Shown here: one piece after another, positions 1-64,000 of the stretch
Position numbering within the stretch: position 1 is the stretch's first letter
How the letters are laid out: every line of letters starts with the position of its first letter
The notes under the pieces: generated by a model
Database searches by the model: none
Told to the model about the DNA's origin: nothing
What the model saw: the letters and a program-made list of their open reading frames with translations, nothing else
From: Cellulomonas sp. PhB150
Lineage (GTDB): Bacteria > Actinomycetota > Actinomycetes > Actinomycetales > Cellulomonadaceae
Assembly (NCBI RefSeq): GCF_003755175.1
Contig: NZ_RKHX01000001.1
Location: 1,426,001 to 1,490,000 of the forward strand
Direction of reading: 5' to 3'
Length of the DNA stretch: 64,000 bases
Made by a program: the position numbers and the translations under genes

Positions 1-119
1 GACAGCACGAGCGGGCGTGCCTCGACCCGTGCGCGTCGGCGCAGCCCCGGTCCGCGGTGCCGCCGAGGCAGCCCGGACCACGCGAGCGCCCCCGCCACGA
101 CCGCGACCAGCACGATCAC
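1..119 (-). CDS. tadB: TadB-like pilus assembly protein, N-terminus only (truncated by window edge)
   Basis: Only the first 39 codons lie inside the window. The GTG start (complement of 117-119) overlaps the tadA stop in a GTGA junction, so it is translationally coupled to tadA. The visible peptide is one hydrophobic helix (IVLVAVVAGALAW) followed by a strongly basic stretch, which fits the amino end of TadB, an inner-membrane platform protein of Flp/Tad pili. The family is assigned mainly from position after tadA, because no diagnostic domain is visible. Another membrane protein of the same operon cannot be excluded. Confidence 0.6.
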   Translation of the reverse strand, partial: MIVLVAVVAGALAWSGLPRRHRGPGLRRRARVEARPLVL

Positions 120-1294
120 GCGGCCCCCGCCCGCCGTCCCGAGCGAAGTCCCCACCGCTCCGCGAGCGCGGACCACGCCGTCCCTCGCACGGTCGCTCCC
201 CCGGGGTCGGCACTGATCGCCGTCGCCACCTCCAGCCCGCCGGGCGCGCGCCGGACGACGCCGACCTCGGCCAGGTACCGCGTCGCACCGGACCGCCGCA
301 GGTGGAGGACCGCGTCGAAGGCGCTGGCCGCCTGGGCGTGCACGGCCTCGCGGCTCAGGCCCGCGAGCGCGCCGAGCGCCTCGAGCCGGGCCGGGACGTC
401 GGCCGCCGCGTTGGCGTGCAGGGTCGCGCACCCTCCGTCGTGCCCGGTGTTGAGCGCGGTCATCACGTCGCCGACCTCAGCGCCTCGGCACTCCCCCAGC
501 ACGATCCGGTCCGGCCTCATCCGCATGGCGTGCCGGACGAGGTCGCCGAGGTCGACGCGCCCGGCTCCGTCGACGTTGGGTCGCCGAGCGACAAGCCGGA
601 CGACGTGCGGGTGCCCGCACTCGAGCTCCCCGGCCTCCTCGATGAGCACGATGCGCTCGTCGGGCGGCACGACGGCGAGCATCGCCGCGAGCAGCGTGGT
701 CTTGCCGGCCCCGGTCGCGCCGCACACCAGCAGGTTGGCGCGCCGCTCGACCAGGGCGCGGACCAGCGGGGCGAGCGGCGGGGCCAGCGTCCCGGACGCC
801 ACGAGGGCGTCGAGCGTGAACGCCTGCCGTCGCACCGCACGCAGGCTGATCACGGTCCCGCCGTCCGCGATCGGCGGCAGCACCGCGTGCAGGCGCGTCC
901 CGTCGGGCAGCCGTGCGTCGACCGCGGGTTCGGCGTCGTCGAGCCGCGCCCCACCGGCTGCCGCCAGGCGGACCGCGAGCGCACGGACGTCGGCGGCGGT
1001 CCCGAGATCGACGTCCGTGCGCGCCAGACGGCCGGCTCGCTCCACCCAGACGTCGCGCGGCCCGTTGACCAGGACGTCCGTCACCGACCGGTCGTCGAGC
1101 AGCGCCTGCAGCGGCCCGGCGCCCAGCATCGCGTCGCGGACCGAGCGGACGAGCTCCGCCGCGGTCGACGACCCGAGCAGCCGCCCTCGCGCACGGGCCG
1201 CGTCCTCGACGGCGTGGGTGATGGCCTCGTCCGACACCGCGCCCGCCCCACCGAGCGCGGTCCGGACGGCGTGGAGCACCTCGTCGTCGCTCAC
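116..1294 (-). CDS. tadA: TadA/CpaF-type secretion ATPase of a Flp (Tad) pilus system
   Basis: A 392-residue secretion ATPase of the CpaF/TadA branch of the type II/IV superfamily; hexamers of this family energise assembly of Flp pilins at the inner membrane. Walker A is at about residues 191-200 (CGATGAGKTT), an acidic Asp-box-like segment (VLIEEAGELE) follows, and the Walker B region (RIVLGECRG) is near 263-271, then a histidine-box-like ALNTGHDGG segment. The N-terminal ~150 residues match the usual N-terminal domain. The GTG start at 1294 overlaps the stop of the upstream ssd-like gene (GTGA), and the stop overlaps the next gene the same way. Actinobacteria often carry such reduced Tad loci for adhesion or competence. 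Confidence 0.93.
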   Translation of the reverse strand: MSDDEVLHAVRTALGGAGAVSDEAITHAVEDAARARGRLLGSSTAAELVRSVRDAMLGAGPLQALLDDRSVTDVLVNGPRDVWVERAGRLARTDVDLGTAADVRALAVRLAAAGGARLDDAEPAVDARLPDGTRLHAVLPPIADGGTVISLRAVRRQAFTLDALVASGTLAPPLAPLVRALVERRANLLVCGATGAGKTTLLAAMLAVVPPDERIVLIEEAGELECGHPHVVRLVARRPNVDGAGRVDLGDLVRHAMRMRPDRIVLGECRGAEVGDVMTALNTGHDGGCATLHANAAADVPARLEALGALAGLSREAVHAQAASAFDAVLHLRRSGATRYLAEVGVVRRAPGGLEVATAISADPGGATVRGTAWSALAERWGLRSGRRAGAA

Positions 1295-2076
1295 GATGCC
1301 GCCGGACCGAGCAACCGTCCGGGCGGGCGTTCGAGGGCCCGCACGACCGCCGACACCGCGCGGGCCGCCCGCCCGGCCAGCCGCAGACCGCCGTGCTCGA
1401 TCGACGCCGCGACCCGCCGGTCCTCCGGCCAGGTCGCCGCGACGGGCAGCCCGAGCGCCCGACCCACCTCGGCGACGCCCATCCCCCCGGGCGCGGGTCC
1501 GCGGACGACGAGCACCACCGGGACGTCGGGGAGCCGCTCCAGCAGTGCGAGCGCCCCCGCCACGGCCGCCAGATCGCGCGGGACCACGACCACGACGACG
1601 TCGCACGGCACGGCTCGGCCCGCGAGGACGTCGCCCCGGCCGAGGTCGAGCACCATCGCGCCGAGCACCGAGCCGAGCCCTCGGAGCACGTCACGCACGA
1701 CGTCCTCGTCGGGCTGGCCTGCCCCGGGCACCGAGGCCGCCGCGCCGAGGACGGCGCACGACCCCCACCGTGGCAGCAGGTCGACGACCTCGGCGCCCGG
1801 CACCTCACCCCGAGCCCCCGCGAGGTCCGGCCACCTCCCGCCCGGCACGCGCTCGGTCCCGAGCAGCAGGTCGAGCCCGACCGACGCCCGGTCGAGCGAC
1901 ACCAGCGCGGTCGCGGTGGAGCGGGAGAGTCGTTGGGCGACCCCGGCCGCGAGGACCGACGCCCCGACGCCGCCGCGGGCGCCGAGCACCCCGACGACCC
2001 GCGCGGTCGCAGCTGCGCGCTCGGAGCGCGGCGGAGGGTGCTGCGCGGCACGCACGGGCCACTCGACGACGTCCAT
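1291..2076 (-). CDS. Septum-site-determining-like / CpaE-like protein of the Tad locus
   Basis: A 261-residue protein that heads the Tad operon. A glycine-rich segment VVGVLGARGGVGASVLAAGVA resembles the deviant Walker A of MinD/ParA/CpaE ATPases, but the signature lysines (KGGxGKT/S) are missing, so nucleotide hydrolysis is doubtful. This is typical of actinobacterial Ssd proteins, which sit directly before tadA and are thought to localise the pilus machinery or influence septation. The ATG at 2076 was chosen because further upstream codons give a non-conserved, arginine-rich peptide; no good ribosome-binding site is visible, so the start is uncertain. It is divergent from the HAD gene, separated by 232 bases. 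Confidence 0.8.
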   Translation of the reverse strand: MDVVEWPVRAAQHPPPRSERAAATARVVGVLGARGGVGASVLAAGVAQRLSRSTATALVSLDRASVGLDLLLGTERVPGGRWPDLAGARGEVPGAEVVDLLPRWGSCAVLGAAASVPGAGQPDEDVVRDVLRGLGSVLGAMVLDLGRGDVLAGRAVPCDVVVVVVPRDLAAVAGALALLERLPDVPVVLVVRGPAPGGMGVAEVGRALGLPVAATWPEDRRVAASIEHGGLRLAGRAARAVSAVVRALERPPGRLLGPAAS

Positions 2077-2308
2077 CGGCCGAGCATCGACCCCGGTGGC
2101 CCGACCGCACGGCGGGGTGGCGGCGTTCTGGGGACGGAGCGGGCGACGGCGGGGGCTGTGGTCGGCTCGACGCGCGCCGCGGCACACCTTGCCAGGGCCG
2201 GCCCACGCGATGTGGGTGCCGCGGGCTACGCTCGCCGCGACCGCTCACCACCCCGAGCTCCCCCCAGACCCGCAGCCAGAGCGCACCCGAGAGCAGACCC
2301 GGACCAGC

Positions 2309-3130
2309 ATGGACGCCCACCCGATCACGGCCACCCGCGAGGCGGCGTTCTTCGACCTGGACAAGACGATCATCGCGACGTCGTCGGCGACCGCGTTCTC
2401 CCGGGGCTTCCTCGCGCAGGGCATGCTCACGCGTCGCAAGGTCCTGCGGACGGCCTACGCGCAGCTCGTGTACCTCATGGGTGCGGCCGACGAGGACCAG
2501 ACCGAGCGCCTGCGCGTCCAGCTCTCGCGCAACGTGGCCGGCTGGGAGGTCTCGCAGGTGTCCGCCGTCGTCGCCGAGACCCTGCACGAGGCCATCGACC
2601 CGACCGTGTACGCGGAGGCGGTCGCACTCATCGAGGAGCACCACGCCGCGGGGCGCGACGTGGTGATCGTCTCGGCCTCGAGCAGCGAGATCGTCGAGCC
2701 GATCGCCGCCGTGCTCGGCGCGGACCACGTCATCGCCTCGCGCATGGCCGTGACCGGGGGGCGCTACACCGGCGAGATCGACTTCTACGCGTACGGCGAG
2801 AACAAGGCCACGGGGATCCGCGAGCTCGCGGCGCGCGAGGGCTACGACCTCGCGCGCAGCTTCGCGTACTCGGACTCGATCACCGACGCGCCGATGCTCG
2901 GGGTCGTCGGCCACGCCTACGCGGTCAACCCCGACCGCACGCTGCGCCGCCTCGCCGAGCAGGAGGGCTGGGGCGTGCTCTCCTTCAGCCGGCCCGTGGC
3001 GCTCTTCGCGTTCGCGCGCCGGCCCGCCTCGATCGCCGCCGTGGGAGTCGTCGCGCTGGTGGCCGCCGGCCTGGCGGTCGGCTGGTACCTCGGCCGACGA
3101 CGAGCACGCGACCGACCCGGACGCCCGTAG
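2309..3130 (+). CDS. HAD-IB family phosphatase with C-terminal membrane anchor
   Basis: A 273-residue HAD-superfamily hydrolase of the SerB-like IB subfamily. Motif I is AFFDLDKTII (nucleophile and acid/base aspartates), motif II is VIVSASSSE, and motif III/IV is YSDSITDAPML. Substrate is unknown; phosphoserine-like small phosphates are usual for the subfamily, and actinobacterial relatives are annotated as morphological-differentiation-associated. A single predicted transmembrane helix near residues 243-263 followed by an RRRAR tail suggests tethering to the inner face of the membrane. It is divergent from the ssd-tadA genes, an arrangement I recall from other actinobacteria. The ATG at 2309 is the first in-frame start preceding motif I. 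Confidence 0.88.
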   Translation: MDAHPITATREAAFFDLDKTIIATSSATAFSRGFLAQGMLTRRKVLRTAYAQLVYLMGAADEDQTERLRVQLSRNVAGWEVSQVSAVVAETLHEAIDPTVYAEAVALIEEHHAAGRDVVIVSASSSEIVEPIAAVLGADHVIASRMAVTGGRYTGEIDFYAYGENKATGIRELAAREGYDLARSFAYSDSITDAPMLGVVGHAYAVNPDRTLRRLAEQEGWGVLSFSRPVALFAFARRPASIAAVGVVALVAAGLAVGWYLGRRRARDRPGRP

Positions 3131-3141
3131 CCCGGGACGTC

Positions 3142-3171
3142 CGCATAGCGGGACGGCCGTCCCGCCATGCG
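3142..3171 (+). terminator. Hairpin after the HAD phosphatase gene
   Basis: Arms at 3142-3155 and 3158-3171 pair over 14 positions with one G-U type mismatch and a two-base centre, starting 12 bases after the stop codon. There is no T-run, as is usual in high-GC actinobacteria. Confidence 0.6.
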
Positions 3172-3365
3172 ACCCTCGCCGCGGCCCGACCTGCGCCGAC
3201 GCCTCCGGGCCTTCCCATCCGCCGGAACGGGGAGTACCAACGGAGTCACAACTGCATGACCGCGAGGAACCCACGCGCAGGAGCGCCCACCTATGGGCAG
3301 TTCGACCGGGCTGGACCCGTTGCGAACCACACAGAGCGCGCTTGATCTCCTCCGGTCGCAGGCGG

Positions 3366-3395
3366 AACGGCGGCGCCCCTCGGGACGCCGCCGTT
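3366..3395 (-). terminator. Hairpin terminator of the Fic-like gene
   Basis: A perfect 10-base inverted repeat (AACGGCGGCG / CGCCGCCGTT) with a 10-base loop lies 15 bases past the stop of the minus-strand Fic-like gene. It could also stop readthrough from the plus strand. The rest of 3172-3365 holds no feature I can support. Confidence 0.65.
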
Positions 3396-3409
3396 GTGTG
3401 TCCGGACGG

Positions 3410-4267
3410 CTACTCGACGGCGGAGGGCGCGAGCGAGCCGCCGAGCACCGCGTCGGCGACGGCCCGCGCGGCGTCCGCCCCCGAGACGACCCCGTCCGCG
3501 CACAGCACGATCCACCGCGCGACCGCCTCGCCAGCCCCGGTCGCGAACCCTGCGGCGGTCCCCAGGTACGGGTTCGGCGCGGCGGCCCACCCGGCCGAGC
3601 AGATCACCGACCCGGTCGGGTCGAGCCCGCGCGACGTGAGCAGCAGCCGGAACACGGCCCGCGCCACGACGCCGTTGCCCGCGACGAACGGGCGCAGCGT
3701 GAGCAGCTCCCCGTGCACGACGGCCGCGACGACGAGCGCGGGGGCGCGGGAGGCGTCGACGAGCGAGCCGAGCAGCGCGAGCCGCGCCGCGAGCTCCTCG
3801 CCGGCGGCCGCGTCGCCGAGCCCGGTCAGGTCCTGCGGGGGCTCGGAGGCCCGCAGCCGTCCGAGGTCCGCGGGTGGCACGAGCCCTGCGGCAGCGGACG
3901 TGTGCAGCCGCGCGAGCAGCTGCCCGAACGGCGGCAGCGCCGGTGTCTGGCGCGCACCCAGGTCCGGCATGAGCGACTCGACGAGCGCCGACGCCCGCAG
4001 CGCCCCGGACGCGAGCACGAACGGCAGCCCCGCCGGCACGGGCCCGCCGACGGCGATCGACCGCACCGCCTCGACCGGCACCCGGCCCCCGTCGAGCGCG
4101 GCGCTGGCCCGTGCCGACCGGATCCCGGCCTCGGCGCGCACCTCGCGCCACCGGCGCCGGTACGCCTCGTGCCAGCGGAGCTCCTCGCAGGCCGTCCGGG
4201 CCCGCGCGAGCGCGTCGGCGACGCCGGGCAGGTCGGCCAGGGCGGCGAGCGGGTCCACGCCCGCCAC
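3410..4267 (-). CDS. Fic/DOC-fold protein with degenerate catalytic motif (oxidoreductase-type annotation elsewhere)
   Basis: A 285-residue protein with a recognisable Fic core. Fic enzymes AMPylate or otherwise modify target proteins through the loop HPFx(D/E)GNGRxxR. Here the corresponding segment, residues 192-203, reads RPFVAGNGVVAR: the catalytic histidine is Arg, the metal-binding acidic residue is Ala, and the first phosphate-binding Arg is Val, while GNG and the last Arg remain. The helix before it (AAVVHGELLTL) and an upstream SAALDG resembling the inhibitory S/TxxxE(G/N) motif support the fold. It is therefore likely a pseudoenzyme or has another activity. It lies next to the Tad/HAD cluster, and relatives there are often labelled only oxidoreductase. 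The start was taken as the most distal in-frame one. Confidence 0.72.
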   Translation of the reverse strand: MAGVDPLAALADLPGVADALARARTACEELRWHEAYRRRWREVRAEAGIRSARASAALDGGRVPVEAVRSIAVGGPVPAGLPFVLASGALRASALVESLMPDLGARQTPALPPFGQLLARLHTSAAAGLVPPADLGRLRASEPPQDLTGLGDAAAGEELAARLALLGSLVDASRAPALVVAAVVHGELLTLRPFVAGNGVVARAVFRLLLTSRGLDPTGSVICSAGWAAAPNPYLGTAAGFATGAGEAVARWIVLCADGVVSGADAARAVADAVLGGSLAPSAVE

Positions 4268-4282
4268 CCTAGGAGACGCGGG

Positions 4283-4684
4283 TCAGACGGCCTGCGCGAT
4301 CCGCACGCTGTTGCCCGACGGGTCCCGGAACGCGCAGTCGCGCGGGCCCCACCCCTGGTCGATGGGCTCCTGGAGCACCTCCGCCCCGAAGGACAGCAGG
4401 TTCTCGAAGGTCGCGTCCACGTCCGACGAGCCGAACACGAGGAACGGCAGCGACCCCTTGGTCAGCAGCTCCTGCAGCGCGTCGCCGTCGGCCTGCGAGC
4501 GACCCGCGTGCGGGACCGAGATGACGATGCCGAGGCCCGGCTGCGTGTCGCTGCCGAGGGTGACCCAGCGGAAGTCGCCGGAGGCCACGTCGTTGAGGAT
4601 CTTCAGGCCGAGCGCCTCGTAGAAGGCGATCGACTCGTCGACGTCGTTGACCGTCACGTTGGTGTACTTCAGCGAGATGTCCAT
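4283..4684 (-). CDS. VOC-superfamily protein (glyoxalase/bleomycin-resistance fold)
   Basis: A 133-residue single VOC module. Features include the opening beta strand KYTNVTVNDVDESIAFYEAL, a central FLVFGSSDVDATFENL and the closing FRDPSGNSVRIAQ, which is the usual end of this fold. The substrate is unknown; family members are lyases, dioxygenases or drug-binding proteins. It lies 52 bases downstream of the AraC-type regulator on the same strand, and this regulator-VOC pairing suggests co-transcription. Confidence 0.85.
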   Translation of the reverse strand: MDISLKYTNVTVNDVDESIAFYEALGLKILNDVASGDFRWVTLGSDTQPGLGIVISVPHAGRSQADGDALQELLTKGSLPFLVFGSSDVDATFENLLSFGAEVLQEPIDQGWGPRDCAFRDPSGNSVRIAQAV

Positions 4685-4736
4685 GCCCTCGACCCTAGGG
4701 AGCCGCCGAGCACGTCGCTTCTTCGATCCTGCTCGA

Positions 4737-5153
4737 TCAGTCGCGATCAGGGACGGGCCGACGAGCGGGCCGCGTCTGCACCTTCGCCACGCACGGCGGC
4801 ATCGCCTTCACGGCGGCGTGCTCCCGGCTCCGGTAGGCGGTCGGGCTCTCCCCCACGATCTCCGAGAACCGCGAGCTGAAGGACCCGAGCGAGGTGCACC
4901 CGACCTCCATGCACGCGTCGGTGACGGAGACGCCGGACCGCAGCAGCGCCATCGCCCGCTCGATCCGCCGCGTCATCAGGTAGCTGTACGGCGTCTCGCC
5001 GTACGCGGCGCGGAACCGGCGCGAGAAGTGCGCGGGTGACATGAGCGCGCGCTGCGCCATCGTCGGGACGTCGAGCGGCCGCGCGTACTCGCGGTCGATG
5101 AGGTCGCGCGCGCGGCGCAGGTCGGCCAGCGTCGCGAGCTCGTCGGGGGTCAT
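4737..5153 (-). CDS. AraC-family transcriptional regulator (DNA-binding domain only)
   Basis: A 138-residue protein consisting almost entirely of the double helix-turn-helix AraC domain (about residues 15-110). The first HTH is MAQRALMSPAHFSRRFRAAYG and the second is DACMEVGCTSLGSFSSRFSEI, followed by GESPTAYR, the conserved end of the domain. There is no N-terminal ligand-binding domain, so signal sensing must come from elsewhere. The ATG at 5153 (MTPDELATL) starts the conserved part. It is divergent from the malic enzyme (52 bases between starts) and upstream of the VOC gene, its probable target. Confidence 0.88.
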   Translation of the reverse strand: MTPDELATLADLRRARDLIDREYARPLDVPTMAQRALMSPAHFSRRFRAAYGETPYSYLMTRRIERAMALLRSGVSVTDACMEVGCTSLGSFSSRFSEIVGESPTAYRSREHAAVKAMPPCVAKVQTRPARRPVPDRD

Positions 5154-5205
5154 GCCGACCACGGTAGGACAGGTCGCGCAGCCGCGGCAGGGGCAGACTG
5201 GCCAG

Positions 5206-6596
<1,391 letters not shown>

Positions 6597-6600
<4 letters not shown>

Positions 6601-7703
6601 GAGCGCCAGGCGCCCCGGACGTACTGCGGCTGCCACCCGGTGGTCGTCCCCGAGGACGCGTCCACGGGCAGCACGTCGGTCGCGACGCCCAGCTCGTGCG
6701 CGGCCCGCAGGGCCCAGGACGGGTCGCGCAGCGCACCGCGCCCGACGAGCACCGCGTCGGCCTCCCCGGTCGCGATGACGTGCTCGGCGAGCACCGGGTC
6801 GTCGAGCAGCCCGACGGCCGCGACCGCGATCCCTGCCGCTGCGCGCACCTCGCGAGCCGCGGGCACCTGGTAGCCGGGTCCGACCGGGATGTCGGCCGCG
6901 GCGTTGCCACCCGTCGACACGTCGATGAGGTCCACGCCGTGCCCGGCCAGGTCCTTGGCGACGAGGGCCACGTCCTCGACCGCGAGCCCGCCGTCCACCC
7001 AGTCGGTCGCCGAGACGCGCACGATCAGCGGCAGCTCGTCGGGCCAGACCGCCCGCACCGCGTCCGCGGTCTCGACGAGCAGCCGCGCGCGGTTCTCGAG
7101 CGAGCCGCCGTACTCGTCGTCGCGCGCGTTCGACAGCGGCGAGAGGAACTGGTGCAGCAGGTAGCCGTGGGCCGCGTGGATCTCGACCACGTCGAACCCG
7201 GCGGCCAGCGAGCGGCGCGCGGCCTCGGCGAACTGCCCGGGCACCTCCGCGACCTGGGCCGCGGTCAACGCCGCGGGCTCCGCGTAGCCCGCGAACGCGA
7301 GCGCCGAGGGTCCGACGGTGGCCCAGCCGCCCTCCGCCTCCGGGACGGAGCCGCGGCCCGCCGCGAACGGCGAGTACGTCGACGCCTTGCGTCCCGCGTG
7401 CGCGAGCTGGATGCCGATCCTGGTCCCGCGCGCGTGCACGAAGTCGGTGATGCGACGCCAGGCCGCCACCTGCTCGTCGTCCCAGATGCCGGTGTCCTGG
7501 GGCGAGATCCGGCCCTCGGGGACCACGGCGGTCGCCTCGGTGAGCAGCAGGCCGAAGCCGCCCGCGGCACGAGCGCCGAGGTGCACGAGGTGCCAGTCGT
7601 TCGGGACGCCGTCGACGGCGGAGTACTGGCACATGGGCGCGAGCCACGCCCGGTTGGCGAAGGTGGTGCCGCGCAGGGTGATCGGGTCGAACAGAGAGGT
7701 CAT
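6597..7703 (-). CDS. Old-yellow-enzyme family NADH:flavin oxidoreductase (YqjM type)
   Basis: A 368-residue FMN enzyme that reduces activated C=C bonds of enones or similar xenobiotics with NAD(P)H. The N-terminus (LFDPITLRGTTFANRAWLAPMCQYSA) carries the Cys of YqjM-type enzymes. Other marks are HLGARAAGGFGLLLTEATAV, IQLAHAGRKAS, the substrate-binding pair in EIHAAHGYLLHQFLSP, and DDEYGGSLENRARLL. The FMN phosphate site lies near VLVGRGALRDPSW. The ATG at 7703 matches the usual start; an ATG three codons earlier is possible. It overlaps the malic enzyme gene tail to tail by four bases. Confidence 0.94.
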
Positions 7704-7795
7704 GGGTTCCACGCTAAGGCGCGCTCCCGGCGCGCGCGTCGGCCATCGGTCCTTCGTCCCAGGATCCGGGTGCGTGTTCGCGAGACGCTGAACCC

Positions 7796-8620
7796 GTGCT
7801 GACCATCACCGAGACCGTCGACGCCCAGGCCGAGGCGGCACACCACAAGGTCGACCTGCTGCGGACCCCGGGCGTCTTCCTGGTGCGCACGGCCCTCGCG
7901 GGCGCGTACATCGGCATCGGCGTCGTCATCATGGCGACCGCCGGTGGACCGCTCGCCGCCGTCGGCTCGGGGTTCACGCCGCTGGTCCAGGGGCTCGTGT
8001 TCGGGGTCGCGCTGACGATCGTCGTCGTCGCCGGAGGCGAGCTGGCGACCTCCGCGATGATGATCCTCACGCAGGGCGCCGTCCGCGGCGTCGTCGGCTG
8101 GGGCCGCGCCGCGGTGACGCTGCTCGCGGTGCTCGCCGGGAACCTGGTCGGCGCCGTGGTGTTCGCGGTGCTCGTGCACGCCTCCGGCGTCCTCGCACCC
8201 AGCACGCCCGGAGGGGCGATGATCGCGACGATGGTCGAGCACAAGGCGGCCGAGTCGACGGGACAGCTCGTCGTGCGCGGCATCCTGTGCAACCTGCTCG
8301 TCTGCCTGGCCGTCTGGTGCGCCGCCCGGCTGCGCAGCGAGGGCGCGCGCATCGCGGTCATCTTCGCGTGCGTCATGGTCTTCATCACCTCGGGCTTCGA
8401 GCACGTGGTCGCCAACATGACGACGTTCTCGCTCGGGCTGCTCGGCGGTCTGCCGGGTGCCAGCATCGGCGAGCTCGCCCGGAACATCGCGGCGGTCGGC
8501 CTCGGCAACACGATCGGCGGAGCGGTGCTCGTCGGCCTCGCGTACGCGTACGGCAGCCGACCCGCCTCGTCCGACACGCCCGCACCGGAGCGCGAGGCGG
8601 CGGCCACCGCAATACGGTGA
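7796..8620 (+). CDS. Formate/nitrite transporter (FNT) family channel
   Basis: A 274-residue integral membrane protein with six hydrophobic helices characteristic of FocA/NirC channels, which move formate, nitrite, lactate or hydrosulfide across the membrane as pentamers. Recognisable segments are RTALAGAYIGIGVVIM at the first helix, GGELATSAMMIL in the second, GNLVGAV in the third and GFEHVVANMTTFSLG in the fifth, where the central pore histidine of the family is expected (the H of FEHVVANM). The GTG start at 7796 is divergent from the flavoprotein. The substrate cannot be told from sequence. Confidence 0.9.
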   Translation: MLTITETVDAQAEAAHHKVDLLRTPGVFLVRTALAGAYIGIGVVIMATAGGPLAAVGSGFTPLVQGLVFGVALTIVVVAGGELATSAMMILTQGAVRGVVGWGRAAVTLLAVLAGNLVGAVVFAVLVHASGVLAPSTPGGAMIATMVEHKAAESTGQLVVRGILCNLLVCLAVWCAARLRSEGARIAVIFACVMVFITSGFEHVVANMTTFSLGLLGGLPGASIGELARNIAAVGLGNTIGGAVLVGLAYAYGSRPASSDTPAPEREAAATAIR

Positions 8621-8670
8621 CCGGGAACGGCGGCGCGCCTGCGTCGCCCGCGGCCACCTCTGGAGCACGG

Positions 8671-9579
8671 ATGAGCACCTCCGACCCCGATCGACCGACC
8701 GAAGCCCAGCCCGCCGTCAGCGGCGAGCCGCCGGCCGAGACCGCCGCGCAGCCCGCAGCCGAGCCTGTCGCCGAGTCCGCAGCCGAGCCTGCCGCCGAAC
8801 CCGCGGCCGAGCCTGCCGTCGAACCTGCGGCCGAGCCCGCTGTCGACACCGGCCGCCACGCCGTCGTCCGCCCCGCACCCACGCCCCCGCCAGCGGACGA
8901 GCCGCCGACCACGACCTTCGCGCGCGTCAGCTCCCGCACCCCGGTCGAGCCGGTCGCGCCGACGACCGGCCCTGCCACGGCCGTCGTCCCGCCGCCCGCC
9001 GAGCCCGCGACCGGCACCAAGGAGCAGCCCGCGGTCGCCGAGCCCGCGTCGACGTCCACCCCGCAGCCCGCGACCGACGAGGAGCTGTTCCCCGACCCGA
9101 ACGCCCCCCGCTCGACCTCGGTCGGCACCCACGTCGTCGGCGCGATCGTCGGGCTCCTGCTCGGTCCGGTCGCCGCGGGCACGCTGCTCGTCGGTCAGGC
9201 GCGCATCCTCGAGGCTCAGGCCAGCGGCTGGACGGCGACGGTCGACACGATGGGCATCGTGCTCGTCGGCATCGGCCTGCTGCTGCTCGGCTGGGTCGTG
9301 CTGCTCGGCACCTGGACCCCCGCCGTCCCGATCACCGCGGGCCTCGTCCTGTCCGTGCTCGGCGGCGTCTCGCTCGTCGCGCCCGGCGTCGCCCGCGACC
9401 TGACGTTGCAGTACATCGACTCCTCCGGGTGGCACCTGACGATCACGCAGGTGCTCGTCTCCGGCTCGTCGGGAACGCTGCTGACGGCCGGGTTCCTGGT
9501 CCTGCTGTCCGGCTTCGTCGCGGCCGCCGCGCGGCGCCGCGGCGTGCGGCTCGGGGAGTTCCGCGAGCGGCACCGCTGA
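8671..9579 (+). CDS. Membrane protein with Ala/Pro/Glu-rich repetitive N-terminal domain
   Basis: A 302-residue protein not assigned to a family. Residues 1-145 are low-complexity, with tandem AEP(A/V) units such as AAEPAAEPAAEPAVEP encoded by a short imperfect DNA repeat at about 8756-8850; this part should be disordered and cytoplasmic. Residues 150-290 form about four transmembrane helices (for example AIVGLLLGPVAAGTLLVG and TMGIVLVGIGLLLLGWVVLLG), ending in an RRRGVR basic tail. It lies between the FNT channel and acsA on the same strand. No function is proposed. Confidence 0.8.
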   Translation: MSTSDPDRPTEAQPAVSGEPPAETAAQPAAEPVAESAAEPAAEPAAEPAVEPAAEPAVDTGRHAVVRPAPTPPPADEPPTTTFARVSSRTPVEPVAPTTGPATAVVPPPAEPATGTKEQPAVAEPASTSTPQPATDEELFPDPNAPRSTSVGTHVVGAIVGLLLGPVAAGTLLVGQARILEAQASGWTATVDTMGIVLVGIGLLLLGWVVLLGTWTPAVPITAGLVLSVLGGVSLVAPGVARDLTLQYIDSSGWHLTITQVLVSGSSGTLLTAGFLVLLSGFVAAAARRRGVRLGEFRERHR

Positions 9580-9667
9580 CCTCGACGCGAGCCTCCGGGC
9601 GGAGATGACTAGAGTGCGGTCCGGGGGCTCGCCCCCTCGCACCGATGCCGCTGCACAGGAGGTCTGC

Positions 9668-11656
9668 GTGACCGACACGACCCCCGGTGGTCTGGAGAAC
9701 CTGCTCTCCGAGGACCGCCGGTTCCCCCCGAGCCCCGAGTTCGCCGCCCAGGCCAACGCCCACAAGGACACGTACTCCTGGGCCAACGCCGACCGGCCCG
9801 CGTTCTGGGCCGAGCAGGCGCGTGACCTGCTCGACTGGAGCACCCCGTTCGAGGAGGTGCTCGACTGGTCGGGCGCCCCCGTCGCGCGGTGGTTCGCCGA
9901 CGGGCAGCTCAACGCCGCGTACAACGCCGTCGACCGGCACGTCGAGGAGGGCAACGGCGACCGCGTCGCGCTGCACTTCGAGGGCGAGGCCGGCGACACC
10001 AGGACGATCACGTACGGCGACCTGCAGCGCGAGGTCTCCAAGGCCGCCAACGCGCTCGGTGCACTCGGCGTCGAGACCGGCGACCGCGTCGCGATCTACC
10101 TGCCGCTGATCCCCGAGGCCGTGTTCACGATGCTCGCCTGCGCGCGCATCGGAGCGCCGCACTCGGTCGTCTTCGGCGGGTTCTCCGCGGAGGCGCTGTA
10201 CTCGCGGATCGTCGACGCCGAGGCGAAGCTCGTCGTGACGGCCGACGGCGGCTACCGCCGCGGCGCCGCGTCCGCGCTCAAGCCGGCGGTCGACGAGGCG
10301 CTGACCAAGGGCGAGCACACGGTCGCGCACGTGCTCGTCGTCAAGCGCACCGGCGGTGAGGTCGAGTGGACCGACGAGCGCGACGTGTGGTGGTCCGACG
10401 TCGTCGACGGCGCCTCCGACCAGCACACGCCGGTGCCGCTCGACGCGGAGCACCCGCTGTTCATCCTCTACACCTCGGGCACGACCGGGAAGCCGAAGGG
10501 CATCTTCCACACCACCGGCGGCTACCTCACGCAGGCCGCGTACACGCACAAGGCGGTCTTCGACCTCAAGGCCGAGACGGACGTCTACTGGTGCACGGCC
10601 GACATCGGCTGGATCACCGGGCACACCTACGTCGTCTACGGACCGCTGGTCAACGGCGCGACGCAGGTCATCTACGAGGGCACGCCGGACACGCCGCACC
10701 GCGGGCGCTGGTGGGAGATCATCGAGAAGTACAAGGTCTCGATCCTGTACACCGCGCCGACGGCGATCCGTACGTGCATGAAGTGGGGCGAGGAGATCCC
10801 GTTGAAGTTCGACCTCTCCTCGCTGCGCGTCCTCGGCTCGGTGGGTGAGCCCATCAACCCCGAGGCGTGGATGTGGTACCGCCGGGTCATCGGCGGCGAC
10901 ACGGCACCCATCGTCGACACGTGGTGGCAGACCGAGACCGGCGCGATCATGATCAGCCCGCTGCCGGGCGTGACCGAGACGAAGCCGGGCTCGGCGCAGG
11001 TCCCCCTGCCGGGCATCGCCGCGACGGTCGTCGACGACGACGCGAACCCCGTGCCGGACGGCGCGGGCGGCTACCTGGTGATCACCGAGCCGTGGCCGTC
11101 GATGCTGCGCGGCATCTGGGGCGACCAGGAGCGCTACGCCGACACGTACTGGTCGCGCTTCAAGGACCTGTACTTCGCCGGGGACGGCGCCAAGAAGGAC
11201 GACGACGGCGACATCTGGCTGCTCGGCCGCGTGGACGACGTGATGAACGTGTCCGGCCACCGCCTCTCGACGACCGAGATCGAGTCCGCCCTCGTGTCGC
11301 ACCCGTGGGTGGCCGAGGCAGCGGTCGTCGGTGCGGCCGACGAGACCACGGGGCAGGCGGTCGTCGCGTTCGTCATCCTCCGTGGGGACGCGGGCGGCGG
11401 CGACCAGGCGCCCGACGAGGTCCAGACGACCCTGCGCAACCACGTCGCCAAGGAGATCGGGCCGATCGCCAAGCCGCGCCAGATCCTCGTGGTCGCGGAG
11501 CTGCCCAAGACCCGGTCCGGCAAGATCATGCGCCGCCTCCTGCGCGACGTGGCCGAGAACCGGCAGGTCGGCGACGCCACGACGCTGGCCGACTCCTCGG
11601 TGATGGACCTGATCGCCGCGGGCCTGTCCGCACCGGGGGCCAAGCAGGAGGACTGA
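9668..11656 (+). CDS. acsA: Acetyl-CoA synthetase (AMP-forming)
   Basis: A 662-residue enzyme that activates acetate to acetyl-CoA via acetyl-AMP, allowing growth on acetate and reuse of overflow acetate. The adenylation motifs are intact: the P-loop-like YTSGTTGKPKGIFHTTGGYL, the acetate-pocket region DTWWQTETGAIMISPLPG, and the hinge region near LLGRVDDVMNVSGHRLST. The C-terminal PKTRSGKIMRRLLR contains the lysine that protein acetyltransferases modify in this family, so post-translational control is likely. The GTG start at 9668 has a strong AGGAGG at 9657-9662. A long inverted repeat follows the stop. Confidence 0.97.
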   Translation: MTDTTPGGLENLLSEDRRFPPSPEFAAQANAHKDTYSWANADRPAFWAEQARDLLDWSTPFEEVLDWSGAPVARWFADGQLNAAYNAVDRHVEEGNGDRVALHFEGEAGDTRTITYGDLQREVSKAANALGALGVETGDRVAIYLPLIPEAVFTMLACARIGAPHSVVFGGFSAEALYSRIVDAEAKLVVTADGGYRRGAASALKPAVDEALTKGEHTVAHVLVVKRTGGEVEWTDERDVWWSDVVDGASDQHTPVPLDAEHPLFILYTSGTTGKPKGIFHTTGGYLTQAAYTHKAVFDLKAETDVYWCTADIGWITGHTYVVYGPLVNGATQVIYEGTPDTPHRGRWWEIIEKYKVSILYTAPTAIRTCMKWGEEIPLKFDLSSLRVLGSVGEPINPEAWMWYRRVIGGDTAPIVDTWWQTETGAIMISPLPGVTETKPGSAQVPLPGIAATVVDDDANPVPDGAGGYLVITEPWPSMLRGIWGDQERYADTYWSRFKDLYFAGDGAKKDDDGDIWLLGRVDDVMNVSGHRLSTTEIESALVSHPWVAEAAVVGAADETTGQAVVAFVILRGDAGGGDQAPDEVQTTLRNHVAKEIGPIAKPRQILVVAELPKTRSGKIMRRLLRDVAENRQVGDATTLADSSVMDLIAAGLSAPGAKQED

Positions 11657-12910
<1,254 letters not shown>

Positions 12911-12943
12911 CGCGCCCTCGTCGGGCAGCCCGACATCGGGGGT

Positions 12944-12953
12944 GAAACGTTTC
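12944..12953. promoter_or_regulatory. Candidate LacI-family operator upstream of the mannanase
   Basis: GAAACGTTTC is a perfect 10-base palindrome centred on CG, the usual form of LacI-family operators, 141 bases before the mannanase start. It is proposed as the site for sugar-responsive repression. The binding protein is not identified; the LacI regulator at 47854-48888 is one candidate. Confidence 0.45.
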
Positions 12954-13094
12954 GGGCCGTGGAGGCCCGCCGGGCGGGGTGGTTGTGTGACGGGGCACCC
13001 GCCTGTCGGCCGACGACGGCGCGGCGGGTGGGTGCAGCCAACCGGCCGCCGGCACGTGCGCGGCCACCCGAAGCCCCCGGAACGAGGATGTCCC

Positions 13095-14573
13095 ATGAGG
13101 TCTCGAAAGTCTCTGCTGCCCGGCGTCGCCGTGGCCACAGCGCTCGTCGCGCTCGGCGCGACCACGCTGATCTCCACGTCGGCGCAGGCCGCCACACCGC
13201 CCGGCCTGCACATCTCCGGCACGCAGCTCGTGGAGAAGGACGGCACGCCGTTCGTCGCGCGCGGCGTGAGCCACGCGCACACCTGGTACACCTCGCAGAC
13301 CGCCGCGGCGATCCCCGCCATCCGCGCCGCAGGTGCCAACGCGCTGCGCGTCGTCCTCTCCGACGGCACCCGCTGGACCAAGAACGACGCGGCCGACGTC
13401 GCCAACATCATCAGCCTCTGCAAGGCCAACAAGCTCATCTGCATGCTCGAGGACCACGACACCACGGGCTACGGCGAGGAGGGCGCCGCCTCGAGCCTCG
13501 ACACGGCCGCCAACTACTGGATCTCGCTGGCCTCGGTGCTGCAGGGCCAGGAGGACTACATCCAGATCAACATCGGCAACGAGCCGTTCGGCAACAACGA
13601 CACCGCGAACACCAAGTGGGCCGGTGACACGGCCGCGGCGATCAAGAAGCTGCGCGCAGCCGGCCTGCACCACAACATCGTGGTCGACGCCCCCGCCTGG
13701 GGCCAGGACTGGAAGAACATCATGCGCGACAGCGCGGCGACGGTCGCAGCCGCCGACCCCGACGCGAACACGCTGTTCTCGATCCACATGTACGGCGTCT
13801 ACAACACCGCCTCGTCGATCACGTCCTACCTCGACGCGTTCAAGGCCAAGGGCCTGCCGCTGATCATCGGCGAGTTCGGCTACCGCAGCAGCACGGCCGA
13901 CGTCGACGACGCGACCGTGATGGCCGAGGCCGTGAAGCGGAACATCGGCTACTACGGCTGGTCGTGGTCGGGCAACACCGACCCCGTCCTCGACATGGTG
14001 CTCAGCTTCAACCCGGCGAACCTCTCGCCCTGGGGTCAGAAGGTGCTCAACGGGGTCAACGGCATCAAGTCCACGGCCGTGACCGCCAAGATCTACGGCG
14101 GCACCCAGCCGACGCCGACACCCACCCCGACGCCGACCGTGACGCCGACTCCCACGCCCACCCCGACGCCCACGCCGACTCCGACCCCCACGCCGACGCC
14201 CACCCCGACGCCGACGCCGGCGCCGACGCCGACCGTCACGCCGACCCCGACCGTCTCCCCGACGCCCCCGGCCGGCAAGGCGTGCACCGCGGTGCTCTCC
14301 GTCAGCAGCACGTGGCCCGGTGGCTACCAGGCGGGCGTCACCGTCAAGGCGGGCACGTCGCCGATCAGCGGCTGGAAGACCTCCTTCGCGGTCCCGGCGG
14401 GCGGCACGGTCCAGGGCTGGTCCGGCACGTTCAGCCAGTCCGGCTCGGTCGAGACGGTCACCAACGCCCCGTGGAACGGCTCGCTCGGTGCGGGCGCGAC
14501 GACGACCTACGGCTGGGTGGGGACGGGCACGGCACCCGCCGCCTCGACCGTCGTGAGCTGCTCGGCCAGCTGA
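13095..14573 (+). CDS. Secreted endo-beta-1,4-mannanase: GH5 (subfamily 8-like) with C-terminal CBM2
   Basis: A 492-residue extracellular enzyme. Residues 1-32 are a signal peptide (RSRK, then a hydrophobic core ending in SAQA-A). The GH5 catalytic domain spans about 36-335. Its opening, [11 protein letters not shown], is typical of subfamily 8 mannanases; the acid/base is Glu163 in NIGNEPFGN and the nucleophile is Glu260 in LIIGEFGY. A Pro-Thr linker (about 337-390) leads to a CBM2 domain with conserved tryptophans ([30 protein letters not shown]) that should bind crystalline cellulose or xylan. The ATG at 13095 has GAGGA just upstream. Mannan specificity is inferred from the subfamily motif; cellulase activity is the alternative. 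Confidence 0.92.
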
Positions 14574-14583
14574 CCTGATCCGC

Positions 14584-14621
14584 CGCGTGGCCCCGTGCTC
14601 CCCCGAGCCCGGGGCCACGCG
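14584..14621 (+). terminator. Terminator of the mannanase gene
   Basis: A perfect 12-bp stem (14584-14595 with 14610-14621) around a 14-base loop, 11 bases past the stop codon. Confidence 0.75.
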
Positions 14622-14667
14622 CGTCCCCCCGCTCCCCTGCGCCGGAGCGCGCATCGCCCGACTGGCC

Positions 14668-14716
14668 CTTAGGTGCAGCGTTAGTGCCGCTATGCGCAAC
14701 TAACGCTGCACCTAAG
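14668..14716. repeat. 18-bp perfect inverted repeat between convergent genes
   Basis: Arms at 14668-14685 and 14699-14716 (CTTAGGTGCAGCGTTAGT and its exact complement) flank a 13-base loop. It lies between the mannanase terminator and the end of the convergent monooxygenase gene. Its base composition is much lower in GC than its surroundings. It may be a bidirectional terminator or a dispersed palindromic element. Confidence 0.7.
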
Positions 14717-14779
14717 CGCCATGGGCGGCGCGTGGGCGGCGCGTGGCGCGCGTGGCCGGCGCGTGGGCGGGGCCGGGCG

Positions 14780-16315
14780 TCAGCGGGGCGCGAGCGCCAG
14801 GAGGTTGCGGGCGGCCTCGCGGCCGGCACGGTTCGCGCCGATCGTCGACGCGCTCGGGCCGTAGCCGACGAGCTGGATCCGCGGGTCCGCGACTACCGAG
14901 GTGCCGTCCATGACGATCCCCCCGCCGGACCCGCGCAGGTGCAGCGGCGCGAGGTGGTCGAGCGCGGCACGGAACCCCGTGCACCACAGCACCGTGGCGG
15001 CCTCGACCGACGCCGGACCGGTCGCCCAGCCCTCGCCGGCGGGCGAGGGGTCGTCCCACTGCGCGCCGGTCGCGGTGAGCCGGCTGAACATCGGCCTCGG
15101 CACGAGCACACCGGACTCGATGCCCGCCCGGTAGGCGGGCGTCAGCGGCAGGCCCGTGACGCTGACGACGCTCTGGGGCGGCAGCCCGGCTCGCGTGCGC
15201 TCCTCGACGAGCGCCACGGCCGCGCGTCCGACCTCGGGCGTGAACTCCTCGTCGCGCCACCGCGGCACCCGGCGCGTGACCCAGGTCGTCGTCGTGACCG
15301 GCGCGAGGGCGAGCAGCAGCTGCACCGCGGAGGTGCCGCCGCCGACGACGACCACGTGACCGTCGGCCAGGTCCTGCGGCGTGCGGTAGTCGTGCGTGTG
15401 GAGCTGGCGGCCGCGGAACGTCGCCTGGCCCGGGTAGACCGGCCAGAAGGGCTTGGACCACGTCCCGGACGCGTTGACGATCCCGCGCGCGCGCCAGGCG
15501 ACGCCCTCGTCGGGCTGCTCGACGCTGTGCGACTCGACCACGAGCCAGCCGTCGACGTCGCTGACGCGGCTGACCTTCACCGGCCGCTGCACGTGCAGGT
15601 CGAACGCGTCCTCGTACTGCGCGAAGTAGTACGGCACCGCTCGCGCCGCGGGCTCGGCGGCGTCGACGACGCGGAACGGCATGCCGGGAAGCTCGTGCAC
15701 GCCGTGGGCGTCGGCCATCGTCAGGCCGGGCCACCGGTGCTGCCACGCACCGCCCGGCGCGGGCGCGTCGTCCAGGACGACGAACGTCCGCTCCGCGCGC
15801 TCCCACCCGCGCTCCCCGACGGCCGTGTACCCGCTGGTGCGCAGGTGGTGGGCCGACGAGAGGCCCGCCTGGCCGGCACCGATGACGACGACGTCCACCT
15901 CGACCGGCCCGTCCGCTGCCCGGTGCGCACCCCGCTCGCGTCGCTGGCGCCGGCTCGGTGCGGCCTCGGCGCGCGGCGGCTCGGCGGCCGCACCGGACTC
16001 GTCCGCGGGCCCGGTCCCGTCGGGAAGGGTGGTCTCGTCGGGAACGGCAGCCTCGTCGGGAACGGTGGTCTCGTCGGCCGCGGTCGTCTCGTCGGTCGCG
16101 GTGGTCTCGTCGGCCGCGGCAGCCGTGTCCGGGACGGTGTCGTCGTCCCGCGGGCCGTCCTCGACAGCCTCGTCGGCAACACCGCCGACAGGAGGCGACG
16201 ACCCCGCGTCGTCGAACTCCAGGACCAGCTCCATCGTGTCGTCGTACCGGGCCGTCGGCCGTCGCGGCTCCGGGCTCGCCGGAGCCTTGCGCGTCTCGTC
16301 GGGCGGCTCGTCCAT
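14780..16315 (-). CDS. Flavin-dependent monooxygenase-like NAD(P)/FAD oxidoreductase with acidic repetitive N-terminus
   Basis: A 511-residue protein. The catalytic part starts near residue 137 with the FAD-binding GAGQAGLSSAHHLR, continues through a WQHRWPGLTMADAHGVHELPG segment, and has a second dinucleotide fold VVVGGGTSAVQLLLAL for NADPH, the layout of the FMO/CzcO-like family of single-component flavin oxygenases. ASGTWSKPFWPVYPG is also characteristic. The first ~130 residues are acidic and disordered and contain about seven hexapeptide units of DETTxx type. The substrate is unknown. The ATG at 16315 lacks a clear ribosome-binding site, so a shorter form starting nearer residue 28 or later is possible. 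Confidence 0.85.
   Translation of the reverse strand: MDEPPDETRKAPASPEPRRPTARYDDTMELVLEFDDAGSSPPVGGVADEAVEDGPRDDDTVPDTAAAADETTATDETTAADETTVPDEAAVPDETTLPDGTGPADESGAAAEPPRAEAAPSRRQRRERGAHRAADGPVEVDVVVIGAGQAGLSSAHHLRTSGYTAVGERGWERAERTFVVLDDAPAPGGAWQHRWPGLTMADAHGVHELPGMPFRVVDAAEPAARAVPYYFAQYEDAFDLHVQRPVKVSRVSDVDGWLVVESHSVEQPDEGVAWRARGIVNASGTWSKPFWPVYPGQATFRGRQLHTHDYRTPQDLADGHVVVVGGGTSAVQLLLALAPVTTTTWVTRRVPRWRDEEFTPEVGRAAVALVEERTRAGLPPQSVVSVTGLPLTPAYRAGIESGVLVPRPMFSRLTATGAQWDDPSPAGEGWATGPASVEAATVLWCTGFRAALDHLAPLHLRGSGGGIVMDGTSVVADPRIQLVGYGPSASTIGANRAGREAARNLLALAPR
16025..16135. repeat. 18-base in-frame tandem repeat in the monooxygenase gene
   Basis: Imperfect 18-base units built on CTCGTCGG recur across this stretch and encode DETTAT, DETTAA, DETTVP, DEAAVP and DETTLP on the minus strand. 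Such a minisatellite can change copy number by slippage without breaking the frame. Confidence 0.7.
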
Positions 16316-16407
16316 GTCGGCCCAACGTACCCGCCCGCACCGCCGCCGAGGAGCGGTTGCTCATTTCACCCGTCCCGGCGACGCGCCCGTCGTGATGAGA
16401 TGGACGG

Positions 16408-17370
16408 ATGTCCGATGCCCGCACGCCGGTCCAGGTCCGCACGGGGCCGCTGCCCACGCCCGAGGCGGACGAGGTCCGCGAGCTGGCCGCTCGCGCCGCC
16501 GCCGTCGACGGCATCGCCCCCCTCTCCGAGCAGCCGCTGCTGTGGCTGCAGGACGACGAGGCCCGCGTCGTGCACCTGCTGGCGCGCGACCCGGACGGGA
16601 CGCTGGCCGGCTATGCGCAGCTCGACACCAGCCTGGCCGCGACGGTCCGCGGCGAGCTCGTCGTGGGCCCGGACCACCGCCGCCGCGGCGTGGGCCGTGC
16701 CCTGCTGGCCGCGGCCGTCCCGGTGACCGACGACGTCGCCGACCGGGTGCTGCACGTGTGGGCGCACGGCGACCTGCCCGCGGCGCGCGCGTTCGCCGCC
16801 GACGCGGGCATGCCGGTGGTCCGTGAGCTCTGGCAGATGCGCCTCGAGCCGCTGCCCGGCCGACGCGACGTCGTCCTGCCCCCGGGCGTGACGCTGCGGG
16901 AGTTCGTGCCGGGCCAGGACGAGGACGCGTGGCGACGCGTGAACTCGCGCGCCTTCGCCCACCACCCCGAGCAGGGCCGGATGACCTCGGCCGACCTGCG
17001 CGCCCGCGAGCAGGAGGCGTGGTTCGACCCGGCCGGTTTCCTGCTGGCCGAGCGGGACGGCAAGCTGCTCGGCTCGGTGTGGACCAAGGTGCACCCGGCG
17101 GGCGAGCACGGGCCCGACCCGGTCGGGGAGATCTACGTCGTGGGCGTCGACCCGGACGCGCAGGGGCTCGGCCTCGGCTCGGCGCTGACGGTCGCGGGCC
17201 TCGACCACCTGGCCGCGCGGGGGCTGTCGGCGGCCATCCTGTACACCGGCGCGGAGAACACCGTCGCGGTCCGGACGTACCGCCGCGCGGGGTTCGAGAG
17301 GTCCGCGACCGACGTGATGTTCGGTTCGGATACCCGCCGTTCACCGTCCGGTGCCACGATGGCACCATGA
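16408..17370 (+). CDS. mshD: Mycothiol synthase
   Basis: A 320-residue acetyltransferase with two GNAT domains (about 10-150 and 160-315) that completes mycothiol by acetylating Cys-GlcN-Ins. The first domain contains [16 protein letters not shown]; the second contains [27 protein letters not shown], the acetyl-CoA loop [16 protein letters not shown], and the closing [19 protein letters not shown]. These are diagnostic of MshD and indicate a mycothiol-producing actinobacterium. The ATG at 16408 is divergent from the monooxygenase. Its stop overlaps the ppk1 start (ATGA). Confidence 0.94.
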
Positions 17371-19604
17371 CGGACGCACCTGCGCTCGAAGCCGAGCTCG
17401 CCGCCCACATCGCCGAGCACCTCGAGGCGCCCGAGCCTGCGCGCGAACCGGCGCCCTCCGAGCCCCTGCCCGAGGACCGGTTCAGCGACCGCGAGGTCTC
17501 GTGGCTCGCGTTCAACCAGCGCGTGCTCGAGCTCGCCGAGGACCAGGACATCCCGCTGCTCGAGCGCGTGCGGTTCCTCGCGATCTTCGCCTCCAACCTC
17601 GACGAGTTCTTCATGGTCCGCGTGGCCGGCCTCAAGCGCCGCATCGCGACCGGCATCGCCGTCACGGCCGCGTCGGGCCTGGCACCCCGCCAGGTGCTCG
17701 AGTCCATCAGCGAGCAGGCCCACGAGCTGATGGACCGGCACGCGCGCGTGTTCGCCGAGCAGGTGCAGCCCGCGCTCGCGCAGGAGGGCATCACGCTCGT
17801 GCGCTGGCAGGACCTCGGCGAGGGCGAGCAGGACCGCCTGCGCAAGTTCTTCCGCCGCCAGATCTTCCCGGTGCTGACGCCGCTCGCGGTGGACCCCGCG
17901 CACCCGTTCCCCTACATCTCGGGGCTCTCGCTCAACCTCGCCGTCGTCGTCGTGAACCCGACGACCCGCAAGGAGCACTTCGCGCGCGTCAAGGTGCCGC
18001 CGCTGCTCCCCCGGTTCATCGCGGTCGACGCGAGCGGTCGCCCCAGCGCGCCCGACGAGCAGACCGCCAGCGTCGAGAAGGGCCCGACCAGCTTCGTGCC
18101 CGTCGAGGACGTCATCTCCGAGCACCTGGAGCACCTGTTCCCCGGCATGGAGGTCCAGGAGCACCACACGTTCCGCGTGACTCGCAACGAGGACGTCGAG
18201 GTCGAGGAGGACGACGCGGAGAACCTCCTGAAGGCCATGGAGAAGGAGCTCCTGCGCCGCCGGTTCGGCCCGCCCGTGCGGCTCGAGATCGCCGAGGGCA
18301 TCAGCCCCCGCATCCGCCGCCTGCTCGTCCGTGAGCTCGGCATGGCCGACGACGAGGTCTACGAGCTGCCCGCGCCGCTGGACCAGACCGGCCTGAACCT
18401 GATCGCCGACCTGGACCGCGCGGCCCTGCAGTTCCCGCGGTTCGTCCCGACGACCCACCGCCAGCTGGCCGAGGTCGAGAGCGCGACCCCGACCGACGTC
18501 TTCGCCAAGATCCGCGAGCGCGACATCCTGCTGCACCACCCGTACGACTCGTTCTCGACCTCGGTGCAGACCTTCCTGGAGCAGGCCGCCGCCGACCCGC
18601 AGGTCCTCGCCATCAAGCAGACGCTCTACCGCACGTCGGGCGACTCCCCGATCGTCGACGCCCTCATCGACGCCGCCCAGGCGGGCAAGCAGGTGCTGGC
18701 GCTGGTCGAGATCAAGGCCCGGTTCGACGAGCAGAACAACATCTCCTGGGCGCGCAAGCTCGAGCAGGCCGGCGTGCACGTCGTCTACGGCATCGTCGGG
18801 CTCAAGACGCACTGCAAGCTCAGCCTGGTGGTGCGCCAGGAGTCGGACGGCCTGCGCCGCTACAGCCACGTCGGCACCGGCAACTACCACCCCAAGACCG
18901 CGCGCCTGTACACGGACGTCGGCCTGCTGACCGCCGACCCCGAGGTCGGTCAGGACCTCACGCGCCTGTTCAACCAGCTCTCCGGGTACGCGCCCAAGAG
19001 CCGGTTCCACCGCCTGCTCGTCGCCCCGCGCAGCGTGCGGGCCGGCCTGATCGAGCGGATCGAGCGCGAGGCCCAGGCTGCGCGCGACGGCCACCCGGCG
19101 TGGATCAAGATCAAGGTCAACTCGATGGTCGACGAGGCCATCATCGACGCCCTGTACCGCGCGTCCCAGTCGGGCGTGCAGGTCGACATCGTCGTGCGCG
19201 GCATCTGCTCGCTGCGGCCCGGCGTCCCCGGCCTGAGCGAGAACATCCGCGTCCGCTCGATCCTGGGTCGGTTCCTCGAGCACGCGCGGATCTTCGCGTT
19301 CGCGCACGCCGTGCCCGCCGAGGACGACACGTTCGAGGGCCCCGACGTCTTCATCGGCAGCGCGGACCTCATGCACCGCAACCTCGACCGTCGCGTCGAG
19401 GCCCTGGTCCGGATCGCCGACCACGACCAGGTCGCCGAGCTCGTCGACCTCATCGACGAGTCGATGGACGAGGGCACCGCGTCGTGGCACCTCGACGCCG
19501 ACGGGCTCTGGACGCGTCACGCGCAGGGTCCCGACGGGCCGCTCGTGGACCTCCAGGCCCTGCTCATCCAGCGCCAGCGCCGTCGCCCGGGCACGGGCCG
19601 GTGA
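17367..19604 (+). CDS. ppk: Polyphosphate kinase 1
   Basis: A 745-residue enzyme that reversibly polymerises the gamma-phosphate of ATP into polyphosphate. The four-domain PPK1 layout is complete: the N domain ([15 protein letters not shown]), the head domain ([18 protein letters not shown]), and C1/C2 catalytic domains with the autophosphorylated histidine expected in [16 protein letters not shown] and the basic [10 protein letters not shown] segment. The ATG at 17367 overlaps the mshD stop; the stop overlaps the next start (GTGA). Coupling with mshD is probably only transcriptional convenience, while the Nudix/phosphatase downstream and the phosphate transporter opposite suggest a phosphate-related block. 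Confidence 0.97.
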
Positions 19605-20587
19605 GTCACCCGAGCCACCCGGCGGTCGTCCAGGCCGCCGGCGCTCTCGTCTGGCGTGTGCGCACCGGCCGGCTGCAGGTCGCGCTCGTGCACCGGCCGC
19701 GCTACCGCGACTGGTCGTGGCCCAAGGGCAAGCTCGACCCGGGCGAGACCATCGTCCAGGCGGCCTGGCGCGAGGTCGCCGAGGAGACGATGCAGGACGT
19801 CGTGCTCGGCATCCCGCTCCCCGGCCTCGAGTACAAGGTCTCCGACGGCCGCACCAAGCGGGTGCACTACTGGGCCGCGCAGGTCGCCGGCCGCCAGGAC
19901 GCGGCGGCGCTGCGCGCACGGCCTCCCGTGCCCCGCGCCTCGATGGACGAGATCGACCAGGTCCGCTGGTTCGACGTGGACGTGGCCGGGCAGCGGCTCA
20001 CGCGCGCCGACGACGCGATCCCGCTGGTCCACCTCGTCGAGGCGCACCGCAAGGGGAGGCTCGACACCCGCGCGGTGATCGTCGCCCGGCACGGTCGCGC
20101 GACGCGCCGGTCGGCGTGGAAGGGCACCGAGCTGGACCGGCCGCTGACCGCGGTGGGGTCCCGGCAGGCGACCGGCCTCGTCCCCGTGCTGTCGGCCTTC
20201 GGCGCCTCCCGGATCGTCACGAGCGAGTGGGGCCGCTGCGCGGCGACCGTCCAGCCCTACGGCGCCGCGGCCCAGGTCCCGATCGAGGTGTCGCCGCTGC
20301 TCACGGAGCAGGAGCACACGGTCTCGCCGGCGCGCGTGGCGCGGCAGCTCGTCGACCTGCTCGAGTGGCCCGGGGACTCGGTGCTGTGCACGCACCGACC
20401 CGTCCTGCCGACCGTGCTGGACGTCCTCGCGCAGCACTCGCGCCGGTCCGTCGTCAACGCGATGCCGACCGAGGACCCGTTCCTCGAGCCCGGCGAGGCG
20501 CTCGTCGCGCACGTCGCCCAGACGGCCAAGGGGCCGCGGGTCGTGGCCGTCGAGCGGCACAAGCCCTACGTGGCCGCCGTCAGTTGA
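19601..20587 (+). CDS. Nudix hydrolase fused to a histidine phosphatase domain (MutT1-like)
   Basis: A 328-residue two-domain protein. The Nudix domain (about 5-155) contains [21 protein letters not shown], a full Nudix box. The second domain (about 160-320) starts with the phosphohistidine motif VARHGRA and has a further catalytic-type histidine in CTHRP. This matches mycobacterial MutT1, which hydrolyses 8-oxo-(d)GTP and dinucleoside polyphosphates. The GTG at 19601 overlaps the ppk stop. Its position behind ppk suggests housecleaning of nucleotides or inorganic polyphosphate metabolism. The last eight bases overlap the convergent pit gene. Confidence 0.92.
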
Positions 20588-21584
20588 GGATCGGGTTCAG
20601 CACGAAGTAGATGATCGCGGCCACCGCGGCCGCGGCCGGGATCGTCAGCACCCAGGCGATGCCGATGTTCTTCGCCACGCCCCAGCGCACCGCGGAGGCC
20701 CGCTTGGTGGCGCCGACGCCCATGATCGCCGAGGTGACCGTGTGGGTCGTGGAGACCGGGGCGTGCAGCACGAACGCGTTGACGTAGAGCACCGTCGCGG
20801 AGACCGACTCGGCCACGAAGCCGCGCGCCGGGTCGACCTCGATGATCTTGCGGCCGAGGGTGCGCATGATGCGCCACCCGCCCGAGTAGGTGCCGGCGGA
20901 GATGGCGGCGGCCGCGCAGATCTTGACCCACAGCGGGATGCCGTCGTCGGGGTTCGCCCAGCCGACGGTGAGCAGCGCGAGGTAGATGACTCCCATCGTC
21001 TTCTGCGCGTCCTGCAGGCCGTGGCCCAGAGCCATCGCGGAGGCCGAGACCGTCTGCGCGAGGCGGAAGCGCCGCATCGTCTTGGCGGGGGCGGCGTTGC
21101 GCAGCAGCCACAGGACGCCCACCATCAGCGCGAACGCGAGCAGGAAGCCGACCAGCGGCGAGAAGACCATCGGCAGCACGACCTTCTCGTACACCGAGCT
21201 CCAGTAGACGCCGAGGCTCGCGGCCAGGCCGGCGCCGACCAGGCCACCGATCAGCGCGTGCGTCGACGACGACGGCAGGCCGAACCACCACGTGATGAGG
21301 TTCCAGGTGATCGCACCGACCAGCGCGCAGACGATCACGACGAGCGCCTGGTGCCCGGTCGCGTCCTTGAGGTCGACGATCGACGTCGCGATGGTCTCGG
21401 CGACGGCCGTGCCGAGCAGGGCGCCGACGAAGTTCATGACGGCCGCCATGGTGAGCGCGACCCGCGGCGTCAGCGCGCGCGTCGAGACCGAGGTCGCGAT
21501 GGCATTGGCTGCGTCGTGGAAACCGTTGGTGTAGTCGAAGCCGAGCGCGAGCGCGACGACGACGACGACGAGTGCTGCCTCCAC
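20580..21584 (-). CDS. pit: Low-affinity inorganic phosphate transporter (PiT family)
   Basis: A 334-residue membrane permease carrying phosphate, probably as metal phosphate, with protons. Both PiT signature repeats are present: GFDYTNGFHDAANAIATSVSTRAL at the N-terminus and PVSTTHTVTSAIMGVG near residue 285. About ten transmembrane helices are visible. It lies six bases downstream of the DUF47 gene, so the two form an operon. The 3' end overlaps the Nudix gene on the other strand, which could allow antisense effects between phosphate import and the ppk operon. Confidence 0.95.
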   Translation of the reverse strand: MEAALVVVVVALALGFDYTNGFHDAANAIATSVSTRALTPRVALTMAAVMNFVGALLGTAVAETIATSIVDLKDATGHQALVVIVCALVGAITWNLITWWFGLPSSSTHALIGGLVGAGLAASLGVYWSSVYEKVVLPMVFSPLVGFLLAFALMVGVLWLLRNAAPAKTMRRFRLAQTVSASAMALGHGLQDAQKTMGVIYLALLTVGWANPDDGIPLWVKICAAAAISAGTYSGGWRIMRTLGRKIIEVDPARGFVAESVSATVLYVNAFVLHAPVSTTHTVTSAIMGVGATKRASAVRWGVAKNIGIAWVLTIPAAAAVAAIIYFVLNPILN

Positions 21585-21590
21585 CGTGGC

Positions 21591-22211
21591 TCAGGACTCC
21601 TTGACCGCGATGGTCTCGACGGTGTTCGCCACCTTCTCGAACGCGTCGGCGGCGTCCTCGAGCTTCTCGACGATCTCCTTGAGCTTCATCAGCTCGATCG
21701 GGTCCGTGATCTCGTCGAACATCTGGGCCAGCAGCTTGCGGTGGATCTTGTCGGCCTGGTTCTCGAGGCGGTTGACCTCGACCCAGTACTCCGACAGCGA
21801 GTCCATCGAGCGCAGGCGCGGCATCGCGTCCGCGGTCAGCTCGGCGGCGCGCTGGAGCACCTGGACCTGGTCCGAGACGCGTGCGGGCAGCGCGTCGACC
21901 TTGTACAGGACGATGAGGTCGGCCGCCTCGTCCATGTAGTCCATGCAGTCGTCGAGGCTCGAGGCGAGGTTGTAGATGTCGTCCCGGTCGAACGGCGTCA
22001 CGAACGTCTGGTTCAGGCGACGCATGATCGTGTGGGTCGCGTCGTCGGCAGCGTGCTCGACCTCGGCGATCGCCTTGCCGATCTCCTTGCGGGTCGGCCG
22101 GTCCGCGCCGAGCATCTCACCCAGGAGGTTGGCTCCGGTGACCAGGTGCTTGGCAGAGGCGGCGAAGAGGTCGAAGAACGTGGTGTCGCGCGGTGTCAGG
22201 CGCAGGCGCAC
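21591..22211 (-). CDS. DUF47 / PhoU-like partner of the phosphate transporter
   Basis: A 206-residue, mostly helical protein of the DUF47 (PhoU-like) family, which regularly precedes pit and is thought to regulate it. Features are FFDLFAASAKHLVTGANLL, a charged EVEHAADDATHTIMRRLNQTFVTPFDRDDIYNL block and the later VNRLENQADKIHRKLL, with the conserved E/D triplets that bind metal in PhoU proteins. The ATG at 22211 starts the conserved sequence. Pit follows after six bases. A long gene-free leader lies upstream. Confidence 0.93.
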   Translation of the reverse strand: MRLRLTPRDTTFFDLFAASAKHLVTGANLLGEMLGADRPTRKEIGKAIAEVEHAADDATHTIMRRLNQTFVTPFDRDDIYNLASSLDDCMDYMDEAADLIVLYKVDALPARVSDQVQVLQRAAELTADAMPRLRSMDSLSEYWVEVNRLENQADKIHRKLLAQMFDEITDPIELMKLKEIVEKLEDAADAFEKVANTVETIAVKES

Positions 22212-22857
22212 GGGAGGCTCCGGGGAGGGGGACGGCGGACGGAAATCAGGCTAGGACAAGCACCCCTGTTTACCTAACGCGAGGCGACTCGGGGGTGCAC
22301 ACATGGTGACACCCGAACGACGTCCTCGGGACCGCTTTCGTCCCGCCCCCGACGACCGTCCTGGCTGCTGGCCGCCGGGCACGCTCACGACCCGCCGGTG
22401 CGTGCGGCTCGAGCGTGGCGAGCCTCACTCCCGGGAGGCCGGGCCACCCTCCGGCACCGCTCCGCGTGAACCGGGGCGAACCGCCCGCCGCGGTGCGGCC
22501 CCCGCTCTTCTGCGGGCCCGTCGACGCCCCGTCGCCGCCCGTCCCCCGATGAACGCAGATCTCGTTGAAGCATCCGTGTCACCCCCGTGCACGCACGCTG
22601 CAACGATCCCTGCGTCCACGGGTTCACGGGTGGCAGCCAGCAGCGTTGCCCGCTAGGTCCTGGGCGACGCCGGGCCGGTGGGTCCTGGCCGGCGACGGTG
22701 CGAAGCACCGGCGCAGCAGGCGTTGCCCGCTAGGGCGACGCCGGGCCGGGAGCGCCTCTCGGCGCGGGGCCACTCGAAGTGGCTTGAAATGGAGCCCGGG
22801 GCTACCGCGACCCGGCGTCGCGCTCCATCGTACGCCCGGCCTCGCGGGGACGACCGG
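22212..22857. other. 646-base gene-free region upstream of DUF47-pit
   Basis: No open frame here has convincing coding features. The half near 22640-22830 holds a direct repeat (annotated separately), a GGTGC-GAA-GCACC mini-hairpin at about 22697-22709 and a CCACT-CGA-AGTGG hairpin at about 22770-22783. The half near 22252-22300 is less GC-rich (GTTTACCTAACG) and could hold the promoter of the DUF47-pit operon, possibly with a phosphate-responsive box, but no match is firm. I could not assign it to a known RNA family. Confidence 0.55.
22643..22749. repeat. Imperfect direct repeat GCGTTGCCCGCTAGG...GGGCGACGCCGGGCCGG
   Basis: Copy A occupies about 22643-22678 and copy B 22720-22749; B lacks a five-base insertion present in A but otherwise repeats GCGTTGCCCGCTAG and GGCGACGCCGGGCCGG. 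Between them lies a short perfect hairpin. The spacing is about 77 bases from copy to copy. Confidence 0.65.
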
Positions 22858-23496
22858 TCACTCGAGCCTGCCCGCCCGCCACAGGGCGGCGGCGTGCTCG
22901 AGCTCCTCGGCGGTCCGCACGAGCGAGGCCGCACCGTGGGTCAGGCGGACGGCGCCGCCGGGGTCGACCGTGTCGAGGTGGTCGGCGTCGAAGGCAGCGC
23001 CGGCGGCGAGCACGCGGCAGAACGACGCGGCCCGCTCGAGCGCGACGTCCAGGTCACCGGTGTAGACGCCGGAGAGGACCGCATCAGCCACGGCACGCAC
23101 GTCAGCGGGCCCCGGCGCGTCGGCGACGCCCGCCACGACCTCGTGCACCGGCGCGGCGCCGACCCCGAGCCGGTAGCGGTCGGCGACCGTGCCGGGGTCG
23201 CGACGCACCCACTCGCGCAGCACGTAGAGCCGCCACAGGGCACCGGGCAGGGTCGCTGCGGGGGCGTCCGACCAGAGCGCCGCGACGACGTCGAGGCCCT
23301 CCGTCTCGACGAGGGCGATGAGCCGGGCCAGCACGTCGGGGTCCTCGTTCGCGCGACCGTGGTGCACGAGCGCCGCGGCGGTCGTGTGCGCGACCTGCGA
23401 GCGGACGGCGGGATCCAGCCCGCCGGGCAGCTCCTCGGCCTGGACGGGGTCGAGCATCGCGGGACGCCGTGGGCGTCGGGACTCCGAGTCGGGCAT
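22858..23496 (-). CDS. Conserved actinobacterial protein of unknown function
   Basis: A 212-residue soluble protein without an assigned catalytic motif. It is rich in alpha-helix and contains a conserved-looking core (LDPAVRSQVAHTTAAALVHHGR, LPGALWRLYVLREWVRRDP, APVHEVVAGVADAPGP). I recall similar proteins in many actinobacteria, sometimes mislabelled as RNA polymerase subunits; there is no evidence for that here. The ATG at 23496 is preceded by GGAGG five bases upstream, which decides the start over a GTG two codons earlier. It is divergent from the sugar transporter gene. Confidence 0.75.
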   Translation of the reverse strand: MPDSESRRPRRPAMLDPVQAEELPGGLDPAVRSQVAHTTAAALVHHGRANEDPDVLARLIALVETEGLDVVAALWSDAPAATLPGALWRLYVLREWVRRDPGTVADRYRLGVGAAPVHEVVAGVADAPGPADVRAVADAVLSGVYTGDLDVALERAASFCRVLAAGAAFDADHLDTVDPGGAVRLTHGAASLVRTAEELEHAAALWRAGRLE

Positions 23497-23657
23497 GACC
23501 ACCTCCGAGATCCATCCTGCCTCACACCTCCCGCGGCGCCCTCGCGCTGAGTAGTGTCCGAATCACCCTTCGACGTGCAAGGACGCAGGTCGCGGGCCAG
23601 AGTGGGTGCAGCACACCCCAGGAGGCGCCTGGGGGCGGAGCCGGAGGAGCCTGGACC

Positions 23658-25172
23658 ATGTCCCACACGCCAGAGCCGCCGCAGGGCGCATCAGGTGCGG
23701 CATCCGCCGCCGCGTCGGGGCGGCACCCGCACCACAACAGGGCGATCGCTCTCGCCGTCGCCGCCGCCGTCGGTGGCTTCCTGTTCGGCTTCGACAGCTC
23801 GGTCATCAACGGCGCGGTCGACGCGATCGCCGTCCAGTTCGACCTCAGCGACGCGCTCAAGGGCTTCGCGGTCGCGATCGCGCTCCTGGGCTGCGCGTTC
23901 GGCGCCTGGGCCGGCGGCAAGCTGGCCGACCGCTGGGGCCGCACCCGGGTGATGTTCCTCGGAGCGGTCCTCTTCTTCGTCTCCTCGATCCTGTCCGGCC
24001 TCGCGTTCGGCGTCTGGGACCTGATCCTGTGGCGCGTGATGGCCGGCATCGGCATCGGCATCGCGTCGGTCATCGCCCCGGCCTACATCGCGGAGATCGC
24101 CCCGGCCGCGATGCGCGGTCGCCTGGGCTCGCTGCAGCAGCTCGCCATCACGATCGGTATCTTCGCCGCGCTGCTGTCCGACCAGCTCATCGCCACGTCG
24201 ACGAGCCCGACCGGCGACCAGCTCGCCGCCTCGGCCGAGCTCTGGGGTCTGGAGGCGTGGCGGTGGATGTTCATCGTCGCGGTCATCCCCGCCGCCGTGT
24301 ACGGCATCCTCGCCCTGACGATCCCCGAGTCGCCGCGCTTCCTCATCGCGCGGGGCAAGCGCGAGGACGCCAAGGCGGTCCTCGCGTCCGTCCTCGGGCC
24401 CGACGAGGACCCGGAGGAGCGCATCTCCGAGATCGAGCGGACGATCGAGGAGGACAAGAAGCTCGAGGAGCAGGCCAGCCTCAAGGGCCCACGGTTCGGG
24501 CTGCTGCCCGTCGTTTGGATCGGCATCCTGCTGTCCGTCTTCCAGCAGTTTGTCGGCATCAACGTGATCTTCTACTACTCGAACACGCTGTGGCAGGCGG
24601 TCGGCTTCGACGAGGGCGACTCGTTCACGATCTCGACCATCACGTCGGTGACCAACGTCGCCGTGACGTTCATCGCCATCGCGCTGATCGACAAGATCGG
24701 CCGACGTCCCCTGCTCCTCATCGGCTCGTTCGGCATGGCCGTCTGCCTCGGCATCATGGCGATCGCGTTCACGCAGTCCACGGGAAGCGGCGACGACGTC
24801 TCGCTGCCGGGCGCCTGGGCACCGACCGCCCTCGTCGCGGCGAACCTGTTCGTCGTGTTCTTCGGCGCGACGTGGGGGCCGCTGGTCTGGGTCCTGCTGG
24901 GCGAGATGTTCCCGAACCGCATCCGTGCCGCCGCGCTCGGCGTGGCCGCCGCGGCGCAGTGGATCGCCAACTTCGCGATCACCATCTCGTTCCCGCCGCT
25001 GCTCGGTGCGTTCGGGGCCACGATCCCCTACGCGATGTACGCCATCTTCGCGGCGCTCTCGTTCTTCTTCGTCCTCACCAAGGTGCCCGAGACCAAGGGT
25101 CGCCAGCTGGAGGACATGGAGGGCATCAAGGTCGAGCGCCGCGGTCGCGGCACGGCTGCCAAGGCGACCTAG
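23658..25172 (+). CDS. Sugar:proton symporter of the major facilitator superfamily
   Basis: A 504-residue transporter with 12 transmembrane helices of the sugar porter group (XylE, GalP, GLUT). Signatures are GGFLFGFDSSVINGA in helix 1, GGKLADRWGRTRVM after helix 2, a PESPRFLIARGK loop after helix 6, QQFVGINVIFYYS in helix 7 and VPETKGRQLEDME at the end. It likely imports a monosaccharide such as glucose or xylose; the substrate is not decidable by eye. The ATG at 23658 has GGAGGAG eight bases upstream. A strong terminator follows. Confidence 0.94.
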   Translation: MSHTPEPPQGASGAASAAASGRHPHHNRAIALAVAAAVGGFLFGFDSSVINGAVDAIAVQFDLSDALKGFAVAIALLGCAFGAWAGGKLADRWGRTRVMFLGAVLFFVSSILSGLAFGVWDLILWRVMAGIGIGIASVIAPAYIAEIAPAAMRGRLGSLQQLAITIGIFAALLSDQLIATSTSPTGDQLAASAELWGLEAWRWMFIVAVIPAAVYGILALTIPESPRFLIARGKREDAKAVLASVLGPDEDPEERISEIERTIEEDKKLEEQASLKGPRFGLLPVVWIGILLSVFQQFVGINVIFYYSNTLWQAVGFDEGDSFTISTITSVTNVAVTFIAIALIDKIGRRPLLLIGSFGMAVCLGIMAIAFTQSTGSGDDVSLPGAWAPTALVAANLFVVFFGATWGPLVWVLLGEMFPNRIRAAALGVAAAAQWIANFAITISFPPLLGAFGATIPYAMYAIFAALSFFFVLTKVPETKGRQLEDMEGIKVERRGRGTAAKAT

Positions 25173-25187
25173 CCGCCGGAGCACCGA

Positions 25188-25224
25188 CGAGGGGCGTCCG
25201 ACCATCGTGGTCGGGCGCCCCTCG
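25188..25224 (+). terminator. Terminator of the sugar transporter gene
   Basis: Arms 25188-25204 and 25208-25224 pair over 17 positions with a single G-U type mismatch and a three-base loop, 15 bases after the stop. Confidence 0.85.
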
Positions 25225-25248
25225 TGCGTCGTACGTCACCCGGTGACA

Positions 25249-25294
25249 AGTTGCTTGCTGCAAGCATCGGTGTATATGGTTGCAGCAAGCAACT
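25249..25294 (+). promoter_or_regulatory. MarR-controlled promoter: 15-bp perfect dyad over -35/-10 elements
   Basis: Arms 25249-25263 (AGTTGCTTGCTGCAA) and 25280-25294 are exact reverse complements. The left arm contains a -35-like TTGCTT at 25251-25256; a -10-like TATATG sits at 25273-25278 with a 16-base spacer. The expected transcription start falls in the right arm, directly before an AAGGAG ribosome-binding site at 25295-25300. The layout indicates autorepression by the MarR protein encoded immediately downstream, controlling the efflux gene too. Confidence 0.85.
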
Positions 25295-25304
25295 AAGGAG
25301 CTCC

Positions 25305-25817
25305 ATGATCATCGCCCTCGACGAGCCCGCCCCGGCGGACGTCGACCCCGGCCCCGGCGCGCGAACCGCCACGGCCGTGAGCCCCCACCTCGCGCTGCTG
25401 CGAGCGGTCGAGGCGTTCACCCGCACGCTCCGCGAGGGCGGCGCCACGCTCGCGCGCAGCGTCGACTGCTCGCGCGCCACGCTCGCCATCATCCGCACCC
25501 TGCAGATCCGTGGGCCGCTCCCGGTCAGCGAGATCGCCCAGGTCCTGCGCGTCGACATCTCGGTCGCCAGCCGTCAGGTGAGCCTGATGGTCGACGACGG
25601 CTTCGTCGAGCGGACCGTCGATCCCGACGACCGCCGGGTCCGGACCATCGCCCTGACGGCCGCGGGTCGGCAGCGCACGCGCGAGATCGAGGTCTCGCTC
25701 GAGGGCAGGGTCCGCGAGATCTTCGCCGGCTGGACGCCGGCCGAGATCGCCGGAGCCACCGACGTCCTGCAGCACCTTGCGGCGACCATCGACACCGCCG
25801 AGCACCCCACAGCCTGA
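25305..25817 (+). CDS. MarR-family transcriptional regulator of the efflux operon
   Basis: A 170-residue regulator with a winged helix-turn-helix (about residues 60-125): PVSEIAQVLRVDISVASRQVSLMVDDGFV, followed by the wing RTVDPDDRRVRTIALTAAGR. The last is the usual MarR signature. Residues 1-30 are a Pro/Ala-rich extension. The start at 25305 has AAGGAG four bases upstream. It is the first gene of an operon with the DHA2 transporter (63-base gap), and its own promoter carries a perfect dyad, so derepression by a transported drug is the expected control. Confidence 0.93.
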   Translation: MIIALDEPAPADVDPGPGARTATAVSPHLALLRAVEAFTRTLREGGATLARSVDCSRATLAIIRTLQIRGPLPVSEIAQVLRVDISVASRQVSLMVDDGFVERTVDPDDRRVRTIALTAAGRQRTREIEVSLEGRVREIFAGWTPAEIAGATDVLQHLAATIDTAEHPTA

Positions 25818-25880
25818 TCCCACCCTTCGACCTGCCGACGACGCCGGGCCGCCCATCCCCGCACACGAAGGAACATCCCG

Positions 25881-27554
25881 TTGAGCACTGAAGTCACCAC
25901 CGAAGACGTCAAGGCACCCGCCATGACGCACCGCGAGGTCCTCGAGGCCCTCTCGGGCATCCTCCTGGGGATGTTCGTCTCGATCCTGGCGACGAGCGTC
26001 GTCTCGTCGTCCCTCCCCCGGATCATCACCGACCTGCACGGCAACCAGTCGGCGTTCACCTGGGTCGTCACCGCGACGCTGCTCACGACGACGATCTCGA
26101 CCCCCATCTGGGGCAAGCTCGCCGACCTGGTCAACCGCAAGCTGCTCATCCAGCTCGCGCTCGTCATCTCGGTCGTCTCCGCGGCACTGGCCGGCTTCTC
26201 GCACAACACCGAGATGCTCATCGGCATGCGCGCCCTGCAGGGCATCGGCGCCGGCGGCCTGACCGCGCTCGGCAGCGTCCTGATCGCCGACATCATCAGC
26301 CCGCGCGAGCGCGGCCGGTACATGGGCTACATGGGTGCCGTCATGGGCGTCGCGATGGTCGGCGGCCCGCTGCTCGGCGGCGTGCTCACCGACTCCGCGC
26401 TCGGGTGGCGCTGGAACTTCTTCGTCGGCCTGCCGTTCGCCGTCGCGGCCATCGTCGTGCTGCAGCGCACCCTGCACCTGCCCAAGGTCGTGCGCCGCGT
26501 CGTCAAGATCGACTACCTCGGCGCCGCGCTCATCTCGGTCGGCATCGCCGGGCTCCTGCTGTGGATCACGTTCGCCGGCGACAAGTTCGCGTGGGGCTCG
26601 TGGCAGACCGCCGCGATGGTCGGTGGCTCGCTCGTCGCGCTCGCGCTCGCCATCTGGGCCGAGTCGAAGGCCGCCGAGCCGATCATCCCGCTGCACCTGT
26701 TCAAGAACCGCACGCTCGTGCTCGCGGTCATCGGGAGCGTCGCCGTCGGCATCGCGATGTTCGGCACGTCGGTCTTCATCGGCCAGTACATGCAGCTGGC
26801 GCGCGGCAAGACGCCGACCCAGTCCGGCCTGCTGACGATCCCGATGATCCTCGGCCTCATGGTCTCCTCGACCCTGAGCGGCCGGATCATCGCCCGCACC
26901 GGTCACTACAAGCGCTTCATGATCGTCGGCGCCGTCATGCTCACCGTCGGCCTCGGGCTGATGGGGACCATCCACTACGACACCAACTTCATCCTCGTCG
27001 CCCTCTACATGGCGATCCTCGGTGCCGGTGTCGGCATGCTCATGCAGAACCTGGTCCTGGCCGTGCAGAACACCCTGGACGTCCGGGAGATCGGCTCCGG
27101 CACCTCGTCGGTCGCCTTCTTCCGCACGCTCGGCGGCGCGATCGGCGTCTCGGCGCTGGGCGCGGTGCTGGCGAGCCGGTCCACGGACCTCATCGCCAGC
27201 GGCCTGGCCAAGCTCGGCATCGACTCGTCCGCCATGGGCACCTCGGGCTCCCTGCCGGACCTGAGCACGCTGCCCGGCCCGGTGCGTGAGGTCGTGGAGC
27301 GCGCGATGGGCGACTCCATCGCGGACCTGTTCCTCATCGCGACGCCGATCGCCTTCATCTCGCTGATCGCCGTGCTGTTCCTCAAGGAGGTGCCGCTCGG
27401 CAACCGCTCCGGGATCCAGCAGCGCATCGAGGTCGACGGGCACGCGATCGACGAGCAGCCCGTGCTCGGCCAGCCGCTCGTGGGCGAGCCGGTCGTCACC
27501 TCGGCGTCGGACGACGAGCTCGAGGACGCCGACCCGCGCGGCGCGCGCGTCTAG
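25881..27554 (+). CDS. DHA2-family (14-helix) drug efflux transporter
   Basis: A 557-residue major facilitator of the DHA2 type that exports drugs or toxic metabolites by proton antiport. Motif A is GKLADLVNRKLL, motif B is MRALQGIGAGGLTALG, and motif C is GAVMGVAMVGGPLLGGVLTD, which is specific to exporters. Helices continue to about residue 500, after which an acidic cytoplasmic tail follows. Translation appears to start at a TTG at 25881, with AAGGA upstream at about 25868; an internal ATG (MTHREVLEALS) is the alternative. It is co-transcribed with the MarR gene. Confidence 0.94.
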   Translation: MSTEVTTEDVKAPAMTHREVLEALSGILLGMFVSILATSVVSSSLPRIITDLHGNQSAFTWVVTATLLTTTISTPIWGKLADLVNRKLLIQLALVISVVSAALAGFSHNTEMLIGMRALQGIGAGGLTALGSVLIADIISPRERGRYMGYMGAVMGVAMVGGPLLGGVLTDSALGWRWNFFVGLPFAVAAIVVLQRTLHLPKVVRRVVKIDYLGAALISVGIAGLLLWITFAGDKFAWGSWQTAAMVGGSLVALALAIWAESKAAEPIIPLHLFKNRTLVLAVIGSVAVGIAMFGTSVFIGQYMQLARGKTPTQSGLLTIPMILGLMVSSTLSGRIIARTGHYKRFMIVGAVMLTVGLGLMGTIHYDTNFILVALYMAILGAGVGMLMQNLVLAVQNTLDVREIGSGTSSVAFFRTLGGAIGVSALGAVLASRSTDLIASGLAKLGIDSSAMGTSGSLPDLSTLPGPVREVVERAMGDSIADLFLIATPIAFISLIAVLFLKEVPLGNRSGIQQRIEVDGHAIDEQPVLGQPLVGEPVVTSASDDELEDADPRGARV

Positions 27555-27570
27555 CTGTACTGCCCAGGGA

Positions 27571-27608
27571 CGACGAGACCCCCGGACCGTCCGCGGTCCG
27601 GGGGTCTC
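27571..27608. terminator. Bidirectional terminator between the efflux gene and the second marR
   Basis: A perfect 17-bp stem (27571-27587 with 27592-27608) closed by the tetraloop TCCG, between two convergent stop codons. Confidence 0.9.
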
Positions 27609-27619
27609 GTGCGTGCAGG

Positions 27620-28099
27620 TCAGACCGCGCGCGGCACCGGGCTGCCGGCGGCGGACTGCTGCCGGGCCTGGGTCAGGGCGCCGTTGAGCCGGGCCAGCTG
27701 GCGGGAGAGGTCGACGATCTCCTCCGGGCTCCAGTCGGCGAGAGCGGTGTGCAGGTAGCCGCGGCGGGAGGCCTGCGCGGACTCGAGCCGCTCGCGGCCC
27801 ACGTCCGTGAGGCTGAGCAGCTGACCGCGGAAGTCGTCGGGGTCGGGGCGGCGGGCGACGAACCCGAGCTCCGCGAGACGGCTGAGCTGGCGCGACATCG
27901 TGCCGCGCCCGACGCCGATGTGCGCCGCGAGGTCGCTGGCGCGGACCACCGGCGTCGCGGCGATCAGCGCGAGCAGCTCGTAGGCCGCCGGCTCCAGGTC
28001 CGGGTGCACGCCGCGAGCGACGGCCGCCGAGGCCGCATGGGCCCGGCGCAGGAAGAGACCGAGCTCGCGCTCCAGCTCACGGAAGTTCTCGTCGACCAC
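27620..28099 (-). CDS. MarR-family transcriptional regulator
   Basis: A 159-residue winged helix regulator: VVRASDLAAHIGVGRGTMSRQLSRLAELGFV is the DNA-binding helix-turn-helix and RRPDPDDFRGQLLSLTDVGRERL is the wing. It starts with GTG at 28099. It is convergent with the DHA2 gene, and its own upstream region holds a small dyad (28154-28169). Target genes are unknown; its upstream neighbour on the same strand is the NERD-domain gene. Confidence 0.9.
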   Translation of the reverse strand: MVDENFRELERELGLFLRRAHAASAAVARGVHPDLEPAAYELLALIAATPVVRASDLAAHIGVGRGTMSRQLSRLAELGFVARRPDPDDFRGQLLSLTDVGRERLESAQASRRGYLHTALADWSPEEIVDLSRQLARLNGALTQARQQSAAGSPVPRAV

Positions 28100-28153
28100 G
28101 GCTCACATCCTGGCCCACCGGACGCGCGTCCATAACCAGCAAACGGACACGAT

Positions 28154-28169
28154 TAGGTGACAGCACCTA
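28154..28169. promoter_or_regulatory. Small dyad upstream of the second marR gene
   Basis: TAGGTG-ACAG-CACCTA, a perfect 6-base inverted repeat with a 4-base spacer, lies 55 bases before the marR start. It is a plausible operator for autoregulation. Confidence 0.4.
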
Positions 28170-28185
28170 GGCCGAGCGGGTGGAT

Positions 28186-28968
28186 TCAGCGTGCCCAGGT
28201 GAGGCGCTGGCGTGCGACGGTCGCCAGAGCGGCCACGCGAGCGGGCTCGAGCGTCGTCGGCATGGCCCGGAAGACGGCGGGGACGACGTGCCGCGGGACG
28301 ACGAGGATCGGCGCCAGCGGGTCCTGCCGGCCGAGCACCTCGAGCTCGCCCTGGACGACCACGATGCTGCGCACGGTGATCGACGCGCAGCCGGCCGCGA
28401 CGAGGAGCGCGTGGGTGCGCTGGGCCTCCAGCCGCGCGTCGCGCAGGTAGCGCACGGACTGCCCGTCGACCTCGAGGACGCGACCGTCGAGCCGGACGCG
28501 GTGGCCGGTGAGCCTGTGCTCGGCGATGGTGAAGATGCCGCCCGGCCCGAGCAGCAGGTGCGCGAGGAGAGAGCCCTGACGGCCCAGCGGCACGTCGTGC
28601 ACGACCTGCCAGCCCTCGGCGGCCAGACGTTCGAGGCGCGCGCGCAGCGGCGAGCCGCGTTCGGCACGGGCGCGGTCCACGTCGACGACGTCGCGGTCGT
28701 TGCCGAGCCACGCCTCGAGGGCCGCCTGGTCGGCGGAGCCGAGGTCGTCGCCCGGTGTCGCGGGGACGGGCAGGACGAGCTCGGCGACGTCCGCGCGCAG
28801 GTACTCCTGGGCGGCACGGCGGAGCCGGTCCTCGAGGATCGGGTCGTCGACCACGACCTCGCCCGACTGCAGGTCGACCGAGCCGACCGGGGCGCCGGTC
28901 TCCTGGGTCACGAACAGGCGGTCAGCGCCGTAGCGCCTCCACCGTCGGACCGTCAGGAGCTGTTCCAC
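28186..28968 (-). CDS. NERD-domain-like protein with altered nuclease residues
   Basis: A 260-residue cytoplasmic protein. Residues 107-200 resemble the nuclease-related (NERD) domain: GWQVVHDVPLGRQGSLLAHLLLGPGGIFTI matches the typical pattern in which IDH and ExK carry metal-binding and catalytic residues. Here the aspartate before His137 is Ala136 and the ExK position is Glu150-His-Arg152, so activity is doubtful. No helicase or kinase domain is attached. The GTG start at 28968 is the most distal one. No partner is evident; the next gene upstream is msrB. Confidence 0.65.
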   Translation of the reverse strand: MEQLLTVRRWRRYGADRLFVTQETGAPVGSVDLQSGEVVVDDPILEDRLRRAAQEYLRADVAELVLPVPATPGDDLGSADQAALEAWLGNDRDVVDVDRARAERGSPLRARLERLAAEGWQVVHDVPLGRQGSLLAHLLLGPGGIFTIAEHRLTGHRVRLDGRVLEVDGQSVRYLRDARLEAQRTHALLVAAGCASITVRSIVVVQGELEVLGRQDPLAPILVVPRHVVPAVFRAMPTTLEPARVAALATVARQRLTWAR

Positions 28969-29057
28969 ACGAGCATTATCGGCAGGAACAGCTCCCGACT
29001 ACAGCGATGTCCAGCACGTGTCGACCAGATGGCCGAACCCGTTCGGGTGGGTCCGGG

Positions 29058-29459
29058 TCAGGCGGTCGGCTCGAACGTCAGGCTCACCGAGTTCATGCAG
29101 AACCGGTCACCCGTCGGGGTCTGCGGGGCGTCCTCGAAGACGTGCCCGAGGTGCGAGCCGCACCGCGCGCAGCGGACCTCCGTGCGCACCATGCCGTGGG
29201 TGCGGTCCTCGATGAGCTCGACCGCGTCTCCGGCCAGCGGCGTGTAGAAGCTGGGCCAGCCGCAGTGCGAGTCGAACTTCGCGTCCGACTGGAACAGCTC
29301 CGCGCTGCACGCCCGGCACCGGTACACGCCGGTGCGCTTCTCGTCGAGCAGCTCCCCGGTCCACGCCCGCTCGGTGGCTGCCTGCCGCAGCACCGCGAAC
29401 TCCTGGGGGTTCAGCTCGAGCGCCCACTCCTGGTCGGTCTTGGTCACGTCGTACGCCAC
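29058..29459 (-). CDS. msrB: Peptide methionine (R)-S-oxide reductase
   Basis: A 133-residue repair enzyme reducing the R-epimer of methionine sulfoxide in proteins. Zinc-binding CxxC pairs are CRAC and CARC; the substrate region is HCGWPSFYTPL, and the catalytic Cys is in RFCMNSVSLTF. It is the usual length for a single-domain MsrB. The GTG start at 29459 has AAGGAGG five bases upstream, which decides it. Regeneration by thioredoxin or mycoredoxin would be expected. Confidence 0.96.
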   Translation of the reverse strand: MAYDVTKTDQEWALELNPQEFAVLRQAATERAWTGELLDEKRTGVYRCRACSAELFQSDAKFDSHCGWPSFYTPLAGDAVELIEDRTHGMVRTEVRCARCGSHLGHVFEDAPQTPTGDRFCMNSVSLTFEPTA

Positions 29460-29609
29460 GTCGGCCTCCTTCGTCGTCCTGCTCTCAGCGAGGGCTCGGT
29501 CGTGCCGTTCCCTCGACCAGCCCAACACCGTGCCACGCTCGGACGTTCCCCGCGCGCCGCCCGGTACCCTCGCCTCACGCACGCCGCCCCCGGCGTGCCG
29601 CGGAAGGTC

Positions 29610-31685
29610 ATGAGGTCCCGCGTGCGCTCCTCCTCCACCCGTCGACGGCGCTGGTCGCTGACGCGGTACTTCGCATTCGTCAGCGTGCTGGCGATGGCGG
29701 CACTCGGGTGTGCGCTCGTGTGGGTCACGTCGACGGTGATGCGGGAGCAGGCGATCAACGACGGCACCGCAGCCGCGGAGTCGGTGATGGCCTACGCAGT
29801 GGCACCGCTGCCGGCGTCCGCGTTCACCGAGGGACAGCTGACCCCCGAGCAGAACCAGGCGGTCAAGGACGCGACGGCACCGTTCGGCGACAAGGTCGTG
29901 GACCTGCGGCTGTGGAGCACGGTCGGCGTCCTGCTCTACAGCAAGGCCGGCGCCGAGACCGGGTTCCCCGACACGGACCGCAACAACGCCGTCCTCCAGA
30001 ACGGCGTGCCCGACGCGCGGGTCATCGTCGACGTGCGCGAGTCGGAGGAGGGTGACGCACCCAGCGAGCAGCGGCAGGTGCTCGACGTCTACGTCCCCGT
30101 CCTCATGTCGAACACGAGCGGCGCCGCCCCCGCGGGTGCGGTGCCCGGCTCGGGGGAGCCGATCGGGACGGCCGAGGTCATGCTCGACCACACCGCGTCG
30201 GCGGCCGCCCTGCGGTCGGCGATCGGCACGGTCGCACTCGTCGTGTCCGGCGGCCTCGTGGCGCTCTGGCTCCTGCTGTTCCGCACGGTGTTCACCACCT
30301 CGAAGCGCCTGCAGGCGACCGCGCTCGAGAACGCCCGGCTCGCGCTGCTCGACTCGCTCACCGGGCTGCCCAACCGCCGGCTGCTCACCGAGCGGATGAC
30401 CAAGACCGTCGCCGAGGCCCAGCGCGACGGCGCGCGGCTCGGCATGGTCCTGCTCGACATCGACCGGTTCAAGGACATCAACGACTCGCTCGGCCACGAC
30501 CACGGCGACGAGCTCCTCGAGCAGGTCGCGGACCGGCTGCGCAAGGCGCTGCGCGACGAGGACGTGGTCGCGCGCCTCGGCGGTGACGAGTTCGCGATCC
30601 TGCTCACCGACGTGCGCTCGGTGGCCGACGCCGAGCACCTGGCCCGTCGCGTCCGGGAGCTGTTCGGTCCCCCGTTCAAGCTCGGCGAGATGTCCCTGCA
30701 CGTGGAGACGTCGGTCGGCGTCTCCTGCCTGCCCGACCACGCCGACGACGCCTCGTCGCTCATGCGCACCGCGGACGTCGCGATGTACGCCGCCAAGCAC
30801 CACCGCACCGGCGTCGCGACGTACTCGCCCGAGGAGGACCACTCCTCCCCCGCCCGGCTCGTGCTGCTCGGCGACCTGCACCGCGCGCTCGACCCCGAGC
30901 CGGGCGTGGCGCGCGAGCTCGAGCTGCACTACCAGCCGAAGGTCGACCTCGACACCGGCCGGATCGTCGGGCTCGAGGCCCTCATGCGCTGGCGGCACCC
31001 GGAGCGTGGGCTGCTGCTGCCGACCGTGTTCATCCCGCTCGCGGAGCAGTCCGGCATCATCCACCGGCTCACCCGGTACGCGCTGACCAGCGCCGTGGAG
31101 CAGCTCGCCGCCTGGATCGCGGAAGGACGGTCGACACCCATCGCCGTGAACCTGTCCGCGCACGACGTGACCTCGGGCAAGGTCGTCGACGTCATCGAGG
31201 AGCTCCTCGCCGAGCACGACGTCCCGGCCGCGCTGCTCGAGGTCGAGATCACCGAGACGGCGCTGGTCGCGGACCCGTCGCGCGTCGTGCCCGTGCTCGA
31301 GCGGCTCGCCGCGCTGGGGGTCAAGGTCGCGATCGACGACTTCGGGATCGGGAACACCTCGATCGCCCAGCTCCGCGACCTGCCCGTGCAGGAGCTGAAG
31401 ATCGACCGCCTGTTCGTCACCGACCTCGGCGACGGCGGGCGCGAGAGCGCGCACGTCGTCGTGCAGGCCATGGTCGACCTCGCGCACTCGTTCGGGCTGC
31501 GCGTCGTCGCCGAGGGTGTCGAGGACCAGATCACGGCCGCGACGCTGCGCCGGCTCGGCGTCGACCAGGCGCAGGGCTTCCTGTACTCGCGCGCCGTCCC
31601 GCCCGACGAGGTCACCGCGCTGGCCATGCTGCCGCAGCCCCGTCGCACGACGACACGCACACCGCGGAGGCAGAAGAGCGGGTGA
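29610..31685 (+). CDS. Membrane-anchored GGDEF-EAL protein (c-di-GMP turnover)
   Basis: A 691-residue protein with two transmembrane helices (about 20-42 and 205-230) enclosing an extracytoplasmic sensor of about 160 residues, then a diguanylate cyclase domain and a phosphodiesterase domain. The active-site GGDEF is at 324-328, with an inhibitory RxxD site (RDED) five residues before it. The EAL motif is at 456-458, with later residues NLSAHD, EITET, and DDFGIGNTS (T to I change in the usual DDFGTG). Both domains therefore look competent, and the net direction cannot be predicted. It immediately precedes the TasA/SipW genes on the same strand. Confidence 0.95.
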   Translation: MRSRVRSSSTRRRRWSLTRYFAFVSVLAMAALGCALVWVTSTVMREQAINDGTAAAESVMAYAVAPLPASAFTEGQLTPEQNQAVKDATAPFGDKVVDLRLWSTVGVLLYSKAGAETGFPDTDRNNAVLQNGVPDARVIVDVRESEEGDAPSEQRQVLDVYVPVLMSNTSGAAPAGAVPGSGEPIGTAEVMLDHTASAAALRSAIGTVALVVSGGLVALWLLLFRTVFTTSKRLQATALENARLALLDSLTGLPNRRLLTERMTKTVAEAQRDGARLGMVLLDIDRFKDINDSLGHDHGDELLEQVADRLRKALRDEDVVARLGGDEFAILLTDVRSVADAEHLARRVRELFGPPFKLGEMSLHVETSVGVSCLPDHADDASSLMRTADVAMYAAKHHRTGVATYSPEEDHSSPARLVLLGDLHRALDPEPGVARELELHYQPKVDLDTGRIVGLEALMRWRHPERGLLLPTVFIPLAEQSGIIHRLTRYALTSAVEQLAAWIAEGRSTPIAVNLSAHDVTSGKVVDVIEELLAEHDVPAALLEVEITETALVADPSRVVPVLERLAALGVKVAIDDFGIGNTSIAQLRDLPVQELKIDRLFVTDLGDGGRESAHVVVQAMVDLAHSFGLRVVAEGVEDQITAATLRRLGVDQAQGFLYSRAVPPDEVTALAMLPQPRRTTTRTPRRQKSG

Positions 31686-31779
31686 ACTGAGGCAGACTCC
31701 TCAAGGTGCGCGCGATCCTGCCGATGAACGAAGTGGGGGACCTCTACCCCCACCTGGACCGGAGGAGTGCCCGCTCGTG

Positions 31780-32490
31780 ATGGACGACCTGCTGCAGGAG
31801 ATGATCAACCCGGCGCCGGCACAGCACGACCGCCCGCGCCGCCGCCGCCTCTGGACGACCGTCGTGGTCGTCGGGCTGGCAGCCGTGGGTGTGACGTCCC
31901 TGACGACGTCCGCGCTCTTCTCGGACCAGGAGAAGTCCGGCTCGACGATCACGACCGGTTCGTTGGACCTCAAGGCCGACGACAGCCTGACCTTCTCCGT
32001 GCCGTTCGACAACATGCTCCCGGGCGCGCAGGTCGTCTCCCCGGTCACCCTGAAGAACGACGGCAGCCTCGCGTTCGAGTACGCGGTCAGCGTGGACGCG
32101 ACGTCCACGTCCAGCGGCAACGCGGACCCCAGCCTCGGCAACGGCGACGACCCGGGGACCGGGGACCTGCCCGACCAGCTGCACCTCGACCTCTACTCGG
32201 TGACCAGCACCAGCGCGTGCACCCTCAACGGGGTGTCCGCGAAGACCCCGCTCGGCAGCTCGAGCGGGGCGTGGGGCATCACGGGCGAGCGGATCGTCGG
32301 TGGCGCGACCGCCGGTGCGACCGGGAACCGCACGCTGGACGCGACCGAGGACGAGGTGCTGTGCGCGCGGGTCTCCTTCGCGACCGCCGCCGGCAACGAG
32401 TACCAGAACACCGCGGCCAAGGTCACGCTGACGTTCGACGCCATGCAGCTGCCGTTCAACCCGAGCCAGCCCGACACCAGCCAGCGGTAG
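31780..32490 (+). CDS. TasA/CalY-like exported protein with SipW-type signal peptide
   Basis: A 236-residue secreted protein. RRRRLW and a hydrophobic helix (residues 25-41) end in TTSALFSDQEKS, the cleavage region typical of SipW-dependent exported proteins such as TasA, which form extracellular fibres in Bacillus biofilms. The mature part shows the family opening (GSTITTGSLDLKADDS, then VSPVTLKNDGSLAFEYAVSV) and two cysteines that could form a disulfide. The ATG at 31780 is preceded by GGAGGA at some distance; a GTG one codon earlier is equally possible. The signal peptidase gene follows after three bases. Confidence 0.82.
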   Translation: MDDLLQEMINPAPAQHDRPRRRRLWTTVVVVGLAAVGVTSLTTSALFSDQEKSGSTITTGSLDLKADDSLTFSVPFDNMLPGAQVVSPVTLKNDGSLAFEYAVSVDATSTSSGNADPSLGNGDDPGTGDLPDQLHLDLYSVTSTSACTLNGVSAKTPLGSSSGAWGITGERIVGGATAGATGNRTLDATEDEVLCARVSFATAAGNEYQNTAAKVTLTFDAMQLPFNPSQPDTSQR

Positions 32491-32493
32491 CCC

Positions 32494-33195
32494 ATGCCCC
32501 GGGCGGACGCACACCCGCTCGCCGTGGAGGTCGAACGCCGACAGCCGCGGCCGGTGCTGGCGACCGCTCCGAAGCCCGCGAAGCCACGCAAGCGCCGGCG
32601 GCTGCTCTCCGTCGCGCTGTGGGCGGTCATCGTCTCGTGCGCGACCGCCTATCTCGCGTCCCTGGCCGTCCCGCTCTGGTACCAGCTGCACGACCAGCGG
32701 CTGCTGATCGTGACCTCGGGGTCGATGGCGCCCTACTTCGACGCGGGCGACGCGGTCGTGATGCAGTCCGTGGAGAACCCGTCGCAGCTCAAGCCCGGCC
32801 TCGTCGTCTCGTTCTGGCCGCCGAACTCCGAGCAGCTCGTGACGCACCGGATCGTCGCGCTCGTCAACCTCGTCGGCTCGCAGAGCACCGGCGGCGACGG
32901 GGCGGGGACGAAGTCGCCCCACATCATCACCAAGGGTGACGCCAACGAGGAGAACGACCCGGACGCGACCCCCATCACCCGCGTGCGCGGCATCGTCCTG
33001 TCGACCCACCCCGGCTGGGGCTGGGTGATGCAGTGGGCGGCCTCGCCGGTCGGTCGCGCGGTCATGCTCGTCCCGCCGCTGCTCGCGCTCGCTACGCTCG
33101 AGCTGCTCGCGGTGGCCGACGGTCGCCGACGGGTGAAGCCGAAGCAACGCTCGAGCGCAGAGGAGAGGCACGTCGATGCCGTTCTCCGCGGGTGA
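32494..33195 (+). CDS. sipW: Signal peptidase I of the SipW (archaeal/ER) type
   Basis: A 233-residue membrane protease with one transmembrane helix near residues 37-60 and another at about 190-215. The nucleophile is Ser77 in VTSGSMAPYFDAGD. A histidine (His118 in VTHRIV) replaces the general-base lysine of ordinary bacterial SPase I, which is the hallmark of SipW. The GDANEENDP segment is the conserved domain E. Sitting between the TasA-like gene and a second candidate substrate, it is expected to be dedicated to them. Its last 20 bases overlap the next start. Confidence 0.92.
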   Translation: MPRADAHPLAVEVERRQPRPVLATAPKPAKPRKRRRLLSVALWAVIVSCATAYLASLAVPLWYQLHDQRLLIVTSGSMAPYFDAGDAVVMQSVENPSQLKPGLVVSFWPPNSEQLVTHRIVALVNLVGSQSTGGDGAGTKSPHIITKGDANEENDPDATPITRVRGIVLSTHPGWGWVMQWAASPVGRAVMLVPPLLALATLELLAVADGRRRVKPKQRSSAEERHVDAVLRG

Positions 33196-33460
33196 GACCG
33201 ACGAGGGTCGACGCCTGATCGGCGCCGACCGTGCGACCTGGGTGCGCCTACTCGTCGCGCTCGGCCTCGCCGTCGCCGCGGCCGCGTTCCCGCACGTCGG
33301 CTGGACGTCGGCGGAGTTCACGGACTCGCACAGCTCGACCGGCGTCGTGCAGACAGCTCCTGACTTCGACCCCGGGGCGCCCCCGGCCGTCGACGACGCG
33401 CCGACGGCACCGACCGACGAGCCGTCCGCGCCCGAGGATCCCCCGGGCACGGACGGCTGA
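33176..33460 (+). CDS. Miniature SipW-type substrate candidate (94 residues)
   Basis: A 94-residue protein beginning inside the end of sipW with AGGAGAGG about eight bases before the ATG. It has one hydrophobic helix (residues 22-39) and then WTSAEFTDSHSSTG, which parallels TTSALFSDQEKSGS at the cleavage region of the TasA-like protein 1.4 kb upstream. After this comes only a short, Pro/Asp-rich disordered tail. It thus looks like a substrate reduced to its signal region plus a tail. It could be a true small exported peptide or a decayed paralogue. Confidence 0.75.
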   Translation: MPFSAGETDEGRRLIGADRATWVRLLVALGLAVAAAAFPHVGWTSAEFTDSHSSTGVVQTAPDFDPGAPPAVDDAPTAPTDEPSAPEDPPGTDG

Positions 33461-33465
33461 CGGGC

Positions 33466-34866
33466 TCAGTCCCGCACGCCTCGCGCGGCCAGCAGCACGC
33501 CCGCCGGGTCGAAGCGGCGCGACAGCTCCCCCAACCGCGTGGCCACGGCGGGGCTGTAGACCCGTCGCGCCCACGCGGGACCGGCCGTGTCGGTGAAGTT
33601 CGGCAGGCCGCCGTCCCTCGCCCACGGCTCGAGGGCCCCGACGATCCGTCGGGAGTCGGCGACGACGACCTGGGCGATCTCGGGGATCATCAGGCCGATC
33701 GTGAACACCTGGTAGGCCGCGTCGCGGTGCGTGAACGCGCAGTCCGGACCGCGGCGGACGCGGCCACCGAGCTGGCGGACCTCGACCATCGCCTGCGCGG
33801 TCTGCGCGTCGGGGCCGACGAGGTCGACGAGCACGTCGGCCGTGTCGGGCCCGAACTCGTCGAGCAGCACGGACCGCTCGTGCAGCGGCATCGGGTCGTC
33901 CGGGTCGGAGTGCACGGCGCCGATCGCCGCGTACGGCATGACCCCGACGGCGTCGATCAGCGGCGTCGCGACCGCGCGCATGGCGCGGATCATCTCCTCG
34001 CCGACCGCCGGGTCCCCGGTCCAGACGAACCGCAGCGCGATCGTCGTACGGCCGCGCAGCGGCTCGGGGAACGGGTCCATGTCCGGCAGCCGCATGACGG
34101 CCACCGACGTGGTCCCCTCCTCCGGCAGCAGGTCGGTCCACACGCTCCAGGTCCGCAGCACGGCCGTCGCGTCGGCGCCGTCGAACCAGAGGGCTCCGCC
34201 GTAGACCTCAGGCAGCTCGACGAGGTCGATCTCGACCGCGGTGACGATGCCGAGCGAGCCCTTGCCGCCGCGCAGCCCCCAGAACAGGTCGGGGTGCTCG
34301 GTGGCCGAGGCCCGGCGGATCTCGCCGTCGCCGGTCACCACGTCGAACGCCCGGACCGTGTCCGACGACAGCCCGTGCGACCGGGCGAGCGGGCCGACGC
34401 CGCCGCCTGTGAGGAAGCCGACGACGCCCACGTCGGTCGACGACCCGCACAGCCCCGCGAGCCCGTGGGGCGCGGCGGCCTCCAGCACGGCCGACCAACG
34501 CACGCCGGCGCCGACGCGGGCCCACCGCTCGTCGGGGCGGATCTCGAGCTCGTCGAGCGCGGCCGTGTGCACGAGGACCGCGTCGGCCATCGTCTCGGTG
34601 GCGCCGTGCCCGGTGCCGGCGACCGCCACCGGGACGCCGGCGGATGCGGCGATCCGGAGGGTCGCGGCGACCTCGTCGGCGCTCGTCGCCTCGACCACCG
34701 CGAGCGGACGGACGGCCTTGGTGATGTTGCTCGTGACGGTCAGCTCGCGGTAGCGCGCGTCGCCGGGGAGGTGCAGGCGGGCGACGGATCCGGCCAGCGC
34801 ACCGACCGCGGCGGCAGAGGCGGGACGGAATGCCGTGCCGATCGCGGCAGGGGTGTGTGTGCTCAT
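33466..34866 (-). CDS. FAD-linked oxidase with BBE-like C-terminus
   Basis: A 466-residue flavoprotein of the PCMH/berberine-bridge group, which oxidises alcohols, sugars or secondary metabolites with O2. The FAD domain contains VAVAGTGHGATE (histidine available for covalent flavin attachment), GLCGSSTDVGVVGFLTGGGVGPLARSHGL and DLFWGLRGGKGSLGIVTAVEIDL. The end, NFTDTAGPAWARRVYSPAVATRLGELSRRFDPAGVL, is the BBE segment. The ATG at 34866 follows AAGGA. It lies 127 bases downstream of the histidine kinase on the same strand and might be the last gene of that operon, but the gap makes this uncertain. Confidence 0.92.
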   Translation of the reverse strand: MSTHTPAAIGTAFRPASAAAVGALAGSVARLHLPGDARYRELTVTSNITKAVRPLAVVEATSADEVAATLRIAASAGVPVAVAGTGHGATETMADAVLVHTAALDELEIRPDERWARVGAGVRWSAVLEAAAPHGLAGLCGSSTDVGVVGFLTGGGVGPLARSHGLSSDTVRAFDVVTGDGEIRRASATEHPDLFWGLRGGKGSLGIVTAVEIDLVELPEVYGGALWFDGADATAVLRTWSVWTDLLPEEGTTSVAVMRLPDMDPFPEPLRGRTTIALRFVWTGDPAVGEEMIRAMRAVATPLIDAVGVMPYAAIGAVHSDPDDPMPLHERSVLLDEFGPDTADVLVDLVGPDAQTAQAMVEVRQLGGRVRRGPDCAFTHRDAAYQVFTIGLMIPEIAQVVVADSRRIVGALEPWARDGGLPNFTDTAGPAWARRVYSPAVATRLGELSRRFDPAGVLLAARGVRD

Positions 34867-34993
34867 CGTTCGTCCTTCGGGGGCTCGGCGCGGGTGTGCC
34901 CGTGCCGGGTTCTCTCGGCGCCGTGTTCGACGCACCGGGCAGGAAGGGGCCGCGGTCGGTACGCCTGATACGTCCGGTGTCCGTCGGGAGCGG

Positions 34994-36808
34994 TCAGACG
35001 CCCGGGAGGGTGAAGCTGAACGTGGTGCCCTCGCCCACGCGGCTCGCGATCGCGAGCTCGCCGCCGTGCGCCTCGACGATGGCCTTCGCGATGGACAGCC
35101 CGAGGCCGATGCCCGGGATGGCCCGCTGGGTGGCGGTGGTCGCGCGGAAGAAGCGGGTGGCGAGGCGGTCGAGCTCGTCGGGCGGGATGCCGATCCCGGT
35201 GTCCGTGACCGAGACGACGGCGCCGCCGTCGGGGGACGCGGAGACGCGCACGTCGATCCGGCCGTCACGCGGCGTGAACTTCACCGCGTTCGACACGAGG
35301 TTGGCCACGACCTGCTCGAGCCGCATGGCGTCGCCCGGCACGTGCACCGGCTCCGCCTCGAGGTGCAGCGTCACACCGGCACCCTCGGCGCCCGGCGCGG
35401 CCTCGGCGAGGGTGGCCCTCGCGACGTCGGCGAGGTCGACGTCCTGGTGGGCGATCGTGAAGCGGCCCGCGTCGAGCTGGGCCGTCAGGAGCAGGTCGCT
35501 GACGAGGCGCAGCTGGCGGCGCGCGTTGCGCTCGACGACGAGCAGGAACTCCCGCTGCTCGTCGGTGAGCGGGTCGGGGCCGTCCAGGATGAGGTCGACG
35601 TAGCTGAGCACCGACGACAGCGGGGTGCGCAGCTCGTGGCTGACCAGGGAGACGAACTGGTCCTTGAGGCGCGCGGCCTCGCGCTCGGTGGTCACGTCTG
35701 CAGCCACCACGACGTAGCCGATCGTGGAGCCGTGGCCGTCGATGCGGCGGGTGACGGCGAGCTGGAGCGTGCCACCGCTGTCGTCGTGGCGGCGGAAGGT
35801 CCAGTCGCGCACGAGCACGCCCGCCGTCAGGGTGGGCGCTGCGACCGCGGCGAACAGGGAGTCCGCGTCGGCCTCGGCGGCGGCCACTGCGTCGACGTCG
35901 AACACCGCGCGGTAGCGCGCCTCGAGCTCGCCACGGTCGAAGAAGCTGACGAGGTTCCTGCGGCCGATGACCTCGTCGCCCGTGTACCCGAACATGCGCT
36001 CGGCGCCCGGGTTGAAGACCTCGACGACCCCGTCGGGGTCGGTGGCGACGATGGCCTGCTCGGTGACGGCGTCCATCACCGAGCCCAGGTGGGCGCGCGC
36101 GGCCTCCGTCTCACGGACCAGGCTGGCCAGCGCCTCCGCGTCCTCGGTGAGCTGGTCGTTCAGCCGCAGCTGATGGGCCTGGAGCTCCGCGAGCGCGGCG
36201 TTGCGGGCCCGCAGCCGGGACGTCGCCTCGTGCACGATGATGCCGACGACCCCCGCCACGACGGCCACGAACAGGCTGCGCACGATCAGCGCGACCGTGA
36301 CCTCCGCGTCGGCGTCGAGGATCACCGGGACCTCGACGACCGCGGCCACGCCGACCGTCCCGACGACGACGCCGGCCCGGCCCGGGCGGCCCGCGAGCAT
36401 GACCGCCGGCAGGAACAGGAGTGAGCCGAACGGCGACGCGACGCCGCCGGTGCCGGTGCGCAGCAGCGCGATCGCGAGCAGCTGGAGGACGGGAAGCCAG
36501 ATCTGCGCGGACTCGCGCCAGCGGTGCCACGGCAGCACCCACGCGAGCACGATGACGAGCGCCGCGATGGCGGAACCCAGCCACAGCTTCGACGCATCGA
36601 CGAGGATCGACGGGACCAGCGTGAGCGCGACCAGGCACAGCGCGTACACGAGCACGAACGGCAGCTGGCGCTCGAAGACGCCGGCTTCCGGGCCGATCAC
36701 CTGGCCGAGGACGCGCAGCCACCGCGAGCCGCGCGAGCGCAGGTCGTCGTCGGTCTCGACGAGCGGGGGGGACTGCGCGGGGACCTGCGCGGGGACCCGG
36801 ACGGTCAC
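34994..36808 (-). CDS. PAS-domain sensor histidine kinase, multi-pass membrane
   Basis: A 604-residue kinase ending the overlapping operon. Residues 48-192 form about five or six transmembrane helices, followed by a coiled coil (195-245), a PAS domain (245-375, with VFNPGAERMFGYTGDEVIGR), the H box SLVSHELRTPLSS (phosphorylatable His391), the N box NLVSNAVKF and G boxes TDTGIGIPP and GIGLGLSIAK. The GTG start at 36808 overlaps the stop of the 52-residue gene (GTGA). It lacks its own adjacent DNA-binding regulator; the only response regulator nearby is fused to the PIG-L enzyme at the head of the operon, so that is its presumed partner. Confidence 0.93.
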   Translation of the reverse strand: MTVRVPAQVPAQSPPLVETDDDLRSRGSRWLRVLGQVIGPEAGVFERQLPFVLVYALCLVALTLVPSILVDASKLWLGSAIAALVIVLAWVLPWHRWRESAQIWLPVLQLLAIALLRTGTGGVASPFGSLLFLPAVMLAGRPGRAGVVVGTVGVAAVVEVPVILDADAEVTVALIVRSLFVAVVAGVVGIIVHEATSRLRARNAALAELQAHQLRLNDQLTEDAEALASLVRETEAARAHLGSVMDAVTEQAIVATDPDGVVEVFNPGAERMFGYTGDEVIGRRNLVSFFDRGELEARYRAVFDVDAVAAAEADADSLFAAVAAPTLTAGVLVRDWTFRRHDDSGGTLQLAVTRRIDGHGSTIGYVVVAADVTTEREAARLKDQFVSLVSHELRTPLSSVLSYVDLILDGPDPLTDEQREFLLVVERNARRQLRLVSDLLLTAQLDAGRFTIAHQDVDLADVARATLAEAAPGAEGAGVTLHLEAEPVHVPGDAMRLEQVVANLVSNAVKFTPRDGRIDVRVSASPDGGAVVSVTDTGIGIPPDELDRLATRFFRATTATQRAIPGIGLGLSIAKAIVEAHGGELAIASRVGEGTTFSFTLPGV

Positions 36809-36963
36809 GCGACCATCGCCCGCACGACCAGGGCGACCCCGGTGATCGCCGCGGCGAGCAGCCCGAGCACGATCAGCCTGCGCTCGCCGCGCTGGTCGGC
36901 GCGGATCTCCCGGCGCATCGCGGCGGGGGACCAGGGCTCGCGGGTCTCGTCGTCGGCCACCAT
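36805..36963 (-). CDS. 52-residue single-pass membrane protein
   Basis: A tiny gene between the GT2 and histidine kinase genes. Its ATG at 36963 overlaps the GT2 stop (TGATG) and its stop overlaps the kinase start (GTGA), strong evidence that it is translated. The sequence is a charged N-terminus (ETREPWSPAAMRREIRADQRGERR) then one helix (LIVLGLLAAAITGVALVVRAMVA). No known family was recognised. It may be an accessory subunit of the glycosyltransferase or of the sensor kinase. Confidence 0.75.
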   Translation of the reverse strand: MVADDETREPWSPAAMRREIRADQRGERRLIVLGLLAAAITGVALVVRAMVA

Positions 36964-38456
36964 CACCCCACCACCCTGCCAGTCTTCTCGGTCTTGTCCC
37001 AGGCCGTGCTCGCGCCGCGCCACTGCTTGGCGTAGGCGTCGAGGGTGATCGCGCACAGCACCGGTCCGAAGCCGACGACGTACAGCAGCACGCGCGACGG
37101 CCACTTGCCCCCGGGCAGCGCCTCGACCCACCGGACCAGCCAGGCGCTGAGCATGGCGATCACGGTCCACGCGTAGAAGACGAGCGTGAGGACCTCGACG
37201 CCCGTGGCGGACATCTCCATGCCCAGCAGGTCCGGGACCCGCTCCTCCCACAGCCCGGGGACCCACGCGGCGAGCATCACGACGATCGCGCCGATGCCGG
37301 GGAACAGCAGTCCTTGGACCCACGACCGGCGGGCCGTCTCCCGGTCGAGCAGCAGCGTCATGCTCGTGATGAAGACGTAGGCGACCACGGCCACCCACCA
37401 CATGCCCTGGAACGTGGTCCGCGCGACGTCGTGGTCGACGAAGTACAGCCCGACGAGGCCGATCGCTGCGGCCGTCATCGCGACGGGCAGCAGGTAGATC
37501 GAGAACCAGATGGCGCCGAAGGTGAGCGACGAGAGCCGGTGCCCGGCGCCGCGGGACGAGAACGGGCGGCGGAACCAGACCTTGGTGAAGCGCCGCGTGA
37601 TCTGCACGTTGCCGCGGGCCCAGCGCACCCGCTGCTTCCACAGTGCGACCACGGAGTCGGGCTCCTCCGCGAGCACGACGGCCGCCGGCTCGAACACGAC
37701 CGTGCGGCCGTCGAGCTGGGTCAGGAACGTGGTGAACGTATCCTCGGCGAGCGTCGTGGTGTCGATCCGCCCGCCGACCGCCTCGAGGTTGGCGCGTGCG
37801 TGCAGCTGGGCACCGCCCGCGAGGCAGGCCATCGCGCCCATGACGTTCTGGGCCCGCCGGGCCGCTGCCTGCGCGGTGACGTACTCGTACCCGATGAACT
37901 TCGAGACCGTGCCCGGCTTGCCGGAGCCCTCGCGGATGAAGGCCGTGACGGCACCCACCTGCGGGTCGGCCAGGTGGCGGGTCATCTTGCGCAACGAGTC
38001 GGGGCGGTAGATGACGTCGGCGTCCATGATGAGCAGCGCCTCCATCCAGTCGTCGGCCAGCGCCCGCTCGATGCCGTGGTTGAGGGTGTGCGCCTTGCCC
38101 TGGCCGCCCTGCGCGCGGCGCAGGTGCACGATGCGGCCGGGGTGCTCGGCGGCCTTGGCCAGCACGACGTCGGGGGTGTCGTCGGTGCTCGCGTCGTCGA
38201 CGACGTAGACGCGCAGCCGGTCCGGCGGGTACTCGAGCCCCATGAGCCGCTCGAGGGACGCCCCGAGCACCGCGCCCTCGTTCCAGGCCGGCACCACCAC
38301 GACGACGCGGGGCAGGTACGGGGCGGCCGCACCGAGGTGGTTCTTCACCGCGTGCACGGGGACGAGCAGGTACTGGACCAGCCCGGCGATGACCGGGATG
38401 ATCCCTGCGGCCACGGCCATCAGGAGGACCACGACGAGCACGTCGTGCCAGGTCAT
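36963..38456 (-). CDS. Processive-type GT2 glycosyltransferase, membrane-embedded
   Basis: A 497-residue enzyme resembling poly-N-acetylglucosamine, hyaluronan or cellulose synthases. An N-terminal helix (5-30) precedes the GT-A domain with VVVVPAWNEG, the UDP-binding VVDDAST (87-88), DAD (145-147), the catalytic-base ED (238-239) and QRVRW (275-279), all intact. At least four helices follow in the C-terminal half and would form a translocation channel. No PilZ domain is attached, so direct c-di-GMP control is not evident. The start at 38456 overlaps the PHP gene stop (ATGA). In this operon it is the likely producer or extender of the glycan on which the deacetylase acts. Confidence 0.93.
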   Translation of the reverse strand: MTWHDVLVVVLLMAVAAGIIPVIAGLVQYLLVPVHAVKNHLGAAAPYLPRVVVVVPAWNEGAVLGASLERLMGLEYPPDRLRVYVVDDASTDDTPDVVLAKAAEHPGRIVHLRRAQGGQGKAHTLNHGIERALADDWMEALLIMDADVIYRPDSLRKMTRHLADPQVGAVTAFIREGSGKPGTVSKFIGYEYVTAQAAARRAQNVMGAMACLAGGAQLHARANLEAVGGRIDTTTLAEDTFTTFLTQLDGRTVVFEPAAVVLAEEPDSVVALWKQRVRWARGNVQITRRFTKVWFRRPFSSRGAGHRLSSLTFGAIWFSIYLLPVAMTAAAIGLVGLYFVDHDVARTTFQGMWWVAVVAYVFITSMTLLLDRETARRSWVQGLLFPGIGAIVVMLAAWVPGLWEERVPDLLGMEMSATGVEVLTLVFYAWTVIAMLSAWLVRWVEALPGGKWPSRVLLYVVGFGPVLCAITLDAYAKQWRGASTAWDKTEKTGRVVG

Positions 38457-39178
38457 GAGCGCCCGACCGACCTCAGCCACGGGTAGCGGCCCACGTCGGG
38501 CTCGTGGTGCGCGTCGGACGCGGCGACGAGCTCGACGCCTGCCGACGCCCATCGGTCGCGCACGCGCGGACCGGGGCAGCGCCACTTCTCGTTGACCTCG
38601 ACCGTCGTGCCGGTCTCGACCGCGGCCGCGGCGAACGCGTCGAGCACCTCGTCGCTCACGTCGTCCTCCGTGAGGCCGATCTTCGGCAGCAGGGAGAACG
38701 GGTGCGCGACCTGCGCGCGAGCCACCGACCGCATGGCCCGGACGGTCGCCAGGACGAGCATCTCGACGGCGTCGGCCGGGGCGAGGCCCGCGGCGATCCG
38801 CTCGGCGGTCACGCGCGGGCTCCACGGGCCGTCAGGACCGGGGAACTGGTGGTCCGCGAGCAGCACGCGGTCCACGCCCTCGGTCGTCCCGACGGCCGCG
38901 AGGACGTCGGGCGGCGCGTCGATCGCGCCGGACGCGTCGAGGATCTTCGCCTCGACGCCGGTCAGCACGGTGAGGCCGTCGTGCGCCGGCAGCGCCCGGA
39001 CCACGGCGAGGAAGTCGGGCACGTACGTGGTGGTCGTGCGGACGTGGTCGACCATCCGGACCGTGGCCAGCCCCGCGCGGACCGCCGCGTCGAGGTTCTC
39101 CTGCGGAGAGCTGACGGCGTCGTCCGAGAACGTCGAGTGCACGTGGTGGTCGCCGTCGAGCACCGGTCCCCCGCTCAT
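38453..39178 (-). CDS. PHP-domain phosphoesterase
   Basis: A 241-residue metal-dependent phosphoesterase of the PHP superfamily (histidinol-phosphatase/polymerase-X fold). Metal ligands are visible in order: DHHVHSTFSDD (HxH at 12-14), MVDHV, a glutamate in TGVEAKI, ADHQF, AHPFS and ASDAHH at the end. The substrate is unknown; in this operon a phosphorylated sugar or lipid-linked intermediate is plausible. The ATG at 39178 overlaps the ATP-grasp stop by four bases. Confidence 0.9.
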   Translation of the reverse strand: MSGGPVLDGDHHVHSTFSDDAVSSPQENLDAAVRAGLATVRMVDHVRTTTTYVPDFLAVVRALPAHDGLTVLTGVEAKILDASGAIDAPPDVLAAVGTTEGVDRVLLADHQFPGPDGPWSPRVTAERIAAGLAPADAVEMLVLATVRAMRSVARAQVAHPFSLLPKIGLTEDDVSDEVLDAFAAAAVETGTTVEVNEKWRCPGPRVRDRWASAGVELVAASDAHHEPDVGRYPWLRSVGRS

Positions 39179-40140
39179 CGCGGTGGCAGGACCTGGTCGA
39201 CCGGCAGGAAGACGTCCTCGAGGTAGCGCACGTTGGCGATCTCGACGAAGTCCATGGTCGTCGGGACGTGGCGGGAGAGCACGGCGTCGAGCGTGATCGA
39301 CGGCATGTCGACCCCGGCCGCGATGGTCAGCGGCATGGCGCCCGGGAACCGCGGGTTGACCTCGAGCAGCGCGGGGACGCCGTCCTTGTCGCGCTTGAGC
39401 TGCACGTTCGCGACGGTCGTGAGCCCGATGGCCTTGGCGACCGCGGTCGCCGTCGCCACGAGCTCGTCGTCGTGCACGGTCACCCCGGCCACGGCGACGC
39501 CCGAGTCGACGCGCAGCCGCGCGCGCGGCACCGCCGCGATGACGTGCCCGTCGAGCCCGGCCAGCACGTCGACCGAGAACTCGTCGCCCGGCAGGTGCTC
39601 CTGCACGAGCAGGTCCTCCTCGGCGTGCACGGCGTCGAGCTCGGCCTGCGACTGCACGAGGCGCACACCGCGCGAGCCGGCGCCGCGGCGCGGCTTGACG
39701 ATCACGGGGAACTCCCAGCCGGACACGGCCTGCGGCGTACCGAGCAGCTCGGTGCGCGGCACCCGGCACGTCCGCTCGGTCGCGCGCGCGAGCGCGAGCT
39801 TGTCGAGGCAGGTCTCGAGCGTGCGCAGCGACGGCGAGGCGAGCAGCGTGCCGCCCTCGTGCAGCCGGTCGCGCTCCGCCGCCAGCCGCGGCAGCTCGAC
39901 GTCGACGGTGGGGAACAGCACGTCGATGCGGTCGTCGCGGCACATCGCCAGGACGACGTCGACGAAGTCGTCGGCCAGCCCGGCGGGCACCAGGCGGCGG
40001 TGGTCGCCGTCGACGAGGTAGAGGCCGCTGGCCCAGCGGTCCATGTCCGCGGCCACCACCTCGACGTCGCCGCGGCGCAGCAGCGAGCGGATGACCGCGA
40101 CGCCCGCCGGTCCGCCGGCTCCGGTCACGAGAACTCTCAT
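39175..40140 (-). CDS. ATP-grasp ligase
   Basis: A 321-residue protein: a Rossmann-like N-terminal domain (VLVTGAGGPAGVAVIRSL) followed by an ATP-grasp domain. The nucleotide loop is VIVKPRRGAGSRGVRL (Lys149), the purine hinge is near VQEHLPGDEFSVDVL, and the metal ligands lie in LLEVNPRFPG. It resembles the carbamoyl-phosphate-synthase-large-chain-like ATP-grasp proteins that form an amide or peptide-like bond via an acyl phosphate. Next to a deacetylase that would expose an amine, joining an acid to that amine is a plausible role (inference). The ATG at 40140 overlaps the upstream stop (ATGA). Confidence 0.92.
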   Translation of the reverse strand: MRVLVTGAGGPAGVAVIRSLLRRGDVEVVAADMDRWASGLYLVDGDHRRLVPAGLADDFVDVVLAMCRDDRIDVLFPTVDVELPRLAAERDRLHEGGTLLASPSLRTLETCLDKLALARATERTCRVPRTELLGTPQAVSGWEFPVIVKPRRGAGSRGVRLVQSQAELDAVHAEEDLLVQEHLPGDEFSVDVLAGLDGHVIAAVPRARLRVDSGVAVAGVTVHDDELVATATAVAKAIGLTTVANVQLKRDKDGVPALLEVNPRFPGAMPLTIAAGVDMPSITLDAVLSRHVPTTMDFVEIANVRYLEDVFLPVDQVLPPR

Positions 40141-41216
40141 CGGTGGCCTCCGTGCTGGTCCTCGGCACGCTCGGGTGCTGCGGCCCGGAGGCCGGCCCCA
40201 CCCGAGCGCGTGATCATGGCGGCGGCGCGGATCATCTCGAGCGGCTCGACCCACCCGCCGGTGCCGAACCTCCCCCAGTACCGGGCCGTGCTGCGCACGA
40301 GGTCCGGGTCCATGTAGTCGCGGTGCTGCTGCGAGGTGAACGCGGCCAGCATCTCGAGCTTCTTGTCGACGAACCCGTCGATGGGCACGAAGCGCGTGGG
40401 CCGGTAGTCGATCGTGGCCGACGGGCTCTGGAACGAGCCCACGTAGGGGATCTTGCGCGCGGCGACCTGCACGGCCTCGTGCACCGCGCGGTGGTCCTGG
40501 TGCCGGTCGTGCGACGAGTGCGTGTAGACGATCGTCGGGTCGACCAGACCGATCGTCTCCTCGATGGCCGTGATCAGGCCGGCCGCCGGGTCGAGGCGGG
40601 TGTCGGGGAAGTCGTGCAGGAACAGGCGGGCCCCGATGACTCCCGCCGCGGCGAGCGCCTCGTGGCGCCGCTCGTCGGCCGCGCCCCCGATCGCGCCGCC
40701 CGAGAGCGTGAGGATCACGACGGTGTCTCCGTTGGCCTGGTGCGAGGCGAGCGTGCCGCCGATGCCGATCTCGACGTCGTCCGGGTGCGCGCCCACGGCG
40801 AGGACGACCTCGCCGTGGCCCGAGGCCGCGCGCCGCTGGCGGCCCTGCAGGCCGAGCGTGGACACGCGGTCGACGAGCACCGCGGCGGGGACGGGCTTGA
40901 CGAGGAACTCGTCGGCGTCGCGGCGCAGCGCCTCGACGGCGTAGTCGACGCTCGCGAAGGCGGTCGTCACGACGACGGGGACGCCGGGCGCCCGCGAGCG
41001 CAGCTCGACGAGCAGGTCGAGGCCGGACATGCCGGGCATCTGGATGTCGGTGACGACGGCGTCGAAGGACTCGGCGGCGACGGCCGCCAGGGCGGACATC
41101 GCCTCGTGCACGACGGAGACGGACATGCCCCCGCGGCGCTCGAGCACCGTGCGCACGAACTGCGCGGTGTCGACGTCGTCCTCGACCACCAGGACCTTGA
41201 GCGGTTCCTCCGTCAC
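40137..41216 (-). CDS. Response-regulator receiver domain fused to a PIG-L/LmbE deacetylase
   Basis: A 359-residue two-domain protein at the head of the operon. Residues 1-120 are a complete receiver: acidic pocket VVEDD, phospho-acceptor Asp57 in VVTDIQMPG, the Thr switch VVTTAF and Lys107 in FLVKP. Residues 135-345 are a zinc-dependent PIG-L deacetylase with AHPDDVEIGIGGT (144-147) and THSSHDRHQDH (His233-His242), as in N-acetylglucosaminyl deacetylases. No DNA-binding domain exists, so phosphorylation probably controls the enzyme directly. GTG at 41216 lies nine bases after GGAAGG; ATG at 41225 sits on that site and is less likely. Its stop overlaps the ATP-grasp start. Confidence 0.93.
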   Translation of the reverse strand: MTEEPLKVLVVEDDVDTAQFVRTVLERRGGMSVSVVHEAMSALAAVAAESFDAVVTDIQMPGMSGLDLLVELRSRAPGVPVVVTTAFASVDYAVEALRRDADEFLVKPVPAAVLVDRVSTLGLQGRQRRAASGHGEVVLAVGAHPDDVEIGIGGTLASHQANGDTVVILTLSGGAIGGAADERRHEALAAAGVIGARLFLHDFPDTRLDPAAGLITAIEETIGLVDPTIVYTHSSHDRHQDHRAVHEAVQVAARKIPYVGSFQSPSATIDYRPTRFVPIDGFVDKKLEMLAAFTSQQHRDYMDPDLVRSTARYWGRFGTGGWVEPLEMIRAAAMITRSGGAGLRAAAPERAEDQHGGHR

Positions 41217-41374
41217 GTCCACCATCCTTCCGGCCCCCACGCTAACGGGATCGGCTGGGCTCCGCTCACAGGCGGTGGGGTGATGGCGCCCAGGTCAGGG
41301 GGTGAGGATCACGGTGATCCACCCCACAGTCCTCGTCGTGGAATACGCGAGCCACCTCCCCGGTTGAGCGCATC

Positions 41375-41396
41375 AGTACATGCAAACGCATGAACT
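41375..41396. promoter_or_regulatory. 22-bp dyad upstream of the LLM oxidoreductase (candidate operator)
   Basis: AGTACATGC-AAAC-GCATGAACT pairs at eight of nine positions around a four-base centre. It ends 27 bases before the start codon. Its form suits a MarR or TetR-type repressor; no such gene is adjacent. Confidence 0.5.
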
Positions 41397-41423
41397 TTCG
41401 AGACTGGACCTGTGAGGCGCGAG

Positions 41424-42599
41424 ATGCAGTTCGGGATCTTCACCGTCGGAGACGTCACCACCGACCCGACGACCGGCCGCACGCCGGACGACACCGAGCG
41501 CGTGCGGAGCATGCTGACGATCGCCAAGCACGCCGACGAGGCGGGCCTGGACGTCTTCGCGACGGGCGAGCACCACAACCCGCCCTTCGTGCCGTCGTCG
41601 CCGACCACGATGCTCGGCTACCTCGCGGGCGTGACGAAGAACATCACGCTGTCGACCTCCACGACGCTGATCACGACGAACGACCCGGTGCGCCTGGCCG
41701 AGGAGTACGCGATGCTCCAGGTCATCGCCGACGGCCGGATGGACCTGATGATGGGCCGCGGCAACACCGGCCCCGTCTACCCGTGGTTCGGGCAGGACAT
41801 CCGCCAGGGCATCCCGCTGGCGATCGAGAACTACGCGCTGCTGCGCCGGCTGTGGACCGAGGACGTCGTCGACTGGTCCGGCAAGTTCCGCACCCCGCTG
41901 CAGGGCTTCACCTCGACGCCCCGCCCGCTCGACGGTGTCCCGCCGTTCGTCTGGCACGGCTCGATCCGGTCCCCCGAGATCGCCGAGCAGGCCGCGTTCT
42001 ACGGCGACGGGTTCTTCCACAACGCGATCTTCTGGCCCATGGAGCACACCGCGCAGATGGTGCACTTCTACCGTCAGCGCTTCGAGCACTACGGGCACGG
42101 GCAGGCGGACCAGGCGATCGTCGGGCTCGGCGGCCAGGTGTTCATGAACAAGGACTCGCAGCGCGCGGTGTCCGAGTTCCGGCCCTACTTCGACAACGCG
42201 CCCGTCTACGGGCACGGGCCGTCGCTCGAGGACTTCTCCCGGGACACCCCGCTGACCGTCGGCTCGCCGCAGCAGGTCATCGACCGCTACGGCAAGTTCC
42301 GCGAGCAGGTCGGCGACTACCAGCGCCAGCTGTTCCTCATGGACCACGCGGGCCTGCCGCTGAAGACCGTGCTCGAGCAGATCGACCTGCTGGCCACCGA
42401 GGTCGTCCCCGTGCTTCGTCGCGAGGCCGAGGCCGCGCGACCCTCCCACGTGCCGGCCAACCCGCCGAGCCACGCCGAGCGCGTCGCCGCCGCACGCGCC
42501 GCGGGGTCGGTCCACGACCAGCACGTTGCTGCAGCCGATCACTGGACCGGCCGCACCGCCGAGGACGACGTGGAAGCAGCGGACGCCGTCTCGCGTTGA
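41424..42599 (+). CDS. LLM-class flavin-dependent oxidoreductase (CE1758-like)
   Basis: A 391-residue bacterial luciferase-like monooxygenase using reduced FMN. The N-terminus MQFGIFTVGDVT, the GEHHNPPFVPSSPTTMLGYLAG segment and MMGRGNTGPVYPWFGQDI mark the FMN-binding barrel. It most resembles the CE1758 subgroup of paired luciferase-like proteins, and the FMN reductase partner follows 37 bases downstream. The substrate is unknown. The ATG at 41424 is preferred because GAGG lies six bases before it; an in-frame GTG at 41412 is the alternative. The C-terminal 50 residues are polar and probably disordered. Confidence 0.9.
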   Translation: MQFGIFTVGDVTTDPTTGRTPDDTERVRSMLTIAKHADEAGLDVFATGEHHNPPFVPSSPTTMLGYLAGVTKNITLSTSTTLITTNDPVRLAEEYAMLQVIADGRMDLMMGRGNTGPVYPWFGQDIRQGIPLAIENYALLRRLWTEDVVDWSGKFRTPLQGFTSTPRPLDGVPPFVWHGSIRSPEIAEQAAFYGDGFFHNAIFWPMEHTAQMVHFYRQRFEHYGHGQADQAIVGLGGQVFMNKDSQRAVSEFRPYFDNAPVYGHGPSLEDFSRDTPLTVGSPQQVIDRYGKFREQVGDYQRQLFLMDHAGLPLKTVLEQIDLLATEVVPVLRREAEAARPSHVPANPPSHAERVAAARAAGSVHDQHVAAADHWTGRTAEDDVEAADAVSR

Positions 42600-42636
42600 G
42601 ACACTCGAACCACCTGAGCTCTAGGAAGAAGGAACG

Positions 42637-43257
42637 ATGAGCGAGCGCTCGATCGTCGTCATCTCGGCCGGCCTGTCCCAGCCGTCGTCCACGAGGCTCC
42701 TCGCGGACCGCCTCGCGGACGCCACGGTCACCGAGCTGGCAGCCCGCGGCATCACCGCGCGGGTGCACAACGTGGAGCTGCGCGACCTCGCGCACGAGGT
42801 GGTCAACACCATGCTGACCGGCTTCGCCACGGGCGAGCTGGCCGCAGCCCTCGAGGCCGTCAAGGGCGCCGACGGCGTCATCGCCGTGACACCGATCTTC
42901 TCCGCGTCCTACGCGGGGCTGTTCAAGTCGTTCGTCGACATCCTCGAGCCGGACGCGCTGTCCGGCGTCCCGGTGCTGCTCGGCGCGACCGGCGGCTCGG
43001 CCCGCCACTCGCTCGCCATCGACTACGCGCTGCGCCCGCTGTTCGGCTACCTGCACGCGGACGTCCAGCCGACGTCGGTGTTCGCGGCCACCGACGACTG
43101 GGCCACGGCCGGCGGCGACGACAGCCACCCGCTCCCGAGCCGGATCCGCCGCGCGGGCCGCGAGCTCGCCGAGACGGTCGCGGACCGAGAGCCGTCCGCC
43201 CCCGCAGGCCTGTACGACGCGGTCCCGACCTTCTCGGACCTCCTCGGCCCCGCCTGA
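42637..43257 (+). CDS. LLM-partnered FMN reductase (CE1759-like)
   Basis: A 206-residue flavodoxin-like NAD(P)H:FMN oxidoreductase, expected to supply FMNH2 to the monooxygenase upstream. The N-terminal VVISAGLSQPSSTRLLADRLAD contains the flavin-phosphate loop, and VIAVTPIFSASYAGLFKSFVDIL and LLGATGGSARHSLAIDYALRPLFGYLHA are typical of the family. AGGAAGAAGGA precedes the ATG. The two genes form an operon with a long inverted repeat after the second. Confidence 0.9.
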   Translation: MSERSIVVISAGLSQPSSTRLLADRLADATVTELAARGITARVHNVELRDLAHEVVNTMLTGFATGELAAALEAVKGADGVIAVTPIFSASYAGLFKSFVDILEPDALSGVPVLLGATGGSARHSLAIDYALRPLFGYLHADVQPTSVFAATDDWATAGGDDSHPLPSRIRRAGRELAETVADREPSAPAGLYDAVPTFSDLLGPA

Positions 43258-43302
43258 GCCCGGCCCCGGCCGGCCTCCCCGCCGGCCTCGCCGCCGTCAT
43301 CT

Positions 43303-43358
43303 CGCCGATTCCGCATCGCCTCGCCGGTCTGAATCGGCGAGACGATGCGGAATCGGCG
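43303..43358. repeat. 16-bp perfect inverted repeat extended to a near-continuous stem
   Basis: Arms 43303-43318 and 43343-43358 are exact complements; inside them TCGCCG (43321-43326) pairs with CGGCGA (43335-43340), leaving a 2x2 internal mismatch and an eight-base loop. It lies 45 bases after the FMN reductase stop and may terminate that operon. Confidence 0.7.
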
Positions 43359-43444
43359 TCCTGATCGGGGGTCGACTCGCCGCGGCGGGCCGGGCGTCCC
43401 GGGGTGATCGCGCGCGGAGCGCGGCGGGCGCCTAGCGTTCAGGG

Positions 43445-43828
43445 ATGACCGCGCCGTACTGGGTGACCCGGGTGAACCTCGTGTTCACCAACAAGATCAT
43501 GGGGACGTTCTCCGACGACGTCCCGCCGCTCGCCACGCTGCACCACGTGGGGCGGACCTCCGGGCGGCGCTACCGGACGCCGATCATGGCCTTCCCCACG
43601 CGCCGCGGGTTCGTCATCGCGCTCACGTACGGGCCCGGCGTGCAGTGGCTGCGCAACCTCGAGGCCGGCGAGGGCCGGTTGGTGCGGGCACGCCGGGTGC
43701 ACGTGCTCACCGATCCGGTCATCCTCCCGCCCGACGAGGGCGCCGCGCTGGTTCCTCGCTGGACGCGCACCGCCCTGCGCGTGCTGCACTGCGACGACTT
43801 CGTCGAGCTGGCCGCCGCCCCGCGCTGA
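43445..43828 (+). CDS. Nitroreductase/quinone-reductase family protein (DDN-like, split-barrel)
   Basis: A 127-residue protein of the deazaflavin-dependent nitroreductase (DUF385) family, which uses F420H2 in mycobacteria and relatives. Its marks are LATLHHVGRTSGRRYRTPI and an ending near RVLHCDDFVELA. The G-R-x-S-G-R-x-R segment is the family signature for phosphate of the deazaflavin. The substrate is unknown. It stands alone, with palindromic sequence upstream and 228 bases of apparently non-coding sequence downstream. Confidence 0.85.
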   Translation: MTAPYWVTRVNLVFTNKIMGTFSDDVPPLATLHHVGRTSGRRYRTPIMAFPTRRGFVIALTYGPGVQWLRNLEAGEGRLVRARRVHVLTDPVILPPDEGAALVPRWTRTALRVLHCDDFVELAAAPR

Positions 43829-44056
43829 CCCACCGCCGTCTCGCGACTGCCCCGCGCCGCGCCGCCCCGGCCTGACCCCACGACCGAGATAGCCGCACTT
43901 GGGACCAGAGTGGCCGGTGAGACCGATCCGGCGTCACTCCGGTATCCACCAGTCACAAGGGCGGCTACCTCGGGCCGGTCAGTGGGGGGACAGCCCGTCG
44001 CGCCCCGCCCCCCGCCGCGGCCTACGATCGGCAGGACGGTCGACGAGGAGGCGCAC

Positions 44057-45397
44057 GTGACCCTGGCAGCCCGCCTGCGCAGCGCCGCGCGTGCCTTGAC
44101 CGCCGCACCCTCGATGCCGACCCTCGAGGACCCTCCGGCCCTGCCGGACGTCCCCGCCGACCTGACGCCGTTGCTGCGCGAGCTTGGCGGCGCACTGCTG
44201 TCGTCGGGTCAGTCGGTCGTCGAGACGGAGCTCCAGCTCGCGGCGGTCGCACAGGCGCACGGCGCCGACCAGGTCCGGGTGCTGGTGCTCCCGACCGGCG
44301 TGTTCCTCCAGGTGGAGACCGCGCGCGGCCCGCAGAGCGACTTCACCGGGCCGGGCACCTCCGGCACGCTCCCCCTGCACCAGATCGGGCGCGTCGACTC
44401 GCTGGTGCGGCGGCTGACGCACGGTGGCGTCGAGCTCGCCGACGCCCGGCTCGAGCTGCGCGAGATCCTCGCCTCGCCCCCGCGGTTCGGGCCCCTGCTC
44501 GTCGTGCTAGGCCATGCGCTGCTGACGCTCGGCTTCGGCCTCATCCTCTACCCGACCGTCGACGCGCTGCCGATCTACCTCGGCATGGGGGCCGCCGTCG
44601 GCGTCCTGCGCCTGGTCGCCACCCGCTGGCCCACGCTCGAGCAGGTCCTGCCGGTGTTCGCGGCGTTCCTCGTCGCCCTCGCCACGATCGAGTGGATCGC
44701 CCCGTGGGTCGGCGCCGACCCCCTGCGGCTGCTGACCCCGGCACTCGTGAGCTTCCTGCCCGGCGCGGTGCTGACCGTCGCCGCCATCGAGCTGACGAGC
44801 AACCAGGTCGTGGCCGGCGCGAGCCGGATGGTCTACGGCGTGGCCCAGCTCCTGCTGCTCGCATTCGGCGTGGTCGCGGCGGTCACCGTCACCGGGCCGT
44901 GGGAGTCGTCGGAGCAGCTCGACTCGTTGAGCCGGTGGATCGGCCTGGCCGGCGTGCTGGTCGTCGCCGTCGGCTACCGCTTCTTCTCCTCGACCCCGAG
45001 CGGCTCGTTCTGGTGGCTCCTCGCCGCCCTCTACTGCGCCTACCTCGCACAACGGCTCGGCACGGAGCTGCTCACCCCGGAGCTCGGCGGGTTCATCGGC
45101 GGACTGGTCGTGGCGCCGGTCGCCCAGGCCATCGCGCGCGTCCGGTCCGGGCCACCCGCCATCGTCGTCACTCTGCCCGCGTTCTGGCTGCTCGTGCCGG
45201 GTGCGCTCGGCTTCCGCAGCCTGTCCGAGATCGCGACGGGCCAGTCGCTCGGCCTCGCCGACCTGGTGGACACCGTGCTCGCGCTGTTCTCGATCGCGCT
45301 CGGGGTGCTCGTCGGCAGCGCCCTGACGCGCGACGCCCGTCAGGTGACGCACGTGGTCCGTGCGGCCATCCCGTCGCGCCGCGACGACACCGCCTGA
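44057..45397 (+). CDS. Threonine/serine exporter family protein (ThrE-like)
   Basis: A 446-residue membrane protein combining both halves of ThrE. The cytoplasmic domain (about residues 30-140, with LGGALLSSGQSVVETELQLAAVAQAHG) is followed by about ten helices. It is the single-chain form seen in Corynebacterium, which exports threonine and serine. The GTG start at 44057 has GAGGAG six bases upstream. A small CTCGTCG/CGACGAG hairpin at 45419-45437 may end the transcript. Confidence 0.9.
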   Translation: MTLAARLRSAARALTAAPSMPTLEDPPALPDVPADLTPLLRELGGALLSSGQSVVETELQLAAVAQAHGADQVRVLVLPTGVFLQVETARGPQSDFTGPGTSGTLPLHQIGRVDSLVRRLTHGGVELADARLELREILASPPRFGPLLVVLGHALLTLGFGLILYPTVDALPIYLGMGAAVGVLRLVATRWPTLEQVLPVFAAFLVALATIEWIAPWVGADPLRLLTPALVSFLPGAVLTVAAIELTSNQVVAGASRMVYGVAQLLLLAFGVVAAVTVTGPWESSEQLDSLSRWIGLAGVLVVAVGYRFFSSTPSGSFWWLLAALYCAYLAQRLGTELLTPELGGFIGGLVVAPVAQAIARVRSGPPAIVVTLPAFWLLVPGALGFRSLSEIATGQSLGLADLVDTVLALFSIALGVLVGSALTRDARQVTHVVRAAIPSRRDDTA

Positions 45398-45516
45398 CCG
45401 CCCCCACGGCCCCCGCGTCTCGTCGCACACCGACGAGCGGCCCAGTCGAGGGAGCGGTCCCTCGCCGGTTTCTCCGGTCTTGACAGGCACATTGTCCGGG
45501 TTGATGGTGATCCCTG

Positions 45517-45530
45517 AGAGAGCGCTCCCT
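45517..45530. promoter_or_regulatory. Candidate LacI-family operator upstream of the GH16 gene
   Basis: AGAGAGCGCTCCCT is a 14-base near-palindrome (one mismatched pair) around GAGCGCTC, similar to the GGGAGCGCTCCC sites that CebR-type LacI regulators use for cellulase genes in actinobacteria. It is 51 bases before the GH16 start, and a LacI gene follows GH16. Confidence 0.55.
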
Positions 45531-45580
45531 GGCTCCTCGCGCCACATCCCACCCTGTCAATGACGACCCCTGGGGGAAGC

Positions 45581-47791
45581 ATGGCTCCCGAACTCCGTCC
45601 TGGCTCGGCCGCGTCTCCACGCGGCAGCCACCCGCTCGCCGACGCGCGCCAGAGCCGCCCCGCCGCGCGCGCAGCGGTCGCCGCGCTCGCGGTCCTCGCG
45701 GTGCTGCTCTCGCTCGCCGCCGTCCGGGCCGACGAGGCCCACGCCCTCGCACCGGGGGTGGTCGTCCTGTCGCAGGGCAAGCCGACGACGGCCTCGTCGT
45801 CCGAGTCCGCCGCGACGCCCGCGAGCGCGGCGACCGACGGCGACACCGGCACGCGCTGGTCGAGCGCCTTCTCCGACAACCAGTGGATCCAGGTGGACCT
45901 CGGCGCGACGAAGACGTTCGTCGGGTTCGACCTCACGTGGGAGTCCGCCTACGCCTCGAAGTACACGATCGCGACGTCGACGGACGGCACCACGTGGACC
46001 ACCGTCGTCAACGGCACGGCGACCTCGGCCGCCAAGCAGTCGCTCACCGCGAGCGGCAGCGCCCGCTACGTGCGCCTGACGGGCACGCAGCGCGCGACCG
46101 GCTACGGCACCTCGCTGTTCGAGCTCCAGGTGCTGGGAACCACGGACACCTCCGCGGCCACGCTGCTGTCGAAGGGGCGGCCGACGACGGCCTCGTCGAG
46201 CGAGTCGGCCGCGACCCCCGCGTCCTCGGCGACCGACGGCGACCTCGGCACGCGCTGGTCGAGCGCGTTCTCGGTCCCCCAGTGGATCCAGGTGGACCTC
46301 GGGTCCTCGCGGGCGCTGACGCGCGTCGACCTCACGTGGGAGTCCGCCTACGCCACCGCGTTCACGATCCAGTCCTCGCAGGACGGCACCACGTGGACGA
46401 CGCAGGCCACGCAGACGGCGGCCACCGGCGGCAAGCAGTCGATCGCGCTCGGCGGCACGGGCCGCTACGTCCGGCTGAACGCGACCGCGAAGGCCACCGG
46501 CTACGGCATCTCGCTGTGGGAGCTCGAGGTCTTCGGCAGCGGCGACGGCAGCACGGCCACCCCGACGACGACACCGACACCCACCACCACGCCCACCCAG
46601 AACCCCGGCGGCGCGGTACTGCTCAGCTACAAGAAGCCCGGCACCGCGTCCTCCAGCCAGGACGACGGCACCTGCTACCAGTGCACGCCGGACAAGGCAC
46701 TCGACGCCGACGCCGCCTCGCGCTGGGCCAGCGCCAACCCCGCCGGCTGGACCGACGCGGGCTGGCTCCAGGTGGACCTCGGCGCGACCGCCCACGTCTC
46801 TCGCGTCGTGCTGCAGTGGGACCCGGCGTACGCGACCGGCTACCAGATCCAGGTCTCGCCCAACGGCACGACGTGGACGACGATCTACTCGACGACCACG
46901 GGCAAGGGGCTCAAGGAGACGCTCGACGTCTCGGGCGACGGCCGCTACGTGCGGCTGAACCTCACCAAGCGCAGCGGCCCGTACGGGTACTCGCTGTACG
47001 GGTTCGACGTGTACGGCACGGGCGGCAACCCGGTCCAGCCGCCCACCGTCAACCTTCCGGCGCCGAACTTCACCCGCCTCGCGTGGAGCGACGAGTTCAA
47101 CGGTGCCGCCGGCTCGGGCCCGGACGCGTCGAAGTGGACGGTCGATGCCGGAACCGGGCAGAACGGTGAGCAGCAGTACTACACGCCCACCGGCAACCTG
47201 AACATGGACGGCCAGGGGCACCTGGTGATCGAGGCCCGCAAGCAGACGGCGGGCGGGCGCGACTACACGTCGGGCCGGATGAACACGTCCAACAAGTTCA
47301 TGTTCACCTACGGCCGGGTCGAGGCGCGGGTCAAGGTGCCGACGGGCCAGGGCTACTGGCCGGCGTTCTGGATGATGGGCGCCGACTTCCTCACCGGCCG
47401 GCCGTGGCCGTACAACGGCGAGGTCGACATCATGGAGGTCCTCGGCAAGGACACCACCACGTCCTACTCGACGCTGCACGCCCCGGCATACAACGGCGCG
47501 GGCGGCTACGGCGGCTCCTACAAGCTGCCCGACGGCGCTCCGCTGTCGAACGACTTCCACACCTGGGCCGCCGAGTGGGACGCGAACGGCATCCGGTACT
47601 ACCTGGACAACCGCCTGGTGTTCACCGCCGACAAGGCGACGGTCGAGTCGACGCGGGGGCCGTGGATCTACGACCACGACTTCTACGTGATCCTCAACCT
47701 CGCCGTCGGCGGGGACTGGCCCGGCCCGGTCGACGCGAGCACGCCGTTCCCGGCGAAGATGCTGGTCGACTACGTGCGGGTCTACCGCTGA
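45581..47791 (+). CDS. Secreted GH16 endo-beta-glucanase (laminarinase type) with three discoidin-like domains
   Basis: A 736-residue extracellular enzyme. A signal peptide occupies about residues 1-55. Three F5/8-type C (CBM32-like) domains follow at about 50-185, 188-325 and 345-485, the first two nearly identical; a PTTTPTP linker separates the second and third. The GH16 domain spans about 495-736 and has the catalytic ExDxxE in GEVDIMEVLG (Glu614, Asp616, Glu619) plus YWPAFWMMG and NLAVGGDWPG typical of beta-1,3(4)-glucanases. The ATG at 45581 was chosen over one seven codons earlier because of GGGGGAAG upstream. Expression is probably repressed by the LacI protein encoded next. Confidence 0.94.
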   Translation: MAPELRPGSAASPRGSHPLADARQSRPAARAAVAALAVLAVLLSLAAVRADEAHALAPGVVVLSQGKPTTASSSESAATPASAATDGDTGTRWSSAFSDNQWIQVDLGATKTFVGFDLTWESAYASKYTIATSTDGTTWTTVVNGTATSAAKQSLTASGSARYVRLTGTQRATGYGTSLFELQVLGTTDTSAATLLSKGRPTTASSSESAATPASSATDGDLGTRWSSAFSVPQWIQVDLGSSRALTRVDLTWESAYATAFTIQSSQDGTTWTTQATQTAATGGKQSIALGGTGRYVRLNATAKATGYGISLWELEVFGSGDGSTATPTTTPTPTTTPTQNPGGAVLLSYKKPGTASSSQDDGTCYQCTPDKALDADAASRWASANPAGWTDAGWLQVDLGATAHVSRVVLQWDPAYATGYQIQVSPNGTTWTTIYSTTTGKGLKETLDVSGDGRYVRLNLTKRSGPYGYSLYGFDVYGTGGNPVQPPTVNLPAPNFTRLAWSDEFNGAAGSGPDASKWTVDAGTGQNGEQQYYTPTGNLNMDGQGHLVIEARKQTAGGRDYTSGRMNTSNKFMFTYGRVEARVKVPTGQGYWPAFWMMGADFLTGRPWPYNGEVDIMEVLGKDTTTSYSTLHAPAYNGAGGYGGSYKLPDGAPLSNDFHTWAAEWDANGIRYYLDNRLVFTADKATVESTRGPWIYDHDFYVILNLAVGGDWPGPVDASTPFPAKMLVDYVRVYR

Positions 47792-47797
47792 TCGAGA

Positions 47798-47830
47798 CGG
47801 CGGCGCCGGGGCGCTCCCCCGGCGCCGCCG
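47798..47830 (+). terminator. Terminator of the GH16 gene
   Basis: A perfect 13-bp stem (47798-47810 with 47818-47830) and seven-base loop, six bases after the stop codon and before the lacI-type gene, which therefore probably has its own promoter. Confidence 0.85.
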
Positions 47831-47853
47831 CTGGCGGTGCTATAAGGAACACC

Positions 47854-48888
47854 ATGACGAGCCAGAGCAGTCCGTCGACCATCGAGGAGGTCGCCCGCCG
47901 TGCGGGGGTCTCCCGGTCGACCGTCTCGCGCGTGCTCAACGGCGTCGCGACCGTGGACCCCAAGATGCGCCGGGCGGTCGACGAGGCGGTCCGCGCCACC
48001 GGCTACGTCCCCAACCTGGCCGCGCGCTCGCTGGTCACGCGCCGCACCAACTCGGTCGCGCTCGTGATCTCGGAGCCGGCGTCCGGCTCCGCGGGTGCCG
48101 AGTTCCTGCAGCGGATCTTCTCCGACCCGTACTTCGGGCGGGTCACCGCCGGGGCGCAGCAGGTCCTGCGGGCCACGGGCGTGCACCTCGTCGTCGTCCC
48201 GGCCGACCGGGAGGCGCACGACTTCGTGCTGTCCTACCTGCGCCAGGGCCACGTGGACGGCGTGCTGTTCCTGTCCGGCGGCGACGAGCACGGCCTGCCG
48301 CACGCGCTGCACGAGATGAACGTGCCCGTCGTCCTCTCCCACCAGCCGACCACCGCGCTGCCGGTGAGCTGGGTGGACGCCGACCAGGCGATCGGCGGGC
48401 GGCTCGCCGCGGAGCACCTGGGGCGGCTGGGGCGACGTCGCGCCGTGGTGCTGGCCGGTCCGCCGGAGATGCGCGCGGCGCGAGAACGGCTCGCGGGCTT
48501 CCGGGCCGCCGCCGCCGAGGCCGGCATCGCGGTGACCGTCGAGCACGGGGACTTCACGGCCCGCAGCGGGGCGGCGGGCGCGCGCAAGGTCCTCACCGCC
48601 CACCCCGACGCCGACGCGGTGTTCGCCGTCAACGACCTCATGGCCGAGGCGGCCGTGCGCGTGCTGCAGGACGGCGGACGCCGGGTGCCCGACGACGTGG
48701 CCGTGGTCGGGTTCGACGACAGCGCGACCGCCACCGAGGCGAGCCCGCCCCTGACGACCGTGCGGCAGCCGGTCGAGGACATGGCCGGCGAGATGGCCCG
48801 CCTGCTGCTCGACCGGATCCGCACGCCCGACCAGCCGCCGCGCGGCGTGATGTTCACGCCGAGCCTCGTCGTGCGCGCGACCGCCTGA
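47854..48888 (+). CDS. LacI-family transcriptional regulator
   Basis: A 344-residue repressor. The DNA-binding domain is TIEEVARRAGVSRSTVSRVLNG with the hinge VPNLAARSLVTRRTNSVALVI. The periplasmic-binding-like effector domain ends with VPDDVAVVGFDDS and LTTVRQPVEDM, usual family motifs. AAGGA lies five bases before the ATG at 47854. Adjacent to the GH16 gene, it likely senses a beta-glucan oligosaccharide such as laminaribiose and binds the CG-centred site before GH16. Confidence 0.95.
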   Translation: MTSQSSPSTIEEVARRAGVSRSTVSRVLNGVATVDPKMRRAVDEAVRATGYVPNLAARSLVTRRTNSVALVISEPASGSAGAEFLQRIFSDPYFGRVTAGAQQVLRATGVHLVVVPADREAHDFVLSYLRQGHVDGVLFLSGGDEHGLPHALHEMNVPVVLSHQPTTALPVSWVDADQAIGGRLAAEHLGRLGRRRAVVLAGPPEMRAARERLAGFRAAAAEAGIAVTVEHGDFTARSGAAGARKVLTAHPDADAVFAVNDLMAEAAVRVLQDGGRRVPDDVAVVGFDDSATATEASPPLTTVRQPVEDMAGEMARLLLDRIRTPDQPPRGVMFTPSLVVRATA

Positions 48889-48908
48889 CGTCAGTCGCCG
48901 ATCGACGC

Positions 48909-48948
48909 GAGCGAGGGCCCGACGACCCCCGTCGTCGAGCCCTCGCTC
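48909..48948 (+). terminator. Terminator of the LacI gene
   Basis: GAGCGAGGGC (48909-48918) pairs with GCCCTCGCTC (48939-48948), with an inner GACGAC/GTCGTC stem, 20 bases past the stop. Confidence 0.75.
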
Positions 48949-48973
48949 CTTACCGCCTCCCCTGCGGAGGGAG

Positions 48974-49015
48974 GACGCCCGCGCCCGGATCGCACCATCG
49001 CCGGACGCGGGCGTC
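48974..49015 (-). terminator. Terminator of the GH87-like gene
   Basis: Arms 48974-48988 and 49001-49015 match at 14 of 15 positions around a 12-base loop, 31 bases beyond the minus-strand stop. A tandem AGTGGCGCCTCAC pair (from about 49020 and 49037) lies between it and the gene end. Confidence 0.65.
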
Positions 49016-49045
49016 GTTCAGTGGCGCCTCACATGCAGTGGCGCC

Positions 49046-51076
49046 TCACCACGTGCTCGGCGCCGGCGGGGTCACCACCGGCGGCCGGTCGTTGCAGGTG
49101 ATGGCGTTCGGCACGAAGGGCGTGAACCAGTTGCGGCCCACCTCCCACGGGTTGCCGTCGGTGCCGTCGTTCCCGCCGCCGTCGACGAGCGAGAACTCCG
49201 AGCCGGTGGCCGGGAAGCCGAAGGCGCCGCAGTTGTTGACGCCCGCCCACCCGACGTTGCGGACGTCGACGTTGGTGAACGACGCGGAGCCGAAGGCGCG
49301 CGCGCTGACCACCGAGGTGCCGGCGCCGTCGACCTGGACGTCGGAGAAGTGCACGTCGTCGATGCCGTACAGGTCCTTCACGCCCCACTCCGAGACCATC
49401 ATGATCGCGTTGTACCCGTTGTCGAGGTAGTGGTCGCCGGTCACGTCGATGCCCTTGACCGGGCCCTCGAGCGCGTAGAGCCAGATCGCGCCGAGGCCGA
49501 TGTTCCAGTTCAGGTCGAGGGTGCTCGCCCGGACCGTCGTGTTGTCCGTGAAGGTGGTGCGACCCGAGAACGGCACCGCGCTGAACCGCGCACCGGCGTG
49601 CAGGCCGCTGCCCTCGCGGACCGGGTCGGCGACGACGTTGTTCGCGACCGTGTTGTCGTGCCCGCCGTAGATCGCGATGTTGTTCGCGAGCGCCGGGTTG
49701 AGCACGGTGTTGTGCGAGAACACGTTGTCGTGGTCCGCGTCCTGCGCGGGCGTGGAGACGCCGTGCGACCACATGGCCAGCCCGTCGTCGCCGGTGCCGC
49801 GGACGAAGTTGTTCGTCACGGTGGCGTTGGAGATCCCGCGACGCAGGTTCAGGCCGTCGGCGATCTGGTCGACGATGACGTTGTCCTTGACGGTGAGGCC
49901 GCTGAACGGCCCGTCGAACCACATGCCGACCTTGGTGTGCTGGATGAACAGACGCTCGACGGTCGAGCCGCCGCCCAGCGCGCCACCGACCCCGTTGACC
50001 TGGTCGTCGTCGACGCGGTCACGGACGTTGCCGATGATCGAGAAGTCCGCGAGGTGCACGTCGGTCGAGCCGCCGTCCTCCACGTACTTGCCGTAGACGC
50101 CCACGCCGTCCCCGGTGAGGGTCGTCCACCAGCTGCCGGCGCCGATCACGGTGACCTTGTCGACCACGAGGTGGCGGTCCACCTTGTACGTGCCCGGCGG
50201 GATGTAGACGGGCACCTGGAGCTTCTTGCCCGCGGCGATCGCCTTGTCGAGCGCGTCGGCCGAGCTCTTGCGGCCCGTGGGGTCGGCGCCGTAGAGCCAG
50301 GCGTTGACGCTCTTCCTGGGCGGCAGCTTGGGCAGACCGACCTGCTCGAAGTCGGCCACGTCGAGGACGACCCAGTCGAGCTTGGTCGTCTTGGGCACCG
50401 TGAAGCGGACCGTGTCGCCCTTCTTCAGCGGCACGACGAGCGGGATGCGCTTCTCCGCGTAGTAGTGGAACGGGCGGAACGGCTTGTCGAACACCGGTGC
50501 CGGCGTGGTCGCGGACGGCACGCAGCCGCACTCGGTGAGCCACCAGTCCTTGTTGGGGTCGGCCTGCGGGTCGTTCGAGAACGGGTAGGTGCCGTACAGC
50601 CACGAGTACTGCGAGGTGAGCGTGGCGCTCGTCAGCCTGATGCCGTTGACCGCGACGTCGATCGGCCCCGTCAGGCCGCCGCCCGCGGGGGCGTCGGGGA
50701 TCGCGTACCGCAGGGTCACGGCGTTCGCGGGCTTGGTGAGCGTGTACTGCACGTACTCGCCGGGGGCGTCGAGCTTGACGGCCTTGCGGCCCGAGGCCTC
50801 GCTGGGCAGCGTGTAGGGCGTGCGGTCGGGGCCGATGAGGTCGCCGGTGAACGTGGCGTTCTCGGCCTCCTGCTCGACGAAGGGAACGGTCGCGCCGCGC
50901 CCCGCGGTCAGAGCGGGGTCGATGCCGGCGACGGTCTCGACGCCCGGCTTCGGCTTGGTGGACCCGGCTGCGAGGCCGGGCTGGGCTGCCGCCAGCGTCG
51001 CGACGAGCGCGAGGGCGGTCGCCGCGGCGACCCGACCTGCTCGTCTGCGACGGGGGTGATGAACGGAAATCCTCAC
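49046..51076 (-). CDS. Secreted right-handed beta-helix glycosidase, GH87-like (alpha-1,3-glucanase / mycodextranase)
   Basis: A 676-residue extracellular protein. The signal peptide covers about residues 1-37 (RRRRAGR, then hydrophobic, ending LAAAQPGLAA). Residues 55-215 resemble a CBM35/CBM6 module (VEQEAENATFTG, a YVQYTL strand). A long parallel beta-helix follows, with periodic strands such as NNIAIYGGHDNTVANNVV. RGTGDDGLAMWS near residue 425 matches the Asp-Asp catalytic region of GH87 (and GH49-like) enzymes, suggesting hydrolysis of fungal alpha-1,3-glucan. The GTG at 51076 has AAGGAGG seven bases upstream; the longer frame from 51172 lacks one. The family call is from memory of the motif. 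Confidence 0.78.
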   Translation of the reverse strand: MRISVHHPRRRRAGRVAAATALALVATLAAAQPGLAAGSTKPKPGVETVAGIDPALTAGRGATVPFVEQEAENATFTGDLIGPDRTPYTLPSEASGRKAVKLDAPGEYVQYTLTKPANAVTLRYAIPDAPAGGGLTGPIDVAVNGIRLTSATLTSQYSWLYGTYPFSNDPQADPNKDWWLTECGCVPSATTPAPVFDKPFRPFHYYAEKRIPLVVPLKKGDTVRFTVPKTTKLDWVVLDVADFEQVGLPKLPPRKSVNAWLYGADPTGRKSSADALDKAIAAGKKLQVPVYIPPGTYKVDRHLVVDKVTVIGAGSWWTTLTGDGVGVYGKYVEDGGSTDVHLADFSIIGNVRDRVDDDQVNGVGGALGGGSTVERLFIQHTKVGMWFDGPFSGLTVKDNVIVDQIADGLNLRRGISNATVTNNFVRGTGDDGLAMWSHGVSTPAQDADHDNVFSHNTVLNPALANNIAIYGGHDNTVANNVVADPVREGSGLHAGARFSAVPFSGRTTFTDNTTVRASTLDLNWNIGLGAIWLYALEGPVKGIDVTGDHYLDNGYNAIMMVSEWGVKDLYGIDDVHFSDVQVDGAGTSVVSARAFGSASFTNVDVRNVGWAGVNNCGAFGFPATGSEFSLVDGGGNDGTDGNPWEVGRNWFTPFVPNAITCNDRPPVVTPPAPSTW

Positions 51077-51210
51077 GGAAGCGCCTCCTTGCGCACCGGG
51101 GGTCGGCGCCGCAGGGGGATGCGGCGCCGCATGACGGGACACACCGTACGGACTGGACAAACCCGTAGACAAGAGTCAAAGAGGAAGTGGAAGAACTTAC
51201 GCGAATCGCG

Positions 51211-51238
51211 GCAACAAATGCGCAACGCGCGGCGCAAC
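51211..51238. promoter_or_regulatory. Three GCAAC direct repeats upstream of the GH87-like gene
   Basis: GCAAC occurs at 51211, 51222 and 51234, spaced 11 and 12 bases, so on one face of the helix, about 135 bases before the gene start. A TTGACT-containing A/T-richer stretch lies between them and the gene. This arrangement could bind an activator. Confidence 0.35.
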
Positions 51239-51257
51239 GGGCTGCAGGATGCGCGCC

Positions 51258-52625
51258 TCAGCCCAGGACCATGAGCGTCCCGCCCCGGTCGGAGCCGACG
51301 AGGTGGCGGCCGAGCTGGATCAGCCCCAGCAGACCGCCGGGGAGCTGCACGTCCCAGCTCCGGTCGTCACCGTCGGCACTCACGGCGAGCAGCCGCGGCG
51401 CGTCGGACGGCGCACCCCGCAGCATCGTCAGGTACGTCGGGCCGTCGGTCACGGGCGACGACGGCAGGGTGTCGGGCCGCAGGGCGGCACGATGGTGGAC
51501 CGCGCCGCTGCGGGCGTCGATGGTCACGAGCGCGTCCTGGTCCGACGAGCCCACGACGTCGCCGTCGCGCAGCAGGTAGATCCCCGACAGGGGGTCGGGC
51601 GCCTCCCACAGCTTCTTCCCGGTGCGCGCGTCGAAGCCGCGGGTGGTGCGGTCGGAGGTCACGACGACGTCCGGCGCCGAGCCGTCGTCGACCCGCGGGA
51701 CCATGACGATGCCGTCGACGGCCACAGGCTCGGCGCCCGCACTCAGGAGCCGGGAGGTGCCGGTGCCGTCGCCGGCGAGGTCGAAGAGCGCGATCCGGTC
51801 GCCCAGCGCGGCGGCGGCGCCGTCGTCGGACTCCTCGACGATCTCGCCCGACGAGGTGAGCACGGTGACGTGCTCGCGCGTCGAGCCGACCGCGACGAGC
51901 CCACCCGCGACGACGAGCTCCGGGCGGCCGCCGCACGCGACCGTCGTCGTCCAGAGCACGGACGTCGCGCCGAGCGCCGTCACCTCGCAGTCCGTGCCGG
52001 TCGAGCGGGCCAGGTAGGTCGTGCCACCGTCGACGGCCAGCAGGTCGGCCTTCGTCGGCAGGTCCTCGCGGCGCAGGACCGTCCCACTGGTCGCGTCGAC
52101 GACGACGAGGCCGCGGTGCGAGTCGACGAGGCAGGCGAGGACGGGCACGTCGGCGGCCCCGCCGGGGACGCAGTACGGGCTGCCCATGAGGCCGATGGTG
52201 AAGTTGCCGGCGTCGATCGGGGCGCCTTCGCCCTCGCCGCGCGGGCCGAGCCCGGTCGACCAGCGCGCGAGGCCGGTCCCCGCGTCGAGCGCGACCGCCG
52301 CGAAGGTCTCGTCGGCCGCACGCCGCATGCCCACGTACGCGCCGTCGACCTCGTACCCGGCGCTCACGACCCCGTAGTCGTCGGGCGAGACCTTCCACTG
52401 GACGGTCAGCGCCTCCCCGACGGGCGCGAGGGTGCCCGGCAGCGAGGCGATGCGCTCGTCGTGCGCACGAGCCCGGGCGTCGAGACCGGTCTGCAACCCC
52501 ACGGCGAGCAGAGCGAGCACCACCGGCACCGGCCACCAGCGCCGCCACCGCGAGCGCGGGCGCGGCTCGTCGCCGACCGGCTCGTCCTCGAGCAGCTCGA
52601 CCTGCGACACCGCGGTGCGGCCCAT
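51258..52625 (-). CDS. Membrane-anchored PQQ-like beta-propeller protein
   Basis: A 455-residue protein with an N-terminal cytoplasmic segment (1-30), one transmembrane helix (about 31-49) and an extracellular beta-propeller made of repeated GVVSAGY-, VVDATSGTVLRRE- and GFDARTGKKLWEA-type blades, as in PQQ_2 and BamB-like proteins. Four cysteines (in GSPYCVPGG, LACLVDS, TDCEV, VACGG) could form disulfides outside the cell. No enzyme residues are recognised, and it probably binds partners. It precedes the GH87-like gene on the same strand with 181 bases between. Confidence 0.82.
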   Translation of the reverse strand: MGRTAVSQVELLEDEPVGDEPRPRSRWRRWWPVPVVLALLAVGLQTGLDARARAHDERIASLPGTLAPVGEALTVQWKVSPDDYGVVSAGYEVDGAYVGMRRAADETFAAVALDAGTGLARWSTGLGPRGEGEGAPIDAGNFTIGLMGSPYCVPGGAADVPVLACLVDSHRGLVVVDATSGTVLRREDLPTKADLLAVDGGTTYLARSTGTDCEVTALGATSVLWTTTVACGGRPELVVAGGLVAVGSTREHVTVLTSSGEIVEESDDGAAAALGDRIALFDLAGDGTGTSRLLSAGAEPVAVDGIVMVPRVDDGSAPDVVVTSDRTTRGFDARTGKKLWEAPDPLSGIYLLRDGDVVGSSDQDALVTIDARSGAVHHRAALRPDTLPSSPVTDGPTYLTMLRGAPSDAPRLLAVSADGDDRSWDVQLPGGLLGLIQLGRHLVGSDRGGTLMVLG

Positions 52626-52647
52626 GCCCCGACGCTACCCACGCGCA

Positions 52648-52686
52648 CGACCGGGGGCCCGCCGCAGTGCGGCGAACCCCCGGTCG
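52648..52686 (-). terminator. Terminator of the chitinase gene
   Basis: Arms of 19 bases (52648-52666 and 52668-52686) pair with two mismatches and almost no loop, 14 bases beyond the chitinase stop. Confidence 0.75.
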
Positions 52687-52699
52687 CGAGGGGTGAAAC

Positions 52700-54409
<1,710 letters not shown>

Positions 54410-54775
54410 TGGTGCCTCCGTGGTGACGCATTTGGAAGGGGTGTTTTGTAAGGATCACTCACTAATCCTTCATCTGCGACGTTAGTCAGACCGGGTGAAA
54501 TCGGTCAAGAGTTCGGGTGATATTCGGGCAAGCGCGACGCACCGGACACCGCCGCTCCACCACCTGGCCGCGCTGCCCTGACCTGCGAGGACACGAGTCG
54601 TCGGCCGTCCGAGAATTGGTCGGCACGAATGTGCGCGCTCGGAGTCTGTGAGCCCGCTTTTCGCGCACCCTTGTCGGCCGCCCGATGCCTGGCACCGCGA
54701 CCGGCTCGACGGGGAGGTCCGCAGCCGCGACGGGCGCGGGGTGCCGCATCGATGGCAGCGCCCGCGGTGCCAGCG
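54410..54775. other. Gene-free stretch upstream of the chitinase
   Basis: The first ~100 bases are unusually A/T-rich for the window and hold the chitinase promoter (annotated separately). From about 54520 to 54775 I see no convincing coding frame or strong hairpin; a weak TGGCA/TGCCA hairpin near 54752 may end the methyltransferase message. Confidence 0.5.
54450..54508 (-). promoter_or_regulatory. Chitinase promoter with a 21-base dyad downstream
   Basis: On the minus strand, TTGACC (54508-54503) and TAACGT (54484-54479) form a sigma70-like -35/-10 pair with an 18-base spacer. Just downstream, AAGGAT and ATCCTT (54450-54470) form a perfect dyad with a nine-base centre, placed at the expected start of transcription, suitable for a repressor. 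Confidence 0.55.
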
Positions 54776-55399
54776 TCAGGGTTGGCGCTGCGCCACGATG
54801 ACGTTGTCCGTCAGGTCGGCCAGCTCTCCGTCGGGTGCCGTCGCACGCCGCACGGGCGCGTCGATCCGGACGAGGTCCCAGCCGTCGTCGAGAGCGAGCG
54901 AGGCCCACGTCTCGGCGACGCTCGGGAAGTGGTGGTGCGCGTGCGCGAGCCGCGATCCGGGCGGGGCGTTGCCGTGGTCGATGACGACGAGGGTCCCGCC
55001 GGGACGGACGAGGCCGACCGCGCGGCGCAGCATCGCGTCGCGGTCGATCTCCAGCGGCGTCTGGAAGTAGGTCGCGGTCAGCAGGTCGACCGCGACGTCC
55101 GGCAGCGTGCGGGTCAGGTCGTGCTGCTCGGTCGCGACGGCGAGCCCACGTTCCGCTGCCCCCTCGGCGACCCGGGCCAGGGCCGTCGCGGACACGTCCA
55201 CCGCGGTGACGCGCCACCCCAGCGAGGCCAGCCAGAAGGCGTCGCCGCCGTGGCCGGCGCCCAGGTCGAGGGAATCACCGGGCGTCAGGTCGAGGCCGCC
55301 GAGGACGTCGACGAGGACCGCGTTCGGCCTGGTCCCCCAGGCCGCCTCACGGTCGCGGTAGCGGTCCTCCCAGTACGTCTCGCTCTCGGTGGCGCTCAT
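54776..55399 (-). CDS. Class I SAM-dependent methyltransferase
   Basis: A 207-residue methyltransferase. The SAM site is SLDLGAGHGGDAFWLASLGWRVTAVDVS (motif I) with DLLTATYFQTPL (motif II region) and RPGGTLVVIDHGN (post-II). The opening YWEDRYRDREAAWGTRPNAVL resembles the tellurite/thiopurine-type (TehB-like) group. The target is unknown. The ATG at 55399 overlaps the stop of the flavoprotein gene by four bases, so they form an operon. Confidence 0.9.
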   Translation of the reverse strand: MSATESETYWEDRYRDREAAWGTRPNAVLVDVLGGLDLTPGDSLDLGAGHGGDAFWLASLGWRVTAVDVSATALARVAEGAAERGLAVATEQHDLTRTLPDVAVDLLTATYFQTPLEIDRDAMLRRAVGLVRPGGTLVVIDHGNAPPGSRLAHAHHHFPSVAETWASLALDDGWDLVRIDAPVRRATAPDGELADLTDNVIVAQRQP

Positions 55400-56316
55400 G
55401 CCGACACCGCCATCGCGAGGCGGACGTCCTCGGTGACGAGGTCGTGGTTGACCATGGCGCCGACGCTGGCGCCGGCGCCCATCGCGACCGGCACGTTGGC
55501 CCGTGGGTTGACGACGTTGCCCGCAGCCCAGACGCCCGGGACGGCGGTCGCACCGAACTCGTCGACCGGCACGAAGCCGCCGCTGCGCTCCGCGCCGAGC
55601 TGCAGGAGGACCTCGTCGTGCGGGGTGGGGCTCGGCATCGCGAAGATGACGTCGAGGTCGACGACCGCTCCACCGACCAGCTCGACGCCGGTGAGCACGT
55701 CGCCGTCGGTCAGGACGCGCGCGAGAGGCGCGTCGACGACCTCGATGCCGCGCGCCTCGAGCTCGGCGCGCTCGTCGGGATCGGGGGTGCCCGTCCCGTT
55801 GGTGAGGAAGACGAGCGAGGGCGACCACTGCCGGATCAGCTGGGCGCGCGCCGCGCTGCCCGGGCCGGCGGCCAGCACGCCGATCCGCCGGTCGCGGACC
55901 TCCCAGCCGTCGCAGTACGGGCACGAGACGACGCCGCGTCCCCACTGCTCGGCGAGGCCGGGGACAGCGGGCAGCTCGTCGCGCAGCCCGCTGGCCACGA
56001 CCAGTCGTCGGCCGACGAACGTCTCGCCGCCCGCCACCTCCACCACGAAGCCCTCGTCGGACCGGGACGCCCCGACGACCTGCGCGCCGACGACGACTCC
56101 GCCGTAGCCCTCGATCTCGGCGCGGCCCTTGGCCAGCAGCTCGGTCGGCGGCAGGCCGTCGTGCCCGAGCACCGCGTGCATGTGCGGCGCGAACCGGTTG
56201 CGCGGCGCGGCGCCATCCAGCACGACGACGCGTCGTCGTCCCCGCACCAGCATCAGCGCGGCGCTCAGTCCCGCGCTGCCTCCACCGACCACCACGACGT
56301 CCCAGGTTTCGCTCAT
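55396..56316 (-). CDS. Thioredoxin-reductase-like FAD/NAD(P) oxidoreductase
   Basis: A 306-residue flavoprotein with FAD-binding VVVVGGGSAGLSAALMLVRG, a redox-type CPYCDG (the CxxC position of thioredoxin reductases), a second nucleotide domain (GVLAAGPGSAARAQLI) and the final AAGNVVNP segment. Such TrxR-like proteins without a thioredoxin partner reduce diverse disulfides or serve as oxidases. Its gene is divergent from the XRE-cupin regulator and joined to the methyltransferase. The ATG at 56316 begins the FAD fold. Confidence 0.92.
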   Translation of the reverse strand: MSETWDVVVVGGGSAGLSAALMLVRGRRRVVVLDGAAPRNRFAPHMHAVLGHDGLPPTELLAKGRAEIEGYGGVVVGAQVVGASRSDEGFVVEVAGGETFVGRRLVVASGLRDELPAVPGLAEQWGRGVVSCPYCDGWEVRDRRIGVLAAGPGSAARAQLIRQWSPSLVFLTNGTGTPDPDERAELEARGIEVVDAPLARVLTDGDVLTGVELVGGAVVDLDVIFAMPSPTPHDEVLLQLGAERSGGFVPVDEFGATAVPGVWAAGNVVNPRANVPVAMGAGASVGAMVNHDLVTEDVRLAMAVSA

Positions 56317-56389
56317 GGCGACACTCTGCGCGCCCGCCGCCAGTCCGTGCAATCCTTGTTGCCGAAACAGCAAACTCGGAGGTGTGCGC

Positions 56390-56956
56390 GTGACCGGCTT
56401 GGACGACGTCCTGGACGCGGTGGGCCCGCGGCTGCGTGACCTGCGCACCCGCCGCGGCCGCACGCTCGCGGAGGTCGCCGACCAGACCGGCATCTCGGTC
56501 AGCACGCTGTCGCGCCTGGAGTCGGGGCTGCGCCGGCCGAGCCTGGACCTGCTGCTGCCCCTCGCGCAGGCGTACCGCGTCCCGCTCGACGACCTCGTCG
56601 GCGCCCCCGCCTCCGGCGACCCGCGCGTGCACCCGCGCCCGCAGCGGCGGGGCAACCGCATCTTCATCCCACTGACCCCGCACGCCGAGGGCGTGCACGC
56701 GTTCAAGATGATCCTGCCGGGCCGCACCGGCGACCCGATCGCGCAGAACGCCCACGCGGGCTACGAGTGGATCTACGTGCTGTCGGGGACCGCGCACCTC
56801 AAGCTCGCCGACTCGATCACCGTGCTCGCCACCGGTGAGGCGGCGGAGTTCGACACGCGCACCCCGCACGGCATGGCCAGCGCCGACGAGCACACGGTCG
56901 AGCTGCTCGGGCTGTTCAGCCCGCAGGGCGAGCAGATCCACATCAAGGACGCGTGA
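56390..56956 (+). CDS. XRE-family regulator with C-terminal cupin domain
   Basis: A 188-residue regulator. The helix-turn-helix (about 10-65) is RRGRTLAEVADQTGISVSTLSRLESGLRRPSLDLLLPLAQAY; the cupin barrel (about 95-185) contains YEWIYVLSGTAHLKL and AEFDTRTPHGMAS. GGAGG at 56378-56382 lies seven bases before the GTG at 56390, which decides the start. Being divergent with only 73 bases between starts, it is likely to control the neighbouring flavoprotein-methyltransferase operon and itself. Confidence 0.92.
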   Translation: MTGLDDVLDAVGPRLRDLRTRRGRTLAEVADQTGISVSTLSRLESGLRRPSLDLLLPLAQAYRVPLDDLVGAPASGDPRVHPRPQRRGNRIFIPLTPHAEGVHAFKMILPGRTGDPIAQNAHAGYEWIYVLSGTAHLKLADSITVLATGEAAEFDTRTPHGMASADEHTVELLGLFSPQGEQIHIKDA

Positions 56957-57023
56957 GCGCACGCGGGTGAACCGCGCGCGACGGACCGCACCTGGGGGCG
57001 CTCGACGTGCGAGCATCACCGTC

Positions 57024-57644
57024 GTGAGCGAGCTCCCGCCACCCGGGTGGTACGACGACGGCACGACGCCCGATGTCCTGCGGTGGTTCGACGGAGACGG
57101 GTGGACCGAGCGCACGACGCCCGTCACTCCGGTCGGGACGGTCACGACGACCGCACCGCCGTGGGAGCTCGAGGCGCCGACGTCCGGCTTCGGCACCACC
57201 GTCCCCGTCCGCCTGGGCCAGTCCGCGAACCTCGCCGACGCCGTCACCCAGAGCCCCGAGTACCAGCTCAACCGCATCGCCGCCGCGTATCGCGTGCGGC
57301 GCAACGCGATCACCCTGTTCGTCCTCGCGCTGGCCGCGCTGGCCGCGGCGGCCGCGATCGGCCTGACGTTCGACGGGCCGGGCAACATGTGGATCCTGCT
57401 CGGTGTCGGGGCGGTCGCGGCGGCCGTGAAGTCGTTCCGGGACTACCAGCGCGCGACGTACCGCGGCGCGCCCCCGGCCGGCCGGGTCGTCGTCGTCGCC
57501 GGCGCCCTCGCCCTGGTCGCGGCACTGAGCGCCTACGTCGCCGTCCCCGTCATCGCGATCAACCGGACCAACGCGGAGGTCGCCCGGATCGTCGACGAGA
57601 CGACACGGCTGATGCACCCGGACAGCCCGTCGGCCACGCCCTGA
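57024..57644 (+). CDS. DUF2510-domain membrane protein
   Basis: A 206-residue protein starting with PPPGWYDDGTTPDVLRWFDGDGWTERT, a DUF2510 domain, a short repeat-like module common at the N-terminus of actinobacterial membrane proteins. Three hydrophobic helices follow (LFVLALAALAAAAAIGL, MWILLGVGAVAAAV, VVVVAGALALVAALSAYVAV), then a short polar tail. No function is known. The GTG at 57024 is the first start before the domain. Confidence 0.82.
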   Translation: MSELPPPGWYDDGTTPDVLRWFDGDGWTERTTPVTPVGTVTTTAPPWELEAPTSGFGTTVPVRLGQSANLADAVTQSPEYQLNRIAAAYRVRRNAITLFVLALAALAAAAAIGLTFDGPGNMWILLGVGAVAAAVKSFRDYQRATYRGAPPAGRVVVVAGALALVAALSAYVAVPVIAINRTNAEVARIVDETTRLMHPDSPSATP

Positions 57645-57667
57645 CCACGACGTCGTACCGTCGTGCC

Positions 57668-58156
57668 GTGCCGCTCTCCCTCACTCCCGCCGCCCCCGGC
57701 GACGTCGAGCAGATCCACGCGCTGCGCCGCTCGCTCGAGGACTGGATGGCCGCACGCGGCCTCGACCAGTGGCCGGTCGGCTCGTTGCCGCGCGAGCGGA
57801 TCGCGGCCCAGGTCGACGCGGGCGAGTGGCTGCTGGTCCACGACGACGAGGGGCTCACCGCGACGGTCCGCCTGCTGTGGTCCGACCCGGACTTCTGGGG
57901 CGCCGACGACACCCCGGCGGTGTACGTCCACGGCCTGATGGTGGCCCGCCGACGACGCGGCGACGGCCTCGGCCGCGCCCTGCTGGACTGGGCCGCCGAC
58001 CAGGGGCGCGAGGCGGGCGTCGGCCTGCTCCGGCTCGACTGCCGCACGACCAACCCGACCCTCCAGGCGTACTACGAGGCGTACGGGTTCACGGCGGTCG
58101 GCCGACGAGACTTCGGCGACTTCTCCTGCACGCTGCTGGAGCTCGGCCTGGAATAA
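57668..58156 (+). CDS. GNAT-family N-acetyltransferase
   Basis: A 162-residue single GNAT domain. The acetyl-CoA site is VHGLMVARRRRGDGLGRALLDWA, followed by LRLDCRTTNPTLQAYYEAYGF, the usual end of the fold. The substrate is unknown. It starts with GTG at 57668, 23 bases after the DUF2510 gene, and the aldo-keto reductase follows, so the three may be one transcript. Confidence 0.9.
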   Translation: MPLSLTPAAPGDVEQIHALRRSLEDWMAARGLDQWPVGSLPRERIAAQVDAGEWLLVHDDEGLTATVRLLWSDPDFWGADDTPAVYVHGLMVARRRRGDGLGRALLDWAADQGREAGVGLLRLDCRTTNPTLQAYYEAYGFTAVGRRDFGDFSCTLLELGLE

Positions 58157-58183
58157 CCGTGGCCGGCCCTGCGTCGTACCCAC

Positions 58184-59062
58184 GTGACCACTTCCCAGGA
58201 GTCCACCCGTCCCGCCGCCGCGTCCGGCACCTTCCGCCTCGGCGGAGACCTCGAGATCACCCGCCTCGGCTACGGCACGATGCAGCTGCCCGGACCCGGC
58301 GTCTGGGGCGAGCCGAAGGACCGCGACGAGGCCATCCGCGTCCTGCGCCGTGCGGTCGAGCTCGGCGTGACGTTCTTCGACACCGCCGACAGCTACGGCC
58401 CCGAGGTCGCGGAGAACCTGCTCCGCGAGGCCCTGCACCCGTACGCCGACGACGTCGTCATCGCGACCAAGGCCGGGCTGACCCGTCAGGGCCCCGGCGT
58501 CTGGACGCCGGTCGGTCGCCCCGCCTACCTGCGCCAGCAGGCGGAGCTCAGCCTGCGCAGGCTCGGCGTCGAGCGCATCGACCTGTTCCAGCTGCACCGC
58601 ATCGACCCCGAGGTCCCGCTCGAGGACCAGGTCGGCGAGCTCAAGGCCCTGCAGGACGAGGGCAAGATCCGCCACATCGGGCTGAGCGAGGTCAGCGTCG
58701 AGCAGGCCGAGGCCGCGCAGCAGGTCGCACCGATCGTCTCGGTGCAGAACCTGTACAACCTGACCAACCGCTCGTCGGAGGCCCTGCTCGACTGGGCCAC
58801 CGAGCGCGGCATCGGGTTCATCCCGTGGTTCCCGCTCGCGACCGGCAAGCTGTCGGGCGAGGGCAGCCCGCTCGCGTCGCTCGCTGCTGACCACGACGCC
58901 ACGCCCTCGCAGCTCGCGCTCGCCTGGCTGCTGCGCCGCTCCCCGGTGGTGCTGCCGATCCCGGGCACGTCGAGCGTGGCGCACCTCGAGGACAACGTCG
59001 CCGGCGCGGAGATCTCGCTGACCGACGAGGAGTTCGAGGCCCTGTCCGCCGTCGGGCGCTGA
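58184..59062 (+). CDS. Aldo/keto reductase
   Basis: A 292-residue NADPH-dependent oxidoreductase of the AKR barrel. The catalytic Asp/Tyr are in [17 protein letters not shown], the lysine in VIATKAGL and the histidine in [21 protein letters not shown] is the coenzyme phosphate site. The substrate is unknown; reduction of toxic aldehydes is typical. The start is a GTG at 58184; no ATG upstream is available. Confidence 0.93.
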
Positions 59063-59080
59063 CGGGCCCGGGTGGCGGCG

Positions 59081-59284
59081 TCAGATGAAGGACGCCGTCA
59101 CCGCGACCGACAGGGGCACGTTGATCCCGCCCGGCACGGCGGGCACCCACGGCGGGCGCTCGTACCGGACCACGCCGGGCCGCTCGGGGTCGACCAGGTA
59201 GCCCGTCCACCGCGCGCCGTCCCAGTACCGCAGGCGCGCAGGCGCATGCGGGTCCGGGTACCAGTCGGCGGGGGCAGCGGCCAT
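59081..59284 (-). CDS. Small DUF2510 protein (67 residues)
   Basis: A 67-residue protein containing one DUF2510 module (ADWYPDPHAPARLRYWDGARWTG) and a short tail. It lacks a transmembrane helix, so this may be a reduced relative of the larger DUF2510 membrane proteins. The ATG at 59284 has only a weak ribosome-binding site. It is convergent with the aldo-keto reductase. Confidence 0.65.
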   Translation of the reverse strand: MAAAPADWYPDPHAPARLRYWDGARWTGYLVDPERPGVVRYERPPWVPAVPGGINVPLSVAVTASFI

Positions 59285-59366
59285 CTCGACAACGTAGCTC
59301 GCACCGCCGGACGCCGGTATCCCTGCGGCGGCGGCCGTCCCGCTGCGCGACGCGGCCGTCAGCCGG

Positions 59367-59651
59367 TCACGGCGAACCCATCCGCTGCGGGCCGGCCGGC
59401 GGGTCCGCGAAGGTGTCCGCGTCGTACCGCGACGCCGAGTCGCAGGGCAGGCACGGAGGGCTCACGGCTCCCGTCGGCTCGTCGGGCCCGGCAGCGGGCG
59501 TGCCGGTCAGGATCACGATCACGACGAGCCCGACGAGGGCCGCCCAGGCACCCGCGACGGCGCTCGGAGGTGTGAGGCCCCGGACGCCGCGTCGTCCGCG
59601 CGGGTCCGGGGCGAGACCGAGCTCGACGACCGTGCGTGTCGTTGCGACCAT
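59367..59651 (-). CDS. Small single-pass membrane protein (94 residues)
   Basis: A 94-residue predicted protein with a basic N-terminus, one transmembrane helix (AWAALVGLVVIVILTG) and a polar tail with a CLPC pair. GAGG lies seven bases before the ATG at 59651. No family was recognised. The IclR terminator is just upstream of its start. Confidence 0.5.
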   Translation of the reverse strand: MVATTRTVVELGLAPDPRGRRGVRGLTPPSAVAGAWAALVGLVVIVILTGTPAAGPDEPTGAVSPPCLPCDSASRYDADTFADPPAGPQRMGSP

Positions 59652-59660
59652 GGCGCCACC

Positions 59661-59690
59661 TCGGATCGGGCGAGGGCTCGCCCGATCCGA
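59661..59690 (-). terminator. Terminator of the IclR gene
   Basis: A perfect 14-bp stem (59661-59674 with 59677-59690) and a two-base centre lies 42 bases past the minus-strand IclR stop. Confidence 0.75.
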
Positions 59691-59732
59691 GCGTGCAGCC
59701 CGCTCCGCACGCCGTCACGCGACCTGGGCCAC

Positions 59733-60542
59733 TCAGCGGCCCCGGTGCGCGGCGAGTGCCCGGCGCGCGTCTGCCTCCGCGAGCGGGATCGCGGCCGCCA
59801 GCGCGTCGGCGGCCCGCGCGAGCGGATGCCGTACCCGCTCGGGGTCCCACGTCCCCCCGTGCCCGATCACCCCGACGATGCCGACGACCGTGCCGTCCGC
59901 TCCGCGCACGCCAGCGGCGATGCACGCCCAGCCGGGGGTGTGCTCCTCGCGTTCCACCGCCGTGCCGTCGACGAGCGTCGCGTCGATCGCCGCGAGCAGC
60001 GCGCGGCGGGTCGGCGTGGAGTGCCCCGTCGGCCGCCGCACGCCCGCTGCCAGCAGCGCGTCGACGCGGTCCGGGTGCTCGGCGTAGGCGATGCGCCCAG
60101 CCGCCTTGAACAGCAGAGCCGGCTCGACGGGCTCCACCGGCGGCCAGCCACCGAGCGTGCTGCTCACGGCCGGCGCCCGCTGGTGCCCGTAGGCCACGTG
60201 CAGCGTCACCAGCGTCAGGTCACGCTCCAGCCCCATGACGAACGCCACCTGCCCGGTGCGCGCGAGCAGGTCCTGGACGTACGGCGCCGTGACGACACGG
60301 AACGGGTGGTGGCCGAGCGCCGCGGCCCCGAGGCTCGCCAGTCGCGGCCCCAGCTCGTAGCCGTCGACGCAGCGCGTCAGCATCCCGCGCCGCGTCAGGT
60401 CACCCGCAATGCGACGCACGGTCGGCTTGGGCAGGCTCGACTGCCGGGCCAGGTCGGCCTGGCTGAGGCAGCCAGCCGCTTCGACCAGCTCGAGGATGAG
60501 CGTCACGCGCCCGAGGACTGTCCCGTCGTCGACGGATCCCAC
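59733..60542 (-). CDS. IclR-family transcriptional regulator
   Basis: A 269-residue regulator. The winged helix is CLSQADLARQSSLPKPTVRRIAGDLTRRGML; the effector domain (about 85-265) has the usual RTGQVAFVMGLE and a final GIVGVIGHGGTW. Its ligand and targets are unknown. It starts with GTG at 60542 and is divergent from the double VOC gene (77 bases between), which may be its target. Confidence 0.92.
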   Translation of the reverse strand: MGSVDDGTVLGRVTLILELVEAAGCLSQADLARQSSLPKPTVRRIAGDLTRRGMLTRCVDGYELGPRLASLGAAALGHHPFRVVTAPYVQDLLARTGQVAFVMGLERDLTLVTLHVAYGHQRAPAVSSTLGGWPPVEPVEPALLFKAAGRIAYAEHPDRVDALLAAGVRRPTGHSTPTRRALLAAIDATLVDGTAVEREEHTPGWACIAAGVRGADGTVVGIVGVIGHGGTWDPERVRHPLARAADALAAAIPLAEADARRALAAHRGR

Positions 60543-60619
60543 GACGCCAGCATGCTCCGACGACCGCGAGGAGCGGTAGGGGTCGGCTCCGTGTGGGTGC
60601 CTGTTCGTAGCCTGCCTGG

Positions 60620-61471
60620 ATGACCGATCAGCAGCGGACGTACCCCGCGGGCGTGACCTCGTGGGTCGACATCGAGCAGCGGGACGTCGAGGGCGCCAAG
60701 GCCTTCTACGGCCCCGTCCTCGGCTGGCAGTTCCACGACGCCACGCCTCCCGGCCTCCCGACGCGGTACGTGATCGCCCAGGTCGACGGTCGCGATGCCG
60801 CGGGCATCGGTGGGCCGTCGGATCCCGACGGTGAGGACCCCGGCGACCCCACGTGGCACACGTACGTCGCTGTCGAGGACCTCGGCGACGCGCTCCGTCG
60901 CGTCGCGGGCGCCGGAGGCACCGTGACCGCGGAGCCGACCGTCGCCGGCGAGGGCGGCACGTGGGCCGCCCTGACCGATCCCCAGGGCGCCTCGCTCCGC
61001 CTGTGGCTGCCGAAGCGGCGGCTCGGCGCGCAGGTCGTCAACGAGCCCGGCGCCTGGAACTTCAGCGACCTGCACACCAGCGACCCGGCAGCCGGTCGGG
61101 CGTTCTACGAGCAGGCCTTCGGGTGGGAGGTCGTCGACGTCGGCTTCGGCACGCTGATCCGCGTCCCCGGTTACGACGACCACCTCGCGGCGACGATCGA
61201 CCCGGGCACCCACGAGCGGCAGGCGAGCGTGTCCGCTCCCCCAGGCTTCGCGGACGCGATCGGCTGGATCGCACCGCTCGGACAGACCGAGTCCCCGCAC
61301 TGGCACGTCTCGTTCACGGTCGCCGACCGCGACGCCGTGGCAGCGCTCGCCGACGAGCACGGTGGCACGGTGATCGCGACGGAGGAGACGGGATGGACGC
61401 GGACCGCGACCATCCGTGACCCCCAGGGGGCCGTCTTCACGGCCAGCCAGTTCACGCCGCCCGGCGGGTAG
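60620..61471 (+). CDS. Double VOC-domain protein
   Basis: A 283-residue protein with two VOC (glyoxalase-fold) modules, about 8-130 and 140-278. Each ends in the family pattern DPQGA: LTDPQGASLRLW and IRDPQGAVFTASQF. The opening WVDIEQRDVEGAKAFYGPVLGW and the second FSDLHTSDPAAGRAFYEQAFGW are paralogous halves. Relatives in actinobacteria are labelled hydroxylase or antibiotic-resistance proteins without proof. Confidence 0.9.
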   Translation: MTDQQRTYPAGVTSWVDIEQRDVEGAKAFYGPVLGWQFHDATPPGLPTRYVIAQVDGRDAAGIGGPSDPDGEDPGDPTWHTYVAVEDLGDALRRVAGAGGTVTAEPTVAGEGGTWAALTDPQGASLRLWLPKRRLGAQVVNEPGAWNFSDLHTSDPAAGRAFYEQAFGWEVVDVGFGTLIRVPGYDDHLAATIDPGTHERQASVSAPPGFADAIGWIAPLGQTESPHWHVSFTVADRDAVAALADEHGGTVIATEETGWTRTATIRDPQGAVFTASQFTPPGG

Positions 61472-61495
61472 CCCGCCGGGCGGCGCGAGGCGCTG

Positions 61496-62368
61496 TCAGC
61501 CCGTGACGACCCAGGTGAGCTCGAGCGGCGCCGACGAGCCGTCGACGTCGCTGACCGCGTAGACGCTGAGCGTGTGCCGACCGGCGGCGAGCCCGTCGAA
61601 CGTGAGCTCGCCGTCCTCGTCGACCCGCTCGGCGGGAGCACCGTCGAGCGCGTAGAAGGTCTCCACCGCGTACTCGGGGCCGAGGTCGTAGTGCGTGAAC
61701 AGCGCGAACGTCGCGCTCGGGCCCGTCACCGGGTCGGCGTCGTCGGCCCACGGTGCCTCGTCGAGCGTGACCTCCGGAGCCGCCGCGGCGGGCGGCAGCT
61801 GGACCCACGAGTAGGTCAGCGGTGCAGACCAGTTGCCGGCCTCGTCGCTCGCGGTCACGGTCACGGTGTGCTCGCCGTCCGCGAGACCGTCGAGATCCGG
61901 GTCGGTCGACCACGTGCTGCTCGCCCACAGCTCGGGCGCGTCGTCGTCGAGCTGGACGAAGGTCTGCGCAGGGCCGTCGGCGGTCACGTCGTCGGCGAAG
62001 GTCCACACCACGTCGACGGACCGGTCCTCGACGCGAGTCGTCGGCGCGTCCGTGTGCTCCCACGTCAGCGTGGGCGCGGTGGTGTCCTGCTCCGGCGCGA
62101 CGGCCTCGTCGGGCACCGCGGGAACCTCCTGCGCCTCGGGCTCGGCGGCGGCCTCGTCCTGCGCGGCTGGCTCGTCGGGGGCGGACTCCTCCTGCGGCGC
62201 TGCGCCTTGGTCGAACCACGGGTACTCGCGCACGCCGTTGTCGTGAGCCAGCTCGGCGGTGGGCTCGGGCGAGACGGCGACCGCGGTGGCGGCACCGGTA
62301 ACCACGAGCGCGCCCGCGAGCGCCACGGCGGTGGCGGTGGCGCGGCGGCCGGACAGTCGTATACGCAT
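61496..62368 (-). CDS. Secreted protein with Ig/fibronectin-like repeats
   Basis: A 290-residue exported protein. The signal peptide (about 1-31) is followed by an acidic Glu/Ala/Pro-rich region (35-95) and two beta-rich modules (about 95-190 and 195-288). The repeated GLADGEHTVTVTASDEAGNWS and GLAAGRHTLSVYAVSDVDG motifs are typical of Ig-like or Big domains that present patterns on the surface. No catalytic residues are seen. Its partner is unknown. Confidence 0.82.
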   Translation of the reverse strand: MRIRLSGRRATATAVALAGALVVTGAATAVAVSPEPTAELAHDNGVREYPWFDQGAAPQEESAPDEPAAQDEAAAEPEAQEVPAVPDEAVAPEQDTTAPTLTWEHTDAPTTRVEDRSVDVVWTFADDVTADGPAQTFVQLDDDAPELWASSTWSTDPDLDGLADGEHTVTVTASDEAGNWSAPLTYSWVQLPPAAAAPEVTLDEAPWADDADPVTGPSATFALFTHYDLGPEYAVETFYALDGAPAERVDEDGELTFDGLAAGRHTLSVYAVSDVDGSSAPLELTWVVTG

Positions 62369-62532
62369 GAGGTGCGGACCCTTCGTTCGTCAGGTGCCGG
62401 TCGAGAACGACCGGTCGCCGTTCCGTTCGGTCCCGGCGCGCACCTGATGAGACGTTGGGGGCGGGCACAGCCGAAGGCCACCCTTTCGAGCGAACGCGCA
62501 CCCCCGGAGTGGAGCAGCCCGCTCGGCAGACG

Positions 62533-63258
62533 TCAGGCGGTGCGCCGACGAGCGGCCGAAACCACGAGCAGGACGAGGCCGACGACGAAAAGAGCAACAC
62601 CGCCACCGGCGATCGCCAGCGGCACGTCCAGGTCCGCGGAGCCGCAGGGCGTGAAGCCGCCCCCGTCGCTGGAGAACTCGTCCGGAAGGACCGGTCCGTC
62701 CTCCGTGGTGACGACCCCAGGCTCCAGCGTCCCCCGCGGCATCGTGAGGTAGGAGGCGTAGCAGCCGTTGGTCACGACGATCGTCGAGCCCGCCGGGAGG
62801 GGGCCCTCGCCTTGAGGCACGCGCTGGCGAAAGGCTGGCGGAACGGTACCGATCGGGACGACGCCGTCCCAGTCCGCGCCAGGCACCCGGTCGATCGACC
62901 AGAGGACGTCGCGCGATGCCCCTCCTGCCTCGACCGAGATCTCCGTGACGCCCCGGGCGCCCTCGCGCTGGACGACGAGCGTCGGCGCGCCATCGGCAGC
63001 AGGCACCAGGCCCACCCACGGGGTCGCGGGGTCGGACATCATCGTGACCATCAGGACGAGCGCCATCAGCCCGGTTGCGACGGCCCCGACGACCATCGCG
63101 GTGATGCCCGTCGGGAGAAACCAACGGACCCACCGTGGGTCTCGCGGGAGAGCGAGCACGGGCGGGGCGGTCGGCGCTGGCACGGCACGAGTGTGCCGGT
63201 CACGGGTCACGAACCGACGTCGAACGGGCGACGATCCTTGACCGGCTCCTCCGAGCAC
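62533..63258 (-). CDS. Membrane protein of unknown function (two helices)
   Basis: A protein of up to 241 residues with a helix near 50-73 (GITAMVVGAVATGLMALVLMV), a soluble extracytoplasmic domain of about 125 residues with two cysteines (in NGCYASY and TPCGSAD) and a C-terminal helix (about 213-232) followed by RRRTA. The start is not certain: the GTG at 63258 is the most distal, and later GTG codons would shorten it by 16 to 25 residues. No family was recognised. Confidence 0.65.
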   Translation of the reverse strand: MLGGAGQGSSPVRRRFVTRDRHTRAVPAPTAPPVLALPRDPRWVRWFLPTGITAMVVGAVATGLMALVLMVTMMSDPATPWVGLVPAADGAPTLVVQREGARGVTEISVEAGGASRDVLWSIDRVPGADWDGVVPIGTVPPAFRQRVPQGEGPLPAGSTIVVTNGCYASYLTMPRGTLEPGVVTTEDGPVLPDEFSSDGGGFTPCGSADLDVPLAIAGGGVALFVVGLVLLVVSAARRRTA

Positions 63259-63294
63259 ACGTCTACCGCGCCGTCCGAGGACTGGTCGCCGACG

Positions 63295-63954
63295 TCAGAG
63301 GTCTGCCCCCGGCGGAGGAGTACCCGGTAGCCCACTGAGCGCCCACGGGATCATGAGACCGTGCGAGACGACACTGACCTCGTGGCCCGCTGCGTCGTAG
63401 CCGACGAAGGTGGGGTACCCACCGTCGCCTATCCCCGCAGGGAACTGGACCCCGTCCACGCCGGCACTCGTCGACCGCAGGACGCAGACGTTCCCGCTGG
63501 CTGAGTCGCCGTCCGGGTACATCGCCTCGATCGAGTCGAACGCGGCCGCGTCGTCGGCCGCCTCCTCGTCAAGCCTCGCCGGGGCCCACACGCCACCGTC
63601 CCCGCCGTCGGTCACGAACCCGAGCTCGGCGTCTTCCTCCCACCGGACAGGCACCCCGGTGCCGACCCGCACCTCGAGGAAGGCCACCCGCCGTCCCGAG
63701 GTCGGGCTGTCCAGCACCGCCAACGTGACCGGTGCCGATGTCCCCGCCGGAGCGACCTTGTGCAGCTGGACCCCGCCGATGCCCCCGACCGAGGCGTCGT
63801 ACCCGTTGCCGAATCCGAGCATTCCCAGCGGCAGGGTCAGGTCTGTCGCGTGCTCGAGGACGACGCGCCCGTCGGGGACCGCGCCGCCCCACGCCAGCAC
63901 CGTCGCCCGGTCCGCCTGGGTCAGCTCGGAGGGTCGCAGGTTCGTCGTCTCCAC
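63295..63954 (-). CDS. DUF4241-like protein
   Basis: A 219-residue protein whose end, FPAGIGDGGYPTFVGYDAAGHEVSVVSHGLMIPW, resembles DUF4241, a family of uncharacterised bacterial proteins sometimes linked to toxin-immunity or metabolic gene sets. A midregion (VAFLEVRVGTGVPVRWEEDAE) also fits. The start is a GTG at 63954. No partner is seen before the window end, and the last 46 bases hold nothing assignable. Confidence 0.65.
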   Translation of the reverse strand: METTNLRPSELTQADRATVLAWGGAVPDGRVVLEHATDLTLPLGMLGFGNGYDASVGGIGGVQLHKVAPAGTSAPVTLAVLDSPTSGRRVAFLEVRVGTGVPVRWEEDAELGFVTDGGDGGVWAPARLDEEAADDAAAFDSIEAMYPDGDSASGNVCVLRSTSAGVDGVQFPAGIGDGGYPTFVGYDAAGHEVSVVSHGLMIPWALSGLPGTPPPGADL

Positions 63955-64000
63955 GCGAGCGGGCTCCCGTCGGCACGCCTCGAAGCTCGGACGCTCACTC

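Follow-up and report, generated by a model that had tools for sequence, protein, structure and literature searches.

The locus analysed here shares individual features with several described systems. In pathways of the bacillithiol and mycothiol type, a glycosyltransferase, a PIG-L deacetylase and a ligase follow the same order of chemistry as that proposed below, and the PIG-L half encoded at our locus is nearest to the BshB1 enzymes of these pathways. The present locus differs from them in that its GT2 glycosyltransferase is a membrane enzyme of the synthase type, an ATP-grasp enzyme replaces the known ligases, and a receiver and a kinase are encoded in addition. Response regulators with an enzymatic output, such as receiver-GGDEF proteins, likewise consist of a receiver fused to a catalytic domain with a kinase encoded nearby, but the output here is a PIG-L de-N-acetylase. 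Plasmids of E. coli and Salmonella carry clusters in which genes for PIG-L, GT2, a hexapeptide acetyltransferase and a barrel of the YaiO family stand in one row; these resemble the locus in combining PIG-L and GT2 with an acyl-group enzyme in a single run, whereas they have the acetyltransferase in place of the ATP-grasp enzyme, an outer-membrane barrel, and neither PHP, receiver nor kinase; a functional paper on these clusters was not found in the open-licence literature. In C. difficile, pig-L (CD23150) adjoins a response-regulator gene and its deletion lowers biofilm (PMC12613277); this regulator is a separate transcription factor, and the C. difficile PIG-L protein has a TM segment. The pga/ica/bfp operons (PgaABCD and IcaADBC, for poly-N-acetylglucosamine) bring together a GT2 synthase with D, D and QxxRW motifs, a de-N-acetylase and a small membrane helper, and have a role in biofilm; in the pga case the small membrane helper is PgaD (PMC6414854). 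Unlike the secreted PgaB, however, the PIG-L protein here carries no signal or TM segment and is fused to a receiver, and the operon adds an ATP-grasp enzyme, a PHP protein and a kinase.

The operon occupies positions 34994-41216 on the minus strand of a 64,000-nucleotide stretch of Cellulomonas sp. PhB150 (the window) and comprises six genes in the order receiver-PIG-L, ATP-grasp, PHP, GT2, 52-residue membrane protein and PAS histidine kinase. These genes and their key motifs are located as follows:

40137..41216, minus strand: receiver-PIG-L de-N-acetylase fusion, 359 aa, GTG start
41046..41048, minus strand: codon for Asp57, the residue predicted to accept phosphate in the receiver, invariant in an 86-row alignment
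40776..40790, minus strand: PIG-L metal/catalytic motif AHPDD, aa 143-147, read from the sequence and conserved in the alignment
39175..40140, minus strand: ATP-grasp ligase, CPS-like / ATPgrasp_Ter, 321 aa
38453..39178, minus strand: PHP-family metal-dependent phosphoesterase, 241 aa
36963..38456, minus strand: membrane GT2 glycosyltransferase of the synthase type, 497 aa
37620..37634, minus strand: QRVRW motif of GT2, from sequence and alignment
36805..36963, minus strand: single-helix membrane microprotein, 52 aa
34994..36808, minus strand: membrane histidine kinase with a PAS domain, 604 aa, starting at GTG, with 5 TM segments predicted
35636..35638, minus strand: codon for His391, the predicted phosphate donor in the kinase, from sequence and alignment

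Overlaps were read from the sequence at all five junctions, namely ATGA between receiver-PIG-L and ATP-grasp (40137-40140), between ATP-grasp and PHP (39175-39178) and between PHP and GT2 (38453-38456), TGATG with a 1-base overlap at 36963 between GT2 and the 52-aa protein, and GTGA between the latter and the kinase (36805-36808). They probably reflect translational coupling and do not by themselves show stoichiometry; that the products are made in a fixed ratio, as proposed earlier, is conjecture. A preceding sequence-only reading had described six genes overlapping at every junction, assigned their families and judged the catalytic motifs intact, and all of this held: domain scans match the assigned families for five genes, the 52-aa protein matched no model in Pfam or NCBIfam, and the catalytic residues are conserved in family alignments. 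We propose that the operon is a self-contained, kinase-controlled maker of a chemically modified surface glycan, a reading of the comparative data to which we give about an even chance of being correct.

When 84,980 species were scanned with a profile from the PHP alignment, 189 relatives emerged, of which the best 80 were analysed. These 80 loci are all actinobacterial (Cellulomonas, Sanguibacter, Janibacter, Microbacteriaceae, Blastococcus, Nocardioides and Nakamurella), and the closest PHP relative found is that of C. rhizosphaerae (91% identity). Among the best 80 of the 189, PHP is adjoined by ATP-grasp in 79, by PIG-L in 77 and by GT2 in 75, and the four enzyme genes always follow one another in the same sequence; the receiver-PIG-L fusion is full-length wherever the contig covers the locus, and the loci without PIG-L reach a contig end at that point, with L099, where PHP stands alone, as the exception on both counts. 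The overlaps are kept as well: in a larger locus set with some genomes counted twice, they were found in 83/98 cases for PIG-L/ATP-grasp, 93/100 for ATP-grasp/PHP and 89/96 for PHP/GT2, and the GT2/microprotein overlap was kept in 86 of 88 operons. Occurrence is patchy, with the PHP marker present in 20 of 396 genomes in an order-level sample and in 3 of 396 in a phylum-level sample, where full-length receiver-PIG-L was found in exactly the same three genomes. Distances between the operon genes are roughly congruent (r 0.82-0.91, uncorrected for shared ancestry). No PHP relative was found on plasmids or viral contigs, and no GT2 relative on plasmids at 1e-60. Neighbourhood comparison found no gene beyond the core that is common to most lineages, SipW in two lineages excepted, and the unit is therefore self-standing in differing settings. 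The earlier view of the genes as one functional unit is supported by the conserved set, order and overlaps. The observation that was to speak against it, genes commonly found apart, does not hold for the closest 80 loci, though there are informative exceptions: GT2 has moved elsewhere in three genomes, receiver and kinase are missing from four operons, one Cellulomonas locus (L020) keeps receiver-PIG-L, ATP-grasp and kinase with PHP and GT2 absent, and PHP is missing in looser relatives.

Domain scans of the 359-aa fusion revealed Response_reg at aa 8-118 (5e-27) and PIG-L at aa 139-252 (2e-24), the latter half scoring 86.7 bits with PF02585 against a cut-off of 28.2, and a single-sequence phmmer search of the PIG-L half against solved chains gave no match. 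In the 86-row alignment of fusions, D57, T85 and K107 of the receiver and H144, D146, D147, D241 and H242 of PIG-L are invariant, and the PIG-L half possesses the metal motif AHPDD plus HxDH, both conserved. The kinase contains PAS, HisKA (1e-16) and HATPase_c (1e-32) domains; its His391 is invariant in an 83-row alignment, and N503 and the glycine boxes are conserved. A kinase is encoded at most 8 kb from 80 of the 84 receiver-fused operons, the four others being three loci cut by contig ends and one real exception (L147), and one is present in none of the four loci (L024, L026, L142 and L144) in which the receiver is missing or degenerate with intact flanks, both counts being uncorrected for shared ancestry. 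This correlated presence and the invariant phospho-residues agree with the earlier idea that the kinase is wired to the receiver-deacetylase. Because the predicted phospho-residues are invariant and the receiver is linked to the kinase, conservation shows that phosphorylation matters for receiver-PIG-L. The phospho-relay suggested previously is not supported for the window, where only one kinase and one receiver are present and the circuit is thus a plain two-component pair. Many relatives have one or two free receivers between microprotein and kinase, of which the window has none, and a receiver-Hpt protein is encoded near the operon in Blastococcus; a relay is possible elsewhere. The proposed absence of a DNA-binding regulator is correct for the window but not for Blastococcus, whose operon has an OmpR-type regulator at its flank.

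It is possible, if doubtful, that the receiver acts as a localisation or assembly device, with phosphorylation putting the deacetylase at the membrane and leaving its catalytic rate unset, an arrangement that would fit whichever product is made. In three looser relatives (L027, L028 and L171), PIG-L has N-terminal membrane helices replacing the receiver, and therefore the N-terminal part may mainly serve to position PIG-L at the membrane.

The GT2 enzyme (domain scan 1e-29) is predicted to have one TM helix near the N-terminus and five towards the C-terminus, and D88, D147, E238/D239 and QRxRW at 275-279 are invariant in the family alignment. It thus combines the D, D, ED and QxxRW motifs with the membrane integration of processive synthases of the hyaluronan, cellulose and chitin type. 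Its predicted fold (pLDDT 78, moderate) is nearest to PcManGT, followed by hyaluronan, cellulose and chitin synthases, the matches to processive synthases having E values of about 1e-12. Membership of GT2 in the pga/ica family was rejected (PgaC_IcaA equivalog, 126.8 bits against a cut-off of 422.3). We consider it rather unlikely that GT2 merely decorates a lipid or wall carrier with one sugar or a few, to give a modified glycolipid or wall substituent with no secreted polymer. PcManGT, a mannosyltransferase and no known polymer synthase, is also the nearest solved structure, and no exporter, hydrolase or anchoring gene common across lineages was found, both of which speak for such a product and against a surface glycan; the matches of GT2 to the HpnI and MftF models, both below cut-off, point in the same direction. 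The invariant QRxRW, the synthase motifs, the six TM segments and the helper microprotein, however, fit a processive synthase.

This microprotein, a single-helix protein of 43-92 residues, is encoded directly behind GT2 in 87 of the 88 operons and starts at a 4-base overlap with GT2 in 83 of those 87; its consensus ahead of the helix is EIEADRRRERRLL, then the TM segment. Operons that lack kinase or receiver encode it too, and therefore its partner is most simply taken to be GT2. Judged by conservation, the 52-residue protein of the window is a member of an unnamed single-helix family and a conserved GT2 partner; it forms a conserved single helix beside the synthase, with no sequence match to any family model. 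In L101 the microprotein is kept though GT2 is gone from the operon. GT2 itself lies outside the operon in three genomes (C. algicola, C. fimi HM71 and Leifsonia shinshuensis), where an enzyme of the same family is encoded as a solitary gene elsewhere (E below 1e-230). Two independent relocation events, not three, probably account for this, because both Cellulomonas have GT2 at one new site, and the retention of GT2 after leaving the operon suggests that its step is needed. Against a surface glycan stand L020, which lacks the operon GT2, and the Blastococcus loci L067 and L099, which have lost it, all with only distant GT2s elsewhere. The comparisons as a whole demonstrate, at the sequence level, a conserved unit, the kinase-receiver linkage, intact active sites and the GT2-microprotein linkage.

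The ATP-grasp enzyme matched ATPgrasp_Ter (6e-34) and PF15632 (117 bits), with K149, E260, N262 and R264 conserved in the family alignment and 2pn1 as nearest solved chain; papers on amidoligases and the Ter operon are reportedly the source of these ATP-grasp families. For PHP (domain scan 4e-7), H12, H14, D19, H45, E76, H110, H159, D222 and H224 are at least 97% conserved, D19 presumably occupying the position of one usual His ligand when compared with YcdX. PHP is likely to perform a phosphatase step, because its predicted fold (pLDDT 93.5) is nearest to YcdX and histidinol-phosphate phosphatase.

Looser actinobacterial relatives contain PIG-L, GT2 and ATP-grasp without PHP, and one of them adds a UDP-GlcNAc 2-epimerase; this epimerase and the membrane-anchored PIG-L described above make UDP-HexNAc chemistry, carried out at the membrane, the likely setting. 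The enterobacterial plasmid clusters, analogous but with a different acyl enzyme, also speak for the proposed combination. Beyond the kinase, positions 28755-33460 of the window encode a GGDEF-EAL protein, a TasA-like protein and a SipW-type signal peptidase, and the same trio is found beyond the kinase in most Cellulomonas loci, the TasA-like similarity being weak (1.3e-7). In Blastococcus, a SipW-type gene lies upstream, on the other side of the operon compared with Cellulomonas. Genomes carry 2-4 SipW-type peptidases, and a chance adjacency within 10 kb was estimated at roughly 1-2% per lineage. Because SipW adjacency is rare by chance and yet found in two lineages, it circumstantially suggests a matrix role. 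As separate observations, an ORF likewise upstream of the operon in Blastococcus looks TasA-like, and operon neighbours such as TasA/SipW are clade-specific.

The product is quite unlikely to be a small soluble compound, such as an N-acyl amino-sugar conjugate of the bacillithiol or mycothiol kind, with GT2 supplying just a precursor. Such a product would suit the absence of predicted TM segments from PIG-L and ATP-grasp, the lack of GT2 and PHP in L020, and the closeness of the PIG-L half to BshB1 among NCBIfam models, but the membrane synthase-type GT2 and the microprotein are nearly always linked, and GT2 is kept elsewhere in the three genomes where it has left the operon. The identity of the PIG-L half as a bacillithiol deacetylase was rejected (BshB1 equivalog, 81.6 bits against a cut-off of 182.5). 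Short gene overlaps are common in compact high-GC genomes, and a chance neighbourhood of unrelated overlapping genes is nevertheless hardly credible and was rejected, since gene set, gene order and overlaps recur in several taxonomic orders and in differing genomic settings.

For the proposed surface glycan, we envisage that phosphate moves from the membrane sensor kinase onto the receiver domain of receiver-PIG-L, and that the deacetylase would thereby be altered directly in its activity or its location, with no DNA-binding step in between. Its PIG-L half may then strip the acetyl group from an N-acetylamino sugar, most likely a sugar nucleotide or nascent chain at the inner face of the membrane, after which the ATP-grasp enzyme may join an acid to the freed amine in a re-acylation, and PHP may take a phosphate off an intermediate. 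Polymerisation and export of the product, which is probably destined for the cell matrix, would fall to the synthase-like GT2, and the single-helix microprotein may assist it in the manner of PgaD. The logic of a deacetylase, an amide-forming ATP-grasp enzyme and a GT2 enzyme, put forward in the sequence-only reading, is supported; its substrates, acid and glycan polymer, the direction of the switch and the export are what we infer from it. Three features had escaped the sequence-only reading, namely the conserved partnership of the 52-aa protein with GT2, the QxxRW synthase signature of GT2 and the TasA/SipW neighbours.

The sequence-only reading had recognised no described pathway in this combination, and the literature search agrees: no description of the six-gene set as a pathway was found in the open-licence literature, whose coverage is incomplete, nor was a description of PIG-L as a response-regulator output found there. 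The available parts of the lipocone (PMC12419801), Actinoplanes (PMC13390465) and Citrobacter (PMC6414854) papers deal with other gene sets. All families involved are known, and the novelty, which lies in a wiring not found described in the open-licence literature, is provisional. More tentatively, these loci may represent actinobacterial glycan factories, with kinase-run polymer chemistry acting through a new receiver-PIG-L response regulator, amide substituents placed by ATP-grasp and a new microprotein partner of GT2, a generalisation we would sooner doubt than assert. If the proposal is true, acylation of a surface glycan could be changed by phosphorylating an enzyme, without waiting for new transcription, and an enzymatic output would be added to those of response regulators. 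A conserved microprotein missed by annotation would get a name, and Cellulomonas, Microbacterium, Blastococcus and their relatives would gain a defined matrix system.

Same-family copies of GT2, the membrane synthase-type glycosyltransferase of the operon, were located away from it in Cellulomonas algicola, C. fimi HM71 and Leifsonia shinshuensis, and the operons of the host genomes of the following loci contain no GT2.

L164 1515-2999, lone same-family GT2, distant from the operon
L165 9090-10574, lone same-family GT2, distant from the operon
L166 8309-9829, lone same-family GT2, distant from the operon

In Blastococcus atacamensis (L067 10749-11081), the start of GT2 passes into unrelated or microprotein-like sequence, a junction that, judged from its sequence, resembles the outcome of a large deletion; no close GT2 was observed at other sites of this genome. 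A reduced operon was present in Cellulomonas, the genus of the window, its PIG-L motif being AHLDD rather than AHPDD.

L020 5578-9457, Cellulomonas, RR-PIG-L, ATP-grasp and kinase only

Reading frames were broken for GT2 and the kinase in Leucobacter coleopterorum (L092 10725-14456) and for ATP-grasp in Microbacterium sp. Se63.02b (L104 9007-9992), reflecting either sequencing errors or decay.

Looser or analogous gene sets were encountered elsewhere.

L120 5106-9856, single run of genes for PIG-L, GT2, ATP-grasp and UDP-GlcNAc 2-epimerase from a different lineage of actinobacteria
L168 5959-9165, enterobacterial plasmid cluster, PIG-L, GT2, hexapeptide acetyltransferase and YaiO barrel
L169 5992-9168, enterobacterial plasmid cluster, same four genes

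The plasmid cluster is uncommon on E. coli plasmids, with near matches in 8 of 5426 genomes, and no functional account of it was found in the open-licence literature.

Neighbourhood comparison revealed that the gene group beyond the kinase adjoins the operon in most Cellulomonas, and SipW is also close to it in Blastococcus.

Window 28755-33460 (+), GGDEF-EAL protein, TasA-like protein, SipW-type signal peptidase and short SipW-substrate-like ORF

Separately, window 45560-47791 (+) encodes a large, apparently secreted protein in which discoidin-like segments recur alongside a putative GH16-type glucanase domain.

Window 41217-41411, intergenic region separating the operon from a divergent gene for an LLM-type monooxygenase

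Within this region, a motif around TTCATGCGTTTGCATGTACTG is nearly identical in loci L029-L031 and looks, by sequence, like a putative operator or promoter, possibly belonging to the divergent monooxygenase gene.
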